Shown piece after piece: positions 1 to 64,000 of a DNA stretch of 64,000 nt (its first letter is position 1; every line of letters begins with the position of its first letter). The DNA comes from Glycocaulis abyssi. GTDB lineage: Bacteria > Pseudomonadota > Alphaproteobacteria > Caulobacterales > Maricaulaceae. The notes beneath the pieces are model-generated. The model saw only the letters and a list, made by a program, of their open reading frames with translations. It was not told the origin of the DNA and did no database searches. The stretch is from the NCBI RefSeq assembly GCF_041429775.1, contig NZ_CP163421.1, forward strand, positions 372,001 to 436,000. Direction: 5' to 3'. The position numbers and the translations under genes are program-made.

Positions 1-322
1 TCTTCCGTAAAGGTTGCCAGCTCAGATCAACAACATCTCGTTGAAGTGTCCGCCAAATTGGACTGCCGAACCATTGTTCTAAGTCTGCAAGCTTTTTTTC
101 CAAGGCATCGTTAAGACTGCCAGTGGTGTCATCATGGGTGGAATAAAGGTGACGCTTGTAAGCTACCTTTTCGATAAGCTTCAATTGGGCATCACCTTTT
201 GTATGGCTGAACCGCCAGATCCGCTCTGCATCGTGTTCTGCCGCGAATGCGCGCAGATAAGCTTGAGGTACCCAATGGCTATTTTTAGTCCGTTGACGGT
301 TGTGGTTTTGCTTCTGGCTCAT
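1..322 (-). CDS. DUF4238 family protein, N-terminal part (runs off the window)
   Basis: The minus strand is open from an ATG at 322 to the window edge, giving 107 residues. The N-terminus (MSQKQNHNRQRTKNSHWVPQ, followed by AYLRAFA) has the Asn/His-His-(Y/W)-V-P-Q-x-Y-L-R-x-F pattern that opens DUF4238 proteins, and an IWRF segment follows where this family usually has an I/L-x-V/R-F strand. The start is fixed because the next upstream ATG (330) is followed at once by a stop. GC content is visibly lower than in the genes to the right, which fits acquired DNA. The biochemical role of DUF4238 is unknown and the C-terminus lies outside the window. Confidence 0.72.
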   Translation of the reverse strand, partial: MSQKQNHNRQRTKNSHWVPQAYLRAFAAEHDAERIWRFSHTKGDAQLKLIEKVAYKRHLYSTHDDTTGSLNDALEKKLADLEQWFGSPIWRTLQRDVVDLSWQPLRK

Positions 323-691
323 CTGAGCATATTGGCACAAATCAAGAACAGCGCAATCGGCTTTCGCGGCAGTCTTTTTCCCTGAATTGCTGGTTTCCAG
401 ATAGGCCTCCGGGCTTCTGGAATGACGAATTGGAGGGGGCGAGATATCAGCGAAGCCGGACCACGCTTGTACGGCGCTTGTACCCGGCAGGCCGCGCTAC
501 ACCTGCACGGGCTCACACCGCAGCAGCGAAAAAGTTTGCCTGAAAGGTAAGGATATCGCCGGGAATCCCTTGCGTTGGCGGCCTGCGCGCATAACGCTAT
601 GCGCCATGTTCGGGGATATGGGCGCACTCTGCATTGACCGGCCGGGCTGCAATGACCGGGCCTTGCCTGTTTTTCAACGGGTTAGGCTGTC
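323..691. other. Gene-free spacer between DUF4238 gene and hybrid kinase
   Basis: About 370 bp with no convincing coding sequence. It should hold the divergent promoters of the two flanking genes. The only structure I see is an imperfect 12-bp direct repeat, TGCATTGACCGG at 630-641 and TGCAATGACCGG at 648-659, 18 bp apart and about 40 bp before the kinase start, which could be a tandem regulator site. Confidence 0.4.
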
Positions 692-3600
692 ATGAGCGGC
701 GATATCACGCGTGACATCTTCTTTCAGAATCACCCCGACCCCATGCTCATATACGAGCTGGCGACGCGCCGTATTCTGGTGGTCAACCAGACCTTCCAGA
801 TCCGCTATGGCTACACGCAGGATGATCTGAAAACCCTGCGCCTTGATGATCTCCACCCCGATGAGGAGCTGGAGAAGCTGGAATCCAACGTGGCAGCGGT
901 CAGCGAAGGTCTCGATCGGGCCGGGATCTGGCAGCATCGGCTCAAATCCGGCGAGTTCATCCATGTGGAGATCACCTCCCATACGATGGAGTACAAGGGC
1001 AAGGCGTGCGAGCTGGTCGTAGCCCGTGACATGACCGAGCGTGTACGTTTCGAGAAGGAACGCGATCAGGCGCTCAAGCGCGAGGAAGTTCTGCGCAGCC
1101 GTGCCGAGGCTGCGGCCTATCATTTCCAGTCGCTGTTTGAATCCGCGCCGGGCATGCTGCTTGTGCTGGAGCCGGAGGACTACACCATCGTGGCGATCAG
1201 CGACGCCTATCTGAACGCCACGAAGCGCCGCCGGTCCGACATTATGGGCAAGCCGCTTTTCGACGTGTTTCCCGATGATCCTGATGACCCTGAGGCCAAT
1301 GGTGTTGCTGCCGTCACCGCTGTTCTGGAACGGGTGAAGGATAGCGGGCTGTCGGAGGCCCTGCCGCTGGTGCGCTTTCCCATTGAACGGCCAGAAGAAG
1401 AGGGCGGCGGGTTTGAGGAGCGCTGGTGGCTGTCTGTGTTTTCTGCCGTCAATGGCCCCGATGGCCGCGCGCAGTATGTGATCTGCCGGTCTGAGGACGT
1501 GACGGGGCTGATTGCCGGTCAGAACCGTGATGCCGACCAGCTGGCTGCCGAGCTGGCGGAGCGGCCGCTCGAGCTCGACCTGATGGTACATTCACGCGAG
1601 CTGCGCGAAGCGACGCTGCGGCTCAATGAGCGCGAAGCGAGTATACGCACGGTGGAGCGCCTGCTGGCTCTGGGCCAGTGGCGGTTCGACCTGCAGACCC
1701 AGAAGCTGGAATGGTCAGACAGCACGTTCCGGATGTACGGGCTGGACCCGGAGACATGTGAGCCCGATTACGATCTCTATGTCAGCCTGGTTCACCCTGA
1801 TGACCGCGCAAGGATGGAAAGCTGGTTTGCCGATTTCATCGAGTCCGGTGAACGCAGCGGCGAGTTCTGGCACCGCATCGTGCGCCCTGATGGCCGCGTG
1901 ATTACGGTTCGCGGTGTCGCCGAACGTGCCATAACCCCGGAGGGCGAGGCGACCACCGGGTTCGTTCAGGACATTACCGGCCAGCTGGAAACCGATGCGC
2001 GGCTGAGCGAAGCAGACCATTTGCTGCGTCTGGCTGGCAAATCGGCCCGTTTTGGCGCCTGGCGGGTGGATCTGGGGCGTGGCGTCGCCGAGTGGTCTGA
2101 AGAAGTGGCGGATATCCACGACATGCCCGGCACGCGGGAACTGCCGGTGGATGAGGCTATCGGCTTCTACGCACCGGAAAGCATTGACCGGCTGCGGGAG
2201 GTTTATGAGCACTGTATCAATACCGGAGAACCCTTCGACGAGATGCTGGTCATCATCAGCGCGAAGGGAAGGCGGGTCTGGTGCCGCTCGATCGGTGAAG
2301 CTGAACGCAATGCTGCTGGGGAGGTGATCGCGGTACGCGGCGCGTTCCAGGACATCTCCGAACTGGTGTCGGCCCGCCTTGAAAGCGCGGAGCTGGCCGA
2401 GCGCCTGCAGAACACACTCAACACGATGAGCGATGCCTTCTACCTGCTTGATGAGGGGATGTGTTTTTCCTTCGTCAACAAGGAGGCGGAGCGGGCGCTG
2501 CGCACGCCGCGCCAGGACCTGCTGGGCAAGCATGTCTGGGAGGCGTTCCCCGGCGCACGTGAAGCGCTGGAGCCCTACTACCAGCAGGCGGTTGATACGG
2601 GCGAGAGCGCGAACACATCCTTCTGGTACGATGAGCTTGGTGTGTGGTTCCGGGTGAGGGTGCATCCCGGCCCGGACGGTCTGGCCGTGTATTTTCAGGA
2701 CATCACCGAGGAGCGGCAGGCACAGGAGCAGCTCTATCTTCTGGAAAAGGCGGTCGCGCGCGCCAATGATGTCGTAGTTATCGCCGACAGCAAGGTCACT
2801 GATGAAGGGCCCAGAATAGTTTATGTCAACGACGCATTCGAGCGGGTGTTCGGGTATACCCGCGACGAGGTGGTTGGCCAATCAACCAGCATATTGCGTG
2901 GTCCCCTCACAGACCCGGAGACGCTAGAGGAGATATTTGCAGCGTTCAGGGCCATGGCGCCGGTACGGACCGAGATTGTGCACTATACCAGGTCCGGCGA
3001 GGGGCGCTGGATGGATGTCGCCGCGGTGCCGATCACCGATACGGAAGGGCGTCACACGCACTGGCTGGGCGTGCAGCGCGACATTACCGAGCGCAAACGT
3101 GACGAGGAAGCGCTCCGGATCGCGCGCGACGAGGCCGAAGAGGCCAACCGGCTGAAGTCGGAGTTTCTGGCCAATATGAGCCACGAAATCCGCACCCCGC
3201 TCAACGGCGTGCTGGGGATGTCGCAATTGCTGGCCCGTACGGACCTTGATGCCCGCCAGACACGGATGATCGAGACGGTGCAGACCTCTGGCAAGGCGCT
3301 GTTGTCGATCATCAACGACATTCTGGACCTGTCCAAGATTGAGGCCGGCCTGATGACCATCGAACCGGAGGCGGTTGAGGTCGACGCCTTGTGTGAACAG
3401 GCTCTGTCGTCGGTCAGGGGTACGGCACAGAACAAGGCGCTGGCGCTTGATCTTGCCATTGATGAAGCGGTTCCCGGACACATAACGGCCGACCGGCGGC
3501 GCCTGGCCCAGGTTCTGATTAATCTGCTGGGCAATGCGGTAAAGTTCACCGAGGCCGGATCGGTCTGGCTGAACGTGGACTGCCCGGACGCGCAAACCAT

Positions 3601-4270
3601 CCGTTTCGAGGTGACCGATACCGGGCCGGGGATCAGCCCGCAGCAGGCGGAGCATATTTTTGACCGCTTCCGGCAGGTGGACGCCTCCTATGCCCGCCGG
3701 CATGAGGGTACGGGGCTCGGCCTGGCGCTGAGCAAGGAGTTCACCAGCCTGATGGGCGGGCATATTACCCTGCATTCCCGGCCCGGCGAGGGTTCGCGCT
3801 TTGCCGTTCATCTGCCGCTGGTGACGACCAGGGCCGGGGCGGATGGCGGGCATGAGGCGGCGAATGTCGTCAGCCTGCCCAAGGACATGGGCCGTATTCT
3901 CGTTGCGGAGGACAACGCGACCAATCGCGAGACGCTGGAGATGTTTCTTGATGAGCTGGGCCTGGCCCGCCCGGTCTGCGTTACCAATGGACGCGACGCG
4001 GTGGAGCGCGCGCTGGCGGAAGATTTTTCGCTCATCATCATGGATATTTCCATGCCCGTCATGTCAGGGCTGGACGCGATCCGCGCGATCCGGGCCAGCA
4101 CGTCGCGCCGGCGCGACATACCCATTCTGGCGTTGACGGCACACGCCGCGCTGCAGGATCGCGAAGAGTGTCTGCAAGCAGGCGCTAACGATTATCTCGC
4201 CAAACCTGTTGATCTCGCGGCGCTGGCGAGCGCATTGTCGAAACTGGTGAGCAAGCGGGCTGCAGGCTGA
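692..4270 (+). CDS. Hybrid sensor histidine kinase with six PAS domains and C-terminal receiver
   Basis: 1192 residues with no signal peptide or membrane segment, so a soluble cytoplasmic sensor. Six PAS-like units are visible, roughly at 9-115, 148-275, 318-435, 445-560, 570-680 and 690-805, several closing with the typical D-I/M-T-E-R or Q-D-I-T ends. The kinase core follows: HisKA with SHEIRTPLNG (phospho-acceptor His831), then HATPase with N-box LINLLGNAVKF, G1 DTGPGIS and G2 GTGLGLAL. A receiver domain occupies about 1066-1185 (IIMDISMP, Asp1118; K in LAKPVD). His-to-Asp transfer can therefore start inside the protein. A lone receiver gene lies 21 bp downstream and is the obvious partner. 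The ligand or redox signal cannot be read from the sequence. Confidence 0.93.
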   Translation: MSGDITRDIFFQNHPDPMLIYELATRRILVVNQTFQIRYGYTQDDLKTLRLDDLHPDEELEKLESNVAAVSEGLDRAGIWQHRLKSGEFIHVEITSHTMEYKGKACELVVARDMTERVRFEKERDQALKREEVLRSRAEAAAYHFQSLFESAPGMLLVLEPEDYTIVAISDAYLNATKRRRSDIMGKPLFDVFPDDPDDPEANGVAAVTAVLERVKDSGLSEALPLVRFPIERPEEEGGGFEERWWLSVFSAVNGPDGRAQYVICRSEDVTGLIAGQNRDADQLAAELAERPLELDLMVHSRELREATLRLNEREASIRTVERLLALGQWRFDLQTQKLEWSDSTFRMYGLDPETCEPDYDLYVSLVHPDDRARMESWFADFIESGERSGEFWHRIVRPDGRVITVRGVAERAITPEGEATTGFVQDITGQLETDARLSEADHLLRLAGKSARFGAWRVDLGRGVAEWSEEVADIHDMPGTRELPVDEAIGFYAPESIDRLREVYEHCINTGEPFDEMLVIISAKGRRVWCRSIGEAERNAAGEVIAVRGAFQDISELVSARLESAELAERLQNTLNTMSDAFYLLDEGMCFSFVNKEAERALRTPRQDLLGKHVWEAFPGAREALEPYYQQAVDTGESANTSFWYDELGVWFRVRVHPGPDGLAVYFQDITEERQAQEQLYLLEKAVARANDVVVIADSKVTDEGPRIVYVNDAFERVFGYTRDEVVGQSTSILRGPLTDPETLEEIFAAFRAMAPVRTEIVHYTRSGEGRWMDVAAVPITDTEGRHTHWLGVQRDITERKRDEEALRIARDEAEEANRLKSEFLANMSHEIRTPLNGVLGMSQLLARTDLDARQTRMIETVQTSGKALLSIINDILDLSKIEAGLMTIEPEAVEVDALCEQALSSVRGTAQNKALALDLAIDEAVPGHITADRRRLAQVLINLLGNAVKFTEAGSVWLNVDCPDAQTIRFEVTDTGPGISPQQAEHIFDRFRQVDASYARRHEGTGLGLALSKEFTSLMGGHITLHSRPGEGSRFAVHLPLVTTRAGADGGHEAANVVSLPKDMGRILVAEDNATNRETLEMFLDELGLARPVCVTNGRDAVERALAEDFSLIIMDISMPVMSGLDAIRAIRASTSRRRDIPILALTAHAALQDREECLQAGANDYLAKPVDLAALASALSKLVSKRAAG

Positions 4271-4291
4271 CAGCCTTTGAAAGGATGTTGA

Positions 4292-4684
4292 ATGGGGCAG
4301 GCATCAAATGGCGAACTGAGCGTAGCCATTATCGATGACGATCCGGTCGAGACCGAAATCCTCTCCATCCTCATGGACGAGGTATTTGAGGCGGTCGAGA
4401 TTTCGAGCTTCGGGACGGTCAGCGAGTTTCTGGATGGCAGCCGGCATGCGAGCTTCCAGCTTGTATTCCTCGACCGGCGCCTGCCGCCTTATTCCAGCTT
4501 TGATGAGACCTTGCCGCTGGTTGTGCCGGCCGCGCCACAGGCGGCCATCCTGCTGATTACGGCTCATACATTCGAGCGGGTGGATCTCTCGGCCTATCCC
4601 AATGTGGCCGGGCCGTTTGCCAAGCTGGATCTGATGACGCCGGACGATCTGCGCGCGCTTATCGGCAAGCATCTGCCCCATTGA
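4292..4684 (+). CDS. Stand-alone response regulator receiver protein
   Basis: 130 residues made only of a receiver domain. The acidic pocket is IIDDDP (Asp15-17), the phospho-acceptor is Asp61 in LVFLDRRLPP, the switch Thr is in LLITAHTF and the conserved Lys is in PFAKLDL near residue 114. There is no output domain, so it probably acts by protein contact or as a phosphorelay intermediate, as CheY- and DivK-type proteins do. It sits 21 bp after the hybrid kinase, with an AAGGATG ribosome site ahead of the start, and is probably co-transcribed. Its C-terminus nearly touches the following sulfurtransferase gene. Confidence 0.85.
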   Translation: MGQASNGELSVAIIDDDPVETEILSILMDEVFEAVEISSFGTVSEFLDGSRHASFQLVFLDRRLPPYSSFDETLPLVVPAAPQAAILLITAHTFERVDLSAYPNVAGPFAKLDLMTPDDLRALIGKHLPH

Positions 4685-4695
4685 GGCAACACGCC

Positions 4696-5517
4696 ATGCT
4701 GGTGTCCCCACAAGAGGCCATGGTCCGCGAGCAGGCGGTGTTCATCGATGCGAGCTGGTTCATGCCGGCCAGCGGCAGGACCGGGCGCGATGCCTTTGCG
4801 CAGACCCGCATTGCCGGCGCGCTCTTTTTCGACATTGATGCGGTGGCAGACCTGACCAGTCCTCTGCCCCATATGGCACCGGGCAGCGCCACGCTGTCGC
4901 GCTGGTTCGCGGCACATGCCCTTCAACCTGGCCAGACGCTCATCATCTACGATCAGAATACGGGCTTTGCCGCGCCGCGCGTCTGGTGGACGCTGCGCCG
5001 GTTCGGCCTCTCGCCCCTGATCCTCGATGGCGGGTTTGCCGCCTGGAGTGCCGCGGGCGGGGCGGTGGAGACCGGCCCTGCGCCGGAGCCTGCTGTCACG
5101 GCAACAGGGCCCGACCTGCACCTCATCAATGATGATGCCATGCGCTGGAACGATGTGCTCCACCACATTGAGGCGGGCGACGCTCTGATCGTCGATGCCC
5201 GCCCGCCCGGACGCTTCGCCGGCACCGATCCTGAACCGCGCGCTGGCTTGAAGTCCGGCCACATGCCGGGCGCGGTGAATCTGCCCTCTGGCCGCCTGCT
5301 GGACGGGGAGGGGCGGTTTCTGCAGGGCGAAGCGCTGGCGGCTGCATTGCCAGCCACGGACCGTCACCAGCGCATCATCTGCACGTGCGGGTCCGGTGTG
5401 ACGGCCGCCATTCTCCATGCCGGGTTCACGGCAGCGGGTTTCAAGGATGTCTGGCTGTATGACGGCTCATGGACCGAATGGGCGGGCCGGGGTGATCTGC
5501 CGATTGTAAAAAGCTGA
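4696..5517 (+). CDS. sseA: 3-mercaptopyruvate/thiosulfate sulfurtransferase (tandem rhodanese)
   Basis: 273 residues with two rhodanese domains. The N-terminal half is catalytically inert and carries the VFIDASWFMP opening typical of SseA. The C-terminal half has the active-site loop CGSGVTA with Cys231, the CGSG[VT]TA signature of mercaptopyruvate sulfurtransferases. It would transfer sulfur from 3-mercaptopyruvate or thiosulfate to a thiophilic acceptor in the cytoplasm. I chose the ATG at 4696; a TTG at 4681 in the same frame overlaps the previous stop and adds five unconserved residues. The stop codon lies inside a TGAAC-N3-GTTCA palindrome. Confidence 0.9.
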   Translation: MLVSPQEAMVREQAVFIDASWFMPASGRTGRDAFAQTRIAGALFFDIDAVADLTSPLPHMAPGSATLSRWFAAHALQPGQTLIIYDQNTGFAAPRVWWTLRRFGLSPLILDGGFAAWSAAGGAVETGPAPEPAVTATGPDLHLINDDAMRWNDVLHHIEAGDALIVDARPPGRFAGTDPEPRAGLKSGHMPGAVNLPSGRLLDGEGRFLQGEALAAALPATDRHQRIICTCGSGVTAAILHAGFTAAGFKDVWLYDGSWTEWAGRGDLPIVKS

Positions 5518-5527
5518 ACAGCGTTCA
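5515..5527. promoter_or_regulatory. Operator-like palindrome TGAAC-AGC-GTTCA
   Basis: Perfect 5-bp inverted repeat with a 3-bp centre, embedded in AAAAAGCTGAACAGCGTTCA and followed by CTT. It resembles the longer palindrome at 15010-15032 next to a TetR gene. It overlaps the sseA stop codon and lies 74 bp before the nitronate monooxygenase start, suggesting TetR-family control of that gene. This is an inference from sequence alone. Confidence 0.4.
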
Positions 5528-5600
5528 CTTCCCCATCTCGACACCGCGTCAAACCGCGCTAGCTTGCGGTGCAGCAAACATGTTTCAAGGGGAGGGCCAG

Positions 5601-6560
5601 ATGGCCGGACTGGACATTCTCGAAGGACGCCTCAGCGTGCCTGTCATTGGCGCGCCGCTTTTCATCATTTCCCATCCTGATCTGGTCATCGCCCAGTGCA
5701 AGGCAGGGGTGGTGGGGTCCTTCCCGGCGCTCAATGCCCGCCCGCAGAGCCAGCTCGATGAATGGCTGGATCAGATCACGTCAGAGCTGGACAGCTATAA
5801 CCGCGCCAATCCGGACAAACCGGCTGCGCCCTTTGCCGTGAACCAGATCGTCCACCGCTCAAACGAGCGGCTGGAAGCGGACATGGAAACCTGCGCGAAA
5901 TACAAGGTGCCGCTGGTCATCACCTCGCTGGGTGCGCGTGAAGACCTCAATAATGCCGTCCACTCCTGGGGCGGCAAGACGCTGCACGACATCATCAATG
6001 TGCGCTTTGCCAACAAGGCGCTGGAAAAGGGCGCGGACGGCCTCATCGCCGTGTGTTCGGGCGCGGGCGGCCATGCCGGCACGCTTTCTCCCTTCGCGCT
6101 GATCGCCGAAATCCGCGAGTTTTTCGACGGCCCGTTGCTGGTCTCCGGCGCGATCTCGACCGGCGCTGGCGTGCTGGCTGCGCAGGCCATGGGCGCGGAC
6201 TATGCCTATATCGGCTCAGCCTTTATTGCGACGGCTGAGGCGCGCGCGACCGAGAGCTACAAGCAGGGCATTGTGGAGGGGCGGGCGGACGATATCGTCT
6301 ACACCAACCTCTTCACCGGCGTGCATGGCAATTATCTGAAAAAATCCATTACGGATGCCGGTCTTGATCCGGATAATCTGCCTGAAAGCGATCCTTCGAA
6401 GATGAATTTTGGTTCGGGCAGCAATTCGGCCGCCAAGGCATGGAAGGATATCTGGGGTTCCGGTCAGGGCATCGGCTCGGTCGACAAGGTGCGCTCGACG
6501 GCAGACTATGTGGACCTGCTCAAGGCCCAGTACGCAGCCGCGAAAAAGCGGGTTTGCTGA
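5601..6560 (+). CDS. Nitronate monooxygenase (2-nitropropane dioxygenase family)
   Basis: 319-residue FMN-dependent TIM-barrel enzyme that oxidises alkyl nitronates to carbonyl compounds and nitrite. The N-terminus has PVIGAPLFIISHPDLV and KAGVVGSFPA, typical of the family. The FMN-phosphate and catalytic region CSGAGGHAGTLSPF contains the conserved His, and GADYAYIGSAFIAT is the C-terminal flavin-binding part. I chose ATG 5601 because it follows a strong AAGGGGAGGG ribosome site; an ATG at 5580 lies upstream of that site. A GCTAGCTTG -10-like element occurs near 5558-5566. The gene stands alone between sseA and a repeat-rich spacer. Confidence 0.9.
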   Translation: MAGLDILEGRLSVPVIGAPLFIISHPDLVIAQCKAGVVGSFPALNARPQSQLDEWLDQITSELDSYNRANPDKPAAPFAVNQIVHRSNERLEADMETCAKYKVPLVITSLGAREDLNNAVHSWGGKTLHDIINVRFANKALEKGADGLIAVCSGAGGHAGTLSPFALIAEIREFFDGPLLVSGAISTGAGVLAAQAMGADYAYIGSAFIATAEARATESYKQGIVEGRADDIVYTNLFTGVHGNYLKKSITDAGLDPDNLPESDPSKMNFGSGSNSAAKAWKDIWGSGQGIGSVDKVRSTADYVDLLKAQYAAAKKRVC

Positions 6561-6578
6561 GCGGCCATTTATTTGGCG

Positions 6579-6637
6579 TTTCACCGGCGCAAGCCGGTGC
6601 CCAGTCTTTCTGGATCCCGGCTTTCGCCGGGAAAACG
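6579..6637 (+). repeat. Dispersed repeat family B, copy 1
   Basis: Two adjacent hairpins: CACCGGCGCAAGCCGGTG and TCCCGGCTTTCGCCGGGA. The whole unit, including the flanking TTT and AAAACG, matches the 60-bp unit at 52021-52080. It lies 19 bp after the nitronate monooxygenase stop. Confidence 0.85.
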
Positions 6638-6727
6638 CGGATGTGGAGATTGTAGGAAGCGATACAACCACACGTCACCCCACACACCAAAACCTCCGCC
6701 AGGTTTACCTGCGAGAGTATGGAAGGG

Positions 6728-6800
6728 GTGCGGACGGCCCTTCGGGGCCGGATAGGGTAGTCGGGGCAGTTCATGCGTGGCCTTTAAGGGCCGTCCGCAC
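6728..6800. repeat. 15-bp perfect inverted repeat with 43-nt loop
   Basis: GTGCGGACGGCCCTT at 6728-6742 is exactly reverse-complemented at 6786-6800. The loop holds a second small GC hairpin region (CGGGGCCGG). The RNA from either strand could form a stable stem. No T-run follows, so it is not a standard terminator. Confidence 0.7.
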
Positions 6801-7024
6801 TGCGAAGGGCTTTGTCTTCCCGTATCCCCATTAAGCCCCATGAGGGGCAGTGAAGGGCGCGCCATCGTCGACCATGACCGCCAGACACCTGGAGCGGGGG
6901 ACATTTGTCCCTCGCGCCGGTCTGCATGTGAGCGTGCCGCGAACATGCCCTTCCACCAGACCGGCAAGACACATCATACGGGCAGGCGAGGGGGAGGGGG
7001 ATAAGTTGGGGAATTAGTTGTAGC

Positions 7025-7118
7025 TGAAACCCCGGAACGCCGCAGGCGTATTCGGGGCCTGTCTCAGACCATCCTGCACGAGGTCCCGGCTCTGCGCTGC
7101 GCTTGGCCGGGATTTCAG
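7025..7118 (+). repeat. Dispersed double-hairpin repeat family C, copy 1
   Basis: About 94 bp bounded by TGAAAC and TTTCAG. Hairpin 1 is CCCCGGAA...TTCGGGG and hairpin 2 is TCCCGGC...GCCGGGA around a CTGCGCTGCGCT loop, joined by a stretch containing TCCTGCAC. A homologous copy lies in inverted orientation at 59074-59170. It lies immediately 3' of ald (stop at 7132) and may serve as its transcription end. Confidence 0.8.
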
Positions 7119-7131
7119 TGTTGGAGAGCCT

Positions 7132-8250
<1,119 letters not shown>

Positions 8251-8348
8251 GAGGGTCTCTCCCGGTGTTTTCTGACTGTCAGGTGTGTCCCTGAAGTTGC
8301 GGTGAAGCTACCGGAAACGGCAGGTATCTGCAATCTGGATGATAATCA

Positions 8349-8363
8349 TGCAATAATATTGCA
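8349..8363. promoter_or_regulatory. Lrp-type operator dyad between ald and its regulator
   Basis: TGCAATA-A-TATTGCA, a 7-bp perfect inverted repeat around one base, in AT-rich DNA in the divergent intergenic region. A further half-site-like ATCTGCAAT lies at 8327-8335. Lrp/AsnC proteins bind AT-rich dyads of this kind; assignment to the adjacent regulator is an inference. Confidence 0.6.
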
Positions 8364-8446
8364 GATTTGTGGAATAAATCGGAGAGTCCTGCCATATTGG
8401 GTGTGCCGGGCGGGCCGGAAATCGCAAACTCTTCGAGAAATGGGCC

Positions 8447-8953
8447 ATGAACCTTGATGATACTGATCGCGCCCTGCTGACCCTTCTGCAGGCCGAAGGA
8501 CGTCTGACCAATGCGGAGCTTGCCGAGCGGGTGGGGCTGTCGCCTTCTGCCTGTCACCGGCGTGTCCGGGCACTGGAGGCGCGCGGCGTCGTGATCGGAT
8601 ATGCTGCCCTGCTGAATGCCGATGCAGTAGGGCGGGGGCTGACTGTGCTGGTGCTGGTCACGCTGGAGAATCAGCGCCGCGAGACGATGCAGGCTTTCGA
8701 GACGGCGGTGGAGAAGGTGGAGGAGGTGATGGACTGCTACCTCACCACCGGCGCGGAAGATTATCTGTTGCGCCTGATGGTGAGCGATGCGCGCGATTAT
8801 GAGCGCGTGCACCGCGAGCGGCTGTCCGGCCTGCCGGGTGTGGCGCGCCTCATCTCCAATATCGCCATGCGCAAGGTTTTCACGCGCACGGCCCTGCCGC
8901 TGGCTGGCGGTCAGGCCGGCTCGGCCACCCGGAAAGCCGGGTCCGGGGTGTAA
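8447..8953 (+). CDS. Lrp/AsnC family transcriptional regulator
   Basis: 168 residues. The N-terminal winged helix-turn-helix (MNLDDTDRALLTLLQAEGRL, then NAELAERVGLSPSACHRRVR) is followed from about residue 65 by the RAM/AsnC ligand-binding domain (VLVTLENQRRETMQAF, CYLTTGAEDYLLRL). It is divergent from ald and the dyad between them is its likely operator, so L-alanine is the probable effector. The gene's 3' end overlaps the convergent antiporter gene by 43 bp. Confidence 0.92.
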   Translation: MNLDDTDRALLTLLQAEGRLTNAELAERVGLSPSACHRRVRALEARGVVIGYAALLNADAVGRGLTVLVLVTLENQRRETMQAFETAVEKVEEVMDCYLTTGAEDYLLRLMVSDARDYERVHRERLSGLPGVARLISNIAMRKVFTRTALPLAGGQAGSATRKAGSGV

Positions 8954-10614
8954 GCCTCGATCACATCCTGCATCCATTCCTGAATGTCGCTTTCGGGTAT
9001 CTCGGCATAGCGCAAAAGGGCCAGCGCGAAGTCGAGCCCTTCAGGCTGGCTGCGGTTGAGAATGGCGTGAATGCCGAGCGCCTGATGGCGGCGCTGATCG
9101 TGTTCGTCATTGACCACCACGAAGCGTTCCAGCTCGGGGAAGTGCTCGCGGATATAGGGCGTGATCTCGGCAGAGATTTCATAGCGCGGCTGGCATACCG
9201 CCAGCGCACGTGCCTCAGTAACATCGATGGCCTTTAATAACCGCGTATCGGAAGGATCGCCGAACGTCACCGCATAGCCGTCCGTAATGGCGGCGAGGAA
9301 CCGGTCCGGGTCGTTCTCCACCGCGATCACGGGTATGCCAAAACGCGTCAGGGCGTTGTAGGCCATCCGGCCAGACGGGGTCATGGCGTAGATGAGGACC
9401 GGGCAGTTCATCTCTTCGGGCGCGCTGACCGGTTTGCGGCTGGCAGTGGCATCGGCAATGCGCCGGGCCAGCTTCAGCCCCAGCGATGCCCAGGCCGGCG
9501 TCAGCGCCAGTGACAGCGCGCTCGCCGCGACCAGAATCCCTGTCAGTTCTGCGCCCAACGCCGCCGCAATGCCCGGCAGGGCCAGGATGACGAGGCCGAA
9601 CTCCGACCCCTGCGCCAGCGAAAACCCCAGCTGCGCGCCGCCCGCCAGGCTCCATCTGTTGATAATGGCGGCGGCCCACGTAAGGGCTGTCTTCAGCACG
9701 AACAGCACGGCGAGCGCGGCGAGGATCCAGTGGGCCTCGGCCACCATCATGCGCCAGTCCAGCGCCATACCGACCGTGATGAAGAAGAAGCCGAGAAGCA
9801 GCGCGCCAAAGGGTCTGGCTTCGGTGCGGATCAATGTCTTGAACGGCGTGTCGGCGATAATCATGCCGGCCAGGAAGGCACCCAGTGTCAGGGAGAGCTC
9901 CAGCGCGCCGGTCGCCGCCGCCGTTGCCAGCACGAGAAACAGGGCCGCAGCGGTGAAAATCTCGTCATTGCGGGTTTTCGACAGCAGGCGAAAGAGCGGC
10001 CCGATCACGAACCGTCCGGCCAGCAGGGCGGCGGCAACGGCCAGCAGGGCTTTGAGTGCCGACATGCCCAGAATGGCGCCAAGGTCTCCGCCCCCGCCTT
10101 CGGACAGGGCGACGGCGATGACAAGCAGGAAGATGCCGGCTATGTCCTGAAACACCAGCACGGCGGTCGCAGAGCGGCCCAGTGGACAGGTGGCAATGCC
10201 GCGCTCGGCAAGTGTCTGCGTCACCACGGCCGTTGCCGAAATGCCTGCCGCCGCCCCGATCAGCAAAGCCAGCAGCCAGTCCATGCCGGCCAGCCAGCCG
10301 ACAAGGCCGAAACCGACCGTACACAATATCATCTGCAGGGGCGCAAGGCCGATCAGGTCGCCCTTGCTCTCGCGCACGGTCTTCAGCGAGAAGCCCAGCC
10401 CGATATCAAACAGCAGGAAGACCACGCCTAGCTGTGCCAGCAGGCGCGTGGTGCCGTTCTCCTCGATCATTCCGAGGCCGAACGGTCCGATCAGCAATCC
10501 GGCCGCGATGAAGGTGACGATGGGCGAGGTTTTCAAGAGCCGCGCCAGCATGATGGCGGCGATGCCGACGCCCAGCAGTTTCACCGCCGGCAGGATGGCT
10601 TCCACTTCGCTCAT
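8911..10614 (-). CDS. Monovalent cation:proton antiporter-2 (CPA2) family protein with RCK domain
   Basis: 567 residues: about 12 membrane helices (residues 8-385, including LLIGPFGLGMI, VVFLLFDIGLGFS and FQDIAGIFLLV) followed by a cytosolic TrkA-N/RCK domain (about 410-540, opening CPVLIYAMTPSGRMAYNAL). This is the layout of KefB/KefC and YbaL, K+/H+ or Na+/H+ antiporters gated by nucleotides. The canonical GxGxxG of the Rossmann fold is degenerate here (MTPSGRMA), so ligand control may differ. A second, partial CPA2-type gene ends the window. Its 3' end overlaps the Lrp gene. Confidence 0.88.
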   Translation of the reverse strand: MSEVEAILPAVKLLGVGIAAIMLARLLKTSPIVTFIAAGLLIGPFGLGMIEENGTTRLLAQLGVVFLLFDIGLGFSLKTVRESKGDLIGLAPLQMILCTVGFGLVGWLAGMDWLLALLIGAAAGISATAVVTQTLAERGIATCPLGRSATAVLVFQDIAGIFLLVIAVALSEGGGGDLGAILGMSALKALLAVAAALLAGRFVIGPLFRLLSKTRNDEIFTAAALFLVLATAAATGALELSLTLGAFLAGMIIADTPFKTLIRTEARPFGALLLGFFFITVGMALDWRMMVAEAHWILAALAVLFVLKTALTWAAAIINRWSLAGGAQLGFSLAQGSEFGLVILALPGIAAALGAELTGILVAASALSLALTPAWASLGLKLARRIADATASRKPVSAPEEMNCPVLIYAMTPSGRMAYNALTRFGIPVIAVENDPDRFLAAITDGYAVTFGDPSDTRLLKAIDVTEARALAVCQPRYEISAEITPYIREHFPELERFVVVNDEHDQRRHQALGIHAILNRSQPEGLDFALALLRYAEIPESDIQEWMQDVIEAYTPDPAFRVAEPA

Positions 10615-10674
10615 TATCTCGCCTTTGCGCCTTTAAGGTGTATTGTCCGGTGCCGGGACAGGGGAGTTTGCCGA

Positions 10675-10875
10675 ATGATAGACCGGACAGATAGTGCTTT
10701 TGCAGCCGTTTCGCTCAGCATTGGCGGCGGGTTGGTATCAGGTGGCGTCATCGGTTCCGTGACCTTCAAAGATGGAACCCAGATTGTGAGTGTCATGCTG
10801 GGGCTTATTGCCGTGTTCGGCCTCGCCCTCTGCGCCGCCGGGGCGTTCCTTCACTGCCGTTCGCTGGCGCACTGA
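10675..10875 (+). CDS. Small two-helix membrane protein
   Basis: 66 residues with two hydrophobic stretches (about 9-30 and 37-60: VSLSIGGGLVSGGVIG and IVSVMLGLIAVFGLALCAAG) joined by a short charged loop. AGGGGAG lies 8 bp before the ATG. It is divergent from the antiporter by 60 bp. I recognise no family. A second tiny membrane protein gene follows 20 bp later. Confidence 0.55.
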   Translation: MIDRTDSAFAAVSLSIGGGLVSGGVIGSVTFKDGTQIVSVMLGLIAVFGLALCAAGAFLHCRSLAH

Positions 10876-10895
10876 AGATATGGTATGGTGAGGGC

Positions 10896-11057
10896 ATGGA
10901 ACTTCTGTTGCTCGTCATAAACATTTTTGCCGGTGCCCTTCTTCTGGCGGCACTGGCGCGCATAGCGTGGCCGCATTTTTCTGGTGGCCGCAAGCAAGGC
11001 CGTAGAGGCACTGACGGGGGGGCGGATCGGGATACTCTGCACACATCTGCCGAATAG
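10896..11057 (+). CDS. Tiny single-span membrane protein, 53 residues
   Basis: Reads MELLLLVINIFAGALLLAAL then a basic, Gly-rich tail (ARIAWPHFSGGRKQGRRGTD...). One membrane helix (2-24) with a positively charged cytoplasmic tail. GGTGAGGG lies directly upstream but close to the ATG. It would be the second gene of a two-gene unit of minute membrane proteins. It could be spurious; the hydrophobic-then-basic composition is the main support. Confidence 0.4.
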   Translation: MELLLLVINIFAGALLLAALARIAWPHFSGGRKQGRRGTDGGADRDTLHTSAE

Positions 11058-11105
11058 GGTGAGCCTGCCCTCGCCAATCGGCTTCACAGGCGCTACATCC
11101 CCGCC

Positions 11106-11570
11106 ATGACCGAAGAACGCTATACCAGCCTTGAGCAGCTCGGCGCCCAGACCGGCGCGCCGGAAAGCCCCGAAGCGGCTCGTCTTGAGCGGGTCTCCAA
11201 CCCCGCGCAGGGCAATGACTTTCTGATCCGTTTCACCTGCCCGGAGTTTACCTCCATCTGCCCGGTGACCGGCCAGCCGGACTTTGCTCATCTGGTGATC
11301 GACTATGTGCCCGGCGAGTGGATCGTCGAATCAAAATCGCTCAAACTCTTCCTGACCAGTTTCCGCAATCACGGTGCCTTCCACGAAGCCTGCACGATGA
11401 TGATCGGGCAGCGGCTGGTGGACGAGATTGCGCCCAAATGGCTGCGCATTGGCGGCTACTGGTATCCGCGCGGCGGCATCCCGATTGACGTGTTCGGCCA
11501 GTGGGGCGAATGCCCCAAGGGCGTGTGGGTGCCCGATCAGGGTGTCCAGCCCTATCGCGGGCGCGGTTGA
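11106..11570 (+). CDS. queF: NADPH-dependent 7-cyano-7-deazaguanine reductase QueF (type I)
   Basis: 154 residues, the length of the single-domain type. It reduces preQ0 to preQ1 in queuosine biosynthesis. The catalytic thioimide Cys is Cys52 in [11 protein letters not shown] (Asp59 proton donor), the QueF signature ESKSLKL is at 75-81 (E75), and FHEAC (Glu94) provides the substrate-contacting Glu. The gene stands alone; no other queuosine genes are in the window. Confidence 0.95.
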
Positions 11571-11606
11571 TCCCTGTTCTGGCCGTTCATCTCGATAAAC
11601 CAGCTA

Positions 11607-11652
11607 TTTATCTGGCGTTTATGACAATGAGCGGAGATTGAACGTGCCGCTC
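11607..11652 (+). promoter_or_regulatory. Conserved upstream region of curlin gene 1
   Basis: A 46-bp block beginning TTTATCTGGCGTTTATGACA and containing TGAGCGGAG(A/C)TTGAA is repeated, base for base in most positions, at 12350-12395 before the second curlin gene. It probably holds a shared promoter or regulator site. Confidence 0.55.
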
Positions 11653-11737
11653 TGACGGCGTTCAGCCTGACCACTCTAAACCTCTCACTACTGACGGCGC
11701 ACTGAAGCGCCCAGCGACGAGATTTGGAGACAAGCAG

Positions 11738-12250
11738 ATGAAATTTCGCAGCACCCTCGCCCTCGGCCTCAGCGTTCTTGTCCTTGCCGGCACCGCGAGC
11801 GCCGCAGAGGCTCAGCAGCGTAACCGCGTGAATGTCAGCCAGACCGGCTATAGCCACGAGCTTGCCGCCCGCCAGCAAGGCTATCAGAACCGTCTCGCGA
11901 TCGAACAGCGCGGTGCCTACCACTACGTCCAGACCATTCAGGCCGGTTCACGCAACGGTGTGACAGTGGGTCAGGGCGGGTATGCCAACGACGCCTATGT
12001 CGATCAGCTCGGCCGCCGCAATACCGCAGTTGTCGGTCAGGAAGGCGCGTTCAACCGCGGCACCGCGATCCAGACCGGCACGAACAATGCCGTTGGCATC
12101 GCCCAGATCGGTTCGGGCAACACGGCCAACACCAATCAGAGCGGCAATAGCAACACGCTCGGCGTGATCCAGGTCGGCAACGGCCAGAGCGCCAATGTCC
12201 GCCAGTCGGGCTCGGGCAGTGTTGCCGTCGTCATCCAGGGCAGTCACTAA
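11738..12250 (+). CDS. Curlin-repeat (CsgA/CsgB-like) secreted amyloid protein 1
   Basis: 170 residues. A signal peptide (MKFRSTLALGLSVLVLAGTA, cleaved near SAAEA) is followed by imperfect 18-25-residue repeats rich in Gln, Asn and Gly with the curlin pattern Q-x-G-x-x-N-x-(A/x)-x-x-x-Q-x-G (for example SQTGYSHELAARQQGYQNRL and IAQIGSGNTANTNQSGNSNT). Curlins assemble extracellularly into amyloid fibres. The paralog 240 bp downstream shares the same leader, so one may act as major subunit and the other as nucleator, but I cannot say which. AAGCAG-type ribosome site upstream of the ATG. Confidence 0.88.
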   Translation: MKFRSTLALGLSVLVLAGTASAAEAQQRNRVNVSQTGYSHELAARQQGYQNRLAIEQRGAYHYVQTIQAGSRNGVTVGQGGYANDAYVDQLGRRNTAVVGQEGAFNRGTAIQTGTNNAVGIAQIGSGNTANTNQSGNSNTLGVIQVGNGQSANVRQSGSGSVAVVIQGSH

Positions 12251-12287
12251 CATTTCTGCCTGATCCGCATTAGCGGCCATTGACCAG

Positions 12288-12317
12288 AGCAGCGGGGTAC
12301 GTATGCGCCCCGCTGCT
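12288..12317 (+). terminator. Hairpin after curlin gene 1
   Basis: AGCAGCGGGG and CCCCGCTGCT form a 10-bp stem with a 10-nt loop, 38 bp after the stop. No T-run follows, so it may be a 3'-end-stabilising or Rho-assisted terminator between the two curlin genes. Confidence 0.5.
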
Positions 12318-12349
12318 GTGCCGTGTCCGCCTATCGCGGCAAGTTCTTG

Positions 12350-12395
12350 TTTATATACGGTTTATCTAGGTGAGCGGAGCTTGAATGGCGCGCTC
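12350..12395 (+). promoter_or_regulatory. Conserved upstream region of curlin gene 2
   Basis: Homologous to 11607-11652. Its existence shows that the tandem curlin genes arose by duplication including the promoter, and that each can be transcribed on its own. Confidence 0.55.
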
Positions 12396-12489
12396 CGCAA
12401 CCGTTCACGCGGCGGGCTCTAGAACAGATGCAATGGCCAGCGCCTTCGGGCTGCCTTGCCAGCAACTGAAGACGCAAAAGGAGACCGCC

Positions 12490-13011
12490 ATGACCCTTCG
12501 CAACACTCTCGCCCTTGGCCTTTCCGCGCTGGTTCTGGCTGGAACCGCCAGCGCCGCCGAAGCCCAGCAGCGCAACCGCGTTGATATCCGCCAGGCCGGG
12601 CAGGCCCATGAGCTCGCCGCGCGCCAGCAGGGCTATCAGAACCGGCTTTCAATCAGCCAGCAGGGCCGCCACCAGTTCGTCCAGACCATTCAGGACGGGC
12701 TTCGCAACGGTATCGAGGTGCGCCAGTCGGGCAGTGCCAATGGCGCTTTCGTCGACCAGCTGGGACGCCTGAACGAGGTGCTGGTCCGCCAGCAGGGCTA
12801 CAACAATGTGGCCGGCTCGACCCAGACCGGCACAGGTAACACGGTCGGTTTCTACCAGTTTGGAAACAACCAAACCGCCGTGACCAACCAGACCGGCAAT
12901 AACAACACGCTCGGTGTCATCCAGTTTGGCAATGGCGCCCATGCGGCCATCGACCAGACCGGCAATAACCGCAATGCGCTGGTGATCCAGGGTAGCTGGG
13001 TCATCAGATAG
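12490..13011 (+). CDS. Curlin-repeat (CsgA/CsgB-like) secreted amyloid protein 2
   Basis: 173 residues, beginning MTLRNTLALGLSALVLAGTA, nearly identical in leader to the protein encoded at 11738. The mature part has the same Gln/Asn/Gly curlin repeats (RQQGYQNRLSISQQGRHQFV, TNQTGNNNTLGVIQFGNG). The start at 12490 follows AAAAGGAGA; an in-frame ATG at 12385 has no ribosome site. The CsgH-like gene begins 31 bp after the stop with its own strong ribosome site, so these two are probably co-transcribed. Confidence 0.88.
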   Translation: MTLRNTLALGLSALVLAGTASAAEAQQRNRVDIRQAGQAHELAARQQGYQNRLSISQQGRHQFVQTIQDGLRNGIEVRQSGSANGAFVDQLGRLNEVLVRQQGYNNVAGSTQTGTGNTVGFYQFGNNQTAVTNQTGNNNTLGVIQFGNGAHAAIDQTGNNRNALVIQGSWVIR

Positions 13012-13042
13012 CGGCGGCCCCTTCTCAAAAAGGAGCATGACC

Positions 13043-13534
13043 ATGAAACGCTTTAAAGGACTGCTTGTCATTCCCGCGCTGGTCGCTGCAGGGGCGTGCG
13101 CGCCGCCGCCAGCGGCCGGGCCGGACTACTATTACCAGGCGGACGCTTCCGCGCTGGCGGCCTGCTGGGTCGAGTTCAATTACGGCCCGTCCGGCCAGCT
13201 CTTGCTGGAGGCTTACGCCGCCCCCGGCCTTGAGGGCAGCTACGAGCTCGACATCGATCAGGTCTCATCCAGCGGCAACGCCCAGATCAGCCAGTCTGGT
13301 GCATTCAGCGCCGCCGGTGACATGCCTGAGCGCATCCACCAGATCACGCTGGGCGGCAATGCTGCGCGGCGCGGTGCCTCGCTTGGCGAGATGATGGCCT
13401 CCATGCGCAGCGCCGAGCCGGGTACTACCGTGATCTCTTCAGGTAATGGTGATGCCGGCGTGTACGAGGTGCGCTTGCGGCTGCTGGACCCAAGGGGCCG
13501 CCAGATCTGCGCTGTCGAACGCAGCGGCCCGTGA
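13043..13534 (+). CDS. csgH: CsgH-like curli assembly chaperone/inhibitor
   Basis: 163 residues with an N-terminal export signal (KGLLVIPALVAAGACAPPP). The stretch GAC could be a weak lipobox. The mature part reads as a beta-sandwich: ACWVEFNYGPSGQLLLEAYA, SYELDIDQVSSSGNAQISQS, then GAFSA and a closing YEVRLRLLDPRGRQICAVE. The Y-x-L/F-x-(V/I)-(x)n-GN-x-x-I-x-Q-S/G-G-x-F pattern and two cysteines are those of alphaproteobacterial CsgH, a periplasmic protein that keeps curlin subunits from polymerising early. Start at 13043 is favoured by AAAAGGAG spacing over 13037. The csgE, csgF and csgG genes are not in this window. Confidence 0.75.
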   Translation: MKRFKGLLVIPALVAAGACAPPPAAGPDYYYQADASALAACWVEFNYGPSGQLLLEAYAAPGLEGSYELDIDQVSSSGNAQISQSGAFSAAGDMPERIHQITLGGNAARRGASLGEMMASMRSAEPGTTVISSGNGDAGVYEVRLRLLDPRGRQICAVERSGP

Positions 13535-13567
13535 CTGGCGGCAGACCACTGGGCTGGTAGGGCGTTC

Positions 13568-14200
13568 TTACGCTTTACCGGTCCAGCGCGTGACTTGAGG
13601 TGGCTTGCGGGGGCGTTCCACTGCCGCGACGGCCTGTGTGCCCACATAGATGAAACCCGCCACGCGCTCATTGTCAGCCAGGCCGAGCACGGCTCTCACC
13701 CGCGCGTCAAACGCGTACCATTCAGTCAGCCATTGCGCGCCAAAGCCCATCGCGTCGGCGGCCAGCAGCAAGTTCTGGCACACCGCGCCAGCCGACATGA
13801 TCTGCTCCCATTCGGGGATTTTATGGGGCACGGTAACGTGGGAAATTACCGCGATCACCAATGGCGCGCGCTCAAACCGGCTCCGCTCCAGCGCGAAGCG
13901 CTCCTCGCTTCCATCGGGTATGTCGGCGCGCGCGAATGCTTCGAGTTTTTCGCCGAAGCGTGAGCGGGCCTCGCCCTCAAACACCATGAAGCGCCAGGGG
14001 AAGAGTTTGCCATGATCGGGTACACGCGCGGCGAGCTTTAATAGCGCCTCCAGCTGTTCTGGTGACGGGCCGGGCCCGCTCATGTCGATGGCGCGCGTGG
14101 AGCGCCGTCTGGCCATCCTGTTGAGCATGTCATGCGATGGCCTGGGAACGTTCAGAACATCGTTGTCAGCGGGGAAGGCGGGCGGTGAAAAATGGGTCAT
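13568..14200 (-). CDS. Nitroreductase family protein (YdjA-like)
   Basis: 210 residues, FMN-dependent NAD(P)H oxidoreductase fold. Near the N-terminus RRSTRAIDMSGP supplies the phosphate-binding RRS motif; AARVPDHGKLFPWRFMVFEG and GAVCQNLLLAADAMGFGAQW are the family's FMN and dimer segments. The short single-domain form resembles YdjA. Substrate unknown. Convergent with the csgH gene (33 bp apart) and divergent from the TetR gene. Confidence 0.88.
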   Translation of the reverse strand: MTHFSPPAFPADNDVLNVPRPSHDMLNRMARRRSTRAIDMSGPGPSPEQLEALLKLAARVPDHGKLFPWRFMVFEGEARSRFGEKLEAFARADIPDGSEERFALERSRFERAPLVIAVISHVTVPHKIPEWEQIMSAGAVCQNLLLAADAMGFGAQWLTEWYAFDARVRAVLGLADNERVAGFIYVGTQAVAAVERPRKPPQVTRWTGKA

Positions 14201-14333
14201 GGAAGGGGAGGGTCCGATTGCTGAGGGTGCAGGCGGCTTTGACGGATTGGTAAAGCCGGACTTATATCATGGGTATGGTGTGACAGATTCACGTATGGTT
14301 GAAACTGGCCGCACTCAAGCCAAGGAAGTCCGA

Positions 14334-15017
14334 ATGGCAGTGGATGCAGAGCTGGATGATGATCTGAGCCCGGCCGAGCGCCGCAGGCGCAAGGTGCGTG
14401 ACGCTATTGTGGAAGCGGCCGAAGCCATCTTCACCGAAGAGGGCGAGGCAGGCATTTCCATGCGCCGCATTGCCGAGCGGATCGATTATTCACCGGCTGC
14501 GCTCTACAAGTATTTCGATTCCAAGGAAGCCCTGTTCGATGAAATCCGCGAGCAGTTCTTCGAGCGCCTCTACCGGCGCATGCAGGCCGTAGCCGATACC
14601 GTCACCGATGGGCCGCAGGTGAACGAGGAATGTCTGCGTGCCTATGTAGAGACCGGGCTGGAGCAGCCGGCCCATTATCGCCTTGCGTTTTCAAGCTGGT
14701 TCGAGACCGATTTTGACGACCGGCAGGACTCTTTTGGATATGCCGCCTCGGAGCGCCTGGAACTGATGATCCAGAAGGCGATCGCCGATGGCTGGTTTCG
14801 CGAATGCGATCCCACGGTTGCGGCGATGTCTGTGTGGGCCGGTGCCCACGGTCTGACCATGCTTGCGGTTACGATCCCTGACTTTCCCGGTGCCAAGGAA
14901 AAGTGCGCGCATCTGACGCTGGACGACCTCATCGCCTTTCATGCCGAGGCGACGGGCCGCGGATTTGCTACACCGAAGCTCAATGCGTGGCTGGACGCGA
15001 AAAAAGCAAAAAAGTGA
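14334..15017 (+). CDS. TetR family transcriptional regulator
   Basis: 227 residues. After an acidic leader (AVDAELDDDLSPAERRRRKV) the TetR_N helix-turn-helix reads GISMRRIAERIDYSPAALYK, then YFDSKEALFDEI; the C-terminal ligand domain has EQPAHYRLAFSSWFETDF. ATG 14334 follows AAGGAAG; longer frames reaching back to 14082 run antisense through the nitroreductase start. Its stop codon lies within a perfect 23-bp palindrome in front of the RND genes, so it very likely controls that efflux operon. Confidence 0.92.
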   Translation: MAVDAELDDDLSPAERRRRKVRDAIVEAAEAIFTEEGEAGISMRRIAERIDYSPAALYKYFDSKEALFDEIREQFFERLYRRMQAVADTVTDGPQVNEECLRAYVETGLEQPAHYRLAFSSWFETDFDDRQDSFGYAASERLELMIQKAIADGWFRECDPTVAAMSVWAGAHGLTMLAVTIPDFPGAKEKCAHLTLDDLIAFHAEATGRGFATPKLNAWLDAKKAKK

Positions 15018-15032
15018 ACGACGTTCACTTTT
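15010..15032. promoter_or_regulatory. TetR-type operator before RND operon
   Basis: AAAAGTGAAC-GAC-GTTCACTTTT: two perfect 10-bp arms around 3 bp. It overlaps the TetR stop codon and precedes the adaptor gene by 56 bp, with a CTAGCG -10-like sequence between. A shorter relative occurs at 5515-5527. Confidence 0.7.
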
Positions 15033-15088
15033 CAAACGCCGTTAATTGAATTATATGTGATCCCGCCTCTAGCGCGAGGGATCGCTTC

Positions 15089-16228
15089 ATGTCCGGCTCA
15101 CAGATAATCCGGCGGCACGCATTCGCCACCAGCGTTGTCTCGCTTGCCATTGTTATCGCCGGGATTGCCGTGCTGGTCAGTGCCCTGCGCGGCGGCCCTG
15201 CGCAGGCCGATCTGGCGTTTTCAGAGGCAGCACCGGTTACGGTGGAAACTCTTCCCGTGCGCTATGTGGCGTCGGCAGAGATCGAGGCGCGCTTCCCGGG
15301 ACTTGTCGCGGCGCGGCGCGAGAGCGCTCTGGCCTTCAGCGGAGGCGGGCGTCTGGATGTCATTCATGTGAATGTCGGCGACAGGGTGGTAGCAGGTGAT
15401 GTCCTGGCTGCGCTGGATACGCGGACGCTGGAGGCTCAGCTGGCCGCCGCTCGCGCCGACGCCAGCGCCGCTGCTGCGCAGGCTGCACTTGCGCGCACTA
15501 CGCTGACGCGTCAGGAGCGGCTGGTGGAGCAGGGCCATGTCTCGGCCCAGCGTCTGGACGAGGCCGGAGCAACCGCCCGCGCCGCCGAGGCACAGGCCAG
15601 CGCCGCCAACGCTGCGGCGCGCGCGCTGGAAGTGCAGCTGGAGCTTGCCCGTCTGGAAGCGCCATTCGACGGCGTCATAACGCGGCGCCATGCCGATGAA
15701 GGTGCGGTTCTGGGCGCTGGCACGCCGCTCTTTCATCTGGTCGAGGATGGGGTGCTGGAGTTCCGGGTGGGCGTGCCGGTTGCCGATGCGGCGCAGCTGA
15801 CCCCCGGCCATGACTACACACTGGATGCGGGCAGCCGGCAGGTTACGGCCCGCCTGCGCGCACTTACCGGCGTGGTTGATGCCAGTACGCGCTCTGTCGA
15901 GGCGGTGTTCGAGCTGGAAGGCGGGCAGGGCGTGGTGCCGGGCGAGGTGGCGCGCCTCGTACTGCCCGGCAATTTGCGCGAGCGCGGCTTCTGGGCGCCG
16001 CTGACGGCACTGGCTGAGGGGCGCAGGGGGCTGTGGACGGTTTACCAGCTGACCAATGGCGCTGAGGGCTATTCGCTCGAACCGCGCAGCGTGGAGTTTC
16101 TGCATACGGCAGGCGGGCGGGTCTATTTGCGCGGCGCGGTCGATGACGAGGCCCTGATACTGGCTGCCGGGGTGCAACGCGTCACGCCCGGACAGCGGGT
16201 GATGCCGGTACGGCGCAGCCAGCCATGA
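15089..16228 (+). CDS. RND efflux periplasmic adaptor (membrane fusion protein)
   Basis: 379 residues. An N-terminal membrane anchor (FATSVVSLAIVIAGIAVLVS) is followed by a biotinyl-lipoyl half (GGGRLDVIHVNVGDRVVAGD), an alpha-helical hairpin rich in Ala (about 105-190), the second lipoyl half (LEAPFDGVITRRHADEGAVL) and beta-barrel and membrane-proximal domains. It links the inner-membrane pump to an outer-membrane channel. Stop and the pump start overlap (ATGA at 16225). No outer-membrane factor gene is adjacent, so a TolC-type protein from elsewhere is needed. Confidence 0.93.
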   Translation: MSGSQIIRRHAFATSVVSLAIVIAGIAVLVSALRGGPAQADLAFSEAAPVTVETLPVRYVASAEIEARFPGLVAARRESALAFSGGGRLDVIHVNVGDRVVAGDVLAALDTRTLEAQLAAARADASAAAAQAALARTTLTRQERLVEQGHVSAQRLDEAGATARAAEAQASAANAAARALEVQLELARLEAPFDGVITRRHADEGAVLGAGTPLFHLVEDGVLEFRVGVPVADAAQLTPGHDYTLDAGSRQVTARLRALTGVVDASTRSVEAVFELEGGQGVVPGEVARLVLPGNLRERGFWAPLTALAEGRRGLWTVYQLTNGAEGYSLEPRSVEFLHTAGGRVYLRGAVDDEALILAAGVQRVTPGQRVMPVRRSQP

Positions 16229-19200
16229 CCACGCTGTTCTACCGCTTTCCGCGCCTGGCGGGCCTGGCGCTGTTCCTGATGATCGTGGCCGGGATTGCGG
16301 CGCTGACGACCATGGGGCGTCAGGAAGACCCGTATCTGGCCGAACGGTTTGGGCGGGTTGTCACGCTCTATCCCGGCGCCGACGCCGAGCGGGTGGAATC
16401 GCTGGTATCGGAGCGTATCGAACGCGCACTGATGGAGCTGGCCGAGATCGACCAGACGACGGCTGTCTCGCGCGCAAATATCTCTTCGGTCAGTTTTGGC
16501 ATCCGCGAGGACATCACCGGAGCGGCGGTGGAGCAGGCGTGGACCAAAGTCCGCGAACAGGTGGCGTCCGTGCAGGCGGGCCTTCCCGCCGAAGTCTCCC
16601 CGCCGCAGGTCATACGCGAATATATGGGCGCTTCCAGCATTATCATTGCCCTGTCCTGGCCGGAGGGCTCTGATGCCAGTATCGGCGCGCTGGGGCGGCT
16701 CTCGCGCGAGCTGGAAGACCGGCTGCGCGGACTGGAGGCAACTTACCGGACGGAGCTCTTCGGCGCGCCGGAAGAGGAAATCCGCGTCGTGCTTGATCCT
16801 GAAGCGGCGGCGGCCCTTGGCATCACGGCAGGCGAGGTGGCTGCGCTGCTTGCGCGGTCTGATGCACGTACGCCGGCCGGACGGATGGCCGGTGACGATT
16901 ATGACTTCATTGTCGAGGTGGATGGCGCGTTCGACACCCTTGAGCAGGTGCGTGCGGTCACGCTGAGCGGGCGTGAGGGGCGGGGCTTTGTACGCCTTGG
17001 CGATATTGCAACTGTCGAGCGCGCGCGGCGCGAGCCGGACGCCACACAAGCCTGGTTCAACGGCACGCGCTCGGTGTTTGTGGGGGCGTTCATCCTGCCT
17101 GACCGGCGGGTGGACAACTGGGGCCGTCAGGCCGAGCGCGTGGTGGAAAGTTTCCGCGCTGCCACGCCGGGCCTCGATGTCGATATCGTGTTTTCCCAGA
17201 GCGATTATGTCCAGAAGCGGCTGAACGGGCTGGCGGTCAATCTGGGCTATTCGGCCCTGATCGTGTTCGGCGTGCTGTTTCTGATGATGGGCTGGCGCTC
17301 TGCGCTGATCGTCGGGTCGGCGCTGCCGCTAACCGTTCTTCTGGTCCTGTTCCTGATTAATGCCTACGGCCAGCCCTTGCACCAGATGTCGGTGACGGGC
17401 CTTGTCGTGGCGCTCGGCCTGCTGATCGATAACGCGATTGTGGTGGTGGATGATTACCGCCTGCTCCGGCGGCGGGGCCTTGAGCGGCTGGCAGCCGTCG
17501 ACAAGGCGGCGCGCACGCTTTTCGTCCCCCTGCTGGCGTCCACGGCTACGACCGTGTTCGCCTTCGCGCCGATTGCGCTGATGCCGGGTGCTGCGGGCGA
17601 GTTCATCTCGATGATCGGCGTGTCGGTGATCTTTGCCGTTGTCAGCTCTTTCGCGCTGGCCTTCACGATCATTCTGTCGCTGGCGGCGTGGTTTGACGAC
17701 ACGGAGAGTGCAGATGAGGGGCCGCGCCCGTTCTGGCGCGATGGCCTGCGCTCGCGGCCTCTGGCCTGGGCCTATCGCAAGCTTCTCAATGCGGTGATCG
17801 CCCAGCCGGCCATCGGCATGCTGCTGGCGGTGATCCTGCCGGTCACGGGTTTTCTGGCCGCCTCCACCCTGCCATCACAATTCTTCCCGCCGACCGACCG
17901 GGACATGTTCGAGATATCGATCACCCTGCCGTCCGGTGTTTCCATGGAAGAAACCCGCCGCCGCACCGAGGCCGTGACCGCGATGCTGCGCGAGTATGAC
18001 GGTGTTGAGGATGTCGGCTGGGTGCTCGGCGGCTCCTCTCCGCGCGTTTACTACAATATGCGCCGGGGACAGGCCGGACGGCCCAATTACGCTGCCGGAT
18101 GGGTGCGCACACTCTCGCCTGTCCACACCCGCGCCATCACGCAGGACTTTCAGGCGCGCGCACGCGAAGCCTTCCCCGACACGATGGTGCTGGCCACCCC
18201 CTTCGAGCAGGGACCGCCCACGCCCGCCCCTATCGAGTTGAAGATTGTCGGCCCGGAACTGGCGGTACTCGATGCGCTGGGGCAGGACATACGCCGCGTG
18301 CTCGCCTCGACGCCGGGCGTTACCTATACGCAGGCCCAATTGCTGCTGGGTGAGCCGGTGGCCCGCCTGTCGACGGATGAAGCTTCGGCCGCGCTGGCAG
18401 GTTTGCGCCTTACCGATGTGGCAGGGCGTATCCGGGCGGATCTGGACGGCGTGCTTGGCGGCACCGTGGTGGAAGGCGTGGAAGTATTGCCTGTGCGGGT
18501 CGTCGGGCCGGCAGACAGGCGAGCGGCGGCGGGCAGTATCGCGGCCACGCCCTTGCCCGGCCAGGGCGGCGGCGCGATGAGCACGGTCGGCGCGCTGGGC
18601 GCGATGACGCTGGTACCGCAGACAGCTTCGATCATCCGGCTGGATGGCGAGCGGGCCAATCCGGTCTATGGCTATCTCTCCCCCTTCGTGCTGCCTGCGC
18701 CCGCGCTGGAGAGCTTCTTTGCCCGGCTGGATGCGTCCGGCATCGAGATGCCGCCCGGCTATCGTCTGGTGGTTGGCGGCGAGGCCGAAAGCCAGGGCGA
18801 TGCCATGGCCGATCTCATGTCCACCGCGATACCCCTGCTGATCCTGATGATCGGATCGGTGGTGCTGGCCTTCAACTCGTTCCGGTATGCAGGGATTGTC
18901 TTCACCGTCGGCGCGCTATCGGTGGGGCTTGCCCTGTTCGGGGTGTGGCTGTTTGGCATGCCTTTGGGCTTTAACGCGATTGTCGGTTCGATGGGGCTGG
19001 TGGGCCTGTCGATCAATGGCACGATCGTGGTGCTGTCGGCCTTGCGCAACAACGCCGCGGCGCTGGCAGGCGAGGCGCTGGCGATCCGCGAGACGGTGGT
19101 GGACTGCACCCGCCACATTATCGCAACGACCCTGACCACGATGGGCGGGTTTGCGCCGCTTATCATTGAAGGCGATTCCTTCTGGCTGCCGTTTGCGGCG

Positions 19201-19329
19201 GCTGTGGCTGGCGGTGTGGCCGGCTCTGCCATGCTGGCGCTGATCTTTGCACCTGCCGCCTTCGTGATGCTGGTGCGTTTCAGAGGGGCTGGCGCGCAGG
19301 TCTTGCCCGAAACGGCCCCGGCGTCGTAA
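16225..19329 (+). CDS. RND efflux transporter permease (AcrB/AcrD/AcrF family)
   Basis: 1034 residues with twelve membrane helices: one at the N-terminus, a large periplasmic loop, helices about 335-540, a second loop, and helices about 870-1020. It would drive drug or other substrate export with the proton gradient. Helix 4 reads GLLIDNAIVVVDD, so the AcrB Asp-Asp pair is Asp402-Asn403. The helix 10 GLSxKN position reads GLSINGTIV, with Asn931 in place of Lys. The proton relay is therefore of a different subtype from AcrB, as in several non-AcrB clades. Translationally coupled to the adaptor. Confidence 0.93.
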   Translation: MTTLFYRFPRLAGLALFLMIVAGIAALTTMGRQEDPYLAERFGRVVTLYPGADAERVESLVSERIERALMELAEIDQTTAVSRANISSVSFGIREDITGAAVEQAWTKVREQVASVQAGLPAEVSPPQVIREYMGASSIIIALSWPEGSDASIGALGRLSRELEDRLRGLEATYRTELFGAPEEEIRVVLDPEAAAALGITAGEVAALLARSDARTPAGRMAGDDYDFIVEVDGAFDTLEQVRAVTLSGREGRGFVRLGDIATVERARREPDATQAWFNGTRSVFVGAFILPDRRVDNWGRQAERVVESFRAATPGLDVDIVFSQSDYVQKRLNGLAVNLGYSALIVFGVLFLMMGWRSALIVGSALPLTVLLVLFLINAYGQPLHQMSVTGLVVALGLLIDNAIVVVDDYRLLRRRGLERLAAVDKAARTLFVPLLASTATTVFAFAPIALMPGAAGEFISMIGVSVIFAVVSSFALAFTIILSLAAWFDDTESADEGPRPFWRDGLRSRPLAWAYRKLLNAVIAQPAIGMLLAVILPVTGFLAASTLPSQFFPPTDRDMFEISITLPSGVSMEETRRRTEAVTAMLREYDGVEDVGWVLGGSSPRVYYNMRRGQAGRPNYAAGWVRTLSPVHTRAITQDFQARAREAFPDTMVLATPFEQGPPTPAPIELKIVGPELAVLDALGQDIRRVLASTPGVTYTQAQLLLGEPVARLSTDEASAALAGLRLTDVAGRIRADLDGVLGGTVVEGVEVLPVRVVGPADRRAAAGSIAATPLPGQGGGAMSTVGALGAMTLVPQTASIIRLDGERANPVYGYLSPFVLPAPALESFFARLDASGIEMPPGYRLVVGGEAESQGDAMADLMSTAIPLLILMIGSVVLAFNSFRYAGIVFTVGALSVGLALFGVWLFGMPLGFNAIVGSMGLVGLSINGTIVVLSALRNNAAALAGEALAIRETVVDCTRHIIATTLTTMGGFAPLIIEGDSFWLPFAAAVAGGVAGSAMLALIFAPAAFVMLVRFRGAGAQVLPETAPAS

Positions 19330-19368
19330 GCGATGGCCGGTCTGCTGCTGCACGAAGGACCGCGTCCC

Positions 19369-20010
19369 ATGACCTCACGCAAGCGCCGCGCCGGGACTGA
19401 ACGCGGCCCGTGGACTGTTCACGGCGAGAAGCTGGCCTATCAGAACCCGTGGATGAAGGTGCGCGAGTACGACGTGACGCGGCCAGACGGCAAGCCGGGC
19501 CTTTATGGCGTCATGGAGCCGGAAAACCTCGCCATCGGCATATTGCCGCTATTTGCCGACGGCACGGTGATGCTGGTTGGCCAGTACCGTTTTGCGCTCG
19601 ATTGCTGGAGCTGGGAGCTGCCCGAAGGCGGCGGCCCGCTGAATGAACCGCCTTTGGACAGCGCAAAGCGGGAGCTGGCCGAGGAGACCGGGCTGGAGGC
19701 CGCAAACTGGCTGGAATTTCTCCAGCTGGACATGTCCAACTCCATCACCAATGAGCGCGCGGTGGCCTTTATCGCCTGGGATATCAGCCAGGGTGAGGCG
19801 GAGCCGGAAGGCACCGAGGACATCGAAACGCGCCGCGTGCCGTTTGCCGCAGCCTTGCGCGAGGCGATGGATGGGCGCATTCGTGATGCCTTCACACTGG
19901 CAATGCTGCTGAAGGCTGACTACATGGCACGCCATGGCGAGCTGCCAGAGGCGGTTTCCAGAGCGATACTGAACCCGGCCGGAAAGGAAGAGCCCCATGG
20001 CCCAAGCTGA
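19369..20010 (+). CDS. Nudix hydrolase (ADP-ribose pyrophosphatase-like)
   Basis: 213 residues from the ATG at 19369 (GAAGGA upstream); an in-frame ATG at 19333 would add twelve. The Nudix box fits G-x5-E-x7-R-E-L-x-E-E-x-G-L exactly: GGGPLNEPPLDSAKRELAEE then TGL. The surrounding WSWELPEGG and IGILPLFADGTVMLVGQYR match ADP-ribose/sugar-nucleotide pyrophosphatases. It overlaps the next gene, cysE, by 14 bp, so the two are probably translated from one mRNA. Confidence 0.88.
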   Translation: MTSRKRRAGTERGPWTVHGEKLAYQNPWMKVREYDVTRPDGKPGLYGVMEPENLAIGILPLFADGTVMLVGQYRFALDCWSWELPEGGGPLNEPPLDSAKRELAEETGLEAANWLEFLQLDMSNSITNERAVAFIAWDISQGEAEPEGTEDIETRRVPFAAALREAMDGRIRDAFTLAMLLKADYMARHGELPEAVSRAILNPAGKEEPHGPS

Positions 20011-20812
20011 CGCTGTAGCCCCGATCCGGCAGGACACTGATCTGCGCGCGCTGTGGAACCGGCTGCGCCTGGAGGCGGCATCGGTCGCTGCCGAGGAACC
20101 CATGCTGGCCGGTCTCGTCAATGCCGGGGTATTGCGCCATGGCAGCTTTGCCGAGGCGCTGGCCCATCGTATCGCGCTAAAGCTCGCCGACGGGCAGCTT
20201 GACGCCATGCTGGTCCATGATGTGGTCAGCGAGGCGCTGGGCGCTGACGAGGCTATCGTGCTGAGCGCGGCGGCTGACATGCTGGCGGTGGACGAGCGCG
20301 ACCCGGCCTGCAGGTCGCTGCTACAGCCCTTTTTCTACTTCAAGGGCTATCAGGCGCTTCAGGCTTACCGCATTGCCCACTGGCTGTGGAATGAGGGCCG
20401 CGAAACGCTGGCCTTCCATCTGCAGGGGCGCATGAGCGAACTGTTCGGCGTGGACATCCACCCGGCCGCGCGCATCGGCAGGGGCATTATGATCGATCAT
20501 GCCAGCTCGGTCGTGATCGGCGAGACGGCGGTGGTGGGCGATGATGTGTCGATCCTGCACGAGGTGACGCTGGGCGGCACGGGCGCTGAGGAAAGCGACC
20601 GCCACCCGAAAATCGGCAATGGCGTGCTGATCGGGGCCGGGGCCAAGGTGCTCGGCAATATCAGTGTCGGCGACCATGCCCGCATCGCCGCCGGTTCGGT
20701 GGTGTTGAGCGATGTGCCGGCCCGCTGCACGGTGGCCGGTGTGCCGGCCAAGCCGGTGGGCGGGGCCTGCGCAGAGCCGGCACGCACCATGGATCACAGC
20801 CTTCCTGATTGA
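19997..20812 (+). CDS. cysE: Serine O-acetyltransferase
   Basis: 271 residues. The N-terminal all-helical SATase domain (LWNRLRLEAASVAAEEPMLA, SFAEALAHRIALKLAD) is followed by a left-handed beta-helix of hexapeptide repeats carrying DIHPAARIGRGIMIDH and EVTLGGTGAEESDRHPKIG, with the catalytic His/Asp residues. It makes O-acetylserine from L-serine and acetyl-CoA, the first step of cysteine synthesis. Coupled to the Nudix gene upstream. The C-terminal Ile that binds cysteine synthase is not evident (ends HSLPD), so complex formation may be absent. Confidence 0.95.
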   Translation: MAQADAVAPIRQDTDLRALWNRLRLEAASVAAEEPMLAGLVNAGVLRHGSFAEALAHRIALKLADGQLDAMLVHDVVSEALGADEAIVLSAAADMLAVDERDPACRSLLQPFFYFKGYQALQAYRIAHWLWNEGRETLAFHLQGRMSELFGVDIHPAARIGRGIMIDHASSVVIGETAVVGDDVSILHEVTLGGTGAEESDRHPKIGNGVLIGAGAKVLGNISVGDHARIAAGSVVLSDVPARCTVAGVPAKPVGGACAEPARTMDHSLPD

Positions 20813-20836
20813 TCCTTTCCGGCAGACCGCTAGTTT
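20809..20836 (+). promoter_or_regulatory. Caulobacter-type housekeeping promoter before DUF3126 gene
   Basis: TTGATCC at 20809-20815 and GCTAGTTT at 20829-20836, 13 bp apart, fit the TTGACGS-N10-14-GCTANAWC pattern known from Caulobacter. It lies about 90 bp before the DUF3126 start. Confidence 0.55.
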
Positions 20837-20923
20837 GCGGCTGAACGCGCATTCCCGCGCGAATCCCCGCATCTTCCAGACCGGTTCCGGTCCGTTCATC
20901 ATCAATTGAGGCGAGACGCCCCC

Positions 20924-21151
20924 ATGTCCCAGACCGTTTTCAATCACACCGAAGCCAGCAAGGTTGAGGCTTTTCTGCGTCAGCGCCTCAACCCGGAGCT
21001 GAAAGTCCAGATGCGCCAGCGCCCGGATGAGTGCGCCGAGATCTATCTGGGCTCGGAATGCCTTGGCGTCGTCTCGAAGAATGTCGATGAGGGCGAGACC
21101 TCCTATTCCTTCGAGATCACCATTCTCGATATCGATCTCGACGATCTGTAA
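20924..21151 (+). CDS. DUF3126 family protein
   Basis: 75 residues. The pattern EASKVEAFLRQRLNPELKVQ, AEIYLGSECLGVVSKNVDEG and the closing ETSYSFEITILDIDLDDL matches DUF3126, a small conserved alphaproteobacterial protein of unknown function. TTGAGGCGAG precedes the ATG at 20924. The transporter gene follows after 12 bp, but conservation of DUF3126 elsewhere does not suggest that it is a transporter component. Confidence 0.85.
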   Translation: MSQTVFNHTEASKVEAFLRQRLNPELKVQMRQRPDECAEIYLGSECLGVVSKNVDEGETSYSFEITILDIDLDDL

Positions 21152-21163
21152 GGCGCTGGTGGC

Positions 21164-21931
21164 TTGGTACTTGATGTCCAGGCACTGACCAAAACCTTCC
21201 CCGGCGGCACGCTGGCCGTCGATGCGGCAAGCTTCACCGTGCGCGAAGGCGCGTTGCTGGCGCTGGTGGGCGAGTCCGGTTGCGGCAAGACGACCACGCT
21301 GAAAATGATCAATCGCCTGCTGGAGCCGAGCTCCGGCACGATCAGCTTCAAGGGCGAGGATGTGACCGCGCTGGACGCCGTCACCCTGCGCCGCCGCATG
21401 GGCTGGGTGATGCAGGGCGACGGGCTGTTTCCCCATTTCACCGTGGCGGAGAATATCGCGGTCACGCCGCGCCTTGCGGGGTGGGATGCCGAGCGGACAC
21501 GGGCGCGCATCAGTGTGCTGCTGGAACTGGTCCAGCTTGACCCTGCAGAGTTTGAAAACCGCTATCCCGCAGAGCTGTCCGGTGGCCAGCGCCAGCGTGT
21601 GGGCCTTGCCCGCGCGCTTGCCGCCGAGCCGCCCCTGCTGCTGATGGATGAACCGTTTGGCGCGCTGGACCCGATCACGCGCGACAGCTTGCGCGAGGAC
21701 GTTCAGGCTTTGCGCGCCCGGCTGGGCTTTGCGGCTGTCATGGTGACGCACGACATGGCGGAGGCGCTGCTGCTGGCCGATGAGATTGCCGTCATGCGTG
21801 ACGGGCGCATCATCCAGCTTGGCACGCCCTCGCAGCTTCTGTCCGATCCGGCAGACCCGTATGTGGAGACCCTGCTGGCCACACCACGCCGGGAGGCTGA
21901 ACGCGTGGCGGCTCTGTCGGGGCAGGGATGA
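21164..21931 (+). CDS. Glycine betaine/choline-type ABC importer, ATP-binding subunit
   Basis: 255 residues with Walker A GESGCGKTTT, Q-loop in VMQGDGLFPHFTV, signature LSGGQRQRVGLARAL, Walker B LLLMDEPFGALD and switch His in VMVTHDMAEA. The FPHFTVAENIAVTPRLAGW region is characteristic of OpuBA/OpuCA/OsmV-type ATPases. It starts at a TTG (21164), the only start compatible with a full N-terminal strand. The next gene, a fused permease/binding protein, overlaps it by 4 bp, so these two genes make a complete importer. No CBS domains are present. Confidence 0.9.
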   Translation: MVLDVQALTKTFPGGTLAVDAASFTVREGALLALVGESGCGKTTTLKMINRLLEPSSGTISFKGEDVTALDAVTLRRRMGWVMQGDGLFPHFTVAENIAVTPRLAGWDAERTRARISVLLELVQLDPAEFENRYPAELSGGQRQRVGLARALAAEPPLLLMDEPFGALDPITRDSLREDVQALRARLGFAAVMVTHDMAEALLLADEIAVMRDGRIIQLGTPSQLLSDPADPYVETLLATPRREAERVAALSGQG

Positions 21932-23493
21932 TGGAGGCGCTCGCCCAGCCCTTTGCCCTGCTGCCGGAATATCTGGGCGGGCATTTGCGTCTGTCTCTGG
22001 GCGCCATGGCGTGCGGCCTGCTCATCGCCTTGCCGCTGGGCGTGCTGGCGGCGCGCAACCGGGTGATTTCCGGGCCGGCGCTGGCCGTTGCAGGCGTGTT
22101 TCAGACCATTCCTGCCCTGGCGCTGCTGGCCCTGATGGTGCCGCTCCTTGGCGGGCGTATCGGCTTCCTGCCAGCCTTCACCGCGCTCACGCTCTATGCC
22201 GTCCTCCCGGTCCTGCGGAACACGATAGTGGGGCTTCAGGGCGTTGATCCGGTGGTGCGCGAGGCGGCGCGCGGTGTCGGCATGACGCGCCTGCAAAGCC
22301 TGCTGCGTGTTGAGCTGCCGCTGGCCCTGCCGACCATGATGGCGGGCGTGCGCACGGCGTCGGTCTGGGTTATCGGGGCGGCGACGCTGGCCACGCCCGT
22401 GGGGGCAGCCTCGCTGGGTAATTACATTTTCTCCGGCCTGCAGACCCGCAACTGGACGCTGGTCGTGTTTGGCTGTGTGGCTGCCGCCCTCTCGGCGCTT
22501 GTTATCGATGGACTTTTAAAGCTGATGGAAAGCGCCGCGGCGCGCCGGAAGGCGGGCAGGGCGCTTGTTGCCGGGGCGGGGCTGGCGATGATTGCCGCGC
22601 TAGCGCTCGTGCCTGCGGGCGTATTGGCAGGGCCATCAGGGGCGAATGGCGCGCGCGCTGACCGGGGTGTGCACGCAGGCGGATTTGGTGAGCAGCCCGT
22701 CACGGTCGGCGCGAAGGCTTTTACCGAGCAGTATATTCTCGCCGGCCTGTTCGAAGAGGTGCTGGGCGATGCGGGCGCGCAGGTGCGCCGCCGGGACAAT
22801 CTGGGCTCCACCGTGGCCTTTGATGCCCTCATTTCCGGCGAGATTGATGTCTATGTGGATTATTCCGGCACGCTATGGGCCACGATCATGCAGCGCGAGG
22901 ACATGCCCGGACGTCATGTCATGCTGGCGGAGATCACCAGCTGGATGTGGACGCGCCACCGCGTGCTGGTTCTGGGCGCGCTGGGCTTTGAGAACGCCTA
23001 TGGCATCGCGGTAAGCCAGGCGGCGGCAGAGCGTCATGGCCTTGCCTCCGTAGGCGATCTGGCCAGGATTGACGGGCTGTCCATCGGCGCAGACTCAGAG
23101 TTCTTCGCCCGCGCCGAATGGACGGGCCTGCGCGACACGTATGGGCTTGGCTCTGCGCGTACCCGCTCCATGGATTCCACCTTCATGTACGGCGCGGTCC
23201 GTGATGGCGAGGTGGACGCCATCACCGCCTACACGACGGACGGGCGGATATCGGCGTTCGATCTGGTGATACTGGACGACCCGGCGGGGATATTGCCGCC
23301 CTATGACGCGCTGGTGCTCATCAGCCCGTCCGCTGCTGGCCGGCCTGCCATTGCTCAGGCGCTGGCACCCTTGCTCAACGCGATAGACGCCGATGCCATG
23401 CGCGAGGCGAACGGTGTGGTCGATCTGGAGCGGCGCTCCGTCGGCGAGGCGGTGGAGCGTCTGCGCGCGCGCCTGGAGCGTTCCTCACCCTGA
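21928..23493 (+). CDS. Fused ABC importer permease and substrate-binding protein (OpuBC-OpuBB type)
   Basis: 521 residues. Residues 1-215 are a binding-protein-dependent permease with helices and the EAARGVGMTRLQSLLRVELP coupling loop. Residues about 250-521 are an OpuAC/OpuBC binding domain starting PVTVGAKAFTEQYILAGLFE, with SGEIDVYVDYSGTLWATIM typical of osmoprotectant (QAT) binding proteins. Between them, helix LVAGAGLAMIAALALVPAGV passes the domain to the periplasm. Such fusions are known in the quaternary-amine uptake family. Ligand could be betaine, choline, carnitine or proline betaine. Confidence 0.92.
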   Translation: MMEALAQPFALLPEYLGGHLRLSLGAMACGLLIALPLGVLAARNRVISGPALAVAGVFQTIPALALLALMVPLLGGRIGFLPAFTALTLYAVLPVLRNTIVGLQGVDPVVREAARGVGMTRLQSLLRVELPLALPTMMAGVRTASVWVIGAATLATPVGAASLGNYIFSGLQTRNWTLVVFGCVAAALSALVIDGLLKLMESAAARRKAGRALVAGAGLAMIAALALVPAGVLAGPSGANGARADRGVHAGGFGEQPVTVGAKAFTEQYILAGLFEEVLGDAGAQVRRRDNLGSTVAFDALISGEIDVYVDYSGTLWATIMQREDMPGRHVMLAEITSWMWTRHRVLVLGALGFENAYGIAVSQAAAERHGLASVGDLARIDGLSIGADSEFFARAEWTGLRDTYGLGSARTRSMDSTFMYGAVRDGEVDAITAYTTDGRISAFDLVILDDPAGILPPYDALVLISPSAAGRPAIAQALAPLLNAIDADAMREANGVVDLERRSVGEAVERLRARLERSSP

Positions 23494-23552
23494 TACGGTG
23501 TGGTAGCCGCGCCGGTGCAAATTTCCGCTTCTAGGAATGCACTGCCGTCAGC

Positions 23553-23590
23553 AAAAAGGCCCCGGCTGTCCTCTGGCCGGGGCCTTTATG
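23553..23590 (-). terminator. Rho-independent terminator of phoH (probably bidirectional)
   Basis: GGCCCCGGC at 23558-23566 pairs with GCCGGGGCC at 23576-23584. Read on the minus strand the stem is followed by five T's (AAAAA at 23553-23557); read on the plus strand TTTA follows. It sits between the convergent transporter and phoH ends. Confidence 0.8.
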
Positions 23591-23608
23591 TGCCTATGTA
23601 CTGCCCGC

Positions 23609-24361
23609 TTACAGCACGTCGAGCATCGAGGCGACGAGCGGGTGACGCACGATGTCCTTGGCTTCCAGCCGGACAACCGCGATATCCTCCACCTCTTCAA
23701 GGCGCTCGCAGATATCCTTCAGGCCGGACATTTCCGGCAGCAGGTCGGTCTGCGCCGGATCGCCTGTGACGACCATGGTGGAGTTCCAGCCCAGACGGGT
23801 CAGCAGCATTTTGAGCTGGCCGTAGGTGCAGTTCTGGGCCTCGTCGACGACGATATAGGCGTTGTTGAGCGTGCGCCCGCGCATATAGGCAATCGGCGCG
23901 ATCTCGATCAGCCCCTCGGCCATCAGCGCTTTCAGGCGCTTGGGGCTCAGCCGGTCTGCCAGCGCGTCGTAGAGCGGGCGCAAATAGGGCGCGAGCTTTT
24001 CTTCCAGAGCGCCGGGCAGGAAGCCGATATGCTCGCCTGCCTCCACCGCCGGGCGTGACAGCACGATGCGCCCCACCTGGCCGCTCTCCAGTGCTTCCAC
24101 CGCCTTGGAAACGGCCAGATAGGTCTTGCCGGTACCGGCCGGCCCCATGGCCATGACAAGATTGTGGTCGTCTATCGCCGTCATCAGCCGCGCCTGCCCC
24201 TCAGAGCGTGGCTTGACGTTCTTGATATAGCGCTGGTCCCGCATGGGTTCATTGTCGTCAGGTGACCAGTTCGTGCCGGGGAAGAGGGCGCGGACCTTCT
24301 CTTCCTCATAATGCTCGGCATTGAACCCGCCCTGACGGCGTTTTGCGGTGCGCTTGCTCAT
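23609..24361 (-). CDS. phoH: PhoH family ATPase
   Basis: 250 residues. Basic N-terminus (MSKRTAKRRQGGF), then a P-loop ATPase of superfamily 1-like fold: Walker A GPAGTGKTYLAVSKAVEAL, RIVLSRPAVEAGEHIGFLPG, Walker B YIVVDEAQN, and sensor VVTGDPAQTDLLPEMSGL. This short form, alone and not next to miaB-ybeY, corresponds to the second PhoH class; PhoH proteins are linked to RNA metabolism and phosphate starvation but the exact role is unsettled. CGGAGGA precedes the ATG at 24361. A strong terminator-like hairpin lies only 20 bp before the start codon. Confidence 0.88.
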   Translation of the reverse strand: MSKRTAKRRQGGFNAEHYEEEKVRALFPGTNWSPDDNEPMRDQRYIKNVKPRSEGQARLMTAIDDHNLVMAMGPAGTGKTYLAVSKAVEALESGQVGRIVLSRPAVEAGEHIGFLPGALEEKLAPYLRPLYDALADRLSPKRLKALMAEGLIEIAPIAYMRGRTLNNAYIVVDEAQNCTYGQLKMLLTRLGWNSTMVVTGDPAQTDLLPEMSGLKDICERLEEVEDIAVVRLEAKDIVRHPLVASMLDVL

Positions 24362-24707
24362 GTTGGCGTCCTCCGGACAAGAAAAAACCCCTCGCGCGGG
24401 TGCACAAGGGGCGGACAAAAGCGATGAAGGCTGGACAGGGCAGATGCGGAGCGCGCGGTGGAACCGTCCGGGTCTGGCGTTGGCGGTGCATACGGCATGG
24501 TGCCGCGGGCCTCCGTGCAAGAAGCGTCTATCCCTCACGATCGATCCGAAGACACCACCTTGGCGGCTGTTCCCCTCTCGAATCGCATCTACAGTCTCAT
24601 GCTAAGACAGTGAACGAATTATGAGTCAGTCCGTCGCTGAAACTTCACATCCAACCGATGCAGTTTCGCCACGCAATGCTGACGCAGCGAGCAGGAAGGA
24701 ACACATT
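24362..24707. other. 346-bp divergent spacer between phoH and gamma-carbonic anhydrase
   Basis: No protein gene is supported. On the minus strand the spacer ends in a hairpin with a T-run (24382-24411) just before phoH. The DNA between about 24412 and 24600 could encode a small RNA or an untranslated leader; I see no tmRNA, SRP RNA, RNase P or known riboswitch signature in it. Confidence 0.5.
24382..24411 (-). terminator. Terminator or attenuator hairpin in phoH leader
   Basis: Read on the minus strand: CCCCTTGTGC, loop ACCC, GCGCGAGGGG, then TTTTTT. Ten consecutive pairs (two G-U) and a T-tract make a strong Rho-independent terminator. Its position, 20 bp before the phoH ATG, means that it ends an upstream transcript or conditionally blocks phoH. 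Confidence 0.75.
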
Positions 24708-25229
24708 ATGGGCGTTTACGAGCTGGACGGGGTTCGTCCGAAGATCGGCGAGGGTGTGTGGATCGCGCCGGGCGCCACGGTGCTGGGCCGCGTCACGCTG
24801 GGGCGCAATGTGTCGGTCTGGTTCGGGGCGGTGCTGCGCGGCGATGTGGAAGACATCGTGATCGGCGATGACACCAATATCCAGGACGGCACGGTCATCC
24901 ATGCCGACCCGGGCAAGCCAACCATCCTTGGCAAGGGCATCACGGTTGGCCATCAGGCCATGCTGCATGGCTGCCAGATTGGCGATTACTCGCTGGTGGG
25001 CATTGGCGCGACCATCCTCAATGGCGCGAAAATTGGAAAGAACTGCCTCATCGGCGCGCATGCCCTCATCACCGAAGGCAAGGAGGTACCGGACAATTCC
25101 ATGGTGCTGGGCTCACCGGGCAAGGTGGTGAAAACGCTCGAAGAGGGTATGGGCGACATCTTCAAGGCCAGCGCCGACCATTATGTCGCCAATGCGAAGC
25201 GCTTTGCGGAGGGGCTGAGGGAGGTTTGA
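24708..25229 (+). CDS. Gamma-carbonic anhydrase family protein (YrdA/PaaY-like)
   Basis: 173 residues folding as a left-handed beta-helix: hexapeptide repeats run from [15 protein letters not shown] to [16 protein letters not shown]. The metal-ligand histidines of the family are in [24 protein letters not shown]; the [16 protein letters not shown] stretch is the family hallmark. Start at 24708 follows AGGAAGGA; upstream in-frame ATGs lack a site. Family members are carbonic anhydrases or thioester-associated proteins, and activity is not predictable. A head-to-head repeat pair follows the stop. Confidence 0.9.
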
Positions 25230-25244
25230 GGGGGTAGGGCTAGG

Positions 25245-25346
25245 CCCTCGTCCTTCGAGACGCTCACTTCGTTCGCCCTCAGGATGAGGGCCTAACGTTT
25301 TTCCCTCATCCTGAGGAGCGCGTAAGCGCGTCTCGAAGGACGAGGG
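25245..25346. repeat. Family A repeat pair 1, head-to-head
   Basis: Two inverted copies (25245-25290 and 25303-25346) separated by 12 bp. Each has the core CTCGTCCTTCGAGACG, a variable hairpin and CTCAGGATGAGGG. The pair lies between convergent genes and can form one large cruciform or a bidirectional transcription end. Similar pairs occur at 28322-28428 and 58953-59049. Confidence 0.9.
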
Positions 25347-25355
25347 AAAACAAAT

Positions 25356-25856
25356 CTACTGCGGCCGGCCCCAGAGCTCGCGGATGCGCTGGTCGGTCTC
25401 GCGTCCGAAATTGAACCAGGCGGTGCGGTCGCGTGAGGCATCCACCACGATCAGCTTGTCATCGCGGGCCAGCAGATGACTGAGCTCGTTGCGCAGGGTG
25501 GCGGCTGTGGCGGGCGCGCGCAGCAGCCATACGCCCGGCGCAATGCTTTCTGCGTCGCCGAAATCTTTTAGCGCGGCCTCGAACCCGGCACGGCTGTCAT
25601 CGGCCAGCGTGGCAACAACGACGAAATTGGCCGTGCGCGCATCGGTGGCGGCAGGGCGTTTGGTGCCGGGGCTGCGGCGGGCTTCGTCCAGCCATGCCTT
25701 GAACTGCGCGACGTCGGATGCGTTTTCCCAGCCGTTCTCGCGGTCCTGCGAGACGACCGAATGGCCCGCTATGCGTCCCTCGCTGACGAAGGCGCGCATC
25801 TGCGCCCCCGTATAGGGTCCGTACACACGGCCATCGACTTTCACAAACCAGGACAT
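25356..25856 (-). CDS. GYF-domain protein of unknown function
   Basis: 166 residues. The first 55 (MSWFVKVDGRVYGPYTGAQM, AFVSEGRIAGHSVVSQDREN then GWENA) form a bacterial GYF_2-type domain. The rest (about 75-166) has alternating beta/alpha segments (TANFVVVATLADDSRAGFEA, DDKLIVVDASRDRTAWFNFG) that I do not recognise. MSWF is the normal family start; a GTG at 25889 would add 11 residues after a GGATGGAG site, so the longer start is possible. The neighbouring minus-strand genes encode PilZ and PAS proteins. Confidence 0.72.
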   Translation of the reverse strand: MSWFVKVDGRVYGPYTGAQMRAFVSEGRIAGHSVVSQDRENGWENASDVAQFKAWLDEARRSPGTKRPAATDARTANFVVVATLADDSRAGFEAALKDFGDAESIAPGVWLLRAPATAATLRNELSHLLARDDKLIVVDASRDRTAWFNFGRETDQRIRELWGRPQ

Positions 25857-26028
25857 CGCAATTCCATCATCCCGCGGCATTGGGGTCACACTCCATCCAA
25901 GCCCTCTAACGAAGAGACTATGCAGGGGTTACGGCAAGATTCAGGCCGGTTGGCGCGATTATGGGCCACAAACATGACTTTTTCTGCCGCGTGCGCAGAC
26001 AAAAGGCAGCCTCGCCGGAAACCTCACC

Positions 26029-26637
26029 TCAACCCCGGGGCGGATCGAACGACACCGCGAAGCCGTTGTCCAGCCAGCGAGTCACACGGCCTGTCAGGTC
26101 GCCCACGCTGACCGGCTCGCCAACGCGCGGACGCTCCAGACAGGCAAAGGCGGCCCCTGAAATCGACACGTCTACAAGGTCTGCCTGGATCAGCACGCCG
26201 TCCTTCAGGCGGATTTTCACCCGTCCTGTTCCGGGCTTTCTGGGCGCGGCGCGGTCTTCTTCAAGGCCCAGGCGCTCCATATTGAAACGCCAGGTGATCG
26301 CATCGCCCAGCCGGTCGCGCTTGCGCTGTGTTGCATTGAAGCGCACGGCAAAGCCGCGCGCACCGGCGCGCACCACATCACCCTCCACACGGCCCAGCCC
26401 GTCAAACAGCATGACAACGCGTTCGCCGAGCGCCGGCGGGGCCTCGGCGGCGACTTTCGCGCCGCCGGGGGACACATCGATGAGCGTGCAGGCAAATTCA
26501 CCGCGTACGGGATCGAGAAACCGTCCGGGCAGGCGCAAGGGTACACGGCGGTGGCGGCGCTGCTCCTGCGCGCCGGCGGCCGCTATGCGTATCTTGCGCT
26601 TGTCCAGGCGCGTGCTCAGATCGGTGACGGGTCCCAT
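26029..26637 (-). CDS. Tandem PilZ domain protein (probable c-di-GMP effector)
   Basis: 202 residues. The first PilZ domain has the RxxxR motif in RRHRRVPLRL (27-36) and the D-x-S-x-x-G motif in LIDVSPGGAKV, so it should bind cyclic di-GMP. The second half (about 135-202) repeats the fold with DVSISGAAFAC and GRVTRWLDNGFAVSF but lacks RxxxR, so it is probably non-binding. A diguanylate cyclase is encoded at 53178 but there is no direct link. It lies 58 bp from the PAS_5 gene upstream and may share its transcript. Confidence 0.82.
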   Translation of the reverse strand: MGPVTDLSTRLDKRKIRIAAAGAQEQRRHRRVPLRLPGRFLDPVRGEFACTLIDVSPGGAKVAAEAPPALGERVVMLFDGLGRVEGDVVRAGARGFAVRFNATQRKRDRLGDAITWRFNMERLGLEEDRAAPRKPGTGRVKIRLKDGVLIQADLVDVSISGAAFACLERPRVGEPVSVGDLTGRVTRWLDNGFAVSFDPPRG

Positions 26638-26695
26638 GCCTGCCTCATATTTCAGGCGGGCAATCTAGACTGGTGCTGGTTAAAATTTGGCCAAG

Positions 26696-27256
26696 CTAGA
26701 AGTCATTTGCGGCGCGGGCCGGTACGCGCCCGTCGCGCAGGCCGCGAAATACCTGCACGGAGCTTTCCGGCTCTACTGCCGGGCGCAGCTCTTTCAATAT
26801 GTGGCGCACGGCCGGACGCCCCTCCAGGCTGCGCCCCTGCAAGGGCTGGTAGAGGCCGAGACACCGGTCCACCCACCCTTCAGGCCCGCGAAGCGGAAGG
26901 AGCGCGATTTCCACCTCTACCGAGCGGCCATCAAGCGAGGCCGCATCAGCCAGCGCACAGGCAGGGGCCGGTACGCTCATTGCGCCTTCCAGCAGGGCCG
27001 TCATGTGCTGGCGGTCATGGCCGCGCCACAGGCCCAGAAAGTTCTGGTCCTTGAACTCGCGCGCATGCATCTGGCACAGCGAGGTGCCGGCCAGGCGGAA
27101 AATATGATGGTCACGGTCCATCCGGCGCAGGATGAACAGATGGCTGAGCAGCCCGGCCAGATCGCGCGGGGCAATATCGCCGCGTGTGGGGGCGGAGCGG
27201 CCAAGCCTTCTCGCATCCCAGTACGCAAACAGCGTCTTTGTGTTCTCGTGGCGCAT
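26696..27256 (-). CDS. PAS_5-type PAS domain protein
   Basis: 186 residues, beginning MRHENTKTLFAYWDARRLGR. The opening (L-x-x-Y-W-x-x-x-R), APRDLAGLLSHLFILRRMDR and FRLAGTSLCQMHAREFKDQN are the signature of the PAS_5 family (PF07310), mostly alphaproteobacterial single-domain proteins of unknown signal. No output domain. Upstream of the PilZ gene on the same strand, which suggests a small signalling operon. Confidence 0.8.
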   Translation of the reverse strand: MRHENTKTLFAYWDARRLGRSAPTRGDIAPRDLAGLLSHLFILRRMDRDHHIFRLAGTSLCQMHAREFKDQNFLGLWRGHDRQHMTALLEGAMSVPAPACALADAASLDGRSVEVEIALLPLRGPEGWVDRCLGLYQPLQGRSLEGRPAVRHILKELRPAVEPESSVQVFRGLRDGRVPARAANDF

Positions 27257-27434
27257 CGGCAGCCCGTCCTCTTTAGTCCCTTTAAGGGGAGCGCGTTGTC
27301 AGTCCTGCTTTTGGACAGGCGTGCTCCGGTCGGGCCGGTGGACTGCAAGCGGCTTGCCAAGTGCTTTTTTGCGGCCCCTCCTGAAACCGGCATCCTTCTT
27401 GCGGGGAAGCGCGCAAACAGACGGGAGTGACCCC

Positions 27435-28310
27435 ATGGGCGTTTCAACTCGATACGCAAAAGCGTTCGGCGCGGTGATCGCGGCGACCTTTGCCAGCGCA
27501 GCGGCCGCCGCTGCGGCACATGCCGGGCCGACGCCGGTATCACCGCCGCCGCCCAGCCATCATTGCTGCCAGCACGGGCACGGGCCGCAAGTGCGCGCGC
27601 CCTCGATCCGCATTGGCGGACCATCGGTTCATATTGGCGGGCCGCGCATCAATATCGGCGGCATCTATCTGAATAATCAGGTCAATGTGAATGTGAACGC
27701 ACAAGCCTCTGCCATGGCGTTTGCTGGCGCGCAGGCCAGCAGCAATACAATCGTGTATGGCGGGGGCGGTTTCATCTCGCGCGGTGCCGCCCCGGCAGCG
27801 ACCGCCATTGCGGGCCTGGCGCTCGCCGATGAGTATGAGATGGAAGAGGAAAGCTATTCGCGGATGGTAGAGGGCTGGCGCGTGGTGCGTGCGGTCTGCA
27901 TCGATGACCGGGGTACGCCGCACCCGGCCTCCCGCCCGGAACGCGATGAGCGCGTGCGCGAAGGCTTTGAGGGCGAGATTTTCCGCTGCATGGCCGGCAC
28001 CACGCTGCAGGCAACGCTGGGCCATCGTCTGGAAAGCGGCGATGACAGTTTCGAGGATGGTCAGGTCATCCAGTGCCAGCGCGGCGATGCGCTGCGTTAC
28101 GGGCGCGGCGGGGAGGTGTTCTGCGCCCCCGCAGAGGCCATGCGCGACTGTAACGAACGCTCCCTGCTACGCCTTTACGGGCCGGGCGTGCGCCTTGTCT
28201 ATGTGCGCTTTGAAGAGCGCTACACGGCGATGCGCGAGCGCCGCAGCGCGCGCCGCACCGCCACCAGCCTCAACCTGATGCTCGATGGCGGCGTGGGCGG
28301 GTATCACTAG
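27435..28310 (+). CDS. Secreted protein of unknown function with low-complexity N-terminus
   Basis: 291 residues. A signal peptide (FGAVIAATFASAAAAAAAHA) is followed by a Pro/His/Cys stretch (PPPPSHHCCQHGHGPQVRAP), imperfect IGGP repeats (SIRIGGPSVHIGGPRINIGG), an Asn/Ala-rich section, and from about residue 150 a folded domain with several cysteines (AVCIDDRG, IFRCMAG, VIQCQRGD, VFCAPAEAM, DCNERS). The HHCCQHGH cluster could bind metal, but that is speculation. Start at 27435 follows GGGAGTG. No family recognised. Confidence 0.72.
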   Translation: MGVSTRYAKAFGAVIAATFASAAAAAAAHAGPTPVSPPPPSHHCCQHGHGPQVRAPSIRIGGPSVHIGGPRINIGGIYLNNQVNVNVNAQASAMAFAGAQASSNTIVYGGGGFISRGAAPAATAIAGLALADEYEMEEESYSRMVEGWRVVRAVCIDDRGTPHPASRPERDERVREGFEGEIFRCMAGTTLQATLGHRLESGDDSFEDGQVIQCQRGDALRYGRGGEVFCAPAEAMRDCNERSLLRLYGPGVRLVYVRFEERYTAMRERRSARRTATSLNLMLDGGVGGYH

Positions 28311-28321
28311 GGGTAGCCAAG

Positions 28322-28428
28322 CCCCGTGCTTCGAGACGCTTTCTTGCGAAAGCTCCTCAGCATGAGGGCTTGGTGATCTTCCCCCTCATCCTGAGGGCGA
28401 GCGAAGCGAGCGTCTCGAAGGACGAGGG
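28322..28428. repeat. Family A repeat pair 2, head-to-head
   Basis: Copies at 28322-28368 (diverged: GTGCTTCGAGACGC...CTCAGCATGAGGG) and 28383-28428 separated by 14 bp, in the same arrangement as 25245-25346. Followed by a true terminator at 28474. Confidence 0.88.
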
Positions 28429-28473
28429 GGGAGTTCCCCTCATGCCTTGCACACCAACACACCCCACCTGACC

Positions 28474-28503
28474 GGCCCCGGAGCTTTCCGGGGCCATTTT
28501 TTT
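28474..28503 (+). terminator. Rho-independent terminator
   Basis: GGCCCCGGA, loop GCTT, TCCGGGGCC, then ATTTTTTT. It is the transcription end for the secreted-protein gene at 27435. Confidence 0.9.
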
Positions 28504-28592
28504 GCGTGGAGCGCTCCACCTCGCCCCCGTAATCCCCGGCCAGAACCGGCAACACGCTTGACGTGCGCCCGAAACCGGGGCGCAGTCGGGAT

Positions 28593-29771
28593 ATGGATGG
28601 GTGGGTTTTCGATTTGGGCTTCTGGCTGGCTTCTGTGTTGCCGCAACTGATAGTGCTGGCAGCGGTTCTTTGGGGCTTATGGCTCTTGGTGGCGCGGCTT
28701 CGCAAGAAGCCGGTGGTGTGGTCTTGGCAATGGGCCATTGATCACGCCATCAAGATATTCGTTCCTGCATGGCTGATACTGTCCGGCATCGCCGTCTGGG
28801 TAGTCATGCAGCTTGCCGATCCGTGTGCGGGTACGACGCGGGTGTGTCCGCCCGTGCAGTGGATCAGGCCCGGCTATCTCGCCGAGGATTTCCGCAATCT
28901 CTTGTGGGCCGCCAGCCTTGTGTTCGGTGGTGCGGGTGCCGGAGCAGCGCTAATTAACGCCTTGCGCCGCACACGGCTGATGCAGGACGAACATAGCCTC
29001 AAGCAAGCTGAGCATCGCCTCGCGGAACGCGGACGAGATGCTGAAACCTTTTCCCGCGCTGTGGATCAGCTTGGCAGTGACCAGACTGCTATCCGCCTCG
29101 GTGCCATCTACGCGCTGGAAGGACTGATGCGCAGCGCCTTTGCAGAAGGCGGTGACAAGATATTTGGCCGCCAGATCGGTGAGACCCTCGCTGCGTTTGT
29201 TCGTGAGCAGTCCGTGTCGATGGCTCAAATCGTTTCGGAGTGGGATAGTGAAGCTCAAGAAGAGCAGGAAAAGGGAAGGTTGAAGGGCCATAGGTTAAAG
29301 GTCGATTTGGAAGCAGCTGCTGTTGTTATATCAAGGTCGTGGCCGTACGAGTATCGCCCTGATCTGGACAGCGATGGCGGTGTCGATCTTTCCTGGTCTT
29401 GTCTGTTTCGCCTTAGAATGCCCACGAAGGCTGATATGAGAGGGTTCAACTTAGTTTGTGCTGATCTTCGAGGTTGCAAGCTTGACTCGGTCGATTTGCG
29501 GGGAGCTTGGCTCTTCGAAGCCGATTTTCGACTGGCTCAAATAAAAGGCGCTGATATTTCTTCCACCGTTTTTTATGCACCGTCCGGCGCGGTATCAAAA
29601 CCGAGTGTTACGTCGAAGCAAATAAAGCTGGCCCGTTGGAGGTTTGGTGAGCCTCCGATATTGCCTCCCGAGGTTGATCTTTCTCACCGCGGCGATGGCA
29701 AGCCGTTCGACAACCCATCACCCTTCGACGAGTCGTGGATGAAGGATGTGGGGCCAAACGGGATTTCGTGA
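28593..29771 (+). CDS. Membrane protein with pentapeptide repeats
   Basis: About 392 residues. Three membrane helices lie at about 8-33 (LGFWLASVLPQLIVLAAVLW), 52-74 and 105-125. A cytoplasmic coiled segment follows (LMQDEHSLKQAEHRLAERGR), then the motif FSRAVDQLGSDQTAIRLGAI plus YALE, which recurs in bacterial two-helix pentapeptide-repeat membrane proteins. The C-terminal part has pentapeptides A(D/N)L(R/x)x: MRGFNLVCADLRGCKLDSVDL then RGAWLFEADF. From about 29200 GC content drops below that of neighbours, so the 3' half may have a foreign origin. Start at 28593; an ATG at 28563 lacks a site. Function unknown; the YALE class occurs in phage-defence-associated and stress settings, which I note only as a possibility. 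Confidence 0.78.
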   Translation: MDGWVFDLGFWLASVLPQLIVLAAVLWGLWLLVARLRKKPVVWSWQWAIDHAIKIFVPAWLILSGIAVWVVMQLADPCAGTTRVCPPVQWIRPGYLAEDFRNLLWAASLVFGGAGAGAALINALRRTRLMQDEHSLKQAEHRLAERGRDAETFSRAVDQLGSDQTAIRLGAIYALEGLMRSAFAEGGDKIFGRQIGETLAAFVREQSVSMAQIVSEWDSEAQEEQEKGRLKGHRLKVDLEAAAVVISRSWPYEYRPDLDSDGGVDLSWSCLFRLRMPTKADMRGFNLVCADLRGCKLDSVDLRGAWLFEADFRLAQIKGADISSTVFYAPSGAVSKPSVTSKQIKLARWRFGEPPILPPEVDLSHRGDGKPFDNPSPFDESWMKDVGPNGIS

Positions 29772-29854
29772 TTGAACCAGGTGGGCAGCCCCCCCCACCC
29801 CCACACTTTTTCACACACAACAGATGACTTGACCGATTCATTTCGCTAATGGAC

Positions 29855-29869
29855 GTGAAATTCTTTCAC
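29855..29869. promoter_or_regulatory. Dyad in front of LysR gene
   Basis: GTGAAA-TTC-TTTCAC, followed at 29881-29890 by the palindrome GGAAATTTCC just before the ATG. LysR proteins usually autoregulate through such dyads. Confidence 0.4.
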
Positions 29870-29891
29870 TTATTCCATAGCGGAAATTTCC

Positions 29892-30782
29892 ATGGACCGT
29901 ATCGATGCCCTGCGCCTGTTTCAGGCCGTTGCCGAGCTGGAGAGCTTTACCCGCGCCGCCGAGCGTCACTCGCTGACCCCCGGCGCGGCGTCCAAACAGA
30001 TCTCAGCGCTGGAGGAGCGCATGCAGGCGCGCCTCCTGGAGCGCACCACGCGCTCTGTGAGGCTCACCGATGCGGGCCGGGCATTGCTGGAGCGGGTGCG
30101 GCCCTGGCTGACCGAATATGAGGCGATCGAGCACGGGCTGGCGGCTGACAATGCGGCGGCGGCGGGTTTTCTGCGCGTGGCCGCGCCGGTGGATTTCGGT
30201 TCTGCCCGCCTGATCGAGCCGGTGACGGCCTTCATGGAGCAATGGCCCTCGGTGGAGGTGCGCCTCGATCTTTCCGACCGCATGGTGGACCTGGTGGATG
30301 AGGGCTATGACCTCGCCGTGCGGCTGGGCCATTTGCCGGATTCCAGCCTGATCGCCAAGCGCCTCGCCGATGCGCCGATGACCACGATTGCCAGCCCCGC
30401 CTGGCTGGAGGCGGAAGGCACTCCCGTCCACCCGTCAGACCTCGCCCGCCATTCATGCATCATTGACCGCAACCGGCCCGCGCCCAATCTGTGGCGGTTT
30501 GAAAAGGACGGGGTGAAGACCGATGTGAAGGTGGACGGGCGGCTATCGCTCAACGGAGCCAGTGCGGCGGTTGCCGCCGCCTGCGCCGGAGCGGGCGTGG
30601 GGTGTGTACCCAGCTGGGCTGCGCGCGCGGCCATTGCCGACGGGCGGGTAGTGTCCCTGATGGATGACTGGACGCCCGAAGCGCGCGAATTGTGGGCCGT
30701 GTTCCCGTCCAACCGCTATCTGGCCCACCGGGTGCGATTGTTCGTGGATTTCCTGGCTGGCTGGTTCAAGGGAACAGTTTAG
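29892..30782 (+). CDS. LysR family transcriptional regulator
   Basis: 296 residues. The N-terminal winged helix ([40 protein letters not shown]) and the effector domain (from residue 90, [20 protein letters not shown]) are typical; the MDR-x-x-(A/x)-L-x-x-F-x-x-V opening is that of the AaeR/DmlR-like group, which often controls a divergent oxidoreductase. Here the divergent neighbour is the end of the pentapeptide gene, so no target is evident. The fmt gene follows 4 bp after its stop on the same strand; the short gap may be accidental. Confidence 0.9.
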
Positions 30783-30786
30783 AAAT

Positions 30787-31716
30787 ATGAGTTTACGCAT
30801 AGCCTTCATGGGAACGCCGGAATTTGCCGCGCGCTCGCTGGCCACAATCGCCGGTGCGGGCCACGAAATCGTGCGCGTCTACACCCAGCCGCCTAGGCCC
30901 GCCGGGCGCGGACAGGAATTGCGCAAAAGCCCGGTGCATGCGCTGGCCGAGGCCTTCGGCATCGAGGTGAAAACGCCCGAACGCTTCCGCGAGGCGGACG
31001 TGCTGGAAGACTTTGCCAGCCTTGATCTCGATGTCGCCTGCGTGGTCGCCTATGGCCAGATATTGCCGAAAGAAGCGCTGGAGGCACCGCGCCTTGGCTG
31101 TCTGAACCTGCATGCCTCCCTCCTGCCGCGCTGGCGCGGCGCGGCGCCTATACAGCGCGCCATACAGGCGGGCGATGAAGTGACGGGCGTGCAGATCATG
31201 CAGATGGAGGAGGGGCTGGATACCGGCCCGGTCCTGATGAGCGAGATCGTGCCGATTGCGCCCGACGACACCGCCGGCAGCCTGCACGACAAGCTGATGG
31301 AGACGGGTGCCGAGCTGTGGCCGCGTACGCTCGCGGCCCTCGAGCGTGGTTCGCTGCAGGCGGTGGCGCAGGTCGACGAAGGCGTTACCTACGCAAAGAA
31401 AATCTCATCGGCAGAGGCGCGTATCGACTGGTCCCGCCCCGCTGGCGAGGTGTGCGACCATATCCGCGGGCTGTCGCCGTTTCCCGGTGCCTGGTTCAGC
31501 CTGGACACGCCCAAAGGCGCGGTGCGCGTGAAGGTGCATTTTGCCGAGCCCGAAAAGGGCGAGGGCGAGCCGGGCGAGGCGCTGGACGGCGGCCTCCTCA
31601 TCGCCTGCGGGCGCGGCGCGGTGCGCCTGAAACGCCTGCAGCGCGAGGGCAGGGGCGTGATGGGCGCGGACGAGTTCCTGCGCGGTACGGCGGTGCCTGC
31701 GGGGACGCGGCTTTAG
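30787..31716 (+). CDS. fmt: Methionyl-tRNA formyltransferase
   Basis: 309 residues. It formylates initiator Met-tRNA with 10-formyl-tetrahydrofolate. The start region is [18 protein letters not shown]; the formyl-folate active site is [20 protein letters not shown] and [11 protein letters not shown], with the conserved Asn-His-Asp triad. The C-terminal domain begins near 210 ([14 protein letters not shown]). The usual partner def (peptide deformylase) is not next to it here. truA starts 2 bp after the stop. Confidence 0.97.
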
Positions 31717-31718
31717 CC

Positions 31719-32480
31719 ATGCCCCGCTATCTCCTCACTATCGAATACGACGGCGGACCGTTTGTCGGCTGGCAGAAGCAGGACAATGGCCTCTCCGTGC
31801 AGACCGTGATGGAGCGCGCCGCCGATGCGCTCGAAGAGGGCCGTCACGAGGTCTATGGGGCAGGGCGCACGGATTCGGGCGTCCACGCCCTTGCCATGAC
31901 GGCTCATGTCGATTTTGCCAAGGACTGGCCGGCGGACGTTGTGCGCGATGCGCTGAACCATCATTTGCGCCCGCACCCGGTCTCGGTCCTGTCGGCGCGG
32001 GCGGTGGAGGATGACACCCATGCGCGCTTCTCTGCGGTAAAGCGCGGCTATGTCTACCGCATTGTAGACCGGCGCGCGCCGCTGGCACTGGATGCCGGAA
32101 AGGCGTGGCAGGTGCGTGTTCCACTTGATGTGGATGCGATGAACATTGCCGCGCAAAGCCTTGTAGGCAGGCATGATTTTACCACCTTCCGCGATGCGCA
32201 GTGCCAGGCGGACAGCCCGGTTAAGTCCATCGACGCGATCAGCGTGGAGCGGCGCGGCGAAGCGATAGAGCTGAAAGTGGAAGCGATCAGCTTTTTGCAC
32301 CGGCAGATACGCTCCATCACCGGCTCGCTGGTGGAGGTGGGGCGCGGGCGCTGGAGCGTGGATGATTTCCGCGATGCGCTGGAGGCGGCAGACCGTACGC
32401 GCTGCGGACCTGTCGCGCCGCCTGACGGCCTCTATCTGGCGTTTGTGGACTACCCGCCAGAGGCGCTGGCAAACCCGTAG
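31719..32480 (+). CDS. truA: tRNA pseudouridine(38-40) synthase
   Basis: 253 residues, with start MPRYLLTIEYDGGPFVGWQK. The catalytic Asp is Asp52 in GAGRTDSGVHA. HDFTTFRDAQCQADSPVKSI and SFLHRQIRSITGSLVEVG are the remaining TruA signatures. It modifies the anticodon stem-loop of many tRNAs. It follows fmt by 2 bp. Its last 31 bp overlap the convergent membrane-protein gene. Confidence 0.97.
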   Translation: MPRYLLTIEYDGGPFVGWQKQDNGLSVQTVMERAADALEEGRHEVYGAGRTDSGVHALAMTAHVDFAKDWPADVVRDALNHHLRPHPVSVLSARAVEDDTHARFSAVKRGYVYRIVDRRAPLALDAGKAWQVRVPLDVDAMNIAAQSLVGRHDFTTFRDAQCQADSPVKSIDAISVERRGEAIELKVEAISFLHRQIRSITGSLVEVGRGRWSVDDFRDALEAADRTRCGPVAPPDGLYLAFVDYPPEALANP

Positions 32481-33034
32481 ACGATCAGCGCGTCGATGAC
32501 GAGCGGGATGCAGGCCGCGCCCGCCGCCAGCCCCCAGTGCAGGCCCAGAGTGCCCGCTGCGACGCGCCAGTGCACGAGAAGGCGGAGGATCTGGTAAAGG
32601 GCCAGCATCAGGCCCAGCGCCTCCGCATTGGCGATACCGGCCGCGGCCAGCAGCCAGAACAGGGCCTGCACGTGCAACAGCACGAAAACGGCCCAGTTAT
32701 GCACCACCACCCAGGCGGAAAAACCGCCCTTCAGGCCCATCACTTTCACCACCACAAAGGCGATGACGGGAAAGAGCAGCCAGATGCGCGCATACTGGCC
32801 GATCGCGTCGGTGAGGCTGACATGCGCATCGGGATTACCGGAGAATTCCGGCAGGACGTGATTGGCCGATATTATCAACAGGATAAAGGCGGGCAGGGCG
32901 TAGAGGACGGCCATGAAGGAGCGGACAAACCCGTCCACCGACACGTCGAAATGCTGACGCCAGCCCTCCTTGAAGGCCAGCATGGCCCAGACGCCGCGCG
33001 TGCCGGACCGGATATCCGCAATCGCGCCGCCCAT
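32450..33034 (-). CDS. Integral membrane protein of unknown function
   Basis: 194 residues with five or six hydrophobic segments (FMAVLYALPAFILLIISANH, ARIWLLFPVIAFVVVKVMGL, WVVVHNWAVFVLLHVQALFW, and a C-terminal LGLHWGLAAGAACIPLVIDA). The N-terminus ADIRSGTRGVWAMLAFKEGW is amphipathic. It overlaps the dapE stop (ATGA at 33032-33036), so it is translationally coupled to dapE. I do not recognise a family with certainty. Confidence 0.75.
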   Translation of the reverse strand: MGGAIADIRSGTRGVWAMLAFKEGWRQHFDVSVDGFVRSFMAVLYALPAFILLIISANHVLPEFSGNPDAHVSLTDAIGQYARIWLLFPVIAFVVVKVMGLKGGFSAWVVVHNWAVFVLLHVQALFWLLAAAGIANAEALGLMLALYQILRLLVHWRVAAGTLGLHWGLAAGAACIPLVIDALIVYGFASASGG

Positions 33035-34200
33035 CAGGCGAAAACCTCGAAGTAGCGTGTCAGGACATCATGGTAAATTTCTGTTAACACTTTGATATCG
33101 GCAACAGGCGTCTGCTCGTCAATCTGGTGCATGCTGGCGCCGACCAGCCCGAATTCGGCGACCGGCGCATAGTCCTTGATGAAGCGGGCGTCCGAGGTGC
33201 CGCCGCTCGTGCTCAGCTCCGGTGCGATGCCGGTGCGGGCCTGGATGGCCTCGGCCAGCAGCGCCGTGAACGGGCCTTCCGGGGTCTGGAAGGCATCGCC
33301 GGTCACGGTGAGATCAGCTGAAATTGTGCCGCCAAAGCCTTGCTGCACCCTGGCAATTTCATCACTGATCCAGCTTTTGAGCGCCTCGCCATCCTGCTCG
33401 GTGTTAAAGCGTATGTTGAACTTGGCCCGCGCCTCGCCCGGAATGACATTGTGGGCGGGATTGCCGACATCCACGCTGGTGACCTCCAGATTGGACGGCT
33501 GGAAATGTTCATTGCCCTCGTCCAGCCTGCGGGCGGTCAGGGCGTGCAGCACCTCCATCAGCGCCCCGATGGGATTGATCGCGCGGTCCGGATAGGCGAC
33601 ATGGCCCTGCCTGCCCGTGACGGTGATAATGCCATTGAGCGAGCCGCGCCGGCCAATCTTCACCATATCGCCCAGCACGGCCCGGTTGGTCGGCTCGCCG
33701 ACAAGGCAGTGCGTGAAACGTTCGCCTTGCGCCTCAAGGGCTTGCAGCATTTTCTTCGTGCCGTTGATGGCCGGGCCTTCCTCATCGCCCGTAATCAGGA
33801 AGGCGATGGAGCCTGCGGGTTTACCCTGGGCTTCCAGATAGCGCGCCGTTGCGGCCACGAAGGCGGCAATCGCGCCCTTCATGTCCACCGCGCCGCGCCC
33901 GATCAGCGCCTCGCCATGGATTTCTCCGGCGAAGGGAGCCGCGCTCCATGCCGCTTCCTGCCCGGCGGGTACCACATCGGTATGACCTGCAAAGCAGAAG
34001 ACCGGCTCAGCCGTGCCAAGGCGGGCATAGAGATTGTCCACCTCGCCAAACGGCATGCGCTGGCAGGCAAAGCCCAGCGTGGTCAACGCGGCCTGCAACG
34101 TGTCCAGAGCGCCCGCGTCCAGCGGCGTTACCGAGGGCGCGCGGATCAGGGCCTGCGCTAGCGCCAGGGGATCAGTGGGAGTGGTATCAGGCTGGGTCAT
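33034..34200 (-). CDS. dapE: Succinyl-diaminopimelate desuccinylase
   Basis: 388 residues, M20 metallopeptidase family. It hydrolyses N-succinyl-LL-DAP to LL-DAP on the lysine and peptidoglycan pathway. Zinc ligands and catalytic residues are visible: His73 and Asp75 in FAGHTDVVP, Asp106 in RGAVDMKGA, Glu140-Glu141 in TGDEEGPA. The DapE-specific stretches [20 protein letters not shown] and [15 protein letters not shown] are present. ATG 34200 is chosen; no earlier start has a site. Coupled to the membrane protein gene downstream. Confidence 0.96.
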
Positions 34201-34243
34201 GGCGCTGACATAATGCCAATCGCGCACCCGCGCCAGACAGGTG

Positions 34244-36019
34244 TCACGCTTCGGCGGGGCCTTCATCGTCCAGTAGCGGGAATATAATGGACACGCCATG
34301 TCCGCCATCGGGGCCTGTGCCTGCTTCGGCCTTGCCGCCAAGCTGGCGCGCGAAGGCATCAAACAGCGCCCCGCCAACGCCTCTGCGGCCCGGCTCTGGC
34401 GACCCGGCTGCGCCTACGCCATTATCGGTCACGCTGGCGGTCAGATTGCGCGCTTCGTCATCCATTTGCACCGAAACGGTCAGCGTCCCGCTATCACGCC
34501 CCTCAAACGCGTGCTTGTAGGCATTGGTCATCGCCTCGGTGACAAACAGGGCCAGCGGAATGCACCGCTCGGCGCCCAGATGTGCCGGGGCGATCTGCGT
34601 CACCAGATCGAGCGTGCGCTCCTCGCCGCCCACGGCCGCATGGGTGAGTGTGCACAGCTCTTCAAAGAAGGGCTTCAAGTTGATCTTCGCAAAATCGCCC
34701 GCCTCATAGAGGCTGCGATGGACCAGGGCGAGCGCATTGATACGCGATTGCGCATCGCCGAGCACCTTGGCCGCTTTGGGGTCATCGACGCTTCGCATCT
34801 GCAGATTGATAAGGCTGGTAATGATTTGCAGATTGTTCTTCACCCGGTGATGCACCTCTTTGAGCAGCATTTCCTGATAGGCAAGGCTGCGGGTGAGGGC
34901 TTCGTCGCGCTCGGCAATCGAGCGGGCCATGGTGTCAAAACCGGCTGCCAGTTCGCGCAATTCGCCCGGCGCGCGCCGGGCGCGGTGGGGACGCACCGAA
35001 TAACGGCCTTTTCCATAGGCGGCGGCCACACGCTGCAGATAGCGCAGCCAGCGCAATATCATCACATCGGTGGCGATCCAGATAACCGCGCCCGCCAGCA
35101 CCAGCATGAGAACCGGCAACACAATGGTGCCGGTGATATCCACCAGAGCAAATTCAAGAAATTCCGGCGCGCTTTCGGCCAGCAGCGCGTAGAGCTCTGT
35201 CGATAACAGGGGGACCAGCACGAACTGGCGCGGCGCGCCATCGGGTCCTGTGCCGGTAAAGCGAGCGCTGCCGGCCTGTGCTGCCTCGGCCATCAGCGCG
35301 GCATCGACGCGCGCCAGTCCCATATCGCGGCTTTGCGTGAGTACACGCCCTTCGCGGTCGACAAGGGCGGAGCGCGCTTCGCCGGCTCTCTCGCGGCCCA
35401 GATCCTCCAGAGCACTCAGGCGGATGCCGGTCGCCAGCGCGCCGGCAAAATCGCCTTCGGGATCGAAAACCGGGCTGACCGCGCGGATGACCGCCTGGCT
35501 GGTGATCGGATCGATCTCCAGCGCGCCGACGATGAACTGGCCGCTATCGCGTGCCTCGGCAAACCAGCGCGCTTCGTCAAACCGGACAGCATCATCAAGG
35601 GGTTCTGCCGAGCAGGCCACCACGCCGCGCGCATTGACCCGCACCAGATTGGAATAGGCCGTCTGGTCGGCCAGTGCCTGTGCCAGGGCGCGTGCGCATA
35701 GCGCGCCGCCCAGCCGCACCGGTGCCTGCCGGGCCAGTGCACTCATCATGCTGCCTGCGCCCATAATCAGCTGACGCTGGCTCTGGGCGGTGATCTGCGC
35801 GCGTGCCGCCAGCAATTCGCGCTGGTTGTCGCGGGCGGTTTCAAAGCGCGACTGGGTGTAAAGGCCGCTGAGCGTCAGTATGGGGATGAGGGCCAGCACG
35901 ATGACGGCCAGCATCCGCACCCGCAGGCCGGCGCGCCAGCGCGATCGGCTCCTCAAGCCTGAGCTTTCATCGTCAGCCGGTGAGCCGTTCGGCGCTGGCG
36001 TTGCGGATGTGGTCAACAA
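34244..36019 (-). CDS. Membrane-bound HisKA_2 sensor kinase of the general stress response
   Basis: 591 residues. Two membrane helices (about 30-50 and 290-318, [20 protein letters not shown]) enclose an extracytoplasmic sensor domain of about 240 residues (cache/CHASE-like). A HAMP-like linker leads to a HisKA_2 dimerisation domain with [20 protein letters not shown] (phospho-acceptor His) and an HATPase ([21 protein letters not shown]). This kinase class is the usual activator of PhyR. It overlaps the ecfG 3' end by 47 bp, placing it in the nepR-ecfG operon. The ligand is unknown. Confidence 0.9.
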
Positions 36020-36572
36020 TATCCTCCGCCGCTTTCGCTGCCCCGCCCGGAGACGCTTTCAGGCAGACCCCGGTGCTCATGCGCTTTTCCAGAGCGGCCC
36101 GCGCGCGGCTGACCCGGCTTTTCACCGTGCCGACCGCACAGCCGCATATCCCGGCTGCTTCCTCATAGCTCAATCCCCCCGCGCCGACGAGTACCAGTGC
36201 CTCGCGCTGCTCATCAGGGATATCCAGCAGGGCCCGGCGGACATCGTCCAGCTGCAGCGCCCAGCTCTGGCGCTCATTGGTCACAGCGGCGTTTTCGTGG
36301 ATTTCGCCGCCCTGTTCCTGCTTGCGCCAGGCCCGGCGGCGTTCCGAATAGAAATGATTGCGCAATATGCGGAAGGTCCAGGCGCGCATGGACGAACCAT
36401 CCTCGAAGCGCTCGCGGTGGGTCCACGCCTTGATCAGGGTTTCCTGAACCAGATCATCAGCTTCGGACGGATTACCGCACAGCGAGCGTGCAAACGCGCG
36501 CAGGTGCGGAATGGCATCGGTCAGCTCCTGCTGGAAAGCGGCCGTGACGGCCGCGTCATCATGCGCGCTCAT
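35973..36572 (-). CDS. ecfG: EcfG-family RNA polymerase sigma factor (general stress response)
   Basis: 199 residues with region 2 (IPHLRAFARSLCGNPSEADD, LVQETLIKAWTHRERFEDGS, MRAWTFRILRNHFYSERRRA) and region 4 (LDIPDEQREALVLVGAGGLS, YEEAAGICGCAVGTVKSRVS, RARAALEKRM). The sequence of region 2.4 and the neighbouring nepR and phyR identify it as the ECF15/EcfG group. Its start overlaps the nepR stop (TAATG). It would direct RNA polymerase to GGAAC-N16/17-CGT(T/A) promoters, two of which flank this locus. Confidence 0.95.
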   Translation of the reverse strand: MSAHDDAAVTAAFQQELTDAIPHLRAFARSLCGNPSEADDLVQETLIKAWTHRERFEDGSSMRAWTFRILRNHFYSERRRAWRKQEQGGEIHENAAVTNERQSWALQLDDVRRALLDIPDEQREALVLVGAGGLSYEEAAGICGCAVGTVKSRVSRARAALEKRMSTGVCLKASPGGAAKAAEDIVDHIRNASAERLTG

Positions 36573-36832
36573 TACCCGTCCCGTCCGCTATCGCCGCCCT
36601 CGGCAGGATTGGTTTGAGGTCCGCTGGCGGCGTCCTTCCGGTCTGCGGATTTGCGCGCCAGCTCGGCCATCAGATCGGTCAGCGTGTCCGGCACCGGCTC
36701 GCTGGTCACCGAGTCGTAATAGGCGCGCAGCTGGTCGCCGAGCACACGGCGGCGCGCGCTTTGACCCGCCTCGGCCCGGTCCGGCCTGTTGTGCTGACGG
36801 TCTGGCATGTCGTCCTTCGCATTCTGGGACAT
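36572..36832 (-). CDS. nepR: NepR anti-sigma factor
   Basis: 86 residues from ATG 36832 (an ATG at 36847 adds five). The NepR core reads RVLGDQLRAYYDSVTSEPVP then DTLTDLMAEL, matching the L-x-x-x-L-R-x-x-Y-(D/E)-x-(V/I)-x-x-E-P-(V/I)-P consensus. It sequesters EcfG until phosphorylated PhyR binds it through its sigma-like domain. Immediately upstream of ecfG and coupled to it by a one-base overlap. The C-terminus is short and charged (DRKDAASGPQTNPAEGGDSG). Confidence 0.93.
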   Translation of the reverse strand: MSQNAKDDMPDRQHNRPDRAEAGQSARRRVLGDQLRAYYDSVTSEPVPDTLTDLMAELARKSADRKDAASGPQTNPAEGGDSGRDG

Positions 36833-36892
36833 CGGATCGGCATCCATGCATTCGTGTTGAAACGGGTCTTTGCTGCGTTAGCTCAGATGTCC

Positions 36893-36918
36893 AACGCATC
36901 ACGAAATCATGCGGTTCC
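36893..36918 (-). promoter_or_regulatory. EcfG-dependent promoter of nepR-ecfG
   Basis: Read on the minus strand: GGAAC (36918-36914), 17-bp spacer, CGTT (36896-36893), an exact match to the alphaproteobacterial EcfG consensus. It lies 46 bp upstream of the ATG at 36847, implying positive autoregulation. Confidence 0.85.
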
Positions 36919-36952
36919 CTGCATTCGGCATGTCCGGCAGCTGTATCCCGCC

Positions 36953-36978
36953 GGAACCGGAGCCCGTGCGTGCGCGTA
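36953..36978 (+). promoter_or_regulatory. EcfG-type promoter of phyR
   Basis: GGAAC at 36953-36957, 17-bp spacer, CGTA(TT) at 36975. One mismatch from CGTT in the -10 element. It is 60 bp before the phyR start and diverges from the nepR promoter. Confidence 0.65.
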
Positions 36979-37038
36979 TTCGGGTACTCGTGCGCCCTGT
37001 CACACGGGCGGGTAGTGCGTGGAAAAAGGACGGGACTG

Positions 37039-37827
37039 ATGAAGATCGATGGTGTTTTCGCCCATCTGCCCTATCTGCGCCGCTATGCGCGCGCTCTGGC
37101 AGGCGAGCAGCAGCGCGGAGATAAGCTGGTCCAGCTCGCCCTCGAAAAGGCGGTGGCTGGCGAGGTGACGCTCAATACCGCTCTGGCACCGCGCATTGCG
37201 CTGTTCCGGGTCTTCCACGATGCGTCGCCAGAGGCGGACATGGTTGGAGCAGACGCGCAGCGCGGACCGGATTCGCGCCTGCAGCGGCTGGAAGCGCGCA
37301 GCCGTCAGGCCCTGCTGCTGACGGCGATGGAAGGGTTCACACCGCAGGAGGCTGGCCAGGTGCTGGCCCTGCCCGAGGCCGAGGTGGAAAGCCTTGTCGC
37401 CCGCGCGCACGGCGATATCGAGCTCGCCTTGAAAACGCGTGTGCTCATCATCGAGGACGAACCGGTCATTGCCGCCGATATCGAAGCAATTGTGGGTGAT
37501 CTGGGCCATGAGGTATGTGCCATCGCCACAACCCGGTCTGAAGCGATTGCCGAAGCGGCCCGCCATCAGCCCGGCCTCGTGCTGGCCGATATCCAGCTGG
37601 CCGATAATTCCTCGGGCATTGATGCGGCCAATGATATTCTCGCCAGCCTGTCGGTGCCGGTGATCTTCATCACAGCCTATCCTGAACGCCTGCTGACGGG
37701 GGAGCGGCCCGAACCGGCCTTCCTGATAACCAAGCCCTTCCTGCCCAATGCCGTGAAGGCGGCCATCTCCCAGGCGCTGTTTTTTGAAGAGGCCGCGCAG
37801 CCCGCGCCGCGCCTTGCTCAAGCCTGA
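37039..37827 (+). CDS. phyR: PhyR anti-anti-sigma response regulator
   Basis: 262 residues. The first 130 form an EcfG-like domain (FAHLPYLRRYARALAGEQQR, and LLTAMEGFTPQEAGQVLALP as the region-4 mimic). The C-terminal receiver starts at TRVLIIEDEP (Glu139, Asp140) and has phospho-acceptor Asp184 in VLADIQLAD, Thr212 in FITAYPERL and Lys232 in LITKPF. When phosphorylated it binds NepR and frees EcfG. AAAAAGGA lies upstream of the ATG at 37039. Divergent from nepR. Confidence 0.96.
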   Translation: MKIDGVFAHLPYLRRYARALAGEQQRGDKLVQLALEKAVAGEVTLNTALAPRIALFRVFHDASPEADMVGADAQRGPDSRLQRLEARSRQALLLTAMEGFTPQEAGQVLALPEAEVESLVARAHGDIELALKTRVLIIEDEPVIAADIEAIVGDLGHEVCAIATTRSEAIAEAARHQPGLVLADIQLADNSSGIDAANDILASLSVPVIFITAYPERLLTGERPEPAFLITKPFLPNAVKAAISQALFFEEAAQPAPRLAQA

Positions 37828-37883
37828 AACGGGAAGGCTGCGGGCCCTGCATAAAGGCTCTGCCATTTTCACGGAGCAGACGC

Positions 37884-37912
37884 TTGCCAAGGCTGCACCT
37901 CGCGGCTAGTTT
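37884..37912 (+). promoter_or_regulatory. Promoter of tRNA-Arg
   Basis: TTGCCAA and GCTAGTTT separated by 14 bp fit the Caulobacter-type housekeeping promoter; the tRNA begins 44 bp after the -10 element. Confidence 0.6.
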
Positions 37913-37956
37913 CGCGCGCCTTGACGAGAGGGCTTTTCCTCGCCGGTCAGGACAGC

Positions 37957-38033
37957 GCGCCCGTAGCTCAGCTGGATAGAGCACCAGACTACGAATCTGG
38001 GGGTCAGGAGTTCGAATCTCTTCGGGCGCGCCA
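37957..38033 (+). tRNA. tRNA-Arg (anticodon ACG)
   Basis: 77 nt with encoded CCA. Acceptor GCGCCCG pairs with CGGGCGC, D arm GCTC...GAGC, anticodon stem CAGAC/TCTG around ACG (ACTACGAAT), T arm with GGTTCGAA-type loop (AGTTCGAATCT), discriminator G. It decodes CGN arginine codons after A34 deamination. An integrase remnant lies 44 bp downstream in convergent orientation. Confidence 0.97.
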
Positions 38034-38076
38034 TTACTTAGCTCATTTCTCACAGGGCCGGTTTACAGCGGCGGCG

Positions 38077-38397
38077 CTATGTGTTGCCCGCCTGTTCCGC
38101 TTTGGCGCGGTTCAGACGCTCGACGCCGGACAGGATGATGGCCTCCCGGCTGACATAACGCCGGCGCATGTCGGCCACCCGCTTTTCGCTCCAGCCGAGA
38201 ATTTCTGCCACCTCCCGGTCATCAAGCCCGGCCAGGCAGAGCGTGGTGGCCGCCGTGCCGCGCAGATCGTGAAAGCGTTTGCCGCTGATCTTCGCCTTCT
38301 CCTTGGCTTTGCCGAACTGTGTCTTGAAGCCGCTCGCCGTCCACGGATGGTCGCGGGTATTGAGCAGGATCTGCACGCCCTTCTTCGGCGTGGCGTC
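38077..38397 (-). pseudogene. Tyrosine integrase remnant (C-terminal catalytic part)
   Basis: About 105 residues on the minus strand: KKGVQILLNTRDHPWTASGF, then KRFHDLRGTAATTLCLAGLD, REVAEILGWSEKRVADMRRR followed by Tyr. This is the end of a phage-type tyrosine recombinase with the H-x-x-R box and the nucleophilic Tyr intact, but residues for the core-binding and first Arg region are missing. The frame runs backwards into a chemotaxis-receptor sequence on the opposite strand, marking a deletion junction near 38390. It sits beside tRNA-Arg, the classic place for an integrase gene. Confidence 0.8.
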
Positions 38398-38733
38398 CAG
38401 CAGATTGCCCAGATTCAAGCGGCTACCGGTGCGGTAGGCGAGGCGGTTCGCGAGATGCGCACTGTCATTGATGAGATGTCGTCCGTCTCAGCGGCCATTT
38501 CCGCGGCTGTAAGTCAGTAGCGCCAGGCCGCCGGCGAGATTGCCAGCTCTGCTCAGAACGCCGCTGGCGAGACCCGCCGTGTGGCGGCGAATATTGAGTC
38601 GGTCACGCAATCGTCAGGAGAGACTCTGGGCCAGGCCGGGTCGGTCAGCGAGACGTCTGACCGCCTGCGCGAAGAGGCGGACGGGCTCGCGGCCAGGGTG
38701 AGAGACTTCCTCGCCGCCGTACGCGCAGCCTGA
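38398..38733 (+). pseudogene. Methyl-accepting chemotaxis protein tail, truncated and interrupted
   Basis: The plus strand encodes QQIAQIQAATGAVGEAVREM, RTVIDEMSSVSAAISAAVSQ, then an in-frame TAG at 38518-38520, then RQAAGEIASSAQNAAGETRR and finally LAARVRDFLAAVRAA with stop at 38731-38733. This is the distal coiled-coil end of an MCP; the expected residue at the stop is Gln or Glu, so CAG-to-TAG is likely. All of the sensor and HAMP part is missing, replaced by the integrase remnant. Confidence 0.78.
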
Positions 38734-38839
38734 TCGTCCTGGCATAGCAGGCATAATGTGTGGCGACATGGGTGCCTGATCCGGTATTGGATGGGCGCGC
38801 CGCGTTTGTCCCATCTATTCCAGCCTGCCGGGTCTGTTC

Positions 38840-39694
38840 ATGCCCGAGACCATTCTTGCCGCCGAGCCTGTGCTGCGCCTCGCCGCGTTCGGCGGTGTGC
38901 TGGGCGTGATGATGGTGTGGGAGCTGGCCGCGCCGCGCCGCCGGCGCGAGATTCCACGCCTTGTCCGCTGGAGCAATAATCTGGCGCTGGTCGTGCTGGA
39001 CACGGCGATTTTGCGCCTTGCCTTTCCGATGCTGGCGGTGGCGTTTGCCCTATGGGCTGAAGGGGCGGGCTGGGGCCTGTTCAATCTTCTGGGCGCGCCG
39101 CTCTGGCTGTCCCTTCCATTATCAGTCCTGCTGCTGGATCTGGCGATCTATGGCCAGCACGTGATGTTCCACAAAGTGCCGCTTCTTTGGCGCTTTCACC
39201 GTATGCACCACGCGGATCTGGAGTTTGACGCCACCACGGGCCTGCGCTTTCACCCCGGCGAGATCGTCGTGTCCATGCTTATCAAGCTGGCGCTGGTAGC
39301 GCTGCTCGGCGCACCGGCTCTGGCTGTCCTGGTGTTCGAGGTGCTGCTGAACGCCACCTCCATGTTCAACCACTCCAATATCCGCCTGCCGCTGGGCCTT
39401 GATCGGGTGCTGCGCCTCATAGTGGTCACGCCCGATATGCACCGTGTCCATCATTCGGTCCTGCGCCATGAGACCGACAGCAATTACGGTTTCAACCTGC
39501 CCTGGTGGGACAGGCTGTTTGGCACCTACCGCGCACAACCCGAAGCCGGACATGACGCGATGACCATCGGCATCGGCCAGTTCCGGACGCCGCGTGATCT
39601 GTGGCTCGACCGCATGCTGATGCAGCCCTTCCGGGGGAGAACCAATGACGCGGTGCCCGGTAATGACAGGAGAGGTGCGGCAACGGACGGGTGA
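38840..39694 (+). CDS. Sterol desaturase/fatty acid hydroxylase family protein
   Basis: 284 residues with four to five membrane helices (EPVLRLAAFGGVLGVMMVWE, LWLSLPLSVLLLDLAIYGQH). The di-iron histidine clusters are HVMFHKVPLLWRFHRMHH (HxxxH and HRxHH), HSNIRLP and VTPDMHRVHH. Members hydroxylate or desaturate sterols, carotenoids or lipids in the membrane. The substrate is not apparent, and no carotenoid or hopanoid genes are nearby. Confidence 0.9.
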   Translation: MPETILAAEPVLRLAAFGGVLGVMMVWELAAPRRRREIPRLVRWSNNLALVVLDTAILRLAFPMLAVAFALWAEGAGWGLFNLLGAPLWLSLPLSVLLLDLAIYGQHVMFHKVPLLWRFHRMHHADLEFDATTGLRFHPGEIVVSMLIKLALVALLGAPALAVLVFEVLLNATSMFNHSNIRLPLGLDRVLRLIVVTPDMHRVHHSVLRHETDSNYGFNLPWWDRLFGTYRAQPEAGHDAMTIGIGQFRTPRDLWLDRMLMQPFRGRTNDAVPGNDRRGAATDG

Positions 39695-40031
39695 CCAGAC
39701 CGCCTGATCCGCATTGCTCGCGCACACCACGCCAGCATGGGCCACAGTGTCACCGTGCCATCGCGCGCCGCACACCACGCCGCCACCTCACCACGGCACC
39801 GGCTACAATGTCACCATATCTCCGGCCACCCTGTCACCACGCTCCCGGCCACCCTGCATCTTCACCTGTTGACTCCATAAACTTTGCAAAGCAAAGTAAT
39901 TTGACAATATGGGATCAACCGGAACATTACAAAAATGTATCGTAAAGGGTGCTTTACAGCCGGTGGCGGAACTTCTACCCCTTGTGCCAGCGTGGCGCAT
40001 CAGGGCGCCGGACGGGCAGGGGACAGCACAG
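39695..40031. other. 337-bp spacer with tandem repeat and palindrome, before ABC exporter operon
   Basis: The first half is rich in CAC and CCACC and contains a 23-bp tandem repeat (39810-39832 and 39833-39855, GTCACCAYRYTCYCGGCCAC then CCT). Behind it, the AT-rich part holds the dyad ACTTTGC-AAA-GCAAAGT (39881-39897). No gene is supported. Confidence 0.6.
39881..39897. promoter_or_regulatory. Operator-like dyad upstream of ABC exporter
   Basis: ACTTTGC-AAA-GCAAAGT, perfect 7-bp arms, placed just after a TTGACT (39869-39874). No regulator gene is adjacent, so a distant factor would bind. Confidence 0.45.
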
Positions 40032-41078
40032 ATGAATGATGATCGCCGGGACAAATTGCGGTCCCTGAGTATTGACCGTGAAGATGAGCGCCGCGGGGGC
40101 GGCGTTTCGCCGGTCATGCTGATCGGTGCCATGCTGGTAGCGGCGGCGCTGGCCGCAGGCGCGGTATGGTTCCTCACCGGTAATGATGGCGGCCAGGACG
40201 CGCCTGCACAGCAGACAGCTGCCAGCTCGCAGCCTGCACCAGCGGACAATGCGGCAAGTGCGCCGGGCGAGACAGCGGCTGCTCCGGCGCCGCGTGCACC
40301 GCGTGCATCGGGTCTTGTCGCTTCGGGCTATGTGGTGGCGCGCCGTCAGGCGACGGTGTCTGCCGAGATTACCGGGCGGATCGCCGAAGTGCTGGTGGAA
40401 GAAGGCACCGAGGTTGAGGCGGGTGAAGTGCTGGCCCGGCTGGACGATACACGCGCGCAGCTCGATCTGGAGCTGATCGATTCCCAGATTGCCGCCGCCG
40501 AGGCGCGTGTGCGCTCTCTGGAGTTTCAGGCGCGCGAGGCGCGCACGGTGACGGGCCGGGCGTCCAGCCTGTTTGAGCGCGAGATTGCCTCCGAAGCGGC
40601 ACTGACCGCGGCGCAGGCCCAGCAATCGAGCCTTGAGGCGCAGCTACGCGCTGCGCGCGCCGAGCTGGACAGCGCGCGCGTGCGCCGGACCAGCCAGGTG
40701 GACCTGATTGCCCGCCATATCGTGCGCGCACCGTTTGCCGGCGTCGTGATCGCGAAGAATGCGCAAGTTGGCGAGATACTCTTTCCCGGCTCTGCCGGGG
40801 GCGGGTTCACCCGTACCGGTGTCGCGACGCTGGTGGACATGGCCTCGCTGGAGATCGAGGTCGATGTGAATGAGGGCCAGATCCAGCGCGTGTCGCCCGG
40901 CCAGCGTGTCGAGGCGGTGCTGGATGCCTACCCGGACTGGCGCATACCCGCCCGCGTAGAGGCGATAATACCCACTGCAGACCGCAGCCGCGCGACCATC
41001 AAGGTGCGTGTGGCCCTTAATGAGCGCGACGCCCGCGTCCTGCCGGACATGGCCGCCCGCGTGACCTTTATCGAGTGA
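40032..41078 (+). CDS. ABC exporter periplasmic adaptor (HlyD/MacA family)
   Basis: 348 residues. A cytoplasmic charged tail (MNDDRRDKLRSLSIDREDER) precedes one membrane helix (about 28-50), a Pro/Ala-rich linker, then lipoyl half (SAEITGRIAEVLVEEGTEVE), coiled hairpin (about 140-215), second half (IVRAPFAGVVIAKNAQVGEI) and beta-barrel domain. Start at 40032. The following three genes encode the ATPase and two FtsX-type permeases, so this is the MacA-like bridge of that exporter. Confidence 0.92.
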   Translation: MNDDRRDKLRSLSIDREDERRGGGVSPVMLIGAMLVAAALAAGAVWFLTGNDGGQDAPAQQTAASSQPAPADNAASAPGETAAAPAPRAPRASGLVASGYVVARRQATVSAEITGRIAEVLVEEGTEVEAGEVLARLDDTRAQLDLELIDSQIAAAEARVRSLEFQAREARTVTGRASSLFEREIASEAALTAAQAQQSSLEAQLRAARAELDSARVRRTSQVDLIARHIVRAPFAGVVIAKNAQVGEILFPGSAGGGFTRTGVATLVDMASLEIEVDVNEGQIQRVSPGQRVEAVLDAYPDWRIPARVEAIIPTADRSRATIKVRVALNERDARVLPDMAARVTFIE

Positions 41079-41122
41079 TGACGGCCTCCGGCCGGGACTG
41101 AATTTTCAAGGGACAGGACATC

Positions 41123-41818
41123 ATGGCAGACGCATCGGGACTTTACGAACTCAAGGGCCTCTCCAAGCGCTATACGCGCGGCAAGGAGAGCGTCGCGATC
41201 TTTGACGGGCTCGACATGACGATCTCGCAGGGCGATTTCATCGCCATCATGGGGCCGTCGGGTTCGGGCAAGACGACCCTCCTTAATCTGCTGGGCGGGA
41301 TCGACAAGCCAAGCTCTGGCGAGGTCCTGTTCGAGGGTCAGCGCATTGATAATCTCAGCCAGGGCCGCCTTGCCAAATGGCGCGCCAAGAATGCCGGCTT
41401 CATCTTCCAGTTCTACAATCTGATGCCGACGCTTACCGCCGCGCAGAATGTGGAACTGCCCCTGCTGCTGACGAACCTGTCGGGCAAGGCGCGTAAAGAA
41501 CGGGTGAAAACCGCGCTCGATATCGTCGGCATGGTGGAACGGGCGGGTCACCGTCCCGGCCAGCTTTCCGGTGGTCAGCAGCAGCGCGTGGCCATCGCCC
41601 GCGCCATCGTGGCTGACCCGAAAGTCCTGCTGGCTGACGAGCCGACGGGTGATCTGGACCGCACCACGGCCGATGAAATCCTGCAGACGCTCCAGCTGCT
41701 CAACAAGGAGCTTGGCAAGACCATCATCATGGTCACGCACGACCCGGAAGCGGCGAGCTATGCCGCGCGTGAGCTGCACCTGAACAAGGGCCGCTTCGAG
41801 GAGAAGGGGAAAGCCTGA
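41123..41818 (+). CDS. MacB/LolD-type ABC transporter ATP-binding protein
   Basis: 231 residues: Walker [18 protein letters not shown]-loop [14 protein letters not shown], signature [15 protein letters not shown], Walker [13 protein letters not shown], His switch MVTHDPEAA. The [10 protein letters not shown] and [17 protein letters not shown] segments are those of the LolD/MacB/FtsE group. Overlaps the first permease gene (TGATG). Confidence 0.94.
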
Positions 41819-42975
41819 TGAATGACGCAACCCTTATCCGCAAGAACCTGTTCCGCAAGCGGTTGCGGGCCGTTCTTCTCACGATCTCGATCCTTATCGC
41901 CTTCCTGATCTACGGCATGCTGGGTGCCATGCAGAACGCGTTCTCCATGGGTACGGAGGGTGCGGCACAGGACCGGCTGGTGACGGTCAACCGGATCAAT
42001 TTCACCGTCGCCCTGCCTTATGCCTATTGGGGCCGTATCCAGCAGGTGGAGGGCGTGCGCACGGTCGCCCCGGCCAGCTGGTTTGGCGGGTATTATCAGG
42101 AGCCGCAGAACTTCGTGCAGAGCTTCGCAGTTGATCCGGAAAGCTATATCGAAGCCTATCCCGAATTGGTGTTCCAGGACGATCAGCGTACCGCCTTCAT
42201 TGAAGGGCGCACGTGCGCTGCGGTCGGTCAGGCACTGGCCACCCAATATGGCTGGTCAGTGGGTGAGCGCATCCCGCTCATGTCCAATATCTGGCAACAG
42301 CAGGATGGCAGTCAGGCCTGGGAACTGGATATCTGCGCCATCTTCGATGATGCCGATGGCACGTATCCGACCAACTATCTCATGCTCCATTACGAGTATT
42401 TCAATGAGAGCCTGGCCTTTGGCCGCGACAGCTTCCACTGGATTGCCATCACCACCGAAGATCCCGGCCAGAATGACCGGATCAGCCGGGAAATCGACGA
42501 GCTGTTCGCCAACTCTCCGGCTGAAACCTCCACCACCACGGAAGCGGCCTTCAACGCCGCCTTCATGGAGCAGTTCGGCAATATCGGCCTCATCCTGAGC
42601 TGGGTTATCGGGGCGGCGTTCGCGACCATTCTGATGATTGTCGGAACCACCATGGTGATGGCCGTCAATGAGCGCACACGCGAGATTGCCGTCCTGAAAA
42701 CGCTCGGCTTCACCGCGCCGCGCATTTTCCGCATGGTGCTCTGGGAAGCCCTGCTGCTCAGTTTTATCGGCGGGCTTATCGGTCTGGGGCTGGCGGCTCT
42801 GGCGGCCCAGGGCGCAAGTGCGGCGCTGGCGGGCTTCCTGCCCAGCTTCGGCCTTAGCTGGACGAACGCGCTGACGGCGATTGCCTTCATGGTGGCCCTT
42901 GGCCTCATTACCGGCATGCTGCCGGCCTGGAATGCCATGCGGGTGCGTATTTCCGAAGCGCTCGGCAAGATCTGA
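41818..42975 (+). CDS. FtsX/MacB-like ABC permease 1
   Basis: 385 residues. One N-terminal helix (RAVLLTISILIAFLIYGMLG), a periplasmic MacB_PCD-type domain (about 45-250) and three C-terminal helices with FtsX-domain sequence (VMAVNERTREIAVLKTLGFT). Two cysteines (RTCAAVG, LDICAIF) lie in the periplasmic domain. It pairs with the paralog that follows 11 bp later to give a heterodimeric exporter. Confidence 0.92.
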   Translation: MNDATLIRKNLFRKRLRAVLLTISILIAFLIYGMLGAMQNAFSMGTEGAAQDRLVTVNRINFTVALPYAYWGRIQQVEGVRTVAPASWFGGYYQEPQNFVQSFAVDPESYIEAYPELVFQDDQRTAFIEGRTCAAVGQALATQYGWSVGERIPLMSNIWQQQDGSQAWELDICAIFDDADGTYPTNYLMLHYEYFNESLAFGRDSFHWIAITTEDPGQNDRISREIDELFANSPAETSTTTEAAFNAAFMEQFGNIGLILSWVIGAAFATILMIVGTTMVMAVNERTREIAVLKTLGFTAPRIFRMVLWEALLLSFIGGLIGLGLAALAAQGASAALAGFLPSFGLSWTNALTAIAFMVALGLITGMLPAWNAMRVRISEALGKI

Positions 42976-42986
42976 GGAGAGATGTC

Positions 42987-44165
42987 ATGTTAAAGCAAAC
43001 AACAGCGGTGACGCTTCTCAATCTGCGTTCCATCCCCCAGCGCTGGGGCATGTCGCTGGCCACGGTGCTCTCCATCGCTCTGGTGGTGGGTGTGCTGCTC
43101 GGCTTCATGGCCATGGCTAGCGGTTTTCGCGCAACGGTGGACGGGGCAGGCTCTGACGATGTGGCCATCATGCTGCGCGGCGGAGCGATGGCGGAGATGA
43201 ACTCCAATATAAGCCGTGACGAGGTGCGCCTTCTCGAAGTTGCGCCGGGCATCGCAGCCAGCCCTGGAGGCGAACCGCTGATCTCGTCGGAGCTCTATGT
43301 CGTTGCTGACGGGATCAGGCGCGCCAGCCAGACCCCGGCCAATCTTGCCTTGCGCGGGCTGGGCCTGCATGGCCCGGATATGCGCCCGCAATTTGACCTG
43401 GTCGAAGGCCGCATGTTCCAGCCCGGCTCGGCTGAGCTGGTGGTTGGCGAAAGCGTGCCACGCGAGTTTGAGGGCTTTGCGCTCGGCGACAGTGTCCGGC
43501 TCGGTAATAATAACTGGACGATAGTGGGCGTGTTCTCCACTGGCGGATCGGTGTTCGATTCCGAAATCTGGACCGATCTCGGCGTGGTGCAGAATCTCTA
43601 TCAGCGCGGTTCCAGCGTGCAGACCGTACGCGCCCGGCTGACCTCGCCGGACGCCATCGAAGTCTTGCGCGAATATGTCGAGAACGAGCCCCGGCTCAAT
43701 CTCGAAGTGTTGTCTGAGCGGGCCTATTTCGCCCGCTCGGCGGGGGGCACGACCAATCTCATCATGTTCCTGGGCTGGCCTCTGGCCATTGCCATGGCGA
43801 TCGGCGCTCTGGCAGGTGCCTGGAACGCGATGTACGCCTCGGTCGATGCCCGTACGCGAGAACTGGCGACCCTGAGAGCCATTGGCTTTGGCGGCTTCCC
43901 GGCCTTCATCGCCGCCATGGTTGAAGCAATCGTTCTGGCCTTCTTCGGCGGGCTGGTCGGCGCGGTGGCGACCTGGATCCTGTTTGACGGGGTCAGCGCC
44001 TCCACGCTCGGTTCGGGCTTCACCCAGATCGTGTTCGCCTTTGCGGTAACGCCTGAAGCGGTGGTGCAGGGTGTGATCCTGGCCATGATCGTGGGCTTTC
44101 TGGGCGGGTTTATCCCGGCCCTCCGCGCGGCGCGCATCCCCTTGCTGGCGGTGCATAACGACTGA
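42987..44165 (+). CDS. FtsX/MacB-like ABC permease 2
   Basis: 392 residues with the same plan as its neighbour: N-terminal helix (SLATVLSIALVVGVLLGFMA), periplasmic domain, three C-terminal helices, with MYASVDARTRELATLRAIGF as the FtsX coupling segment. No ATPase is fused, unlike true MacB. Substrates of such four-gene exporters include peptides, lipoproteins and lipids; none is indicated here. Confidence 0.92.
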   Translation: MLKQTTAVTLLNLRSIPQRWGMSLATVLSIALVVGVLLGFMAMASGFRATVDGAGSDDVAIMLRGGAMAEMNSNISRDEVRLLEVAPGIAASPGGEPLISSELYVVADGIRRASQTPANLALRGLGLHGPDMRPQFDLVEGRMFQPGSAELVVGESVPREFEGFALGDSVRLGNNNWTIVGVFSTGGSVFDSEIWTDLGVVQNLYQRGSSVQTVRARLTSPDAIEVLREYVENEPRLNLEVLSERAYFARSAGGTTNLIMFLGWPLAIAMAIGALAGAWNAMYASVDARTRELATLRAIGFGGFPAFIAAMVEAIVLAFFGGLVGAVATWILFDGVSASTLGSGFTQIVFAFAVTPEAVVQGVILAMIVGFLGGFIPALRAARIPLLAVHND

Positions 44166-44171
44166 TACCGG

Positions 44172-44208
44172 CCCGGTCTGGCGGGGGCGTTGCCCTCACC
44201 AGACCGGG
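44172..44208 (+). terminator. Hairpin at the end of the ABC exporter operon
   Basis: CCCGGTCTGG and CCAGACCGGG make a 10-bp stem, with inner pairing GGGC/GCCC. It lacks a T-run. It lies 7 bp after the last permease stop. Confidence 0.55.
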
Positions 44209-44306
44209 ACCGTCCATCCCCTGCATTTAACGCGGTTGTGCGCTTGACCTTCGCGGCGCGCCCATCACCAATGGCAACCGGACGAAGACAATAAGAGGGG
44301 ATAGCG

Positions 44307-45710
44307 ATGACCGGACAGGAAGGCGCAGGCACGCGCTCTTGGCTGCGGGTACCGCATACGCTGGTCTTGATGGTCATTATGATGGCGCTGGCGCTGGTGC
44401 TGACCTGGATACTGCCGGCCGGCAGTTTCGAGATGCAGCCCAATGAAGCCGGGCGGATGATGGTGGTGCCCGGCACCTATGAGGTGGTCGAGGACGCGCA
44501 GACACTGGCGCCCTGGCACCTGCTCAGCGTGGTGCCACGCGCCATGGCTTCGGCATCTGATGTCATCTTCTTTGTCTTCCTGATTGGCGGCGTGCTGGGC
44601 GTGGTGCGCTCCACAGGCGCTATCGATGCGGCGATTGGCGGCATGCTCCACCATTTCCGTAACCGGTTGGCGCTGCTGATCTTTGCTGCCATGTTCGTGT
44701 TTGGGACGTTCTCTGCCACGTTTGGCATGGCCGCAGAATACATCGCCTTTGTGGGCATACTGGTCGCGCTGTGCGCCGCGCTGCGGCTCGATTCCATGAC
44801 GGCAGTCGGGATGATGGTTGTCGGCTATGGCGTCGGCTACGGCATTTCGTTCATGAACCCGTTCACGGTGATGGTCGCGCAGGACATTGCCGAACTTCAG
44901 CCGCTATCGGGCTGGTGGTACCGGCTTGCTATCGCCGTGCCGATGTTCGCCATCGGTTTTCATCACGTCTACAGCTATGCCCGCAAGGTGAAGGCCGATC
45001 CGTCCAAAAGCCTGATGGCCGGACTGCCCGCGACCGTCGCGCCGCCGGCGGAAGACTATCCGAAGATGAACTGGCAGCGCCGTCTGGTCCTGCTCTCGCT
45101 CGGCGCAACGATTGTCGGCCTTGTGCTGGGCGTGATGCTGCAGGGCTGGTGGCTGACAGAGCTGGCAGCCATCTTCCTTGCTCTGGCCGTGGCCGCCATC
45201 ATTTTCGGGCGTCTGCGCCTTGATGATGCCGCCGAGAGCTTCATCACCGGGGCGGCGCAGCTGACGGCAACGGCGCTGCTGGTCGGCTTTGCGCGCTCGA
45301 TCTCGCTCATTCTGGAAGACGGGCTGGTGCTGCACACCATCGTCAACGCGCTGGCAACGCCGCTTGAGCAGGTTCGCGCGGAGTTTTCCGCCGTCGGCAT
45401 GTTCCTGCTGCAGAGCCTTCTGAACCTGTTTGTGCCGTCGGGCAGTGGTCAGGCTTTTGCCACCATGCCGATCATGGCGCCCATTGGTGATCTGGTCGGG
45501 GTGAGCCGTCAGGTGACGGTGCTGGCCTTCCAGTTTGGCGACGGCTTTTCCAACATGATCGTGCCGACCAATGCGGTGCTGATGGGCATACTCGGCCTTG
45601 CCGGCATTCCCTATGACCGCTGGCTGCGCTTCGTGTTTCCGCTGATGATCAAGCTGACCATAGCCGGGGCGCTGGCTCTGATGCTGGCGGTCTGGATCGG
45701 CTATACCTGA
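44307..45710 (+). CDS. YfcC family putative carrier (DcuC/anaerobic C4-dicarboxylate superfamily)
   Basis: 467 residues with about twelve membrane helices. The start RVPHTLVLMVIMMALALVLT then WILPAGSFE and the internal GGVLGVVRSTGAIDAAIGGM, GYGVGYGISFMNPFTVMVAQ and LLNLFVPSGSGQAFATMPIM, all point to the YfcC family (ion transporter superfamily, with some members linked to basic amino acids). Substrate unassigned. A periplasmic protein gene follows 52 bp later. Confidence 0.88.
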   Translation: MTGQEGAGTRSWLRVPHTLVLMVIMMALALVLTWILPAGSFEMQPNEAGRMMVVPGTYEVVEDAQTLAPWHLLSVVPRAMASASDVIFFVFLIGGVLGVVRSTGAIDAAIGGMLHHFRNRLALLIFAAMFVFGTFSATFGMAAEYIAFVGILVALCAALRLDSMTAVGMMVVGYGVGYGISFMNPFTVMVAQDIAELQPLSGWWYRLAIAVPMFAIGFHHVYSYARKVKADPSKSLMAGLPATVAPPAEDYPKMNWQRRLVLLSLGATIVGLVLGVMLQGWWLTELAAIFLALAVAAIIFGRLRLDDAAESFITGAAQLTATALLVGFARSISLILEDGLVLHTIVNALATPLEQVRAEFSAVGMFLLQSLLNLFVPSGSGQAFATMPIMAPIGDLVGVSRQVTVLAFQFGDGFSNMIVPTNAVLMGILGLAGIPYDRWLRFVFPLMIKLTIAGALALMLAVWIGYT

Positions 45711-45762
45711 CCCGTATGCGCCTTTTGCGGGGGCTTCCTGTCAATGATTGAGGATTGAGCCG

Positions 45763-46350
45763 ATGAAAACCCTGATCGCTGCCAGCGCCGCTGCGCTGAT
45801 GAGTTCGACGCTCGCGAACGCGCAGGAGCTGCGCCTGCCGCAGTCCGACTTTGAAATGACGTTGCGCATCCATGACCGCTCCAACGACCAGGAGCAGGAA
45901 ATCGAAATGGAAATGCGTCACCGCGCCGGCGATTTCCGCATGGAAGGCGAGTTTCAGGGGCACTCGGCCATCCTCCTTGCCAGCCCGGCAGATCGCATGC
46001 TGACGGTCCTTGCCGATATGGGAGGCGCGCGCATGGCCATACAGATGCCGATGGACGATGATGTTACCCTGCCTCTGGCCGATGAACGCTTCGGCGAAGT
46101 GGTGGGCAGTGACCGGGTTGCAGGAGAGCCTTGCACGATCTACCGCGTCGAGGACGAGGATATTCCCGGCGGCGAGGCGCTGGGCTGCATGACAGACGAC
46201 AATATCGTCCTGCGCGTTACCGATATGGACAATGTGCCCATGCTGGTGGCGACGCAATTCGCGCGCCGCGCCCAGGATGCCAGCCTGTTCACCGTTCCGG
46301 CCGGGTACCAGATCATGCAGATGCCGGCCGGCATGAGCTTTCCGCGTTAG
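45763..46350 (+). CDS. Periplasmic protein of unknown function
   Basis: 195 residues. Signal peptide MKTLIAASAAALMSSTLANA, then a beta-rich domain (DFEMTLRIHDRSNDQEQEIE, MEMRHRAGDFRMEGEFQGHS, MAIQMPMDDDVTLPLADERF) with two cysteines (EPCTIYRVED, ALGCMTDDN) and a Met-rich C-terminus (QIMQMPAGMSF). The layout recalls DUF4412-like outer-membrane-associated proteins but I am not sure. TGAGGATTGAG precedes the ATG. Possibly co-transcribed with the carrier. Confidence 0.7.
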   Translation: MKTLIAASAAALMSSTLANAQELRLPQSDFEMTLRIHDRSNDQEQEIEMEMRHRAGDFRMEGEFQGHSAILLASPADRMLTVLADMGGARMAIQMPMDDDVTLPLADERFGEVVGSDRVAGEPCTIYRVEDEDIPGGEALGCMTDDNIVLRVTDMDNVPMLVATQFARRAQDASLFTVPAGYQIMQMPAGMSFPR

Positions 46351-46356
46351 GCCCCT

Positions 46357-49300
46357 TTAGTGAAAATCCCGGCTTTTGGGGATGACGCGTACATCGCGCG
46401 GATGGCGGGCGTGTGAGCGGTCTCTGGCTGGCGGGCCGCGCCGCGCCATGACGGGGCGGCGCACCTCATCGACCGGGGCCATGGCGCCGTCGAGCATCTC
46501 GCGCTGGGCATCCTCGCTCAAATAAAGCAGGTCGCCGGAGCGGTCCTCCAGCCTTTCCGCGATGATGTGGGTGACATTGTCAGCCGTCTGCACCCGGCCC
46601 GTCACGGCGAGGATGCGCGCGCCCATCACGACCGGGCGGAAAAGCTCGGCCACCTTCTTCCAGACGATGAGATTGGCGATGCCGGTTTCGTCCTCGATGG
46701 TGATGAAGAGCACGCCCTTGGCGGTGCCGGGTTTCTGACGCACCAGCACCAGCCCGCCTGTACGCACCCTGCGGCCCGTTGGCGTGGCGCAGGCCTCTTG
46801 CGTTGTCGCGAGGCGCTCCTCGCGCCACAGCCCCCTTAAAAGCGCCATGGGATGACTTTTCAGCGACAAGCGGAGCGTCTGGTAGTCCTGCACGACATGC
46901 TCAGACAGCGGCATTTGCGGCAGCTCTGTGCGTGTCTTCTCCGTCCCATCGCCCGCAAGCGCCAGCAGCGGAGCCGGGGCCTCCACTGTCTCGCCGCGTA
47001 TCGCCCACAGCGCCTCGCGCCGTGAAAGCCCTAGCGAAGTGAAGGCATCGGCGCTGGCGAGCTTTTCCAGCGTGGCGCGCGGCAGGCGCGTGCGGACGCG
47101 GAGGTCCGCCGGACTGGCATAGCCATCACCGCGCAGGGCCGTCAGCCGGGCCATCTCCTCTTCTTTCAGCCCATCGATCTGACGCAGACCCAGACGCAGC
47201 GCGAAGGGCCATTGGCTGCCTTGCGCGGGTTCCAGCGTGTTGTACCAGGCCGAATGGTTGATGTCAGCGGGGCGCACCTCCACGCCATGTTCCTTGGCAT
47301 CGCGCACGATCTGGGCGGGCGCGTAGAAGCCCATGGGCTGGGCGTTCAGCAGGGCGGCGGCAAACACCTCCGGGTGGTGGCATTTGATCCATGAGGAGAC
47401 ATAAACGAGCAGCGCAAACGAGGCGGCATGGCTTTCGGGAAAGCCGTACTCGCCAAAGCCCTTGATCTGGTCAAAGCAGCGCGCGGCGAACTCCGGCGCA
47501 TAGCCGCGCTGCACCATGCCCTGCACCATCTTCTCCTCGTAATTGCGGATCGTGCCCACGCGCCGGAAGGTCGCCATGGCGCGGCGCAGGCCATTGGCCT
47601 CGTCGGGCGTGAACTTGGCCGCGTCGATGGCGATCTGCATGGCCTGCTCCTGAAAGAGCGGTACGCCGAGTGTACGTTTCAGAATGCTTTCCAGCTCGTC
47701 TGCCGGGCCGTGCTCCGGGGCGGGCGAGGGGAAGGTGACATCCTCAATGCCTTTGCGGCGGCGCAAATATGGATGGACCATATCGCCCTGTATGGGGCCG
47801 GGGCGCACGATGGCGACCTGAATGACGAGATCGTAGAAGGTTTGGGGCCTGAGGCGCGGCAGCATGTTCATCTGCGCGCGGCTTTCCACCTGGAACACGC
47901 CCAAACTGTCGGCCCGGCACAGCATGGCATAGGTGGCGGTGTCATCGGGCGGGATGCTGGCCAGCGTGTGGCGGATACCCTTGTGCTGTTCCAGCAGGTC
48001 AAACGCCTTGCGGATGCAGGTCAGCATGCCCAGCGCCAGCACATCCACCTTCATGATGCCCAGCGCATCGATATCGTCCTTGTCCCACTCGATGAAGGTG
48101 CGGTCCTCCATCGCGGCATTGCCGATGGGGACGGTCTCGGTCAGCAGGCCCTTTGTCAGCACGAACCCGCCTACATGCTGGGAGAGGTGACGCGGAAATC
48201 CGATCAGCTGGCGGGTGAGGATGATCGCGCGGCGGATCATCGGGTTTTGCGGGTCGAGGCCCGCCTCTCTGATGTGCTGGTCCTCGATCGTGCGCCCCCA
48301 AGAGCCCCAGACCGTGCCGGCGAGCGCCGCCGACACGTCCTCGGTCAGGCCCAGCGCCTTACACACCTCGCGTACGGCCGAACGCGGGCGGTAGGAGATG
48401 ACGGTGGCGGTGAGGCCCGCCCTGTGGCGGCCATAGCGGGCATAGACATATTGCATCACCTCCTCGCGCCGCTCGTGCTCGAAATCCACGTCAATGTCAG
48501 GCGGTTCGCGGCGCTCCTTCGACAGGAAGCGCTCAAACAGGAGACTGCTGGTGGCAGGATCGACGCTTGTGATGCCAAGGCAGTAGCAGACAGCGGAATT
48601 GGCCGCAGAGCCGCGCCCCTGACACAGAATGCCTTGCGCGCGCGCCCACGCCACAATGTCATGCACGGTGAGGAAATAGGCCGCGTAGTCCAGCTCCGCG
48701 ATGAGGGCGAGTTCCTTCTCCAGCAGCGCCTTCACCTTGTCCGGCACGCCTTGCGGATAGCGCCACTCCGCCCCTTTCCAGGTGAGGTATTCCAGATGAC
48801 CTTGCGGGGTGGAGCCAGGCGGCACCGGCTCGTCCGGGTATTCATAGCGCAACTCATCAAGGCTGAAATTGCAGCGCGCGGCGATGTGCTGCGTGCGGGC
48901 GATAGCGGCTTCAAACCCGGCAAAAAGCCGGGCCATCTCGGCTGGGCTTTTCAGGTGCCGCTCGGCATGGGGTTCGAGGCGGAAGCCGGCCTCTTCAATC
49001 GTGCAATGCTCGCGTATGCAGCTCATCACGTCCTGCAGGGGGCGGCGCTCGGGCGCGTGATAGAGCACGTCATTGACGGTGACAATCGGCACGCCTGCGC
49101 GCCTGCCAAGCGCGTCCAGCGTCGCGATCCGCTCCCTGTCCCGCCCGCGGTATCGCCACGCAGCAGCCAGCCATACCCGCCCCGGCCAGCTTGCGCCCAA
49201 TCTGGTCAGTAGCGCCTCGAAGGCGGCATCGGGTTCCTCCGGCGGCACCACGATGAAGCACTGGCCGTCAGCCGCCTCCATCACATCCTCAAGGGTCAGA

Positions 49301-49623
49301 TGGCATTCGCCCTTGGGGGCTTCCATCTTACCCAGCGAGATGAGGGCAGAGAGGCGGCCATAGGCGGCGCGGGTTTCGGGATAGCAGAGAAGGCTTAGCC
49401 CGCAGGCCAGGTCGAGGCGCGCCCCGGCCAGCAGTTTCAGCCCGTGTTCCTTGGCCGCGATATGGGCGCGCACCACACCGGCCAGCGTGTTGCGGTCCGC
49501 CACGCCAATCGCAGAGAGGCCCAGCGCCTTTGCCTGCTCCACCAGTTCGGCGGCATGGCTTGCCCCGCGCAGGAAGGAGAAGTTCGTGGTCACCTGAAGC
49601 TCGGCATAAGGCGGCGCGTTCAT
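46357..49623 (-). CDS. dnaE2: Error-prone DNA polymerase DnaE2 (ImuC)
   Basis: 1088 residues. PHP domain at the N-terminus ([20 protein letters not shown]), C-family polymerase palm with catalytic aspartates ([20 protein letters not shown] and [10 protein letters not shown]), and a C-terminal OB-fold ([20 protein letters not shown]). [10 protein letters not shown] and the [20 protein letters not shown] segment separate DnaE2 from the replicative DnaE1. It carries out mutagenic lesion bypass with ImuA and ImuB. Start [10 protein letters not shown] overlaps the imuB stop by 4 bp. Last gene of the cassette. Confidence 0.97.
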
Positions 49624-51179
49624 GGGAACAGCCCGCACACATACCAGCGCGGAGTGCCGCCGCGCTGGTCATCATAAAGCCCTTCGCGCATCAGCCAGTA
49701 GCGATGCCCGTCCTCATCCTCCACGCGGTAATAGTCGCGCGCGCGCACGCCATCCGCGCTGCCCCGCCACCATTCCGGGCCGATCCGCTCCGGCCCGTCT
49801 GCACGCGCCACGCTGCGTGTCACCCGACGCCAGGTGAAGCGGGCAGGCGGACCGTCGGGCAGGATCGCGATTGTTTCCACCGGCTCTGGCCGGTCGAGCA
49901 CGATGAGCGGGCGCGGGCCGGTGCGATGGGCTGTGACAGGCCAGGGTTTCAGCGCGCCGGGAAAGACTGTCAGAGCCTCGCTGCGTCCCGGCATATGGCT
50001 TTCAAACGGGGTGAAAACGGCGACCAGATCATCGCCCAGCCTTGCATTCAGCCGGTCCACCAGCGCGGCTGTCTCGGCCGGGTCTGCGCCCGGCAGGGCC
50101 GCGCCATCGGGCAGGGCAGAGGCAATCGCTTCCAGCGGGCCAGTGCCATGGGCGGTGAGCGTCATCAGATCGATGCCAAATCCCGGATCCATCGCCTCAA
50201 GACGCGGCGCGAAGAGCTTCGCGATAGCGCCCGCATCACGCCCCGGACGGGAGAGGGCAAGGCTGGCGCTGGTGCGCGTGCCGTCAGAGCGATAGCCGGT
50301 CAGGATGAAGCGGCGCGCGCCCTTGCCCGCCTCTTCCAGCTGGCGCGTCAGTTCGGCGAGCAGCTTGGAGAGCGCATCCTCGATTCCCTCAGGGCTAAGG
50401 AGCGGTTCCGGGCCGGAAATCCGCGCGGTGAAGCGTGCAGGCGCTTTAAGGGGTATGAGCGGCTCAGGGCGGACCCCAAGCGCCTGATCGAGCCTTAGAA
50501 GCACGTCCTGCGCGGCCTCACGATTGCGGAAACGGCGAGCAAGAGCGGTGCGCTGAATCGCGAAGAGCTGGCCGATGCGCGTCAGGCCGAAGCGGCGCAA
50601 GGTCTGCACCGTTCCAGCCTCCAGCCGCAGGGCGGCTATCGGCAAGGGCGTCAACGCCTCGCGCGCCTTTCCCGGCCCGCTGATCTGCACCGCGCTGTCA
50701 CCAAACCGGGCGAGCGCCCATGCCGCGCCTGCGCTATCGGCGAGGCCAAGGCGGGCGGTAAGCCCCAAGGCTTCCAGCGCGCGCTTCATGGTGGCCAGAA
50801 AGGCGTCCTCCCCGCCGAACAGGTGCGCGCAGCCCGTCACGTCGAGGCGTATGCCGTCCGGCCCGTCCATGGCGGTGAGAGGGCTGAAGCGCGTCATCCA
50901 GAGGGTGAGGCGTTTCAGGGCGATATGATCCGCCTCCCGGTCTATCTCTTCGGCCACCAGCTCCGGCACGCGGGCGCGCGCATCGGTGAAGCGAAGGCCC
51001 GGCTCCAGCCCCAGCGCACGTGCGCCATCGTTCACCGCCGCCAGCGTGCGGCCATGCAGGCAAGTCTCCGTCAGCACGAAGGGCGCGCCGTCCTCAACCG
51101 GCCAGGGCGTGGTGCGGGCGCGTTTCAGGCGCTCCATCGGCCAGTGCGGGAACCAGACGCACACGAAGCGGCGCATCAT
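49620..51179 (-). CDS. imuB: ImuB, inactive Y-family polymerase-like mutasome hub
   Basis: 519 residues with Y-family architecture starting [20 protein letters not shown]. The acidic residues that bind metal in active Y-family enzymes are not apparent at the expected positions (FPHWPMERL where DinB has D-x-x-x-F-F/Y), in keeping with ImuB being a non-catalytic adaptor that binds the beta clamp and DnaE2. The end [13 protein letters not shown] and [20 protein letters not shown] are typical. Overlaps imuA by 86 bp and dnaE2 by 4 bp. Confidence 0.95.
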
Positions 51180-51813
51180 CCATCTCCATCAGGAATGTCT
51201 CTCCGGCCCTTTGCGCAAACTCGCGCGAGCGCTCCAGCGTGACCTGCCAGCGCGGCCGTCCGGGCGCGCGTGGGTCAAACGCATTGGGCGTAGAAGGCGC
51301 CGCCGCCACCCGCCAGCGATTATGCGCAGCGGTCGCCCCTTCGGTGCGCCATGAGCGCACGAGGATGACGGGCGTGGCGCTTGCCTCATGGGCCAGCGTC
51401 AGGCGGCGGGTGAAGGTGAAATCGGCGCTTTCAACCTCCGCGATGACGGCCCCGATGGCGCGCGAGCGTGCGGCCTCGTCAATCGCGCGCAAGGCTGCAT
51501 TGTGATCGCGGGTTTCCACCAGCATTACCCGTCCGGGATCTGCGCCGAGTGCCGCCAGTCCGCGCGCGCTGATCCGTCCGAGATCAAGGCGCTGGCGGCG
51601 CGTGCGCACCCACAACCAGCCTCCGTGGCCCCTTGTCTGCGCAAACCCCACCGCCAGCCCCAGCGCCGCCGCCATGTCGGCAAAGGCCGCAGGGGCGATC
51701 TCGTGTACGCCCTGCAAGGGTGCGCCGAGCCTCTCCTCCAGACGTGCAGCCTCACTCTCCACGCGCGTGGAGAGACGCTTCAGGGGCAGGTCGGTGAGGA
51801 TCGCACGGGCCAT
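51094..51813 (-). CDS. imuA: ImuA, SOS mutasome protein
   Basis: 239 residues, RecA/SulA-like fold with no Walker A. The family segments GVHEIAPAAFADMAAALGLA, RVMLVETRDHNAALRAIDEA and VILVRSWRTEGATAAHNRWR are seen; WRVAAAPS is the common ImuA motif. It heads the imuA-imuB-dnaE2 operon. A LexA box is only 2 bp upstream of the ATG, so either the mRNA is leaderless or the true start is further inside (a GTG at codon 18 is the nearest alternative). Confidence 0.93.
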   Translation of the reverse strand: MARAILTDLPLKRLSTRVESEAARLEERLGAPLQGVHEIAPAAFADMAAALGLAVGFAQTRGHGGWLWVRTRRQRLDLGRISARGLAALGADPGRVMLVETRDHNAALRAIDEAARSRAIGAVIAEVESADFTFTRRLTLAHEASATPVILVRSWRTEGATAAHNRWRVAAAPSTPNAFDPRAPGRPRWQVTLERSREFAQRAGETFLMEMDDAPLRVRLVPALADGAPETRPHHALAG

Positions 51814-51815
51814 AT

Positions 51816-51830
51816 GTTCTTATTTTGTTC
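51816..51830. promoter_or_regulatory. LexA (SOS) box of imuA-imuB-dnaE2
   Basis: GTTC-TTATTTT-GTTC, exactly the alphaproteobacterial LexA-binding pattern GTTC-N7-GTTC. LexA would block transcription of the cassette until DNA damage. Confidence 0.9.
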
Positions 51831-51875
51831 TTGAGGCCAAGAGTCAAGAGGGGTGATTCGGTCATCCTCTCTCCT

Positions 51876-51962
51876 CGTCATCCCCGCGCAGGTGGGGATC
51901 CAGAGATCATAGGGCTCTGTCGGTGCAAATGGCTCTGGGTTCCCGCCTGCGCGGGAACGACG
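51876..51962. repeat. Family D long inverted repeat
   Basis: CGTCATCCCCGCGCAGGTGG...GGATCCAGAG is inverted, with few changes, as CTCTGGGTTCCCGCCTGCGC...GGGAACGACG. Arms of 30 bp enclose a 27-bp loop. This CGTCATTCCCGCGCAGGCGG-type repeat is widespread in bacterial genomes. Confidence 0.85.
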
Positions 51963-52003
51963 AAGTGGAAGCCAGGACCTATGAAGTGGAAGTCGGGACC
52001 TAT
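51962..52003 (+). repeat. 21-bp tandem duplication
   Basis: GAAGTGGAAGCCAGGACCTA plus T (51962-51982) is followed directly by GAAGTGGAAGTCGGGACCTA plus T (51983-52003). It lies between repeats of families D and B. Confidence 0.85.
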
Positions 52004-52020
52004 AACACGCAACTCATGCG

Positions 52021-52080
52021 TTTCACCGGCGAAAGCCGGTGCCCAGTCATTTCTGGGTCCCGACTTGCGTCGGGAAAACG
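52021..52080 (+). repeat. Dispersed repeat family B, copy 2
   Basis: 60-bp unit of two hairpins (CACCGGCGAAAGCCGGTG and GTCCCGACTTGCGTCGGGA) homologous to 6579-6637. It lies in the 3' flank of ltaE. Confidence 0.85.
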
Positions 52081-52102
52081 AAGGGTGGAGAGCTGAAAAA
52101 TC

Positions 52103-53125
52103 TTACCCCCGCGCGGCCTTCACCACGCGCGCCACGTCTTCTGCCTTCGTCTGCCAGCTGGTGACGAAGCGATAGCCGCCATGGGGCCAGGGGTAGAAGC
52201 CGGCATTGACGGCGTTCAGCGCATCCGCGGCTTCTTGCGGCAGGTCGATAAAGACCTCATTGCCTTCCACCGGGTGGAGCAGTTTCGCGCCGGGAACAGC
52301 GGAAAGGCCCTCGGCCAGTTTTGCCGCCATCGCGTTGGCGTGACCGGCCAGTTCCAGCCAGCGCCCATTCTCCAGCCAGGCCTCGAACTGGGCGGCGACA
52401 AAGCGCATTTTCGGCAGCATGTGCCCGGCGCGCTTCTGGCGCGCCTGCAGGGCAGCGAAGCGGTCCATGACGGACGGGAAGAGGATCACGGCCTCCGCCG
52501 CCAGCGCCCCGCCCTTGGTCGCGCCGAGGCTGAGCACATCAACGCCTGCGCGCCATGTAATGTCTGCCGGGTCGCATTTGAGAGAGCTGAGCGCATTGGC
52601 AAAGCGCGCCCCGTCCATGTGAACGCGCATCCCGCGCGCCTTGGCGAGACCTGCCAGCGCCTTCACCGCCGCCACGTCATAGGCGGTGCCGGACTCAGTC
52701 AGGTTGGACAGGCTCAAGACCGAGGGCGGGGTGGTATGCACGAAGTCTGACGGCCATTCAGCCAGTGCTGCTTCCAGCGTTGCAGGCGTCAGGCGGGCAT
52801 GGTCGCCGTGCAAGGCGATCAGCTTGGCCCCGCCGGTGAAGAATTCGGGCGCGCCGCGCTCGTCGCGGTGAATATGCGCCTCGTCATGGCAGAGGATCGC
52901 CGTATCGCCCGGCGCCAGTACAGACAGCGCCAGCGCGTTCGAGGCCGTGCCCGACACGGTAAGCACCAGTTCCAGATCGGTGGAAAATATCTCTTTGAGC
53001 TGCGCCTTCACCCGCGCCGAGACGCTATCACTGCCATAGCTGGCCTGCGCCCCCTCATTGGCGCGAACCATCGCATCGAGAAGAGCGGGATGGGCGGGGG
53101 CGGTGGTATCTGACAGGAAGCTCAT
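52103..53125 (-). CDS. ltaE: Low-specificity L-threonine aldolase
   Basis: 340 residues, PLP-dependent fold type I. It cleaves L-threonine/allo-threonine to glycine and acetaldehyde. The PLP Lys lies in LSLGATKGGALAAEAVILF; the substrate and cofactor segments SDTTAPAHPALLDAM, CHDEAHIHRDERGAPEFFTG and MHMDGARFANALSSL-type (VHMDGARFANALSSL) are characteristic. Stands alone; 3' flank rich in repeats. Confidence 0.93.
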   Translation of the reverse strand: MSFLSDTTAPAHPALLDAMVRANEGAQASYGSDSVSARVKAQLKEIFSTDLELVLTVSGTASNALALSVLAPGDTAILCHDEAHIHRDERGAPEFFTGGAKLIALHGDHARLTPATLEAALAEWPSDFVHTTPPSVLSLSNLTESGTAYDVAAVKALAGLAKARGMRVHMDGARFANALSSLKCDPADITWRAGVDVLSLGATKGGALAAEAVILFPSVMDRFAALQARQKRAGHMLPKMRFVAAQFEAWLENGRWLELAGHANAMAAKLAEGLSAVPGAKLLHPVEGNEVFIDLPQEAADALNAVNAGFYPWPHGGYRFVTSWQTKAEDVARVVKAARG

Positions 53126-53177
53126 GGGCGCGCAGCTGACACGAGAAAAGGCGCGCGATCAACGCCTTGAAGCGGTG

Positions 53178-53909
53178 TCAGGCAACGGCCTGCTTGCGCG
53201 CATACATGGCGGCATCGGCTTCGGCCATGGCGGTTTCCGGCGTAATGCCGCGTTCCAGCGCCTGCACGCCCCAGGCGGCCCTCAGGTTGAGGGTGTGCCC
53301 TTCAAAATGGATTGGCGCTGCTGCGATAGCCTCGGCCAGTTCCTCGGCCTTGCGTTCTGCGGCTTCGACAGCGGTCAGCACCAGAACCACGCCAAACTCG
53401 TCGCCGCCGAGACGGCCCACTGCATCGGTGTCGCGCAACCGGGAGGCAAGCGTATCGGCAACGACTTTCAGGGCCTCGTCCCCGGCGGCGTGGCCGTGCG
53501 TATCGTTGATCGCCTTGAAGCCGTTAAGATCGAAATAGACCAGCGCTGAAGGGGCATCATGGCGCTCGGCGAGGGACAGGGCTTTCGACACCTCACGCAG
53601 GAAGGCACGCCGGTTGAGAACGGGCAGCAGCACGTCACGGTCAGCGAGGCTTTCCAGATCGCGTACCTTGGCGCGCAGCGCATCGGTTTCCTTGCGAAGC
53701 TGGTCAACCTCTCCCATCAGGGTGAGGAGCGCGCGCTGGACGTTCGGGGTCAGTTCCGCTTCCGGCACGCCCATGATGGAGGCTGTGTCGCTGGCGCGCC
53801 GCACCGGAGAGGGGGCAGATGCCGCGCTTGCGGCCTCGCTGCGCACAGTGCCGCCAACCGGCCCGGTAGACGCCAGACCGCCCGCTGCTCCACTGGATCG
53901 TACCCGCAT
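53178..53909 (-). CDS. Diguanylate cyclase (GGDEF domain)
   Basis: 243 residues. An Ala/Ser-rich leader (1-50) and a coiled coil (about 60-90, LMGEVDQLRKETDALRAKVR) precede a GGDEF domain with intact active site GGDEF at 168-172 and allosteric I-site RDTD (159-162), five residues ahead as expected. It makes cyclic di-GMP and should be feedback-inhibited. No membrane or sensory domain. ATG 53909 is used; TTG 53927 lacks a site. PilZ target proteins exist in the window (26029). Confidence 0.93.
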   Translation of the reverse strand: MRVRSSGAAGGLASTGPVGGTVRSEAASAASAPSPVRRASDTASIMGVPEAELTPNVQRALLTLMGEVDQLRKETDALRAKVRDLESLADRDVLLPVLNRRAFLREVSKALSLAERHDAPSALVYFDLNGFKAINDTHGHAAGDEALKVVADTLASRLRDTDAVGRLGGDEFGVVLVLTAVEAAERKAEELAEAIAAAPIHFEGHTLNLRAAWGVQALERGITPETAMAEADAAMYARKQAVA

Positions 53910-54003
53910 ATCCCCGATCCTTCCCAATCGACTCAGAGGCGCAGTCTTGGTGATCGTGGTTAATAAAGGCTCAAGCGGGTTTGCCAGGGTGGTTCACCTG
54001 CCG

Positions 54004-54031
54004 CTTGACGCGCAAACGCTTATGGCTAGGC
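54004..54031 (+). promoter_or_regulatory. Promoter of purEK
   Basis: TTGACGC (54004-54010) followed after 13 bp by GCTAGGCT (54024-54031), a good fit to the Caulobacter housekeeping consensus; purE starts 32 bp downstream. Confidence 0.65.
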
Positions 54032-54062
54032 TCGCGCGCTTTCCGCTGCCCGGAGGCTGCGT

Positions 54063-54566
54063 ATGGCGACCCGTTTTCCTGATCCCTCACCGCCCGTCGC
54101 GGTCATTATGGGCTCGCGCTCGGACTGGCCGACCATGCAGCACGCGACCGAAGCGCTGGATGCTCTGGGCGTGGCGCATGATACGCGCGTGATCTCCGCT
54201 CACCGCACGCCGGACCGGATGGTGGATTTCGCCAGGTCGGCAAAGGCGCGCGGCGTGAAAGTCATCATCGCCGGGGCAGGGGGCGCAGCCCATCTGCCGG
54301 GCATGGTCGCCTCGCTGACCGAATTGCCGGTGCTGGGCGTGCCGGTGAAATCGAAAGCGCTCAAAGGTCTCGACAGTCTTTTGTCCATAGTCCAGATGCC
54401 GGGCGGTGTGCCGGTCGGCACGCTGGCTGTGGGGGAGGCCGGCGCGCGGAATGCGGGCCTTCTGGCCGCCTCCATCCTCGCGCTGTCCGACACTGGCCTT
54501 GCAGACCGGTTGACCGCCTGGCGGGCCGGCCAGAGCGATAGCGTTCCCGACAGTGTAGAGGACTAG
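54063..54566 (+). CDS. purE: N5-carboxyaminoimidazole ribonucleotide mutase
   Basis: 167 residues. It converts N5-CAIR to CAIR in purine synthesis. Signature segments [35 protein letters not shown] (catalytic His) and [40 protein letters not shown] are all present. The next gene, purK, starts 10 bp after its stop, so these two form the purEK operon. Confidence 0.97.
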
Positions 54567-54576
54567 GCCCGCCATC

Positions 54577-55644
54577 ATGCTGAAGCCCGGCGCGCGTATC
54601 GGTATTCTCGGCGGCGGCCAGCTGGGGCGCATGCTGGCGATGGACGCGGCGCGTCTGGGCTTTGACGTGCACATCTTCACGCCCGAAGACAACAGTCCTG
54701 CCGCGCGCGTGGCGGCGGCCTGCACGGTTGCGCCCTATGAGGATCTGGATGCGGTGGCGCGCTTTGCGGCCGATGTCGATATTGTCACCTACGAGTTTGA
54801 AAATGTACCCGTGGAAACCGCGCGCAAGGCGGGTGAACATGCACCCCTGCGCCCCGGCGTAAAGGCGCTGGAGGTCTGTCAGGACCGCGTGACGGAAAAG
54901 CGCTTCGTCAACGATGCCGGTATCGAGACGACACCCTGGCGGGCGGTTTCCAGCGCTGCGGACGCCGTAGAGGCGATAGACGCGCTTGGCACGCCTGCCA
55001 TCCTGAAAACGCGGCGCATGGGCTATGATGGCAAGGGCCAGCAGGTCATCCGCAAGGCCGAAGACGCTGCTGCTGCCTTCGAGGCACTGGGCGGCGTGGC
55101 CTGCATTCTGGAAGCCTTTGCACCGTTCACGCGGGAAGTGTCGGTTGTCGCTGCGCGCAGCGTTGAGGGGCAGATCGCGGCCTACCCGCTGGCCGAAAAC
55201 CACCATGAGGGCGGAATTCTGCGCACCTCCATAGCGCCCGCACCCGGCGCCGGCGCGCTGGCCGGGCAGGCCCTTCGTATTGCCTCTGCTGTCCTTGAAG
55301 GGCTGGACTATGTGGGTGTACTGGCGGTGGAGCTGTTCGTGCTGGAAGACGGACGGCTGTGGGTGAACGAGATTGCCCCGCGCGTCCACAATACCGGCCA
55401 CTGGACGATGGATGCCTGCGCGGTCAGCCAGTTTCAGCAGCATGTCCGCGCCGTGGCGGGCTGGACGCTGGGTGATCCGGCCCCCCATACCGCCGCGCGC
55501 ATGGACAATCTGATCGGCGAAGATGCAGAGCACTGGCAGGTATTGTCGGCAGAGCCGGGGGTGTGCCTGCACCTCTATGGCAAGGGCGAGGCACGGACGG
55601 GCCGCAAGATGGGCCATGTAAACCGGCTCTCACCGCTCCCCTGA
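54577..55644 (+). CDS. purK: N5-carboxyaminoimidazole ribonucleotide synthase
   Basis: 355 residues, ATP-grasp enzyme that carboxylates AIR with bicarbonate and ATP. ARIGILGGGQLGRMLAMDAA is the family N-terminus; ATP-grasp segments include ILKTRRMGYDGKGQQVI, VEVSVVAARS-type (TREVSVVAARSVEGQIAAYP) and WVNEIAPRVHNTGHWTMDAC. It is in an operon with purE. Its end overlaps the convergent gene by 15 bp. Confidence 0.97.
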   Translation: MLKPGARIGILGGGQLGRMLAMDAARLGFDVHIFTPEDNSPAARVAAACTVAPYEDLDAVARFAADVDIVTYEFENVPVETARKAGEHAPLRPGVKALEVCQDRVTEKRFVNDAGIETTPWRAVSSAADAVEAIDALGTPAILKTRRMGYDGKGQQVIRKAEDAAAAFEALGGVACILEAFAPFTREVSVVAARSVEGQIAAYPLAENHHEGGILRTSIAPAPGAGALAGQALRIASAVLEGLDYVGVLAVELFVLEDGRLWVNEIAPRVHNTGHWTMDACAVSQFQQHVRAVAGWTLGDPAPHTAARMDNLIGEDAEHWQVLSAEPGVCLHLYGKGEARTGRKMGHVNRLSPLP

Positions 55645-56664
55645 CGGATCGCGTGCGCGCTGCGGGGTAATGGACGGGCCGATACCCAGATGATCAGTGC
55701 GGGTAGACCGGTCACGTTCCATCGCGTTCAGCAGCGGCGAACGGCGTGTCTGTTCGCGGTGCTCACTGGCCATATGCACGCGCAGCATCTGAAGTGTGGA
55801 CGGGCTCACCCCCAGCTGAGCCAGTTCGAACTCCAGCCGCGACATGTTCTCGGCGAACTCTAGCGGTCCCCGGCTTATAGCCCGGAGGTGATAGACCGCC
55901 AGTTCAGCCTGGGCGGCATTGGGGCCATCGCCGCAATCGCCGATTTCCCGGTTGGCATCACCCGATGACAGGCAGAACACCTCGGCTATGACCGCGCTTA
56001 CACCGCCCTCGATAGGGCTGACCTGAAAATCTTCCACGCGCAGCCCGGTTTCGGCGCGCGCGGCGATTGAAGCAAAGGTCGGTATGCGCCGCTCGACGAT
56101 GGCGGCGTCTTCTTCTTCAGGCAGGATGGTGTCTACCGGCGTATCGGGCGGTGTGACGGAGAATGCGCGCCCGGCGGTATCGGTCCGGGGCTGGGCAGGG
56201 CGCCGGGGTGTTTCGGGCGCGTCCGGGTCCGCAGGCCGGGTGCCGGTTTCAGATACTGGCGCGGGCGGTGTGTTGTCAGGCTCCGCTTCCACGGCCGTAT
56301 CGGGCGGCGTTTCCGGTTCTTCGGGTGTCAGCTCTTCGCCTTCGGTGTCACTGGCCGCGTCGGACTGGCTTGAGTTTGCGTTGCCGGTATCGGCGCCGCT
56401 GTCAGCGCCCGCTTGTCCCCTGTCGGCCAGCAAGGGGGCGTTGAGCGGCAGATCGCTCTCGGCATCGCTGGCGCTGATGGTGAAGAAGCGCACCTCTACG
56501 CTGGTGCCGGTGCTGACGAAACGCTCAAGAGCTTCCGGTGGCAGCGCGGCAATCGCGCCGATAGCCCCTGCATGGAGAAGGCCCGCGCAGATATAGGCGC
56601 CCAGCCGCAAGCGGCTGAACGCGGGTGCCGATGCACGGGAAAGGGCCGGTCCACGAACGCTCAC
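55630..56664 (-). CDS. Membrane-anchored acidic protein of unknown function
   Basis: 344 residues from a GTG start. One N-terminal helix (LGAYICAGLLHAGAIGAIAA), then an Asp/Glu/Pro/Ala-rich low-complexity stretch (about 75-185, EELTPEEPETPPDTAVEAEP) and a C-terminal folded part from about 200 (LRVEDFQVSPIEGGVSAVIA, EVFCLSSG, GDCGDGPNAAQAELAVYHLR). The helix-acidic-linker-domain layout recalls TonB-like or cell-envelope spanning proteins, but the TonB C-terminal motif is not there. Unrecognised. Confidence 0.7.
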   Translation of the reverse strand: MSVRGPALSRASAPAFSRLRLGAYICAGLLHAGAIGAIAALPPEALERFVSTGTSVEVRFFTISASDAESDLPLNAPLLADRGQAGADSGADTGNANSSQSDAASDTEGEELTPEEPETPPDTAVEAEPDNTPPAPVSETGTRPADPDAPETPRRPAQPRTDTAGRAFSVTPPDTPVDTILPEEEDAAIVERRIPTFASIAARAETGLRVEDFQVSPIEGGVSAVIAEVFCLSSGDANREIGDCGDGPNAAQAELAVYHLRAISRGPLEFAENMSRLEFELAQLGVSPSTLQMLRVHMASEHREQTRRSPLLNAMERDRSTRTDHLGIGPSITPQRARDPSGER

Positions 56665-56736
56665 GATTATGAGAGATGGCCGCTGGTGGCGGCCGGTTCA
56701 AATTAAATCGGCAGCAATGTCAGTGGCGTCTGCGCG

Positions 56737-56904
56737 CTAGCCTTCGCTGCCTTGAGCGATGAACAGGCTTGAAGACGTATCTCCCAGCACGCCAGACGCA
56801 TGAGCCAGAACCAGGCAGGTACCAAACATGGCAATCGCGATGAGAAGGGCGCCCAGGTTGATCTCCCGGCCCGGACGGCCATTGCCAGCAGAAAAGTCAG
56901 CCAT
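56737..56904 (-). CDS. Small single-span membrane protein
   Basis: 55 residues, MADFSAGNGRPGREINLGAL then LIAIAMFGTCLVLAHASGVL. A single membrane helix at about 18-40 with a short C-terminal tail. A very strong GGGAGGGGATC ribosome site precedes ATG 56904. No family recognised. Confidence 0.6.
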   Translation of the reverse strand: MADFSAGNGRPGREINLGALLIAIAMFGTCLVLAHASGVLGDTSSSLFIAQGSEG

Positions 56905-56963
56905 GATCCCCTCCCTCTTTCTCAGAGCCCACGCTCTGCGCTGATCCGATGAATGCCTGATGA

Positions 56964-58346
<1,383 letters not shown>

Positions 58347-58390
58347 TATAGAGGATCTCTATAGATTGCAGTCGGCGTTCCAGTTGGATT

Positions 58391-58415
58391 GGAACGCGCA
58401 GCTCCCATATACGTA
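58391..58415 (+). promoter_or_regulatory. EcfG-type promoter of dps
   Basis: GGAAC at 58391-58395, 16-bp spacer, CGTA at 58412-58415, close to the EcfG consensus and 59 bp before the dps start. Dps is a common general-stress gene in alphaproteobacteria. Confidence 0.65.
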
Positions 58416-58474
58416 AGGCAATGAGACCTTACCGGGCGGCCCCCCCGCCGCCATTTCGCAGACAGGAGTATGTC

Positions 58475-58942
58475 ATGCAGATCAATATGGGACTGAGCCA
58501 GGCGCAGCGCGAGGAAATGGCCGAGGCCGTGACGCGGCTGCTGGCCGACACCTATGCGCTATATTTCAAGACACATGCCTATCACTGGAACGTGACGGGG
58601 CCGCGCTTTCACGACCTCCACGCCATGTTCGAGACGCAATACACCGAGATGTGGACGGCGACCGATGACATTGCCGAGCGTATCCGTGCGCTGGGCGTGA
58701 TGGCCCCGATCTCCTATGACGAGATTGCCAATTCCGCCTCGATCCGGCCCGACAGCAAGACGCCCAAGGCCGACGAGATGGTCGCCAACCTGCTCGCCGG
58801 TCACGAGACGGTGGTACGCACCGCGCGCGCTGCGCTGGAACTGGCCAATACCCATGGCGACGAGGCAACGGCGGACATTGTCGCACCGCGCGTGACGGCG
58901 CATGAGAAGATGGCCTGGATGCTGCGGGCGACCTTGGGGTAG
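58475..58942 (+). CDS. dps: DNA-binding ferritin-like protein Dps
   Basis: 155 residues. The ferroxidase centre is seen in KTHAYHWNVTGPRFHDLHAM (His37, His49) and WTATDDIAERIRALG (Asp64, Glu68). Dps shells store iron, consume peroxide and cover DNA in stationary phase. ACAGGAG precedes ATG 58475. The EcfG-type promoter upstream ties it to the stress locus at 34-38 kb. A repeat pair follows. Confidence 0.95.
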   Translation: MQINMGLSQAQREEMAEAVTRLLADTYALYFKTHAYHWNVTGPRFHDLHAMFETQYTEMWTATDDIAERIRALGVMAPISYDEIANSASIRPDSKTPKADEMVANLLAGHETVVRTARAALELANTHGDEATADIVAPRVTAHEKMAWMLRATLG

Positions 58943-58952
58943 GAGATTTGAT

Positions 58953-59049
58953 CCCTCGTCCTTCGAGACGGCCTTCGGCCTCCTCAGGATGAGGGATCAA
59001 ACGTTACGCCCTCATCCTTTCGGACGCAGTGGCGCTCGAAGGACGAGGG
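58953..59049. repeat. Family A repeat pair 3, head-to-head
   Basis: Copies at 58953-58995 and 59009-59049 with a 13-bp spacer, arranged as at 25245-25346. It lies between dps and the convergent phosphotransferase. Confidence 0.88.
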
Positions 59050-59073
59050 CGAGAGTTCTCAAGTCTCCCCCAC

Positions 59074-59170
59074 CTTGAAATCCCGGCCAAGCGTAGCGCA
59101 GAGCCGGGATCTGGTGCAGGACTAGCGGAACAAGGCCCCGGATAGCGCTTTGCGCTTCCGGGGTTTCAAG
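59074..59170 (-). repeat. Dispersed double-hairpin repeat family C, copy 2
   Basis: Inverted relative to 7025-7118; both share CCCCGGA.., TCCTGCAC, TCCCGGCTCTGCGCT and GCCGGGATTTCA. CTTGAAA and TTTCAAG flank it. The stop codon of the phosphotransferase gene lies in its end. Confidence 0.8.
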
Positions 59171-60236
59171 CCTTCTCCGCTATCGTCCAGGCGTATTCGG
59201 CCATCGGCTCGACAAGGGCGCCAAGTTCCTTCGCGCGCTCGTTGGAGGCATTGCCCTGCAGCGCGCGCGCATAGACGCCCTGCGCGATGCCGGCCAGGCG
59301 GAAGATGTTGTAGGCAATATAGAAATCGAGCTTCGGGATGCCGCTGCGCCCGGTGCGTTCGCAATAGGCCGCGACATATTCTTCTTCCGTGGGGATGCCG
59401 AGCGATTTCAGGTCCACACCCAGAAAGCCGGAGCGTATTTCCTTGGGCGTTCGCCATTGCATGAGCTGGTAGGTGAAGTCGGCCAGCGGATCGCCGAGCG
59501 TTGAGAGCTCCCAGTCCAGCACCGCGATAACGCGGGGCTCGGTGGGGTGGAAGATCATGTTGTCGAGGCGATAATCGCCGTGGACGACGCTGGTGCGCTC
59601 CTGTGCAGGCGCATTGGCTGGCAGCCACTCGATCAGCCGGTCCATCGCCGGAATGGCGCGGGTTTCAGCGGCCTTGTACTGCTTGGTCCAGCGGCCGATC
59701 TGACGCTCGAAATAATTGCCGGGCTTGCCATAGTCAGCCAGGCCCGCCTTCTCCACATCAATCGCGTGCAGCTGGGCCAGTGCGGCGTTGGACGCGTTAT
59801 AGAGCGCGCGGCGCTCTGATGGTTCCATGCCGGGCAGATAGGCATCCCAGAAGATGCGTCCCTCGACGAATTCCATCACGTAGAAGGCCGTGCCAATAAC
59901 TTCCGGGTCTTCGCACAGGCCAAACATGTGCGGCGCAGGGAAGCCCTGTTCGCCCAGCGCCTTCATCACCGTGTACTCACGCTCCACGGCGTGGGCAGAC
60001 GGCAGAAGCACGCCCGGAGGCTTGCGCCGCAGCACGTATTGGCGCCCTGGCGTCACCAGCTTGTAGGTCGGGTTGGACTGGCCGCCCCGGAACTGGCTCA
60101 CCTCCAGCGGACCGGCATACCCGTCCACCTGGGCTTTCATCCATTTTTCCAGCGCGCCTTCGTCAAAGCGCAGCGCGTCCGCGACGGATTTGGTGCCGGA
60201 AAACTGGGCGTCGAGTTCGGATTGTGTATCGCTCAT
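59166..60236 (-). CDS. Phosphotransferase of the aminoglycoside phosphotransferase fold (ACAD10-like)
   Basis: 356 residues. N-lobe with SVADALRFDEGALEKWMKAQ and QFRGGQSNPTYKLVTPGRQY, VLRRKPPG (Lys/Arg contact); Brenner motif VVHGDYRLDNMIFHP; metal DWELSTLGDPLADF. These match a family often found with acyl-CoA dehydrogenases, probably acting on hydroxyacyl compounds rather than antibiotics. The adjacent gene on the same strand is an amidohydrolase (overlap of 4 bp). No acyl-CoA dehydrogenase in the window. Confidence 0.88.
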   Translation of the reverse strand: MSDTQSELDAQFSGTKSVADALRFDEGALEKWMKAQVDGYAGPLEVSQFRGGQSNPTYKLVTPGRQYVLRRKPPGVLLPSAHAVEREYTVMKALGEQGFPAPHMFGLCEDPEVIGTAFYVMEFVEGRIFWDAYLPGMEPSERRALYNASNAALAQLHAIDVEKAGLADYGKPGNYFERQIGRWTKQYKAAETRAIPAMDRLIEWLPANAPAQERTSVVHGDYRLDNMIFHPTEPRVIAVLDWELSTLGDPLADFTYQLMQWRTPKEIRSGFLGVDLKSLGIPTEEEYVAAYCERTGRSGIPKLDFYIAYNIFRLAGIAQGVYARALQGNASNERAKELGALVEPMAEYAWTIAEKA

Positions 60237-61537
60237 GGAGCCTTGTGTATCACGCCGGCGCCCATGACAAAGTCCACATCGCGCAATTGAGAGATATTTT
60301 CCAGTGGATTGCCGTCCACCGCGATGATGTCGGCGTGGAAGCCCGGTGCGATGCGGCCGATCTCGCTTTCCATCTGCAGATGGCGTGCACCATTGATGGT
60401 AGCGGCGATGATGGCCTGCTCAGGCGTCATCCCGGCTTCCACCATCAGCTCGAACTCGCGCGCATTGTCGCCATGACGGCTGACGCCTGAATCCGTACCG
60501 AAGGCGATCTGGACCCCGCCCCGGTGGGCGCGGCGCAGCATGTCCACCATTTGCGGGCCGACCTGCAGCGCCTTGGCGCGCTGGAAGGGCGTCATCCACG
60601 CCGCATTGGCTTCGGCTTCCAGCGTGACGAATTCACCGGCCATGACGGTCGGCACCAGGAAGGCGCCAGAGCTGCGGAAAAGCCGGATCGACTCATTGTC
60701 CAGAAACGTGCCGTGCTCGATGGAGTGGCCGCCCGCAGCCAGGAAGGCGTTGACGCCGGTGACGCCGTGGGCGTGGGCGGTAACGCGCCGCCCCATCATC
60801 TCTGCGGCCTGAACGATGGCGCGCAGCTCATCATCCATGAACTGGACTTCAAGGCCCGCTGCCGTGTTTGACAGTACCCCGCCGGTGGCCGTGATCTTGA
60901 TCGTGTCCACGCCTGCCTGGATGAGCGAGCGCACGGCGCGGGCGCAGTCGGAGGGGCCATTGCACGCGCCGGGGCTGGAGAAGTTCTCGATTACGCGCTG
61001 GTTGAAGCCGTTGATATCGCCATGCCCGCCAGTGGGCGTGATGGAGGGACCAGCCACACGCATGCGCGGACCCACCGCATCGCCATTCCGGATGGCATTG
61101 CGCAGGGCCAGGATCGCTTCAAGATCGCCGCCGACATCCTGCACGGTTGTAAAGCCTGCCTCCAGCGTGCGCCGCGCGTGGCGTACGCCGATAAAGGCGC
61201 GGTCGGCACTGGACAGGGTGAAGGGCTGAATACGGCTGTCCGGTCCGCGCTCGCTGAGCAGGTGGACGTGTGCATCGATCAGGCCGGGCAGAACCCAGTG
61301 CGAAGAGAGATCAACGATCTCTGCGCCGTCGCGGGTGACATATCCGTCCTCGATGGAATCAATGCGTCCGTCGCGCACGATGATGGAGGTGCCATTGCGC
61401 ATCCGCTCGCCGGGAACGGCGATGAGGTGGCCGGCATGGATGATGGTGACGCTTGTCTCACTGTCGGCTCTGTCTTGCGCCAGCGCCGTTCCGGCCAGCG
61501 CGATGCCGGCCAGCAGGGCCGTAAATATGCGTGTCAT
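60233..61537 (-). CDS. Secreted amidohydrolase (imidazolonepropionase-like)
   Basis: 434 residues. Signal peptide MTRIFTALLAGIALAGTALA, then the metal-dependent amidohydrolase fold: DAHVHLL (metal His pair), VDTIKITATGGVLSN (Lys), AHAHGVTGVNAFLAAGGHSI EHG region, and FGTDSGVSRHG (Asp). Family members hydrolyse dipeptides or other amide compounds in the periplasm. GGGGAGG precedes ATG 61537. Overlaps the phosphotransferase gene downstream by 4 bp. Confidence 0.9.
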   Translation of the reverse strand: MTRIFTALLAGIALAGTALAQDRADSETSVTIIHAGHLIAVPGERMRNGTSIIVRDGRIDSIEDGYVTRDGAEIVDLSSHWVLPGLIDAHVHLLSERGPDSRIQPFTLSSADRAFIGVRHARRTLEAGFTTVQDVGGDLEAILALRNAIRNGDAVGPRMRVAGPSITPTGGHGDINGFNQRVIENFSSPGACNGPSDCARAVRSLIQAGVDTIKITATGGVLSNTAAGLEVQFMDDELRAIVQAAEMMGRRVTAHAHGVTGVNAFLAAGGHSIEHGTFLDNESIRLFRSSGAFLVPTVMAGEFVTLEAEANAAWMTPFQRAKALQVGPQMVDMLRRAHRGGVQIAFGTDSGVSRHGDNAREFELMVEAGMTPEQAIIAATINGARHLQMESEIGRIAPGFHADIIAVDGNPLENISQLRDVDFVMGAGVIHKAP

Positions 61538-61601
61538 GTCAGCCTCCCCGTATGGTCTCATTGTTGCGCGCTATTTCGGCGGGCCGGGGCATGGCTGTCA
61601 A

Positions 61602-61661
61602 ACATGTGATAACATTACATGTCCCCTCCAGCGCACACCAAATTAGTTGCAAATGATACTA
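61602..61661. promoter_or_regulatory. Two dyads in the hppD/amidohydrolase intergenic region
   Basis: 61602-61622 has ACATGT at both ends around GATAACATT. 61644-61661 (TAGTTGCAAATGATACTA) has TAGT/ACTA ends in AT-rich DNA, the kind of site used by MarR proteins. The MarR gene after hppD could bind here. Inference only. Confidence 0.45.
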
Positions 61662-61762
61662 TTTTCCGGCAGAAAGGCTGGGAGTTCGCCGGACGGGCGG
61701 AGCGGCTGAGTGCTCTGCCCCGGTTCCGGCCCACCCCCTTTTGCTGTGAAGGAGCCTTCGCC

Positions 61763-62833
61763 ATGGCTGATCTGTTCGAGAACCCGCTGGGTACTGATGG
61801 TTTCGAGTTTGTCGAGTACACCAGCCCGGAGCCGGAAAAGCTCGACCAGCTATTCACCCTGCTCGGCTTCACCGCCGTCGCCAAACACAAGACGCGCGAC
61901 ATTGTCCGCTACAAGCAGGGCGATATCACCTTCCTGGTAAACCGCGAAAAGACCGGCCAGGCGGCTGATTTCCGCGCCGAGCACGGCCCGTCTGCCAACG
62001 CCATGGCGTTCCGGGTGCGTGATGCGAAGAAAGCCTATAAGGACGCGCTAGCGCGCGGGGCGGAAGCCTATGGCACGCCGCTCTGGGGCGATGACCAGAA
62101 CCTGCCGGCCATCAAGGGCATTGGCGGTTCGGTGCTCTATCTGGTCGACCAGTATGGCGAGAACACCATCTACGACGAGACATTCGAGCCGATCCCCGGC
62201 GCCGAGGACAAGGGCGGGGCGGGGCTGGAAACGCTCGACCATCTGACCCACAACGTGTTCATGGGCCGGATGAATCACTGGGCGGGTTTCTATGAGCGCG
62301 TCTTCAACTTCCGCGAAATCCGCTATTTCGACATCAAGGGCGCCCATACGGGCCTGCTCTCGCGTGCCATGACCGGCCCGTGCGGCAAGCTGCGCATCCC
62401 CCTGAATGAAAGCTCGGACGACAAGTCCCAGATTGCCGAATATCTGCGCGAGTATAATGGCGAGGGCATCCAGCACATCGCCCTGACCACCAGCGATATC
62501 TACACCACGATCGAGAAGCTGCGCGCCGCCGGCGTGGAGTTCCAGTCCACCCCGCCGACCTATTACGAGCTCGTTGATGAGCGCGTGCCGGGCCACGGGG
62601 AAGACCTTGAGCGTCTGAAAAAGAACTCCATACTGGTCGATGGTGACCCGGAGAGCGGGCAGGGCCTGCTTCTGCAGATCTTCACCACGACCAATATCGG
62701 ACCGATCTTCTTCGAGATCATCCAGCGCAAGGGCAATGAGGGCTTTGGTGAAGGTAATTTCAAGGCGCTGTTTGAATTGATCGAACTCGATCAGATCCGC
62801 CGCGGCGTGCTCAAGCCCGACGCTGCCGAGTAA
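61763..62833 (+). CDS. hppD: 4-hydroxyphenylpyruvate dioxygenase
   Basis: 356 residues, Fe(II) enzyme that converts 4-hydroxyphenylpyruvate to homogentisate in tyrosine breakdown. The two vicinal-oxygen-chelate domains are seen; iron ligands are His in LDHLTHNVFMGRM, His in IQHIALTTSDI and Glu in FFEIIQRKGNEGFGEGNFKA. GAAGGAG precedes ATG 61763. The next genes of the pathway (hmgA and fah) are not in this window. A MarR gene follows 6 bp later. Confidence 0.96.
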   Translation: MADLFENPLGTDGFEFVEYTSPEPEKLDQLFTLLGFTAVAKHKTRDIVRYKQGDITFLVNREKTGQAADFRAEHGPSANAMAFRVRDAKKAYKDALARGAEAYGTPLWGDDQNLPAIKGIGGSVLYLVDQYGENTIYDETFEPIPGAEDKGGAGLETLDHLTHNVFMGRMNHWAGFYERVFNFREIRYFDIKGAHTGLLSRAMTGPCGKLRIPLNESSDDKSQIAEYLREYNGEGIQHIALTTSDIYTTIEKLRAAGVEFQSTPPTYYELVDERVPGHGEDLERLKKNSILVDGDPESGQGLLLQIFTTTNIGPIFFEIIQRKGNEGFGEGNFKALFELIELDQIRRGVLKPDAAE

Positions 62834-62839
62834 GAGAAC

Positions 62840-63325
62840 ATGACGGGGCGGGCGAACCGGGCGGACCTGCCGCCCGCCCTCATTCTTTCAGACTATCTGC
62901 CCTACCGGCTCTCGGTCGTCTCCAACAAGGCGTCCGGGCTCATCGCGCGCGCCTATCAGGCCCGCTTCGGCCTCACGATCTGGGAATGGCGCGTCATCGC
63001 GGTGCTGGGTTCTGGCGAGGCCATCACCGCGCAGGCCATCTGTGAAGCGACCGCCATGGACAAGGTAACGGTCAGCCGGGCCTTGCGCGCGCTGGCCGAG
63101 CGCTCCCTTGTGGACCGGCGCACCAGTCCGACCGACAAGCGTGCATCCCTGGTGTCACTCACCGGCGATGGCCGGTCGATCTATGAAGAGATCGCCCCGC
63201 TGGCGCTGGAATGGGAACGCTCCCTGCTGGCCGGTTTCAGCCCTGAAGAGGCCGACCAGCTATCGCGCCTGCTGGAAAGGCTGGAGGCTCAGGCCGATGT
63301 GCTGGGCAAGGACGCGGCGCTGTAA
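62840..63325 (+). CDS. MarR family transcriptional regulator
   Basis: 161 residues. The winged helix region reads LTIWEWRVIAVLGSGEAITA, QAICEATAMDKVTVSRALRA, LAERSLVDRRTSPTDKRASL, with the wing and the Asp-x-Arg basic tip. N-terminal LSDYLPYRLSVVSNKASGLI helix for dimerisation. It lies 6 bp after hppD and is likely co-transcribed, so it probably controls tyrosine catabolism. Confidence 0.93.
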   Translation: MTGRANRADLPPALILSDYLPYRLSVVSNKASGLIARAYQARFGLTIWEWRVIAVLGSGEAITAQAICEATAMDKVTVSRALRALAERSLVDRRTSPTDKRASLVSLTGDGRSIYEEIAPLALEWERSLLAGFSPEEADQLSRLLERLEAQADVLGKDAAL

Positions 63326-63336
63326 GCGCCGCGCCC

Positions 63337-64000
63337 CTAGATCCCCTTCGTTTCCTCGATCAACTTCTGATCGTCGCTGTCTTCGGGCGTTTCGATGCGT
63401 TGCGGCTCAGGCGCATCGCCGGTGAGCAGCTCCACCGCCTGATCGGCGGCGTCCTGGAAGGGGAAGAGGATGAGATCTGCACCCGCCTCTTTCAGCCGCT
63501 CCAGCGCCGCGCCGCGCTGGCTGGTCACGGCGATTTTGCCTTCATATCCATGCTTGCGCAGGGTTGAGATCATCGGGATGCGGGTATCCTCATGGGTGAC
63601 GCCCGTTTCATGGTCGGACGTCGTGGAGATGATCCAGCGCACGCGGTTGAGCGGCAGGTGGGTGAGAAACTCCTGATCGGTCAGATCGCCGTAGATGGCG
63701 TCCAGCCCGCGCTCGCGCCACAGCCGCACTGCAGAGGGGTTGAAGTCCACGCCCAGCGTCGACACGCCCCGGTTTAGAAGCCGCTGCGCGATGGCTCCGC
63801 CATAGCGGCCCAGCCCGAACAGGATGACGTCGTGATGCTTGCTGGCATCCTCCCCGCCATTTTCCGTCTCGGCGTGGTTGATATTGCGCCGCTCGAACGG
63901 GGAGAGCAGGGGCTCGACCAGTGGATAGAGCCGGTGGGAATAGGTGATCATATAGGTGGAGGCGGCAATCGTGATCAGCCCGACCAGCGTGACCAGTCCC
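63337..64000 (-). CDS. CPA2-type cation:proton antiporter, C-terminal part (runs off the window)
   Basis: 221 residues are visible. The last membrane helix (LVTLVGLITIAASTYMITYS then HRLY) is followed by a cytosolic NAD-binding TrkA-N domain (HDVILFGLGRYGGAIAQRLL, GxGxxG present) and acidic tail. The open frame continues past 64000, so the start and most helices lie outside. The helix-to-domain junction is that of Kef/NhaS-type antiporters. Convergent with the MarR gene. Confidence 0.85.
   Translation of the reverse strand, partial: GLVTLVGLITIAASTYMITYSHRLYPLVEPLLSPFERRNINHAETENGGEDASKHHDVILFGLGRYGGAIAQRLLNRGVSTLGVDFNPSAVRLWRERGLDAIYGDLTDQEFLTHLPLNRVRWIISTTSDHETGVTHEDTRIPMISTLRKHGYEGKIAVTSQRGAALERLKEAGADLILFPFQDAADQAVELLTGDAPEPQRIETPEDSDDQKLIEETKGI

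Follow-up and report, generated by a model that had tools for sequence, protein, structure and literature searches.

The phoH gene of Glycocaulis abyssi is probably controlled by transcription attenuation coupled to translation, of the pyrBI type, as judged from a window of 64,000 nucleotides (positions 372,001 to 436,000 of contig NZ_CP163421.1) and from the corresponding loci of its relatives. This reading is supported by an intrinsic terminator before phoH, a coding leader ORF, an overlap of this ORF with the phoH start, a conserved GATTCG site, an enrichment of polyproline motifs and the absence of an antiterminator. The features concerned, numbered from the first letter of the window, are the following.

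23609..24361, minus strand: phoH, 250 aa, PhoH-like ATPase (Pfam PF02562, E 7.7e-83)
24358..24498, minus strand: leader ORF, 46 codons and TGA, MPYAPPTPDPDGSTARSASALSSLHRFCPPLVHPREGFFLVRRTPT (ORF reading; coding tests on relatives)
24370..24374, minus strand: phoH Shine-Dalgarno GGAGG (direct reading)
24382..24412, minus strand: intrinsic terminator, hairpin 24412-24387/24388 and U-run 24387-24382 (terminator scan; conservation; covariation in the Brevundimonas-type group)
24510..24514, minus strand: leader ORF Shine-Dalgarno GGAGG, 11 nt before the ATG, which is slightly long (sequence reading)
24579..24585, minus strand: CGATTCG, extended GANTC motif (GcrA/CcrM type) at the predicted transcript start (conservation and published motif)
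24599..24604, minus strand: -10-like hexamer TAGCAT of the putative leader promoter (direct reading)
24623..24627, minus strand: GACTC, second GANTC site, ~ 35 nt upstream of the predicted start (direct reading)
24708..25229, plus strand: gamma-carbonic anhydrase-like gene, divergent, bounding the leader (protein match)

The phoH leader in the window and among relatives

On the minus strand, 24412-24387 reads as the hairpin GCCCCTTGTGC-ACCC-GCGCGAGGGGT, for which the hairpin scan gives 11 pairs (7 G-C, loop 4) when the first U of the run is counted as paired, and 10 pairs followed by six U when it is left out of the stem. The folding energy of the 26-mer hairpin is -19.9 kcal/mol. The T-run occupies 24387-24382 and the phoH ATG 24361-24359, with 20 nt between them. 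Hence the scan and the coordinates (end of the U-run at 24382, ATG at 24361) bear out the original prediction of a hairpin with a 10-bp stem and six T's on the minus strand, 20 bp before phoH. The hairpin alone is unremarkable, given that 2 terminator-like sites were found in 2 kb compared to 1.3 in shuffles, and the whole 271-nt leader does not fold better than its shuffles (z 0.48), 132 of 200 of which fold equally well or better. Since the scan excess was small and the leader fold was no better than that of shuffles, the question was put to relatives, and it is the conservation among them, not the window alone, that places the hairpin beyond chance.

The terminator is located inside the leader ORF, between the promoter-like site and phoH. 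The ~ 200 bp upstream had been described as gene-free, which is wrong, as the conserved 46-codon ORF and the GATTCG site are found there. The leader peptide begins MPYAPPTPDP..., its residues REGFF are encoded by the 3' arm of the hairpin and the U-run, and the stop codon TGA overlaps the phoH start codon (ATGA). A frame from GTG 24538 (309 aa, in frame with phoH) was rejected as an N-terminal extension in the window; it is closed in the close relatives L003 and L004 and open in L005.

Of 101 related loci, 5 were too short for the orientation of the neighbour to be tested; in all of the other 96 the gamma-carbonic anhydrase gene is divergent from phoH, so that no upstream gene reads into the hairpin and its interpretation as the terminator of an upstream gene was rejected. 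A count by longest ORF gave 33 of 98 neighbours as co-directional, compared to 96 of 96 divergent in the protein-based repeat, and the 33 are attributed to antisense ORFs that overlie this gene in the GC-rich DNA. In Rfam, neither the leader nor the surroundings of phoH in 20 relatives gave a match at the gathering score, in agreement with the earlier impression that the leader holds no known RNA family; the sub-threshold matches (E 0.76 to 8.4) are to unrelated families and were discarded. Matches elsewhere were to a tRNA in the window, and to tmRNA and tRNA in the relatives, away from phoH.

The first set of relatives comprised 111 loci obtained by a scan of genome contigs and a family search, and leans to close relatives since the contig scan supplied the best 80 of 544. 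Leaving out 8 loci with upstream DNA identical to another, L002 (a second PhoH-like gene) and L091 (a misplaced start) gave 101 loci. Besides phoH, the genome of G. abyssi has another PhoH-like gene, with 52% identity over 199 residues. Among the matches listed, the nearest named locus is that of Oceanicaulis sp. HLUCCA04, whose PhoH is 98% identical; other relatives are Maricaulis, Marinicauda, Brevundimonas, Caulobacter, Asticcacaulis and Hyphomonadaceae. An order-level sample consisted of 150 genomes at least 90% complete, 137 of which have phoH at E 1e-85 or better.

By a fixed rule, 81 of the 101 distinct related loci carry a terminator within the 150 nt that precede phoH (9.2 expected). 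In the order-level sample, a hairpin with a U-tract is present in the last 120 nt at 101 of 137 phoH loci, compared to an expectation of 13.4 summed over families: 18/19 in the window's family, f1 (1.6 in shuffles), 30/30 in f2 (4.8), 30/30 in f3 (2.6), 18/30 in f144 (2.6) and 5/28 in f145 (1.8). Three families thus carry the terminator generally and f144 in part, whereas f145 mostly lacks it. Side by side, most relatives end with a hairpin and T-run directly before the phoH Shine-Dalgarno, and the stem sequence varies by group (CCCCTC...GAGGGG, GGCGATGC...GCATCGCC, GCCGCC...GGCGGC). Furthermore, in 16 hand-picked Brevundimonas-type hairpins of the same length, 5 of 11 pairs are changed on both sides with 98.9% of cells paired, which none of 500 shuffles reach; alignment A2 was not counted because its stem arms are badly aligned. 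Beyond the order, a terminator lies no more than 150 nt from phoH in 13 of 27 loci from other Alphaproteobacteria (1.8 expected). Five of these 13 (L114-L116, L119, L135) also show a Shine-Dalgarno-led ORF that reaches the phoH start, a count made without a null and thus carrying no chance expectation; in L119 it reads VPQNSVVKREFSPPG... across the terminator, and its stop lies 5 nt ahead of phoH. An ORF over the terminator may thus be an older arrangement, or one that has arisen more than once.

Among the 101 order-level loci with a terminator, 73 have a Shine-Dalgarno-led ORF whose end falls at -12 to +10 relative to phoH or which continues into phoH in frame, compared to 16.8 expected by shuffling, and 28 have none. 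Stops at +8, +4, +1, -1 or -3 account for 50 of the 73, in-frame fusions for 18, and ends at -5 to -12 for the other 5. A qualifying ORF is also present in 16 of 36 loci without terminator (3.4 expected), mainly in f144 (8/12), fused to phoH; given this and the 28 loci with a terminator alone, the two are not strictly linked. Peptides of relatives read MPSAPPNRDIPPPG..., MTSLRPSPPGSSG..., VSRSVPRREAPPIEPL... and MVQRPFLTPTPPGPS.... In phoH genes that open with ATGG and not ATGA, the stop codon is often found immediately ahead of the start (TGACATGG, TGATGG) or shortly within the gene (ATGGGTAAG). Frame shifts in the leader ORF are seen in L014, L062, L064 and L048. Where Brevundimonas-type loci have gained a second hairpin, the reading frame of the ORF is mostly preserved across it, with start offsets larger by 36 or 39 nt (L054, L057, L066, L075, L081, L093 and L095; the exception is L064).

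Given that frames are often open by chance in GC-rich DNA, substitutions were tested. In 46 disjoint pairs, L048 being excluded from the pairwise codon tests, substitutions at codon positions 1/2/3 number 219/189/270 (p 1e-4, indicative, as are all p values here, since pairs and loci are related), while the leader before the ORF has no phase bias (69/74/65). The mean BLOSUM score of changed codons is 1.08 in frame compared to 0.07 and -0.09 in the other frames, and 159 of 498 changed codons are synonymous in frame compared to 101 of 514 and 83 of 495; frame 0 was picked because it is open, which biases the stop counts of the BLOSUM/phase test. The fused group displays no clear third-position bias (66/74/61; second test 54/50/57). 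Together, the substitution patterns indicate that the leader body is coding.

In the f144-type loci, the leader ORF is often fused in frame to phoH (L148, L155, L156, L165, L167, L180, L185, L194) with the conserved extension VG.RRK..A..PPPG...DDS...FFD.P.GRSRA..., some of them without a recognisable terminator. In this group, phoH may be made in two lengths.

The promoter-like site

Transcription of the leader would start at about 24589-24593. A scan for the sigma-70 consensus gave no promoter at the leader site. At a distance of exactly 13 nt upstream of [CT]GATTCG, TAGNAT is found in 47 of 81 motif-bearing related loci and 23 of 67 in the order sample, and TANNN[TC] in 72/81 and 40/67 respectively. 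GATTC is a GANTC site, the target of CcrM. The interval 100-300 nt upstream of phoH contains [CT]GATTCG in 80 of 100 related loci (6.8 expected; L091 is kept in this count and two short loci are lost) and in 8 of 27 loci of other Alphaproteobacteria (1.4 expected). In the distant Alphaproteobacteria it is observed 136-177 nt before phoH, in L118, L120 (also at 276), L122, L123, L124, L128, L137 and L138. Hence a site of the methylation type may date far back in the history of phoH promoters. Within the order sample it is found in 19/19 loci of f1, 29/30 of f2, 15/28 of f145, 4/30 of f3 and 0/30 of f144; being rare in f3 and absent in f144, it is not obligatory for the attenuator. The GACTC site is, by eye, also present in Maricaulaceae relatives (uncounted).

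The extended motif of GcrA is given as TGATTCG or YGAKTCK in a study of Brevundimonas subvibrioides, and B. subvibrioides itself is described, in the portion of that study available here, as having no extended preference beyond a slight one for C before GANTC (PMC7987155). GcrA is encoded in the genome of G. abyssi, and by its extended GANTC site the putative phoH leader promoter may be of the GcrA/CcrM type; among the papers searched, none linked GcrA, CcrM and phoH. Close to GATTCG, a 5' hairpin is folded in many Maricaulaceae leaders. Its covariation is weak, with double changes in 1 of 11 pairs and 86.4% paired in 8 hand-picked sequences of the same length, and this signal is confounded with GANTC palindromes.

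Proposed control of phoH and its alternatives

Between the ORF start and the hairpin, 52 of the 73 peptides contain a motif from a list of strong-stall motifs, where shuffling of the amino acids gives 26.1 (at most 36 in 500 shuffles), and PPP or PPG is present in 42 of 73 (13.4 by shuffling, maximum 22); as related sequences are counted repeatedly, these comparisons are not probabilities. PP precedes the hairpin in 55 of 73, the last one at a median of 45 nt from it (quartiles 42 and 53.5) and within 15 nt in 1 of 55 only. This is too far for a stalled ribosome to cover the hairpin, so that stalling should favour termination. The ORF of the window has one PP before the hairpin (APP, codons 4-6), and EF-P is encoded in the genome. 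Polyproline in the 5' arm of the hairpin (CPPL in the window) was considered as a hairpin blocker and dropped; it is not kept in Brevundimonas-type loci. An antiterminator, for which covariation among relatives had been suggested as a check, was sought by a duplex test, and there is no sign of one: in 101 loci the 5' arm shows no excess complementarity to the preceding 110 nt, with a mean z by family of -0.42 to 0.61 and 3 of 101 below -2. TTTT before the hairpin is enriched (33 of 101 loci compared to 11.4 expected; 11/18 in the window's family) but not general.

Given that no antiterminator was found and that an ORF extends over the terminator, the pyrBI model fits these leaders. We infer the transcription and translation of the parts, the direction of control and a polyproline/EF-P signal from sequence, and the proposed course is as follows. 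Transcription would start near 24590, at the conserved promoter with its GANTC methylation site, and ~ 90 nt later a ribosome would begin the leader ORF, cross the terminator and end on the phoH start codon. A pioneer ribosome close behind the RNA polymerase would cover the hairpin RNA, allowing the polymerase to read into phoH, whose translation is perhaps coupled by way of the stop-start overlap. If the ribosome were late or slowed, for example at the polyproline motifs, the terminator would fold and an RNA of ~ 210 nt would be released. PhoH would thus probably be made only when ribosomes keep pace with RNA polymerase. It is also conceivable, though we would rather doubt it at present, that the leader is a natural polyproline sensor, in which PPG, PPP or APP ~ 45 nt before the in-ORF terminator gauges the pace between ribosome and polymerase and reports it to phoH. 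The quantity gauged would be EF-P, charged tRNA-Pro or elongation speed, the promoter would be timed by methylation in some families, and the leader ORF would be a conserved feature of four out of five families in the order sample.

The original prediction left a choice between the end of an RNA gene and premature termination before phoH. The second is favoured, since a transcript from the conserved promoter-like site has to pass the hairpin on its way to phoH, the hairpin lies within a coding ORF and the upstream gene points away in all 96 loci tested, but the prediction had missed that the leader is coding. A leader-derived small RNA with a role in trans is possible, because the terminated RNA of ~ 210 nt would arise under either reading. 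That this transcript acts chiefly in trans, with phoH expressed by partial read-through, seems unlikely to us: the conserved start motif (80/100), the 5' hairpin of many Maricaulaceae leaders and the terminator give the typical outline of a small RNA, but its body is coding, its ORF is tied to the phoH start and double changes affect only 1 of 11 pairs of the 5' hairpin. Equally improbable is classical attenuation of the opposite sign, as in mgtCBR, in which a stall at proline codons would block the terminator through an alternative fold and turn phoH on. The enrichment of polyproline motifs and the rather constant distance of PP, where present, from the hairpin would suit such a stall, yet the 5' arm shows no excess complementarity to the 110 nt before it, and PP is too distant to cover the hairpin itself.

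There is very little probability, in our estimate, that the ORF encodes a functional microprotein, or in the fused lineages an N-terminal extension of PhoH, with the terminator tuning the ratio of products. Conservation at the amino-acid level and the f144-type in-frame fusions, whose extension is conserved even where the terminator is lost, speak for it. However, groups that differ in hairpin sequence also differ in the C-terminal part of the peptide, the position of the stop is kept at the phoH start, and 46 proline-rich residues would be unlikely to fold.

The comparison of translation-coupled attenuation at phoH with known systems relies on the portions of the cited papers available here. 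In E. coli pyrBI (pyrL), as in the phoH leader, an intrinsic terminator lies in a translated leader ORF just before the gene (PMC4824070, PMC5021804); the ORF is of 135 bp there (PMC4824070) and 141 bp here. No antiterminator is described as needed for pyrBI (PMC4824070, PMC5021804), and none was found in the phoH leader. Terminators near the end of a translated ORF are suppressed, and ribosomes seldom catch the polymerase in the first ~ 100 bp unless it pauses (PMC4824070). Moreover, a polyproline stall upstream of the pyrL terminator gives more termination without EF-P (PMC5021804). This synthetic E. coli reporter has its parts in the same order as the phoH leader, which, unlike the built construct, is natural, conserved and known here from sequence alone (PMC5021804). 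Like the phoH leader, mgtP of Salmonella mgtCBR is a short leader ORF rich in proline codons before a regulated gene, but it has 17 codons and alternative stem-loops and its stalling turns the gene on (PMC3641672), whereas the phoH leader has no detected antiterminator. In another alphaproteobacterium, Sinorhizobium meliloti, translation of the duf1127 leader ORF likewise sets premature termination; however, there the uORF has no reported intrinsic terminator, termination is probably by Rho and uORF translation favours it (PMC12218461). Within the same order, the ilv leader of Caulobacter crescentus shows transcription attenuation by a leader ORF, and leader peptides of this species were detected by ribosome profiling; the ilv case is of the amino-acid stall type, and the main text, as far as available, does not name phoH (PMC4117421). 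A literature search of main texts turned up no description of a leader ORF or attenuator for phoH, and the leader-peptide tables of PMC4117421 may list one. The phoH leader would therefore work like pyrBI and differ from it in gene, lineage, polyproline motifs, the overlap of stop with start and probably the absence of a general U-rich pause tract; a pyrimidine signal is not evident.

PhoH proteins are widespread and their purpose is not clear. If phoH is switched by the pace of translation relative to transcription, its job would probably lie in translation or RNA quality control and not only in phosphate starvation. The leader would then extend the pyrBI mechanism beyond enterics as a natural, conserved example, and would be a natural counterpart of the polyproline-terminator arrangement built as a reporter (PMC5021804, as far as available).

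Other elements of the window

The intergenic stretch 25240-25350 contains a large inverted repeat, made of two opposed copies of a sequence around CCTCATCCTGAGGAGC ... CTCGAAGGACGAGG. Allowing up to 2 mismatches, the window holds 3 copies of the repeat 16-mer (0.02 expected), and the genome has 7 exact ones compared to 0 for the control, so that it is a dispersed repeat. ARAGORN places a tRNA-Arg(acg) at 28070-28139 that Rfam does not confirm at the gathering score and that is probably spurious, and another tRNA-Arg(acg) at 37957-38033 that Rfam confirms (37957-38030). A single ORF at 21928-23493 combines an ABC transporter permease domain with a glycine betaine-type substrate-binding domain, and its ATPase gene, at 21164-21931, adjoins this fusion.
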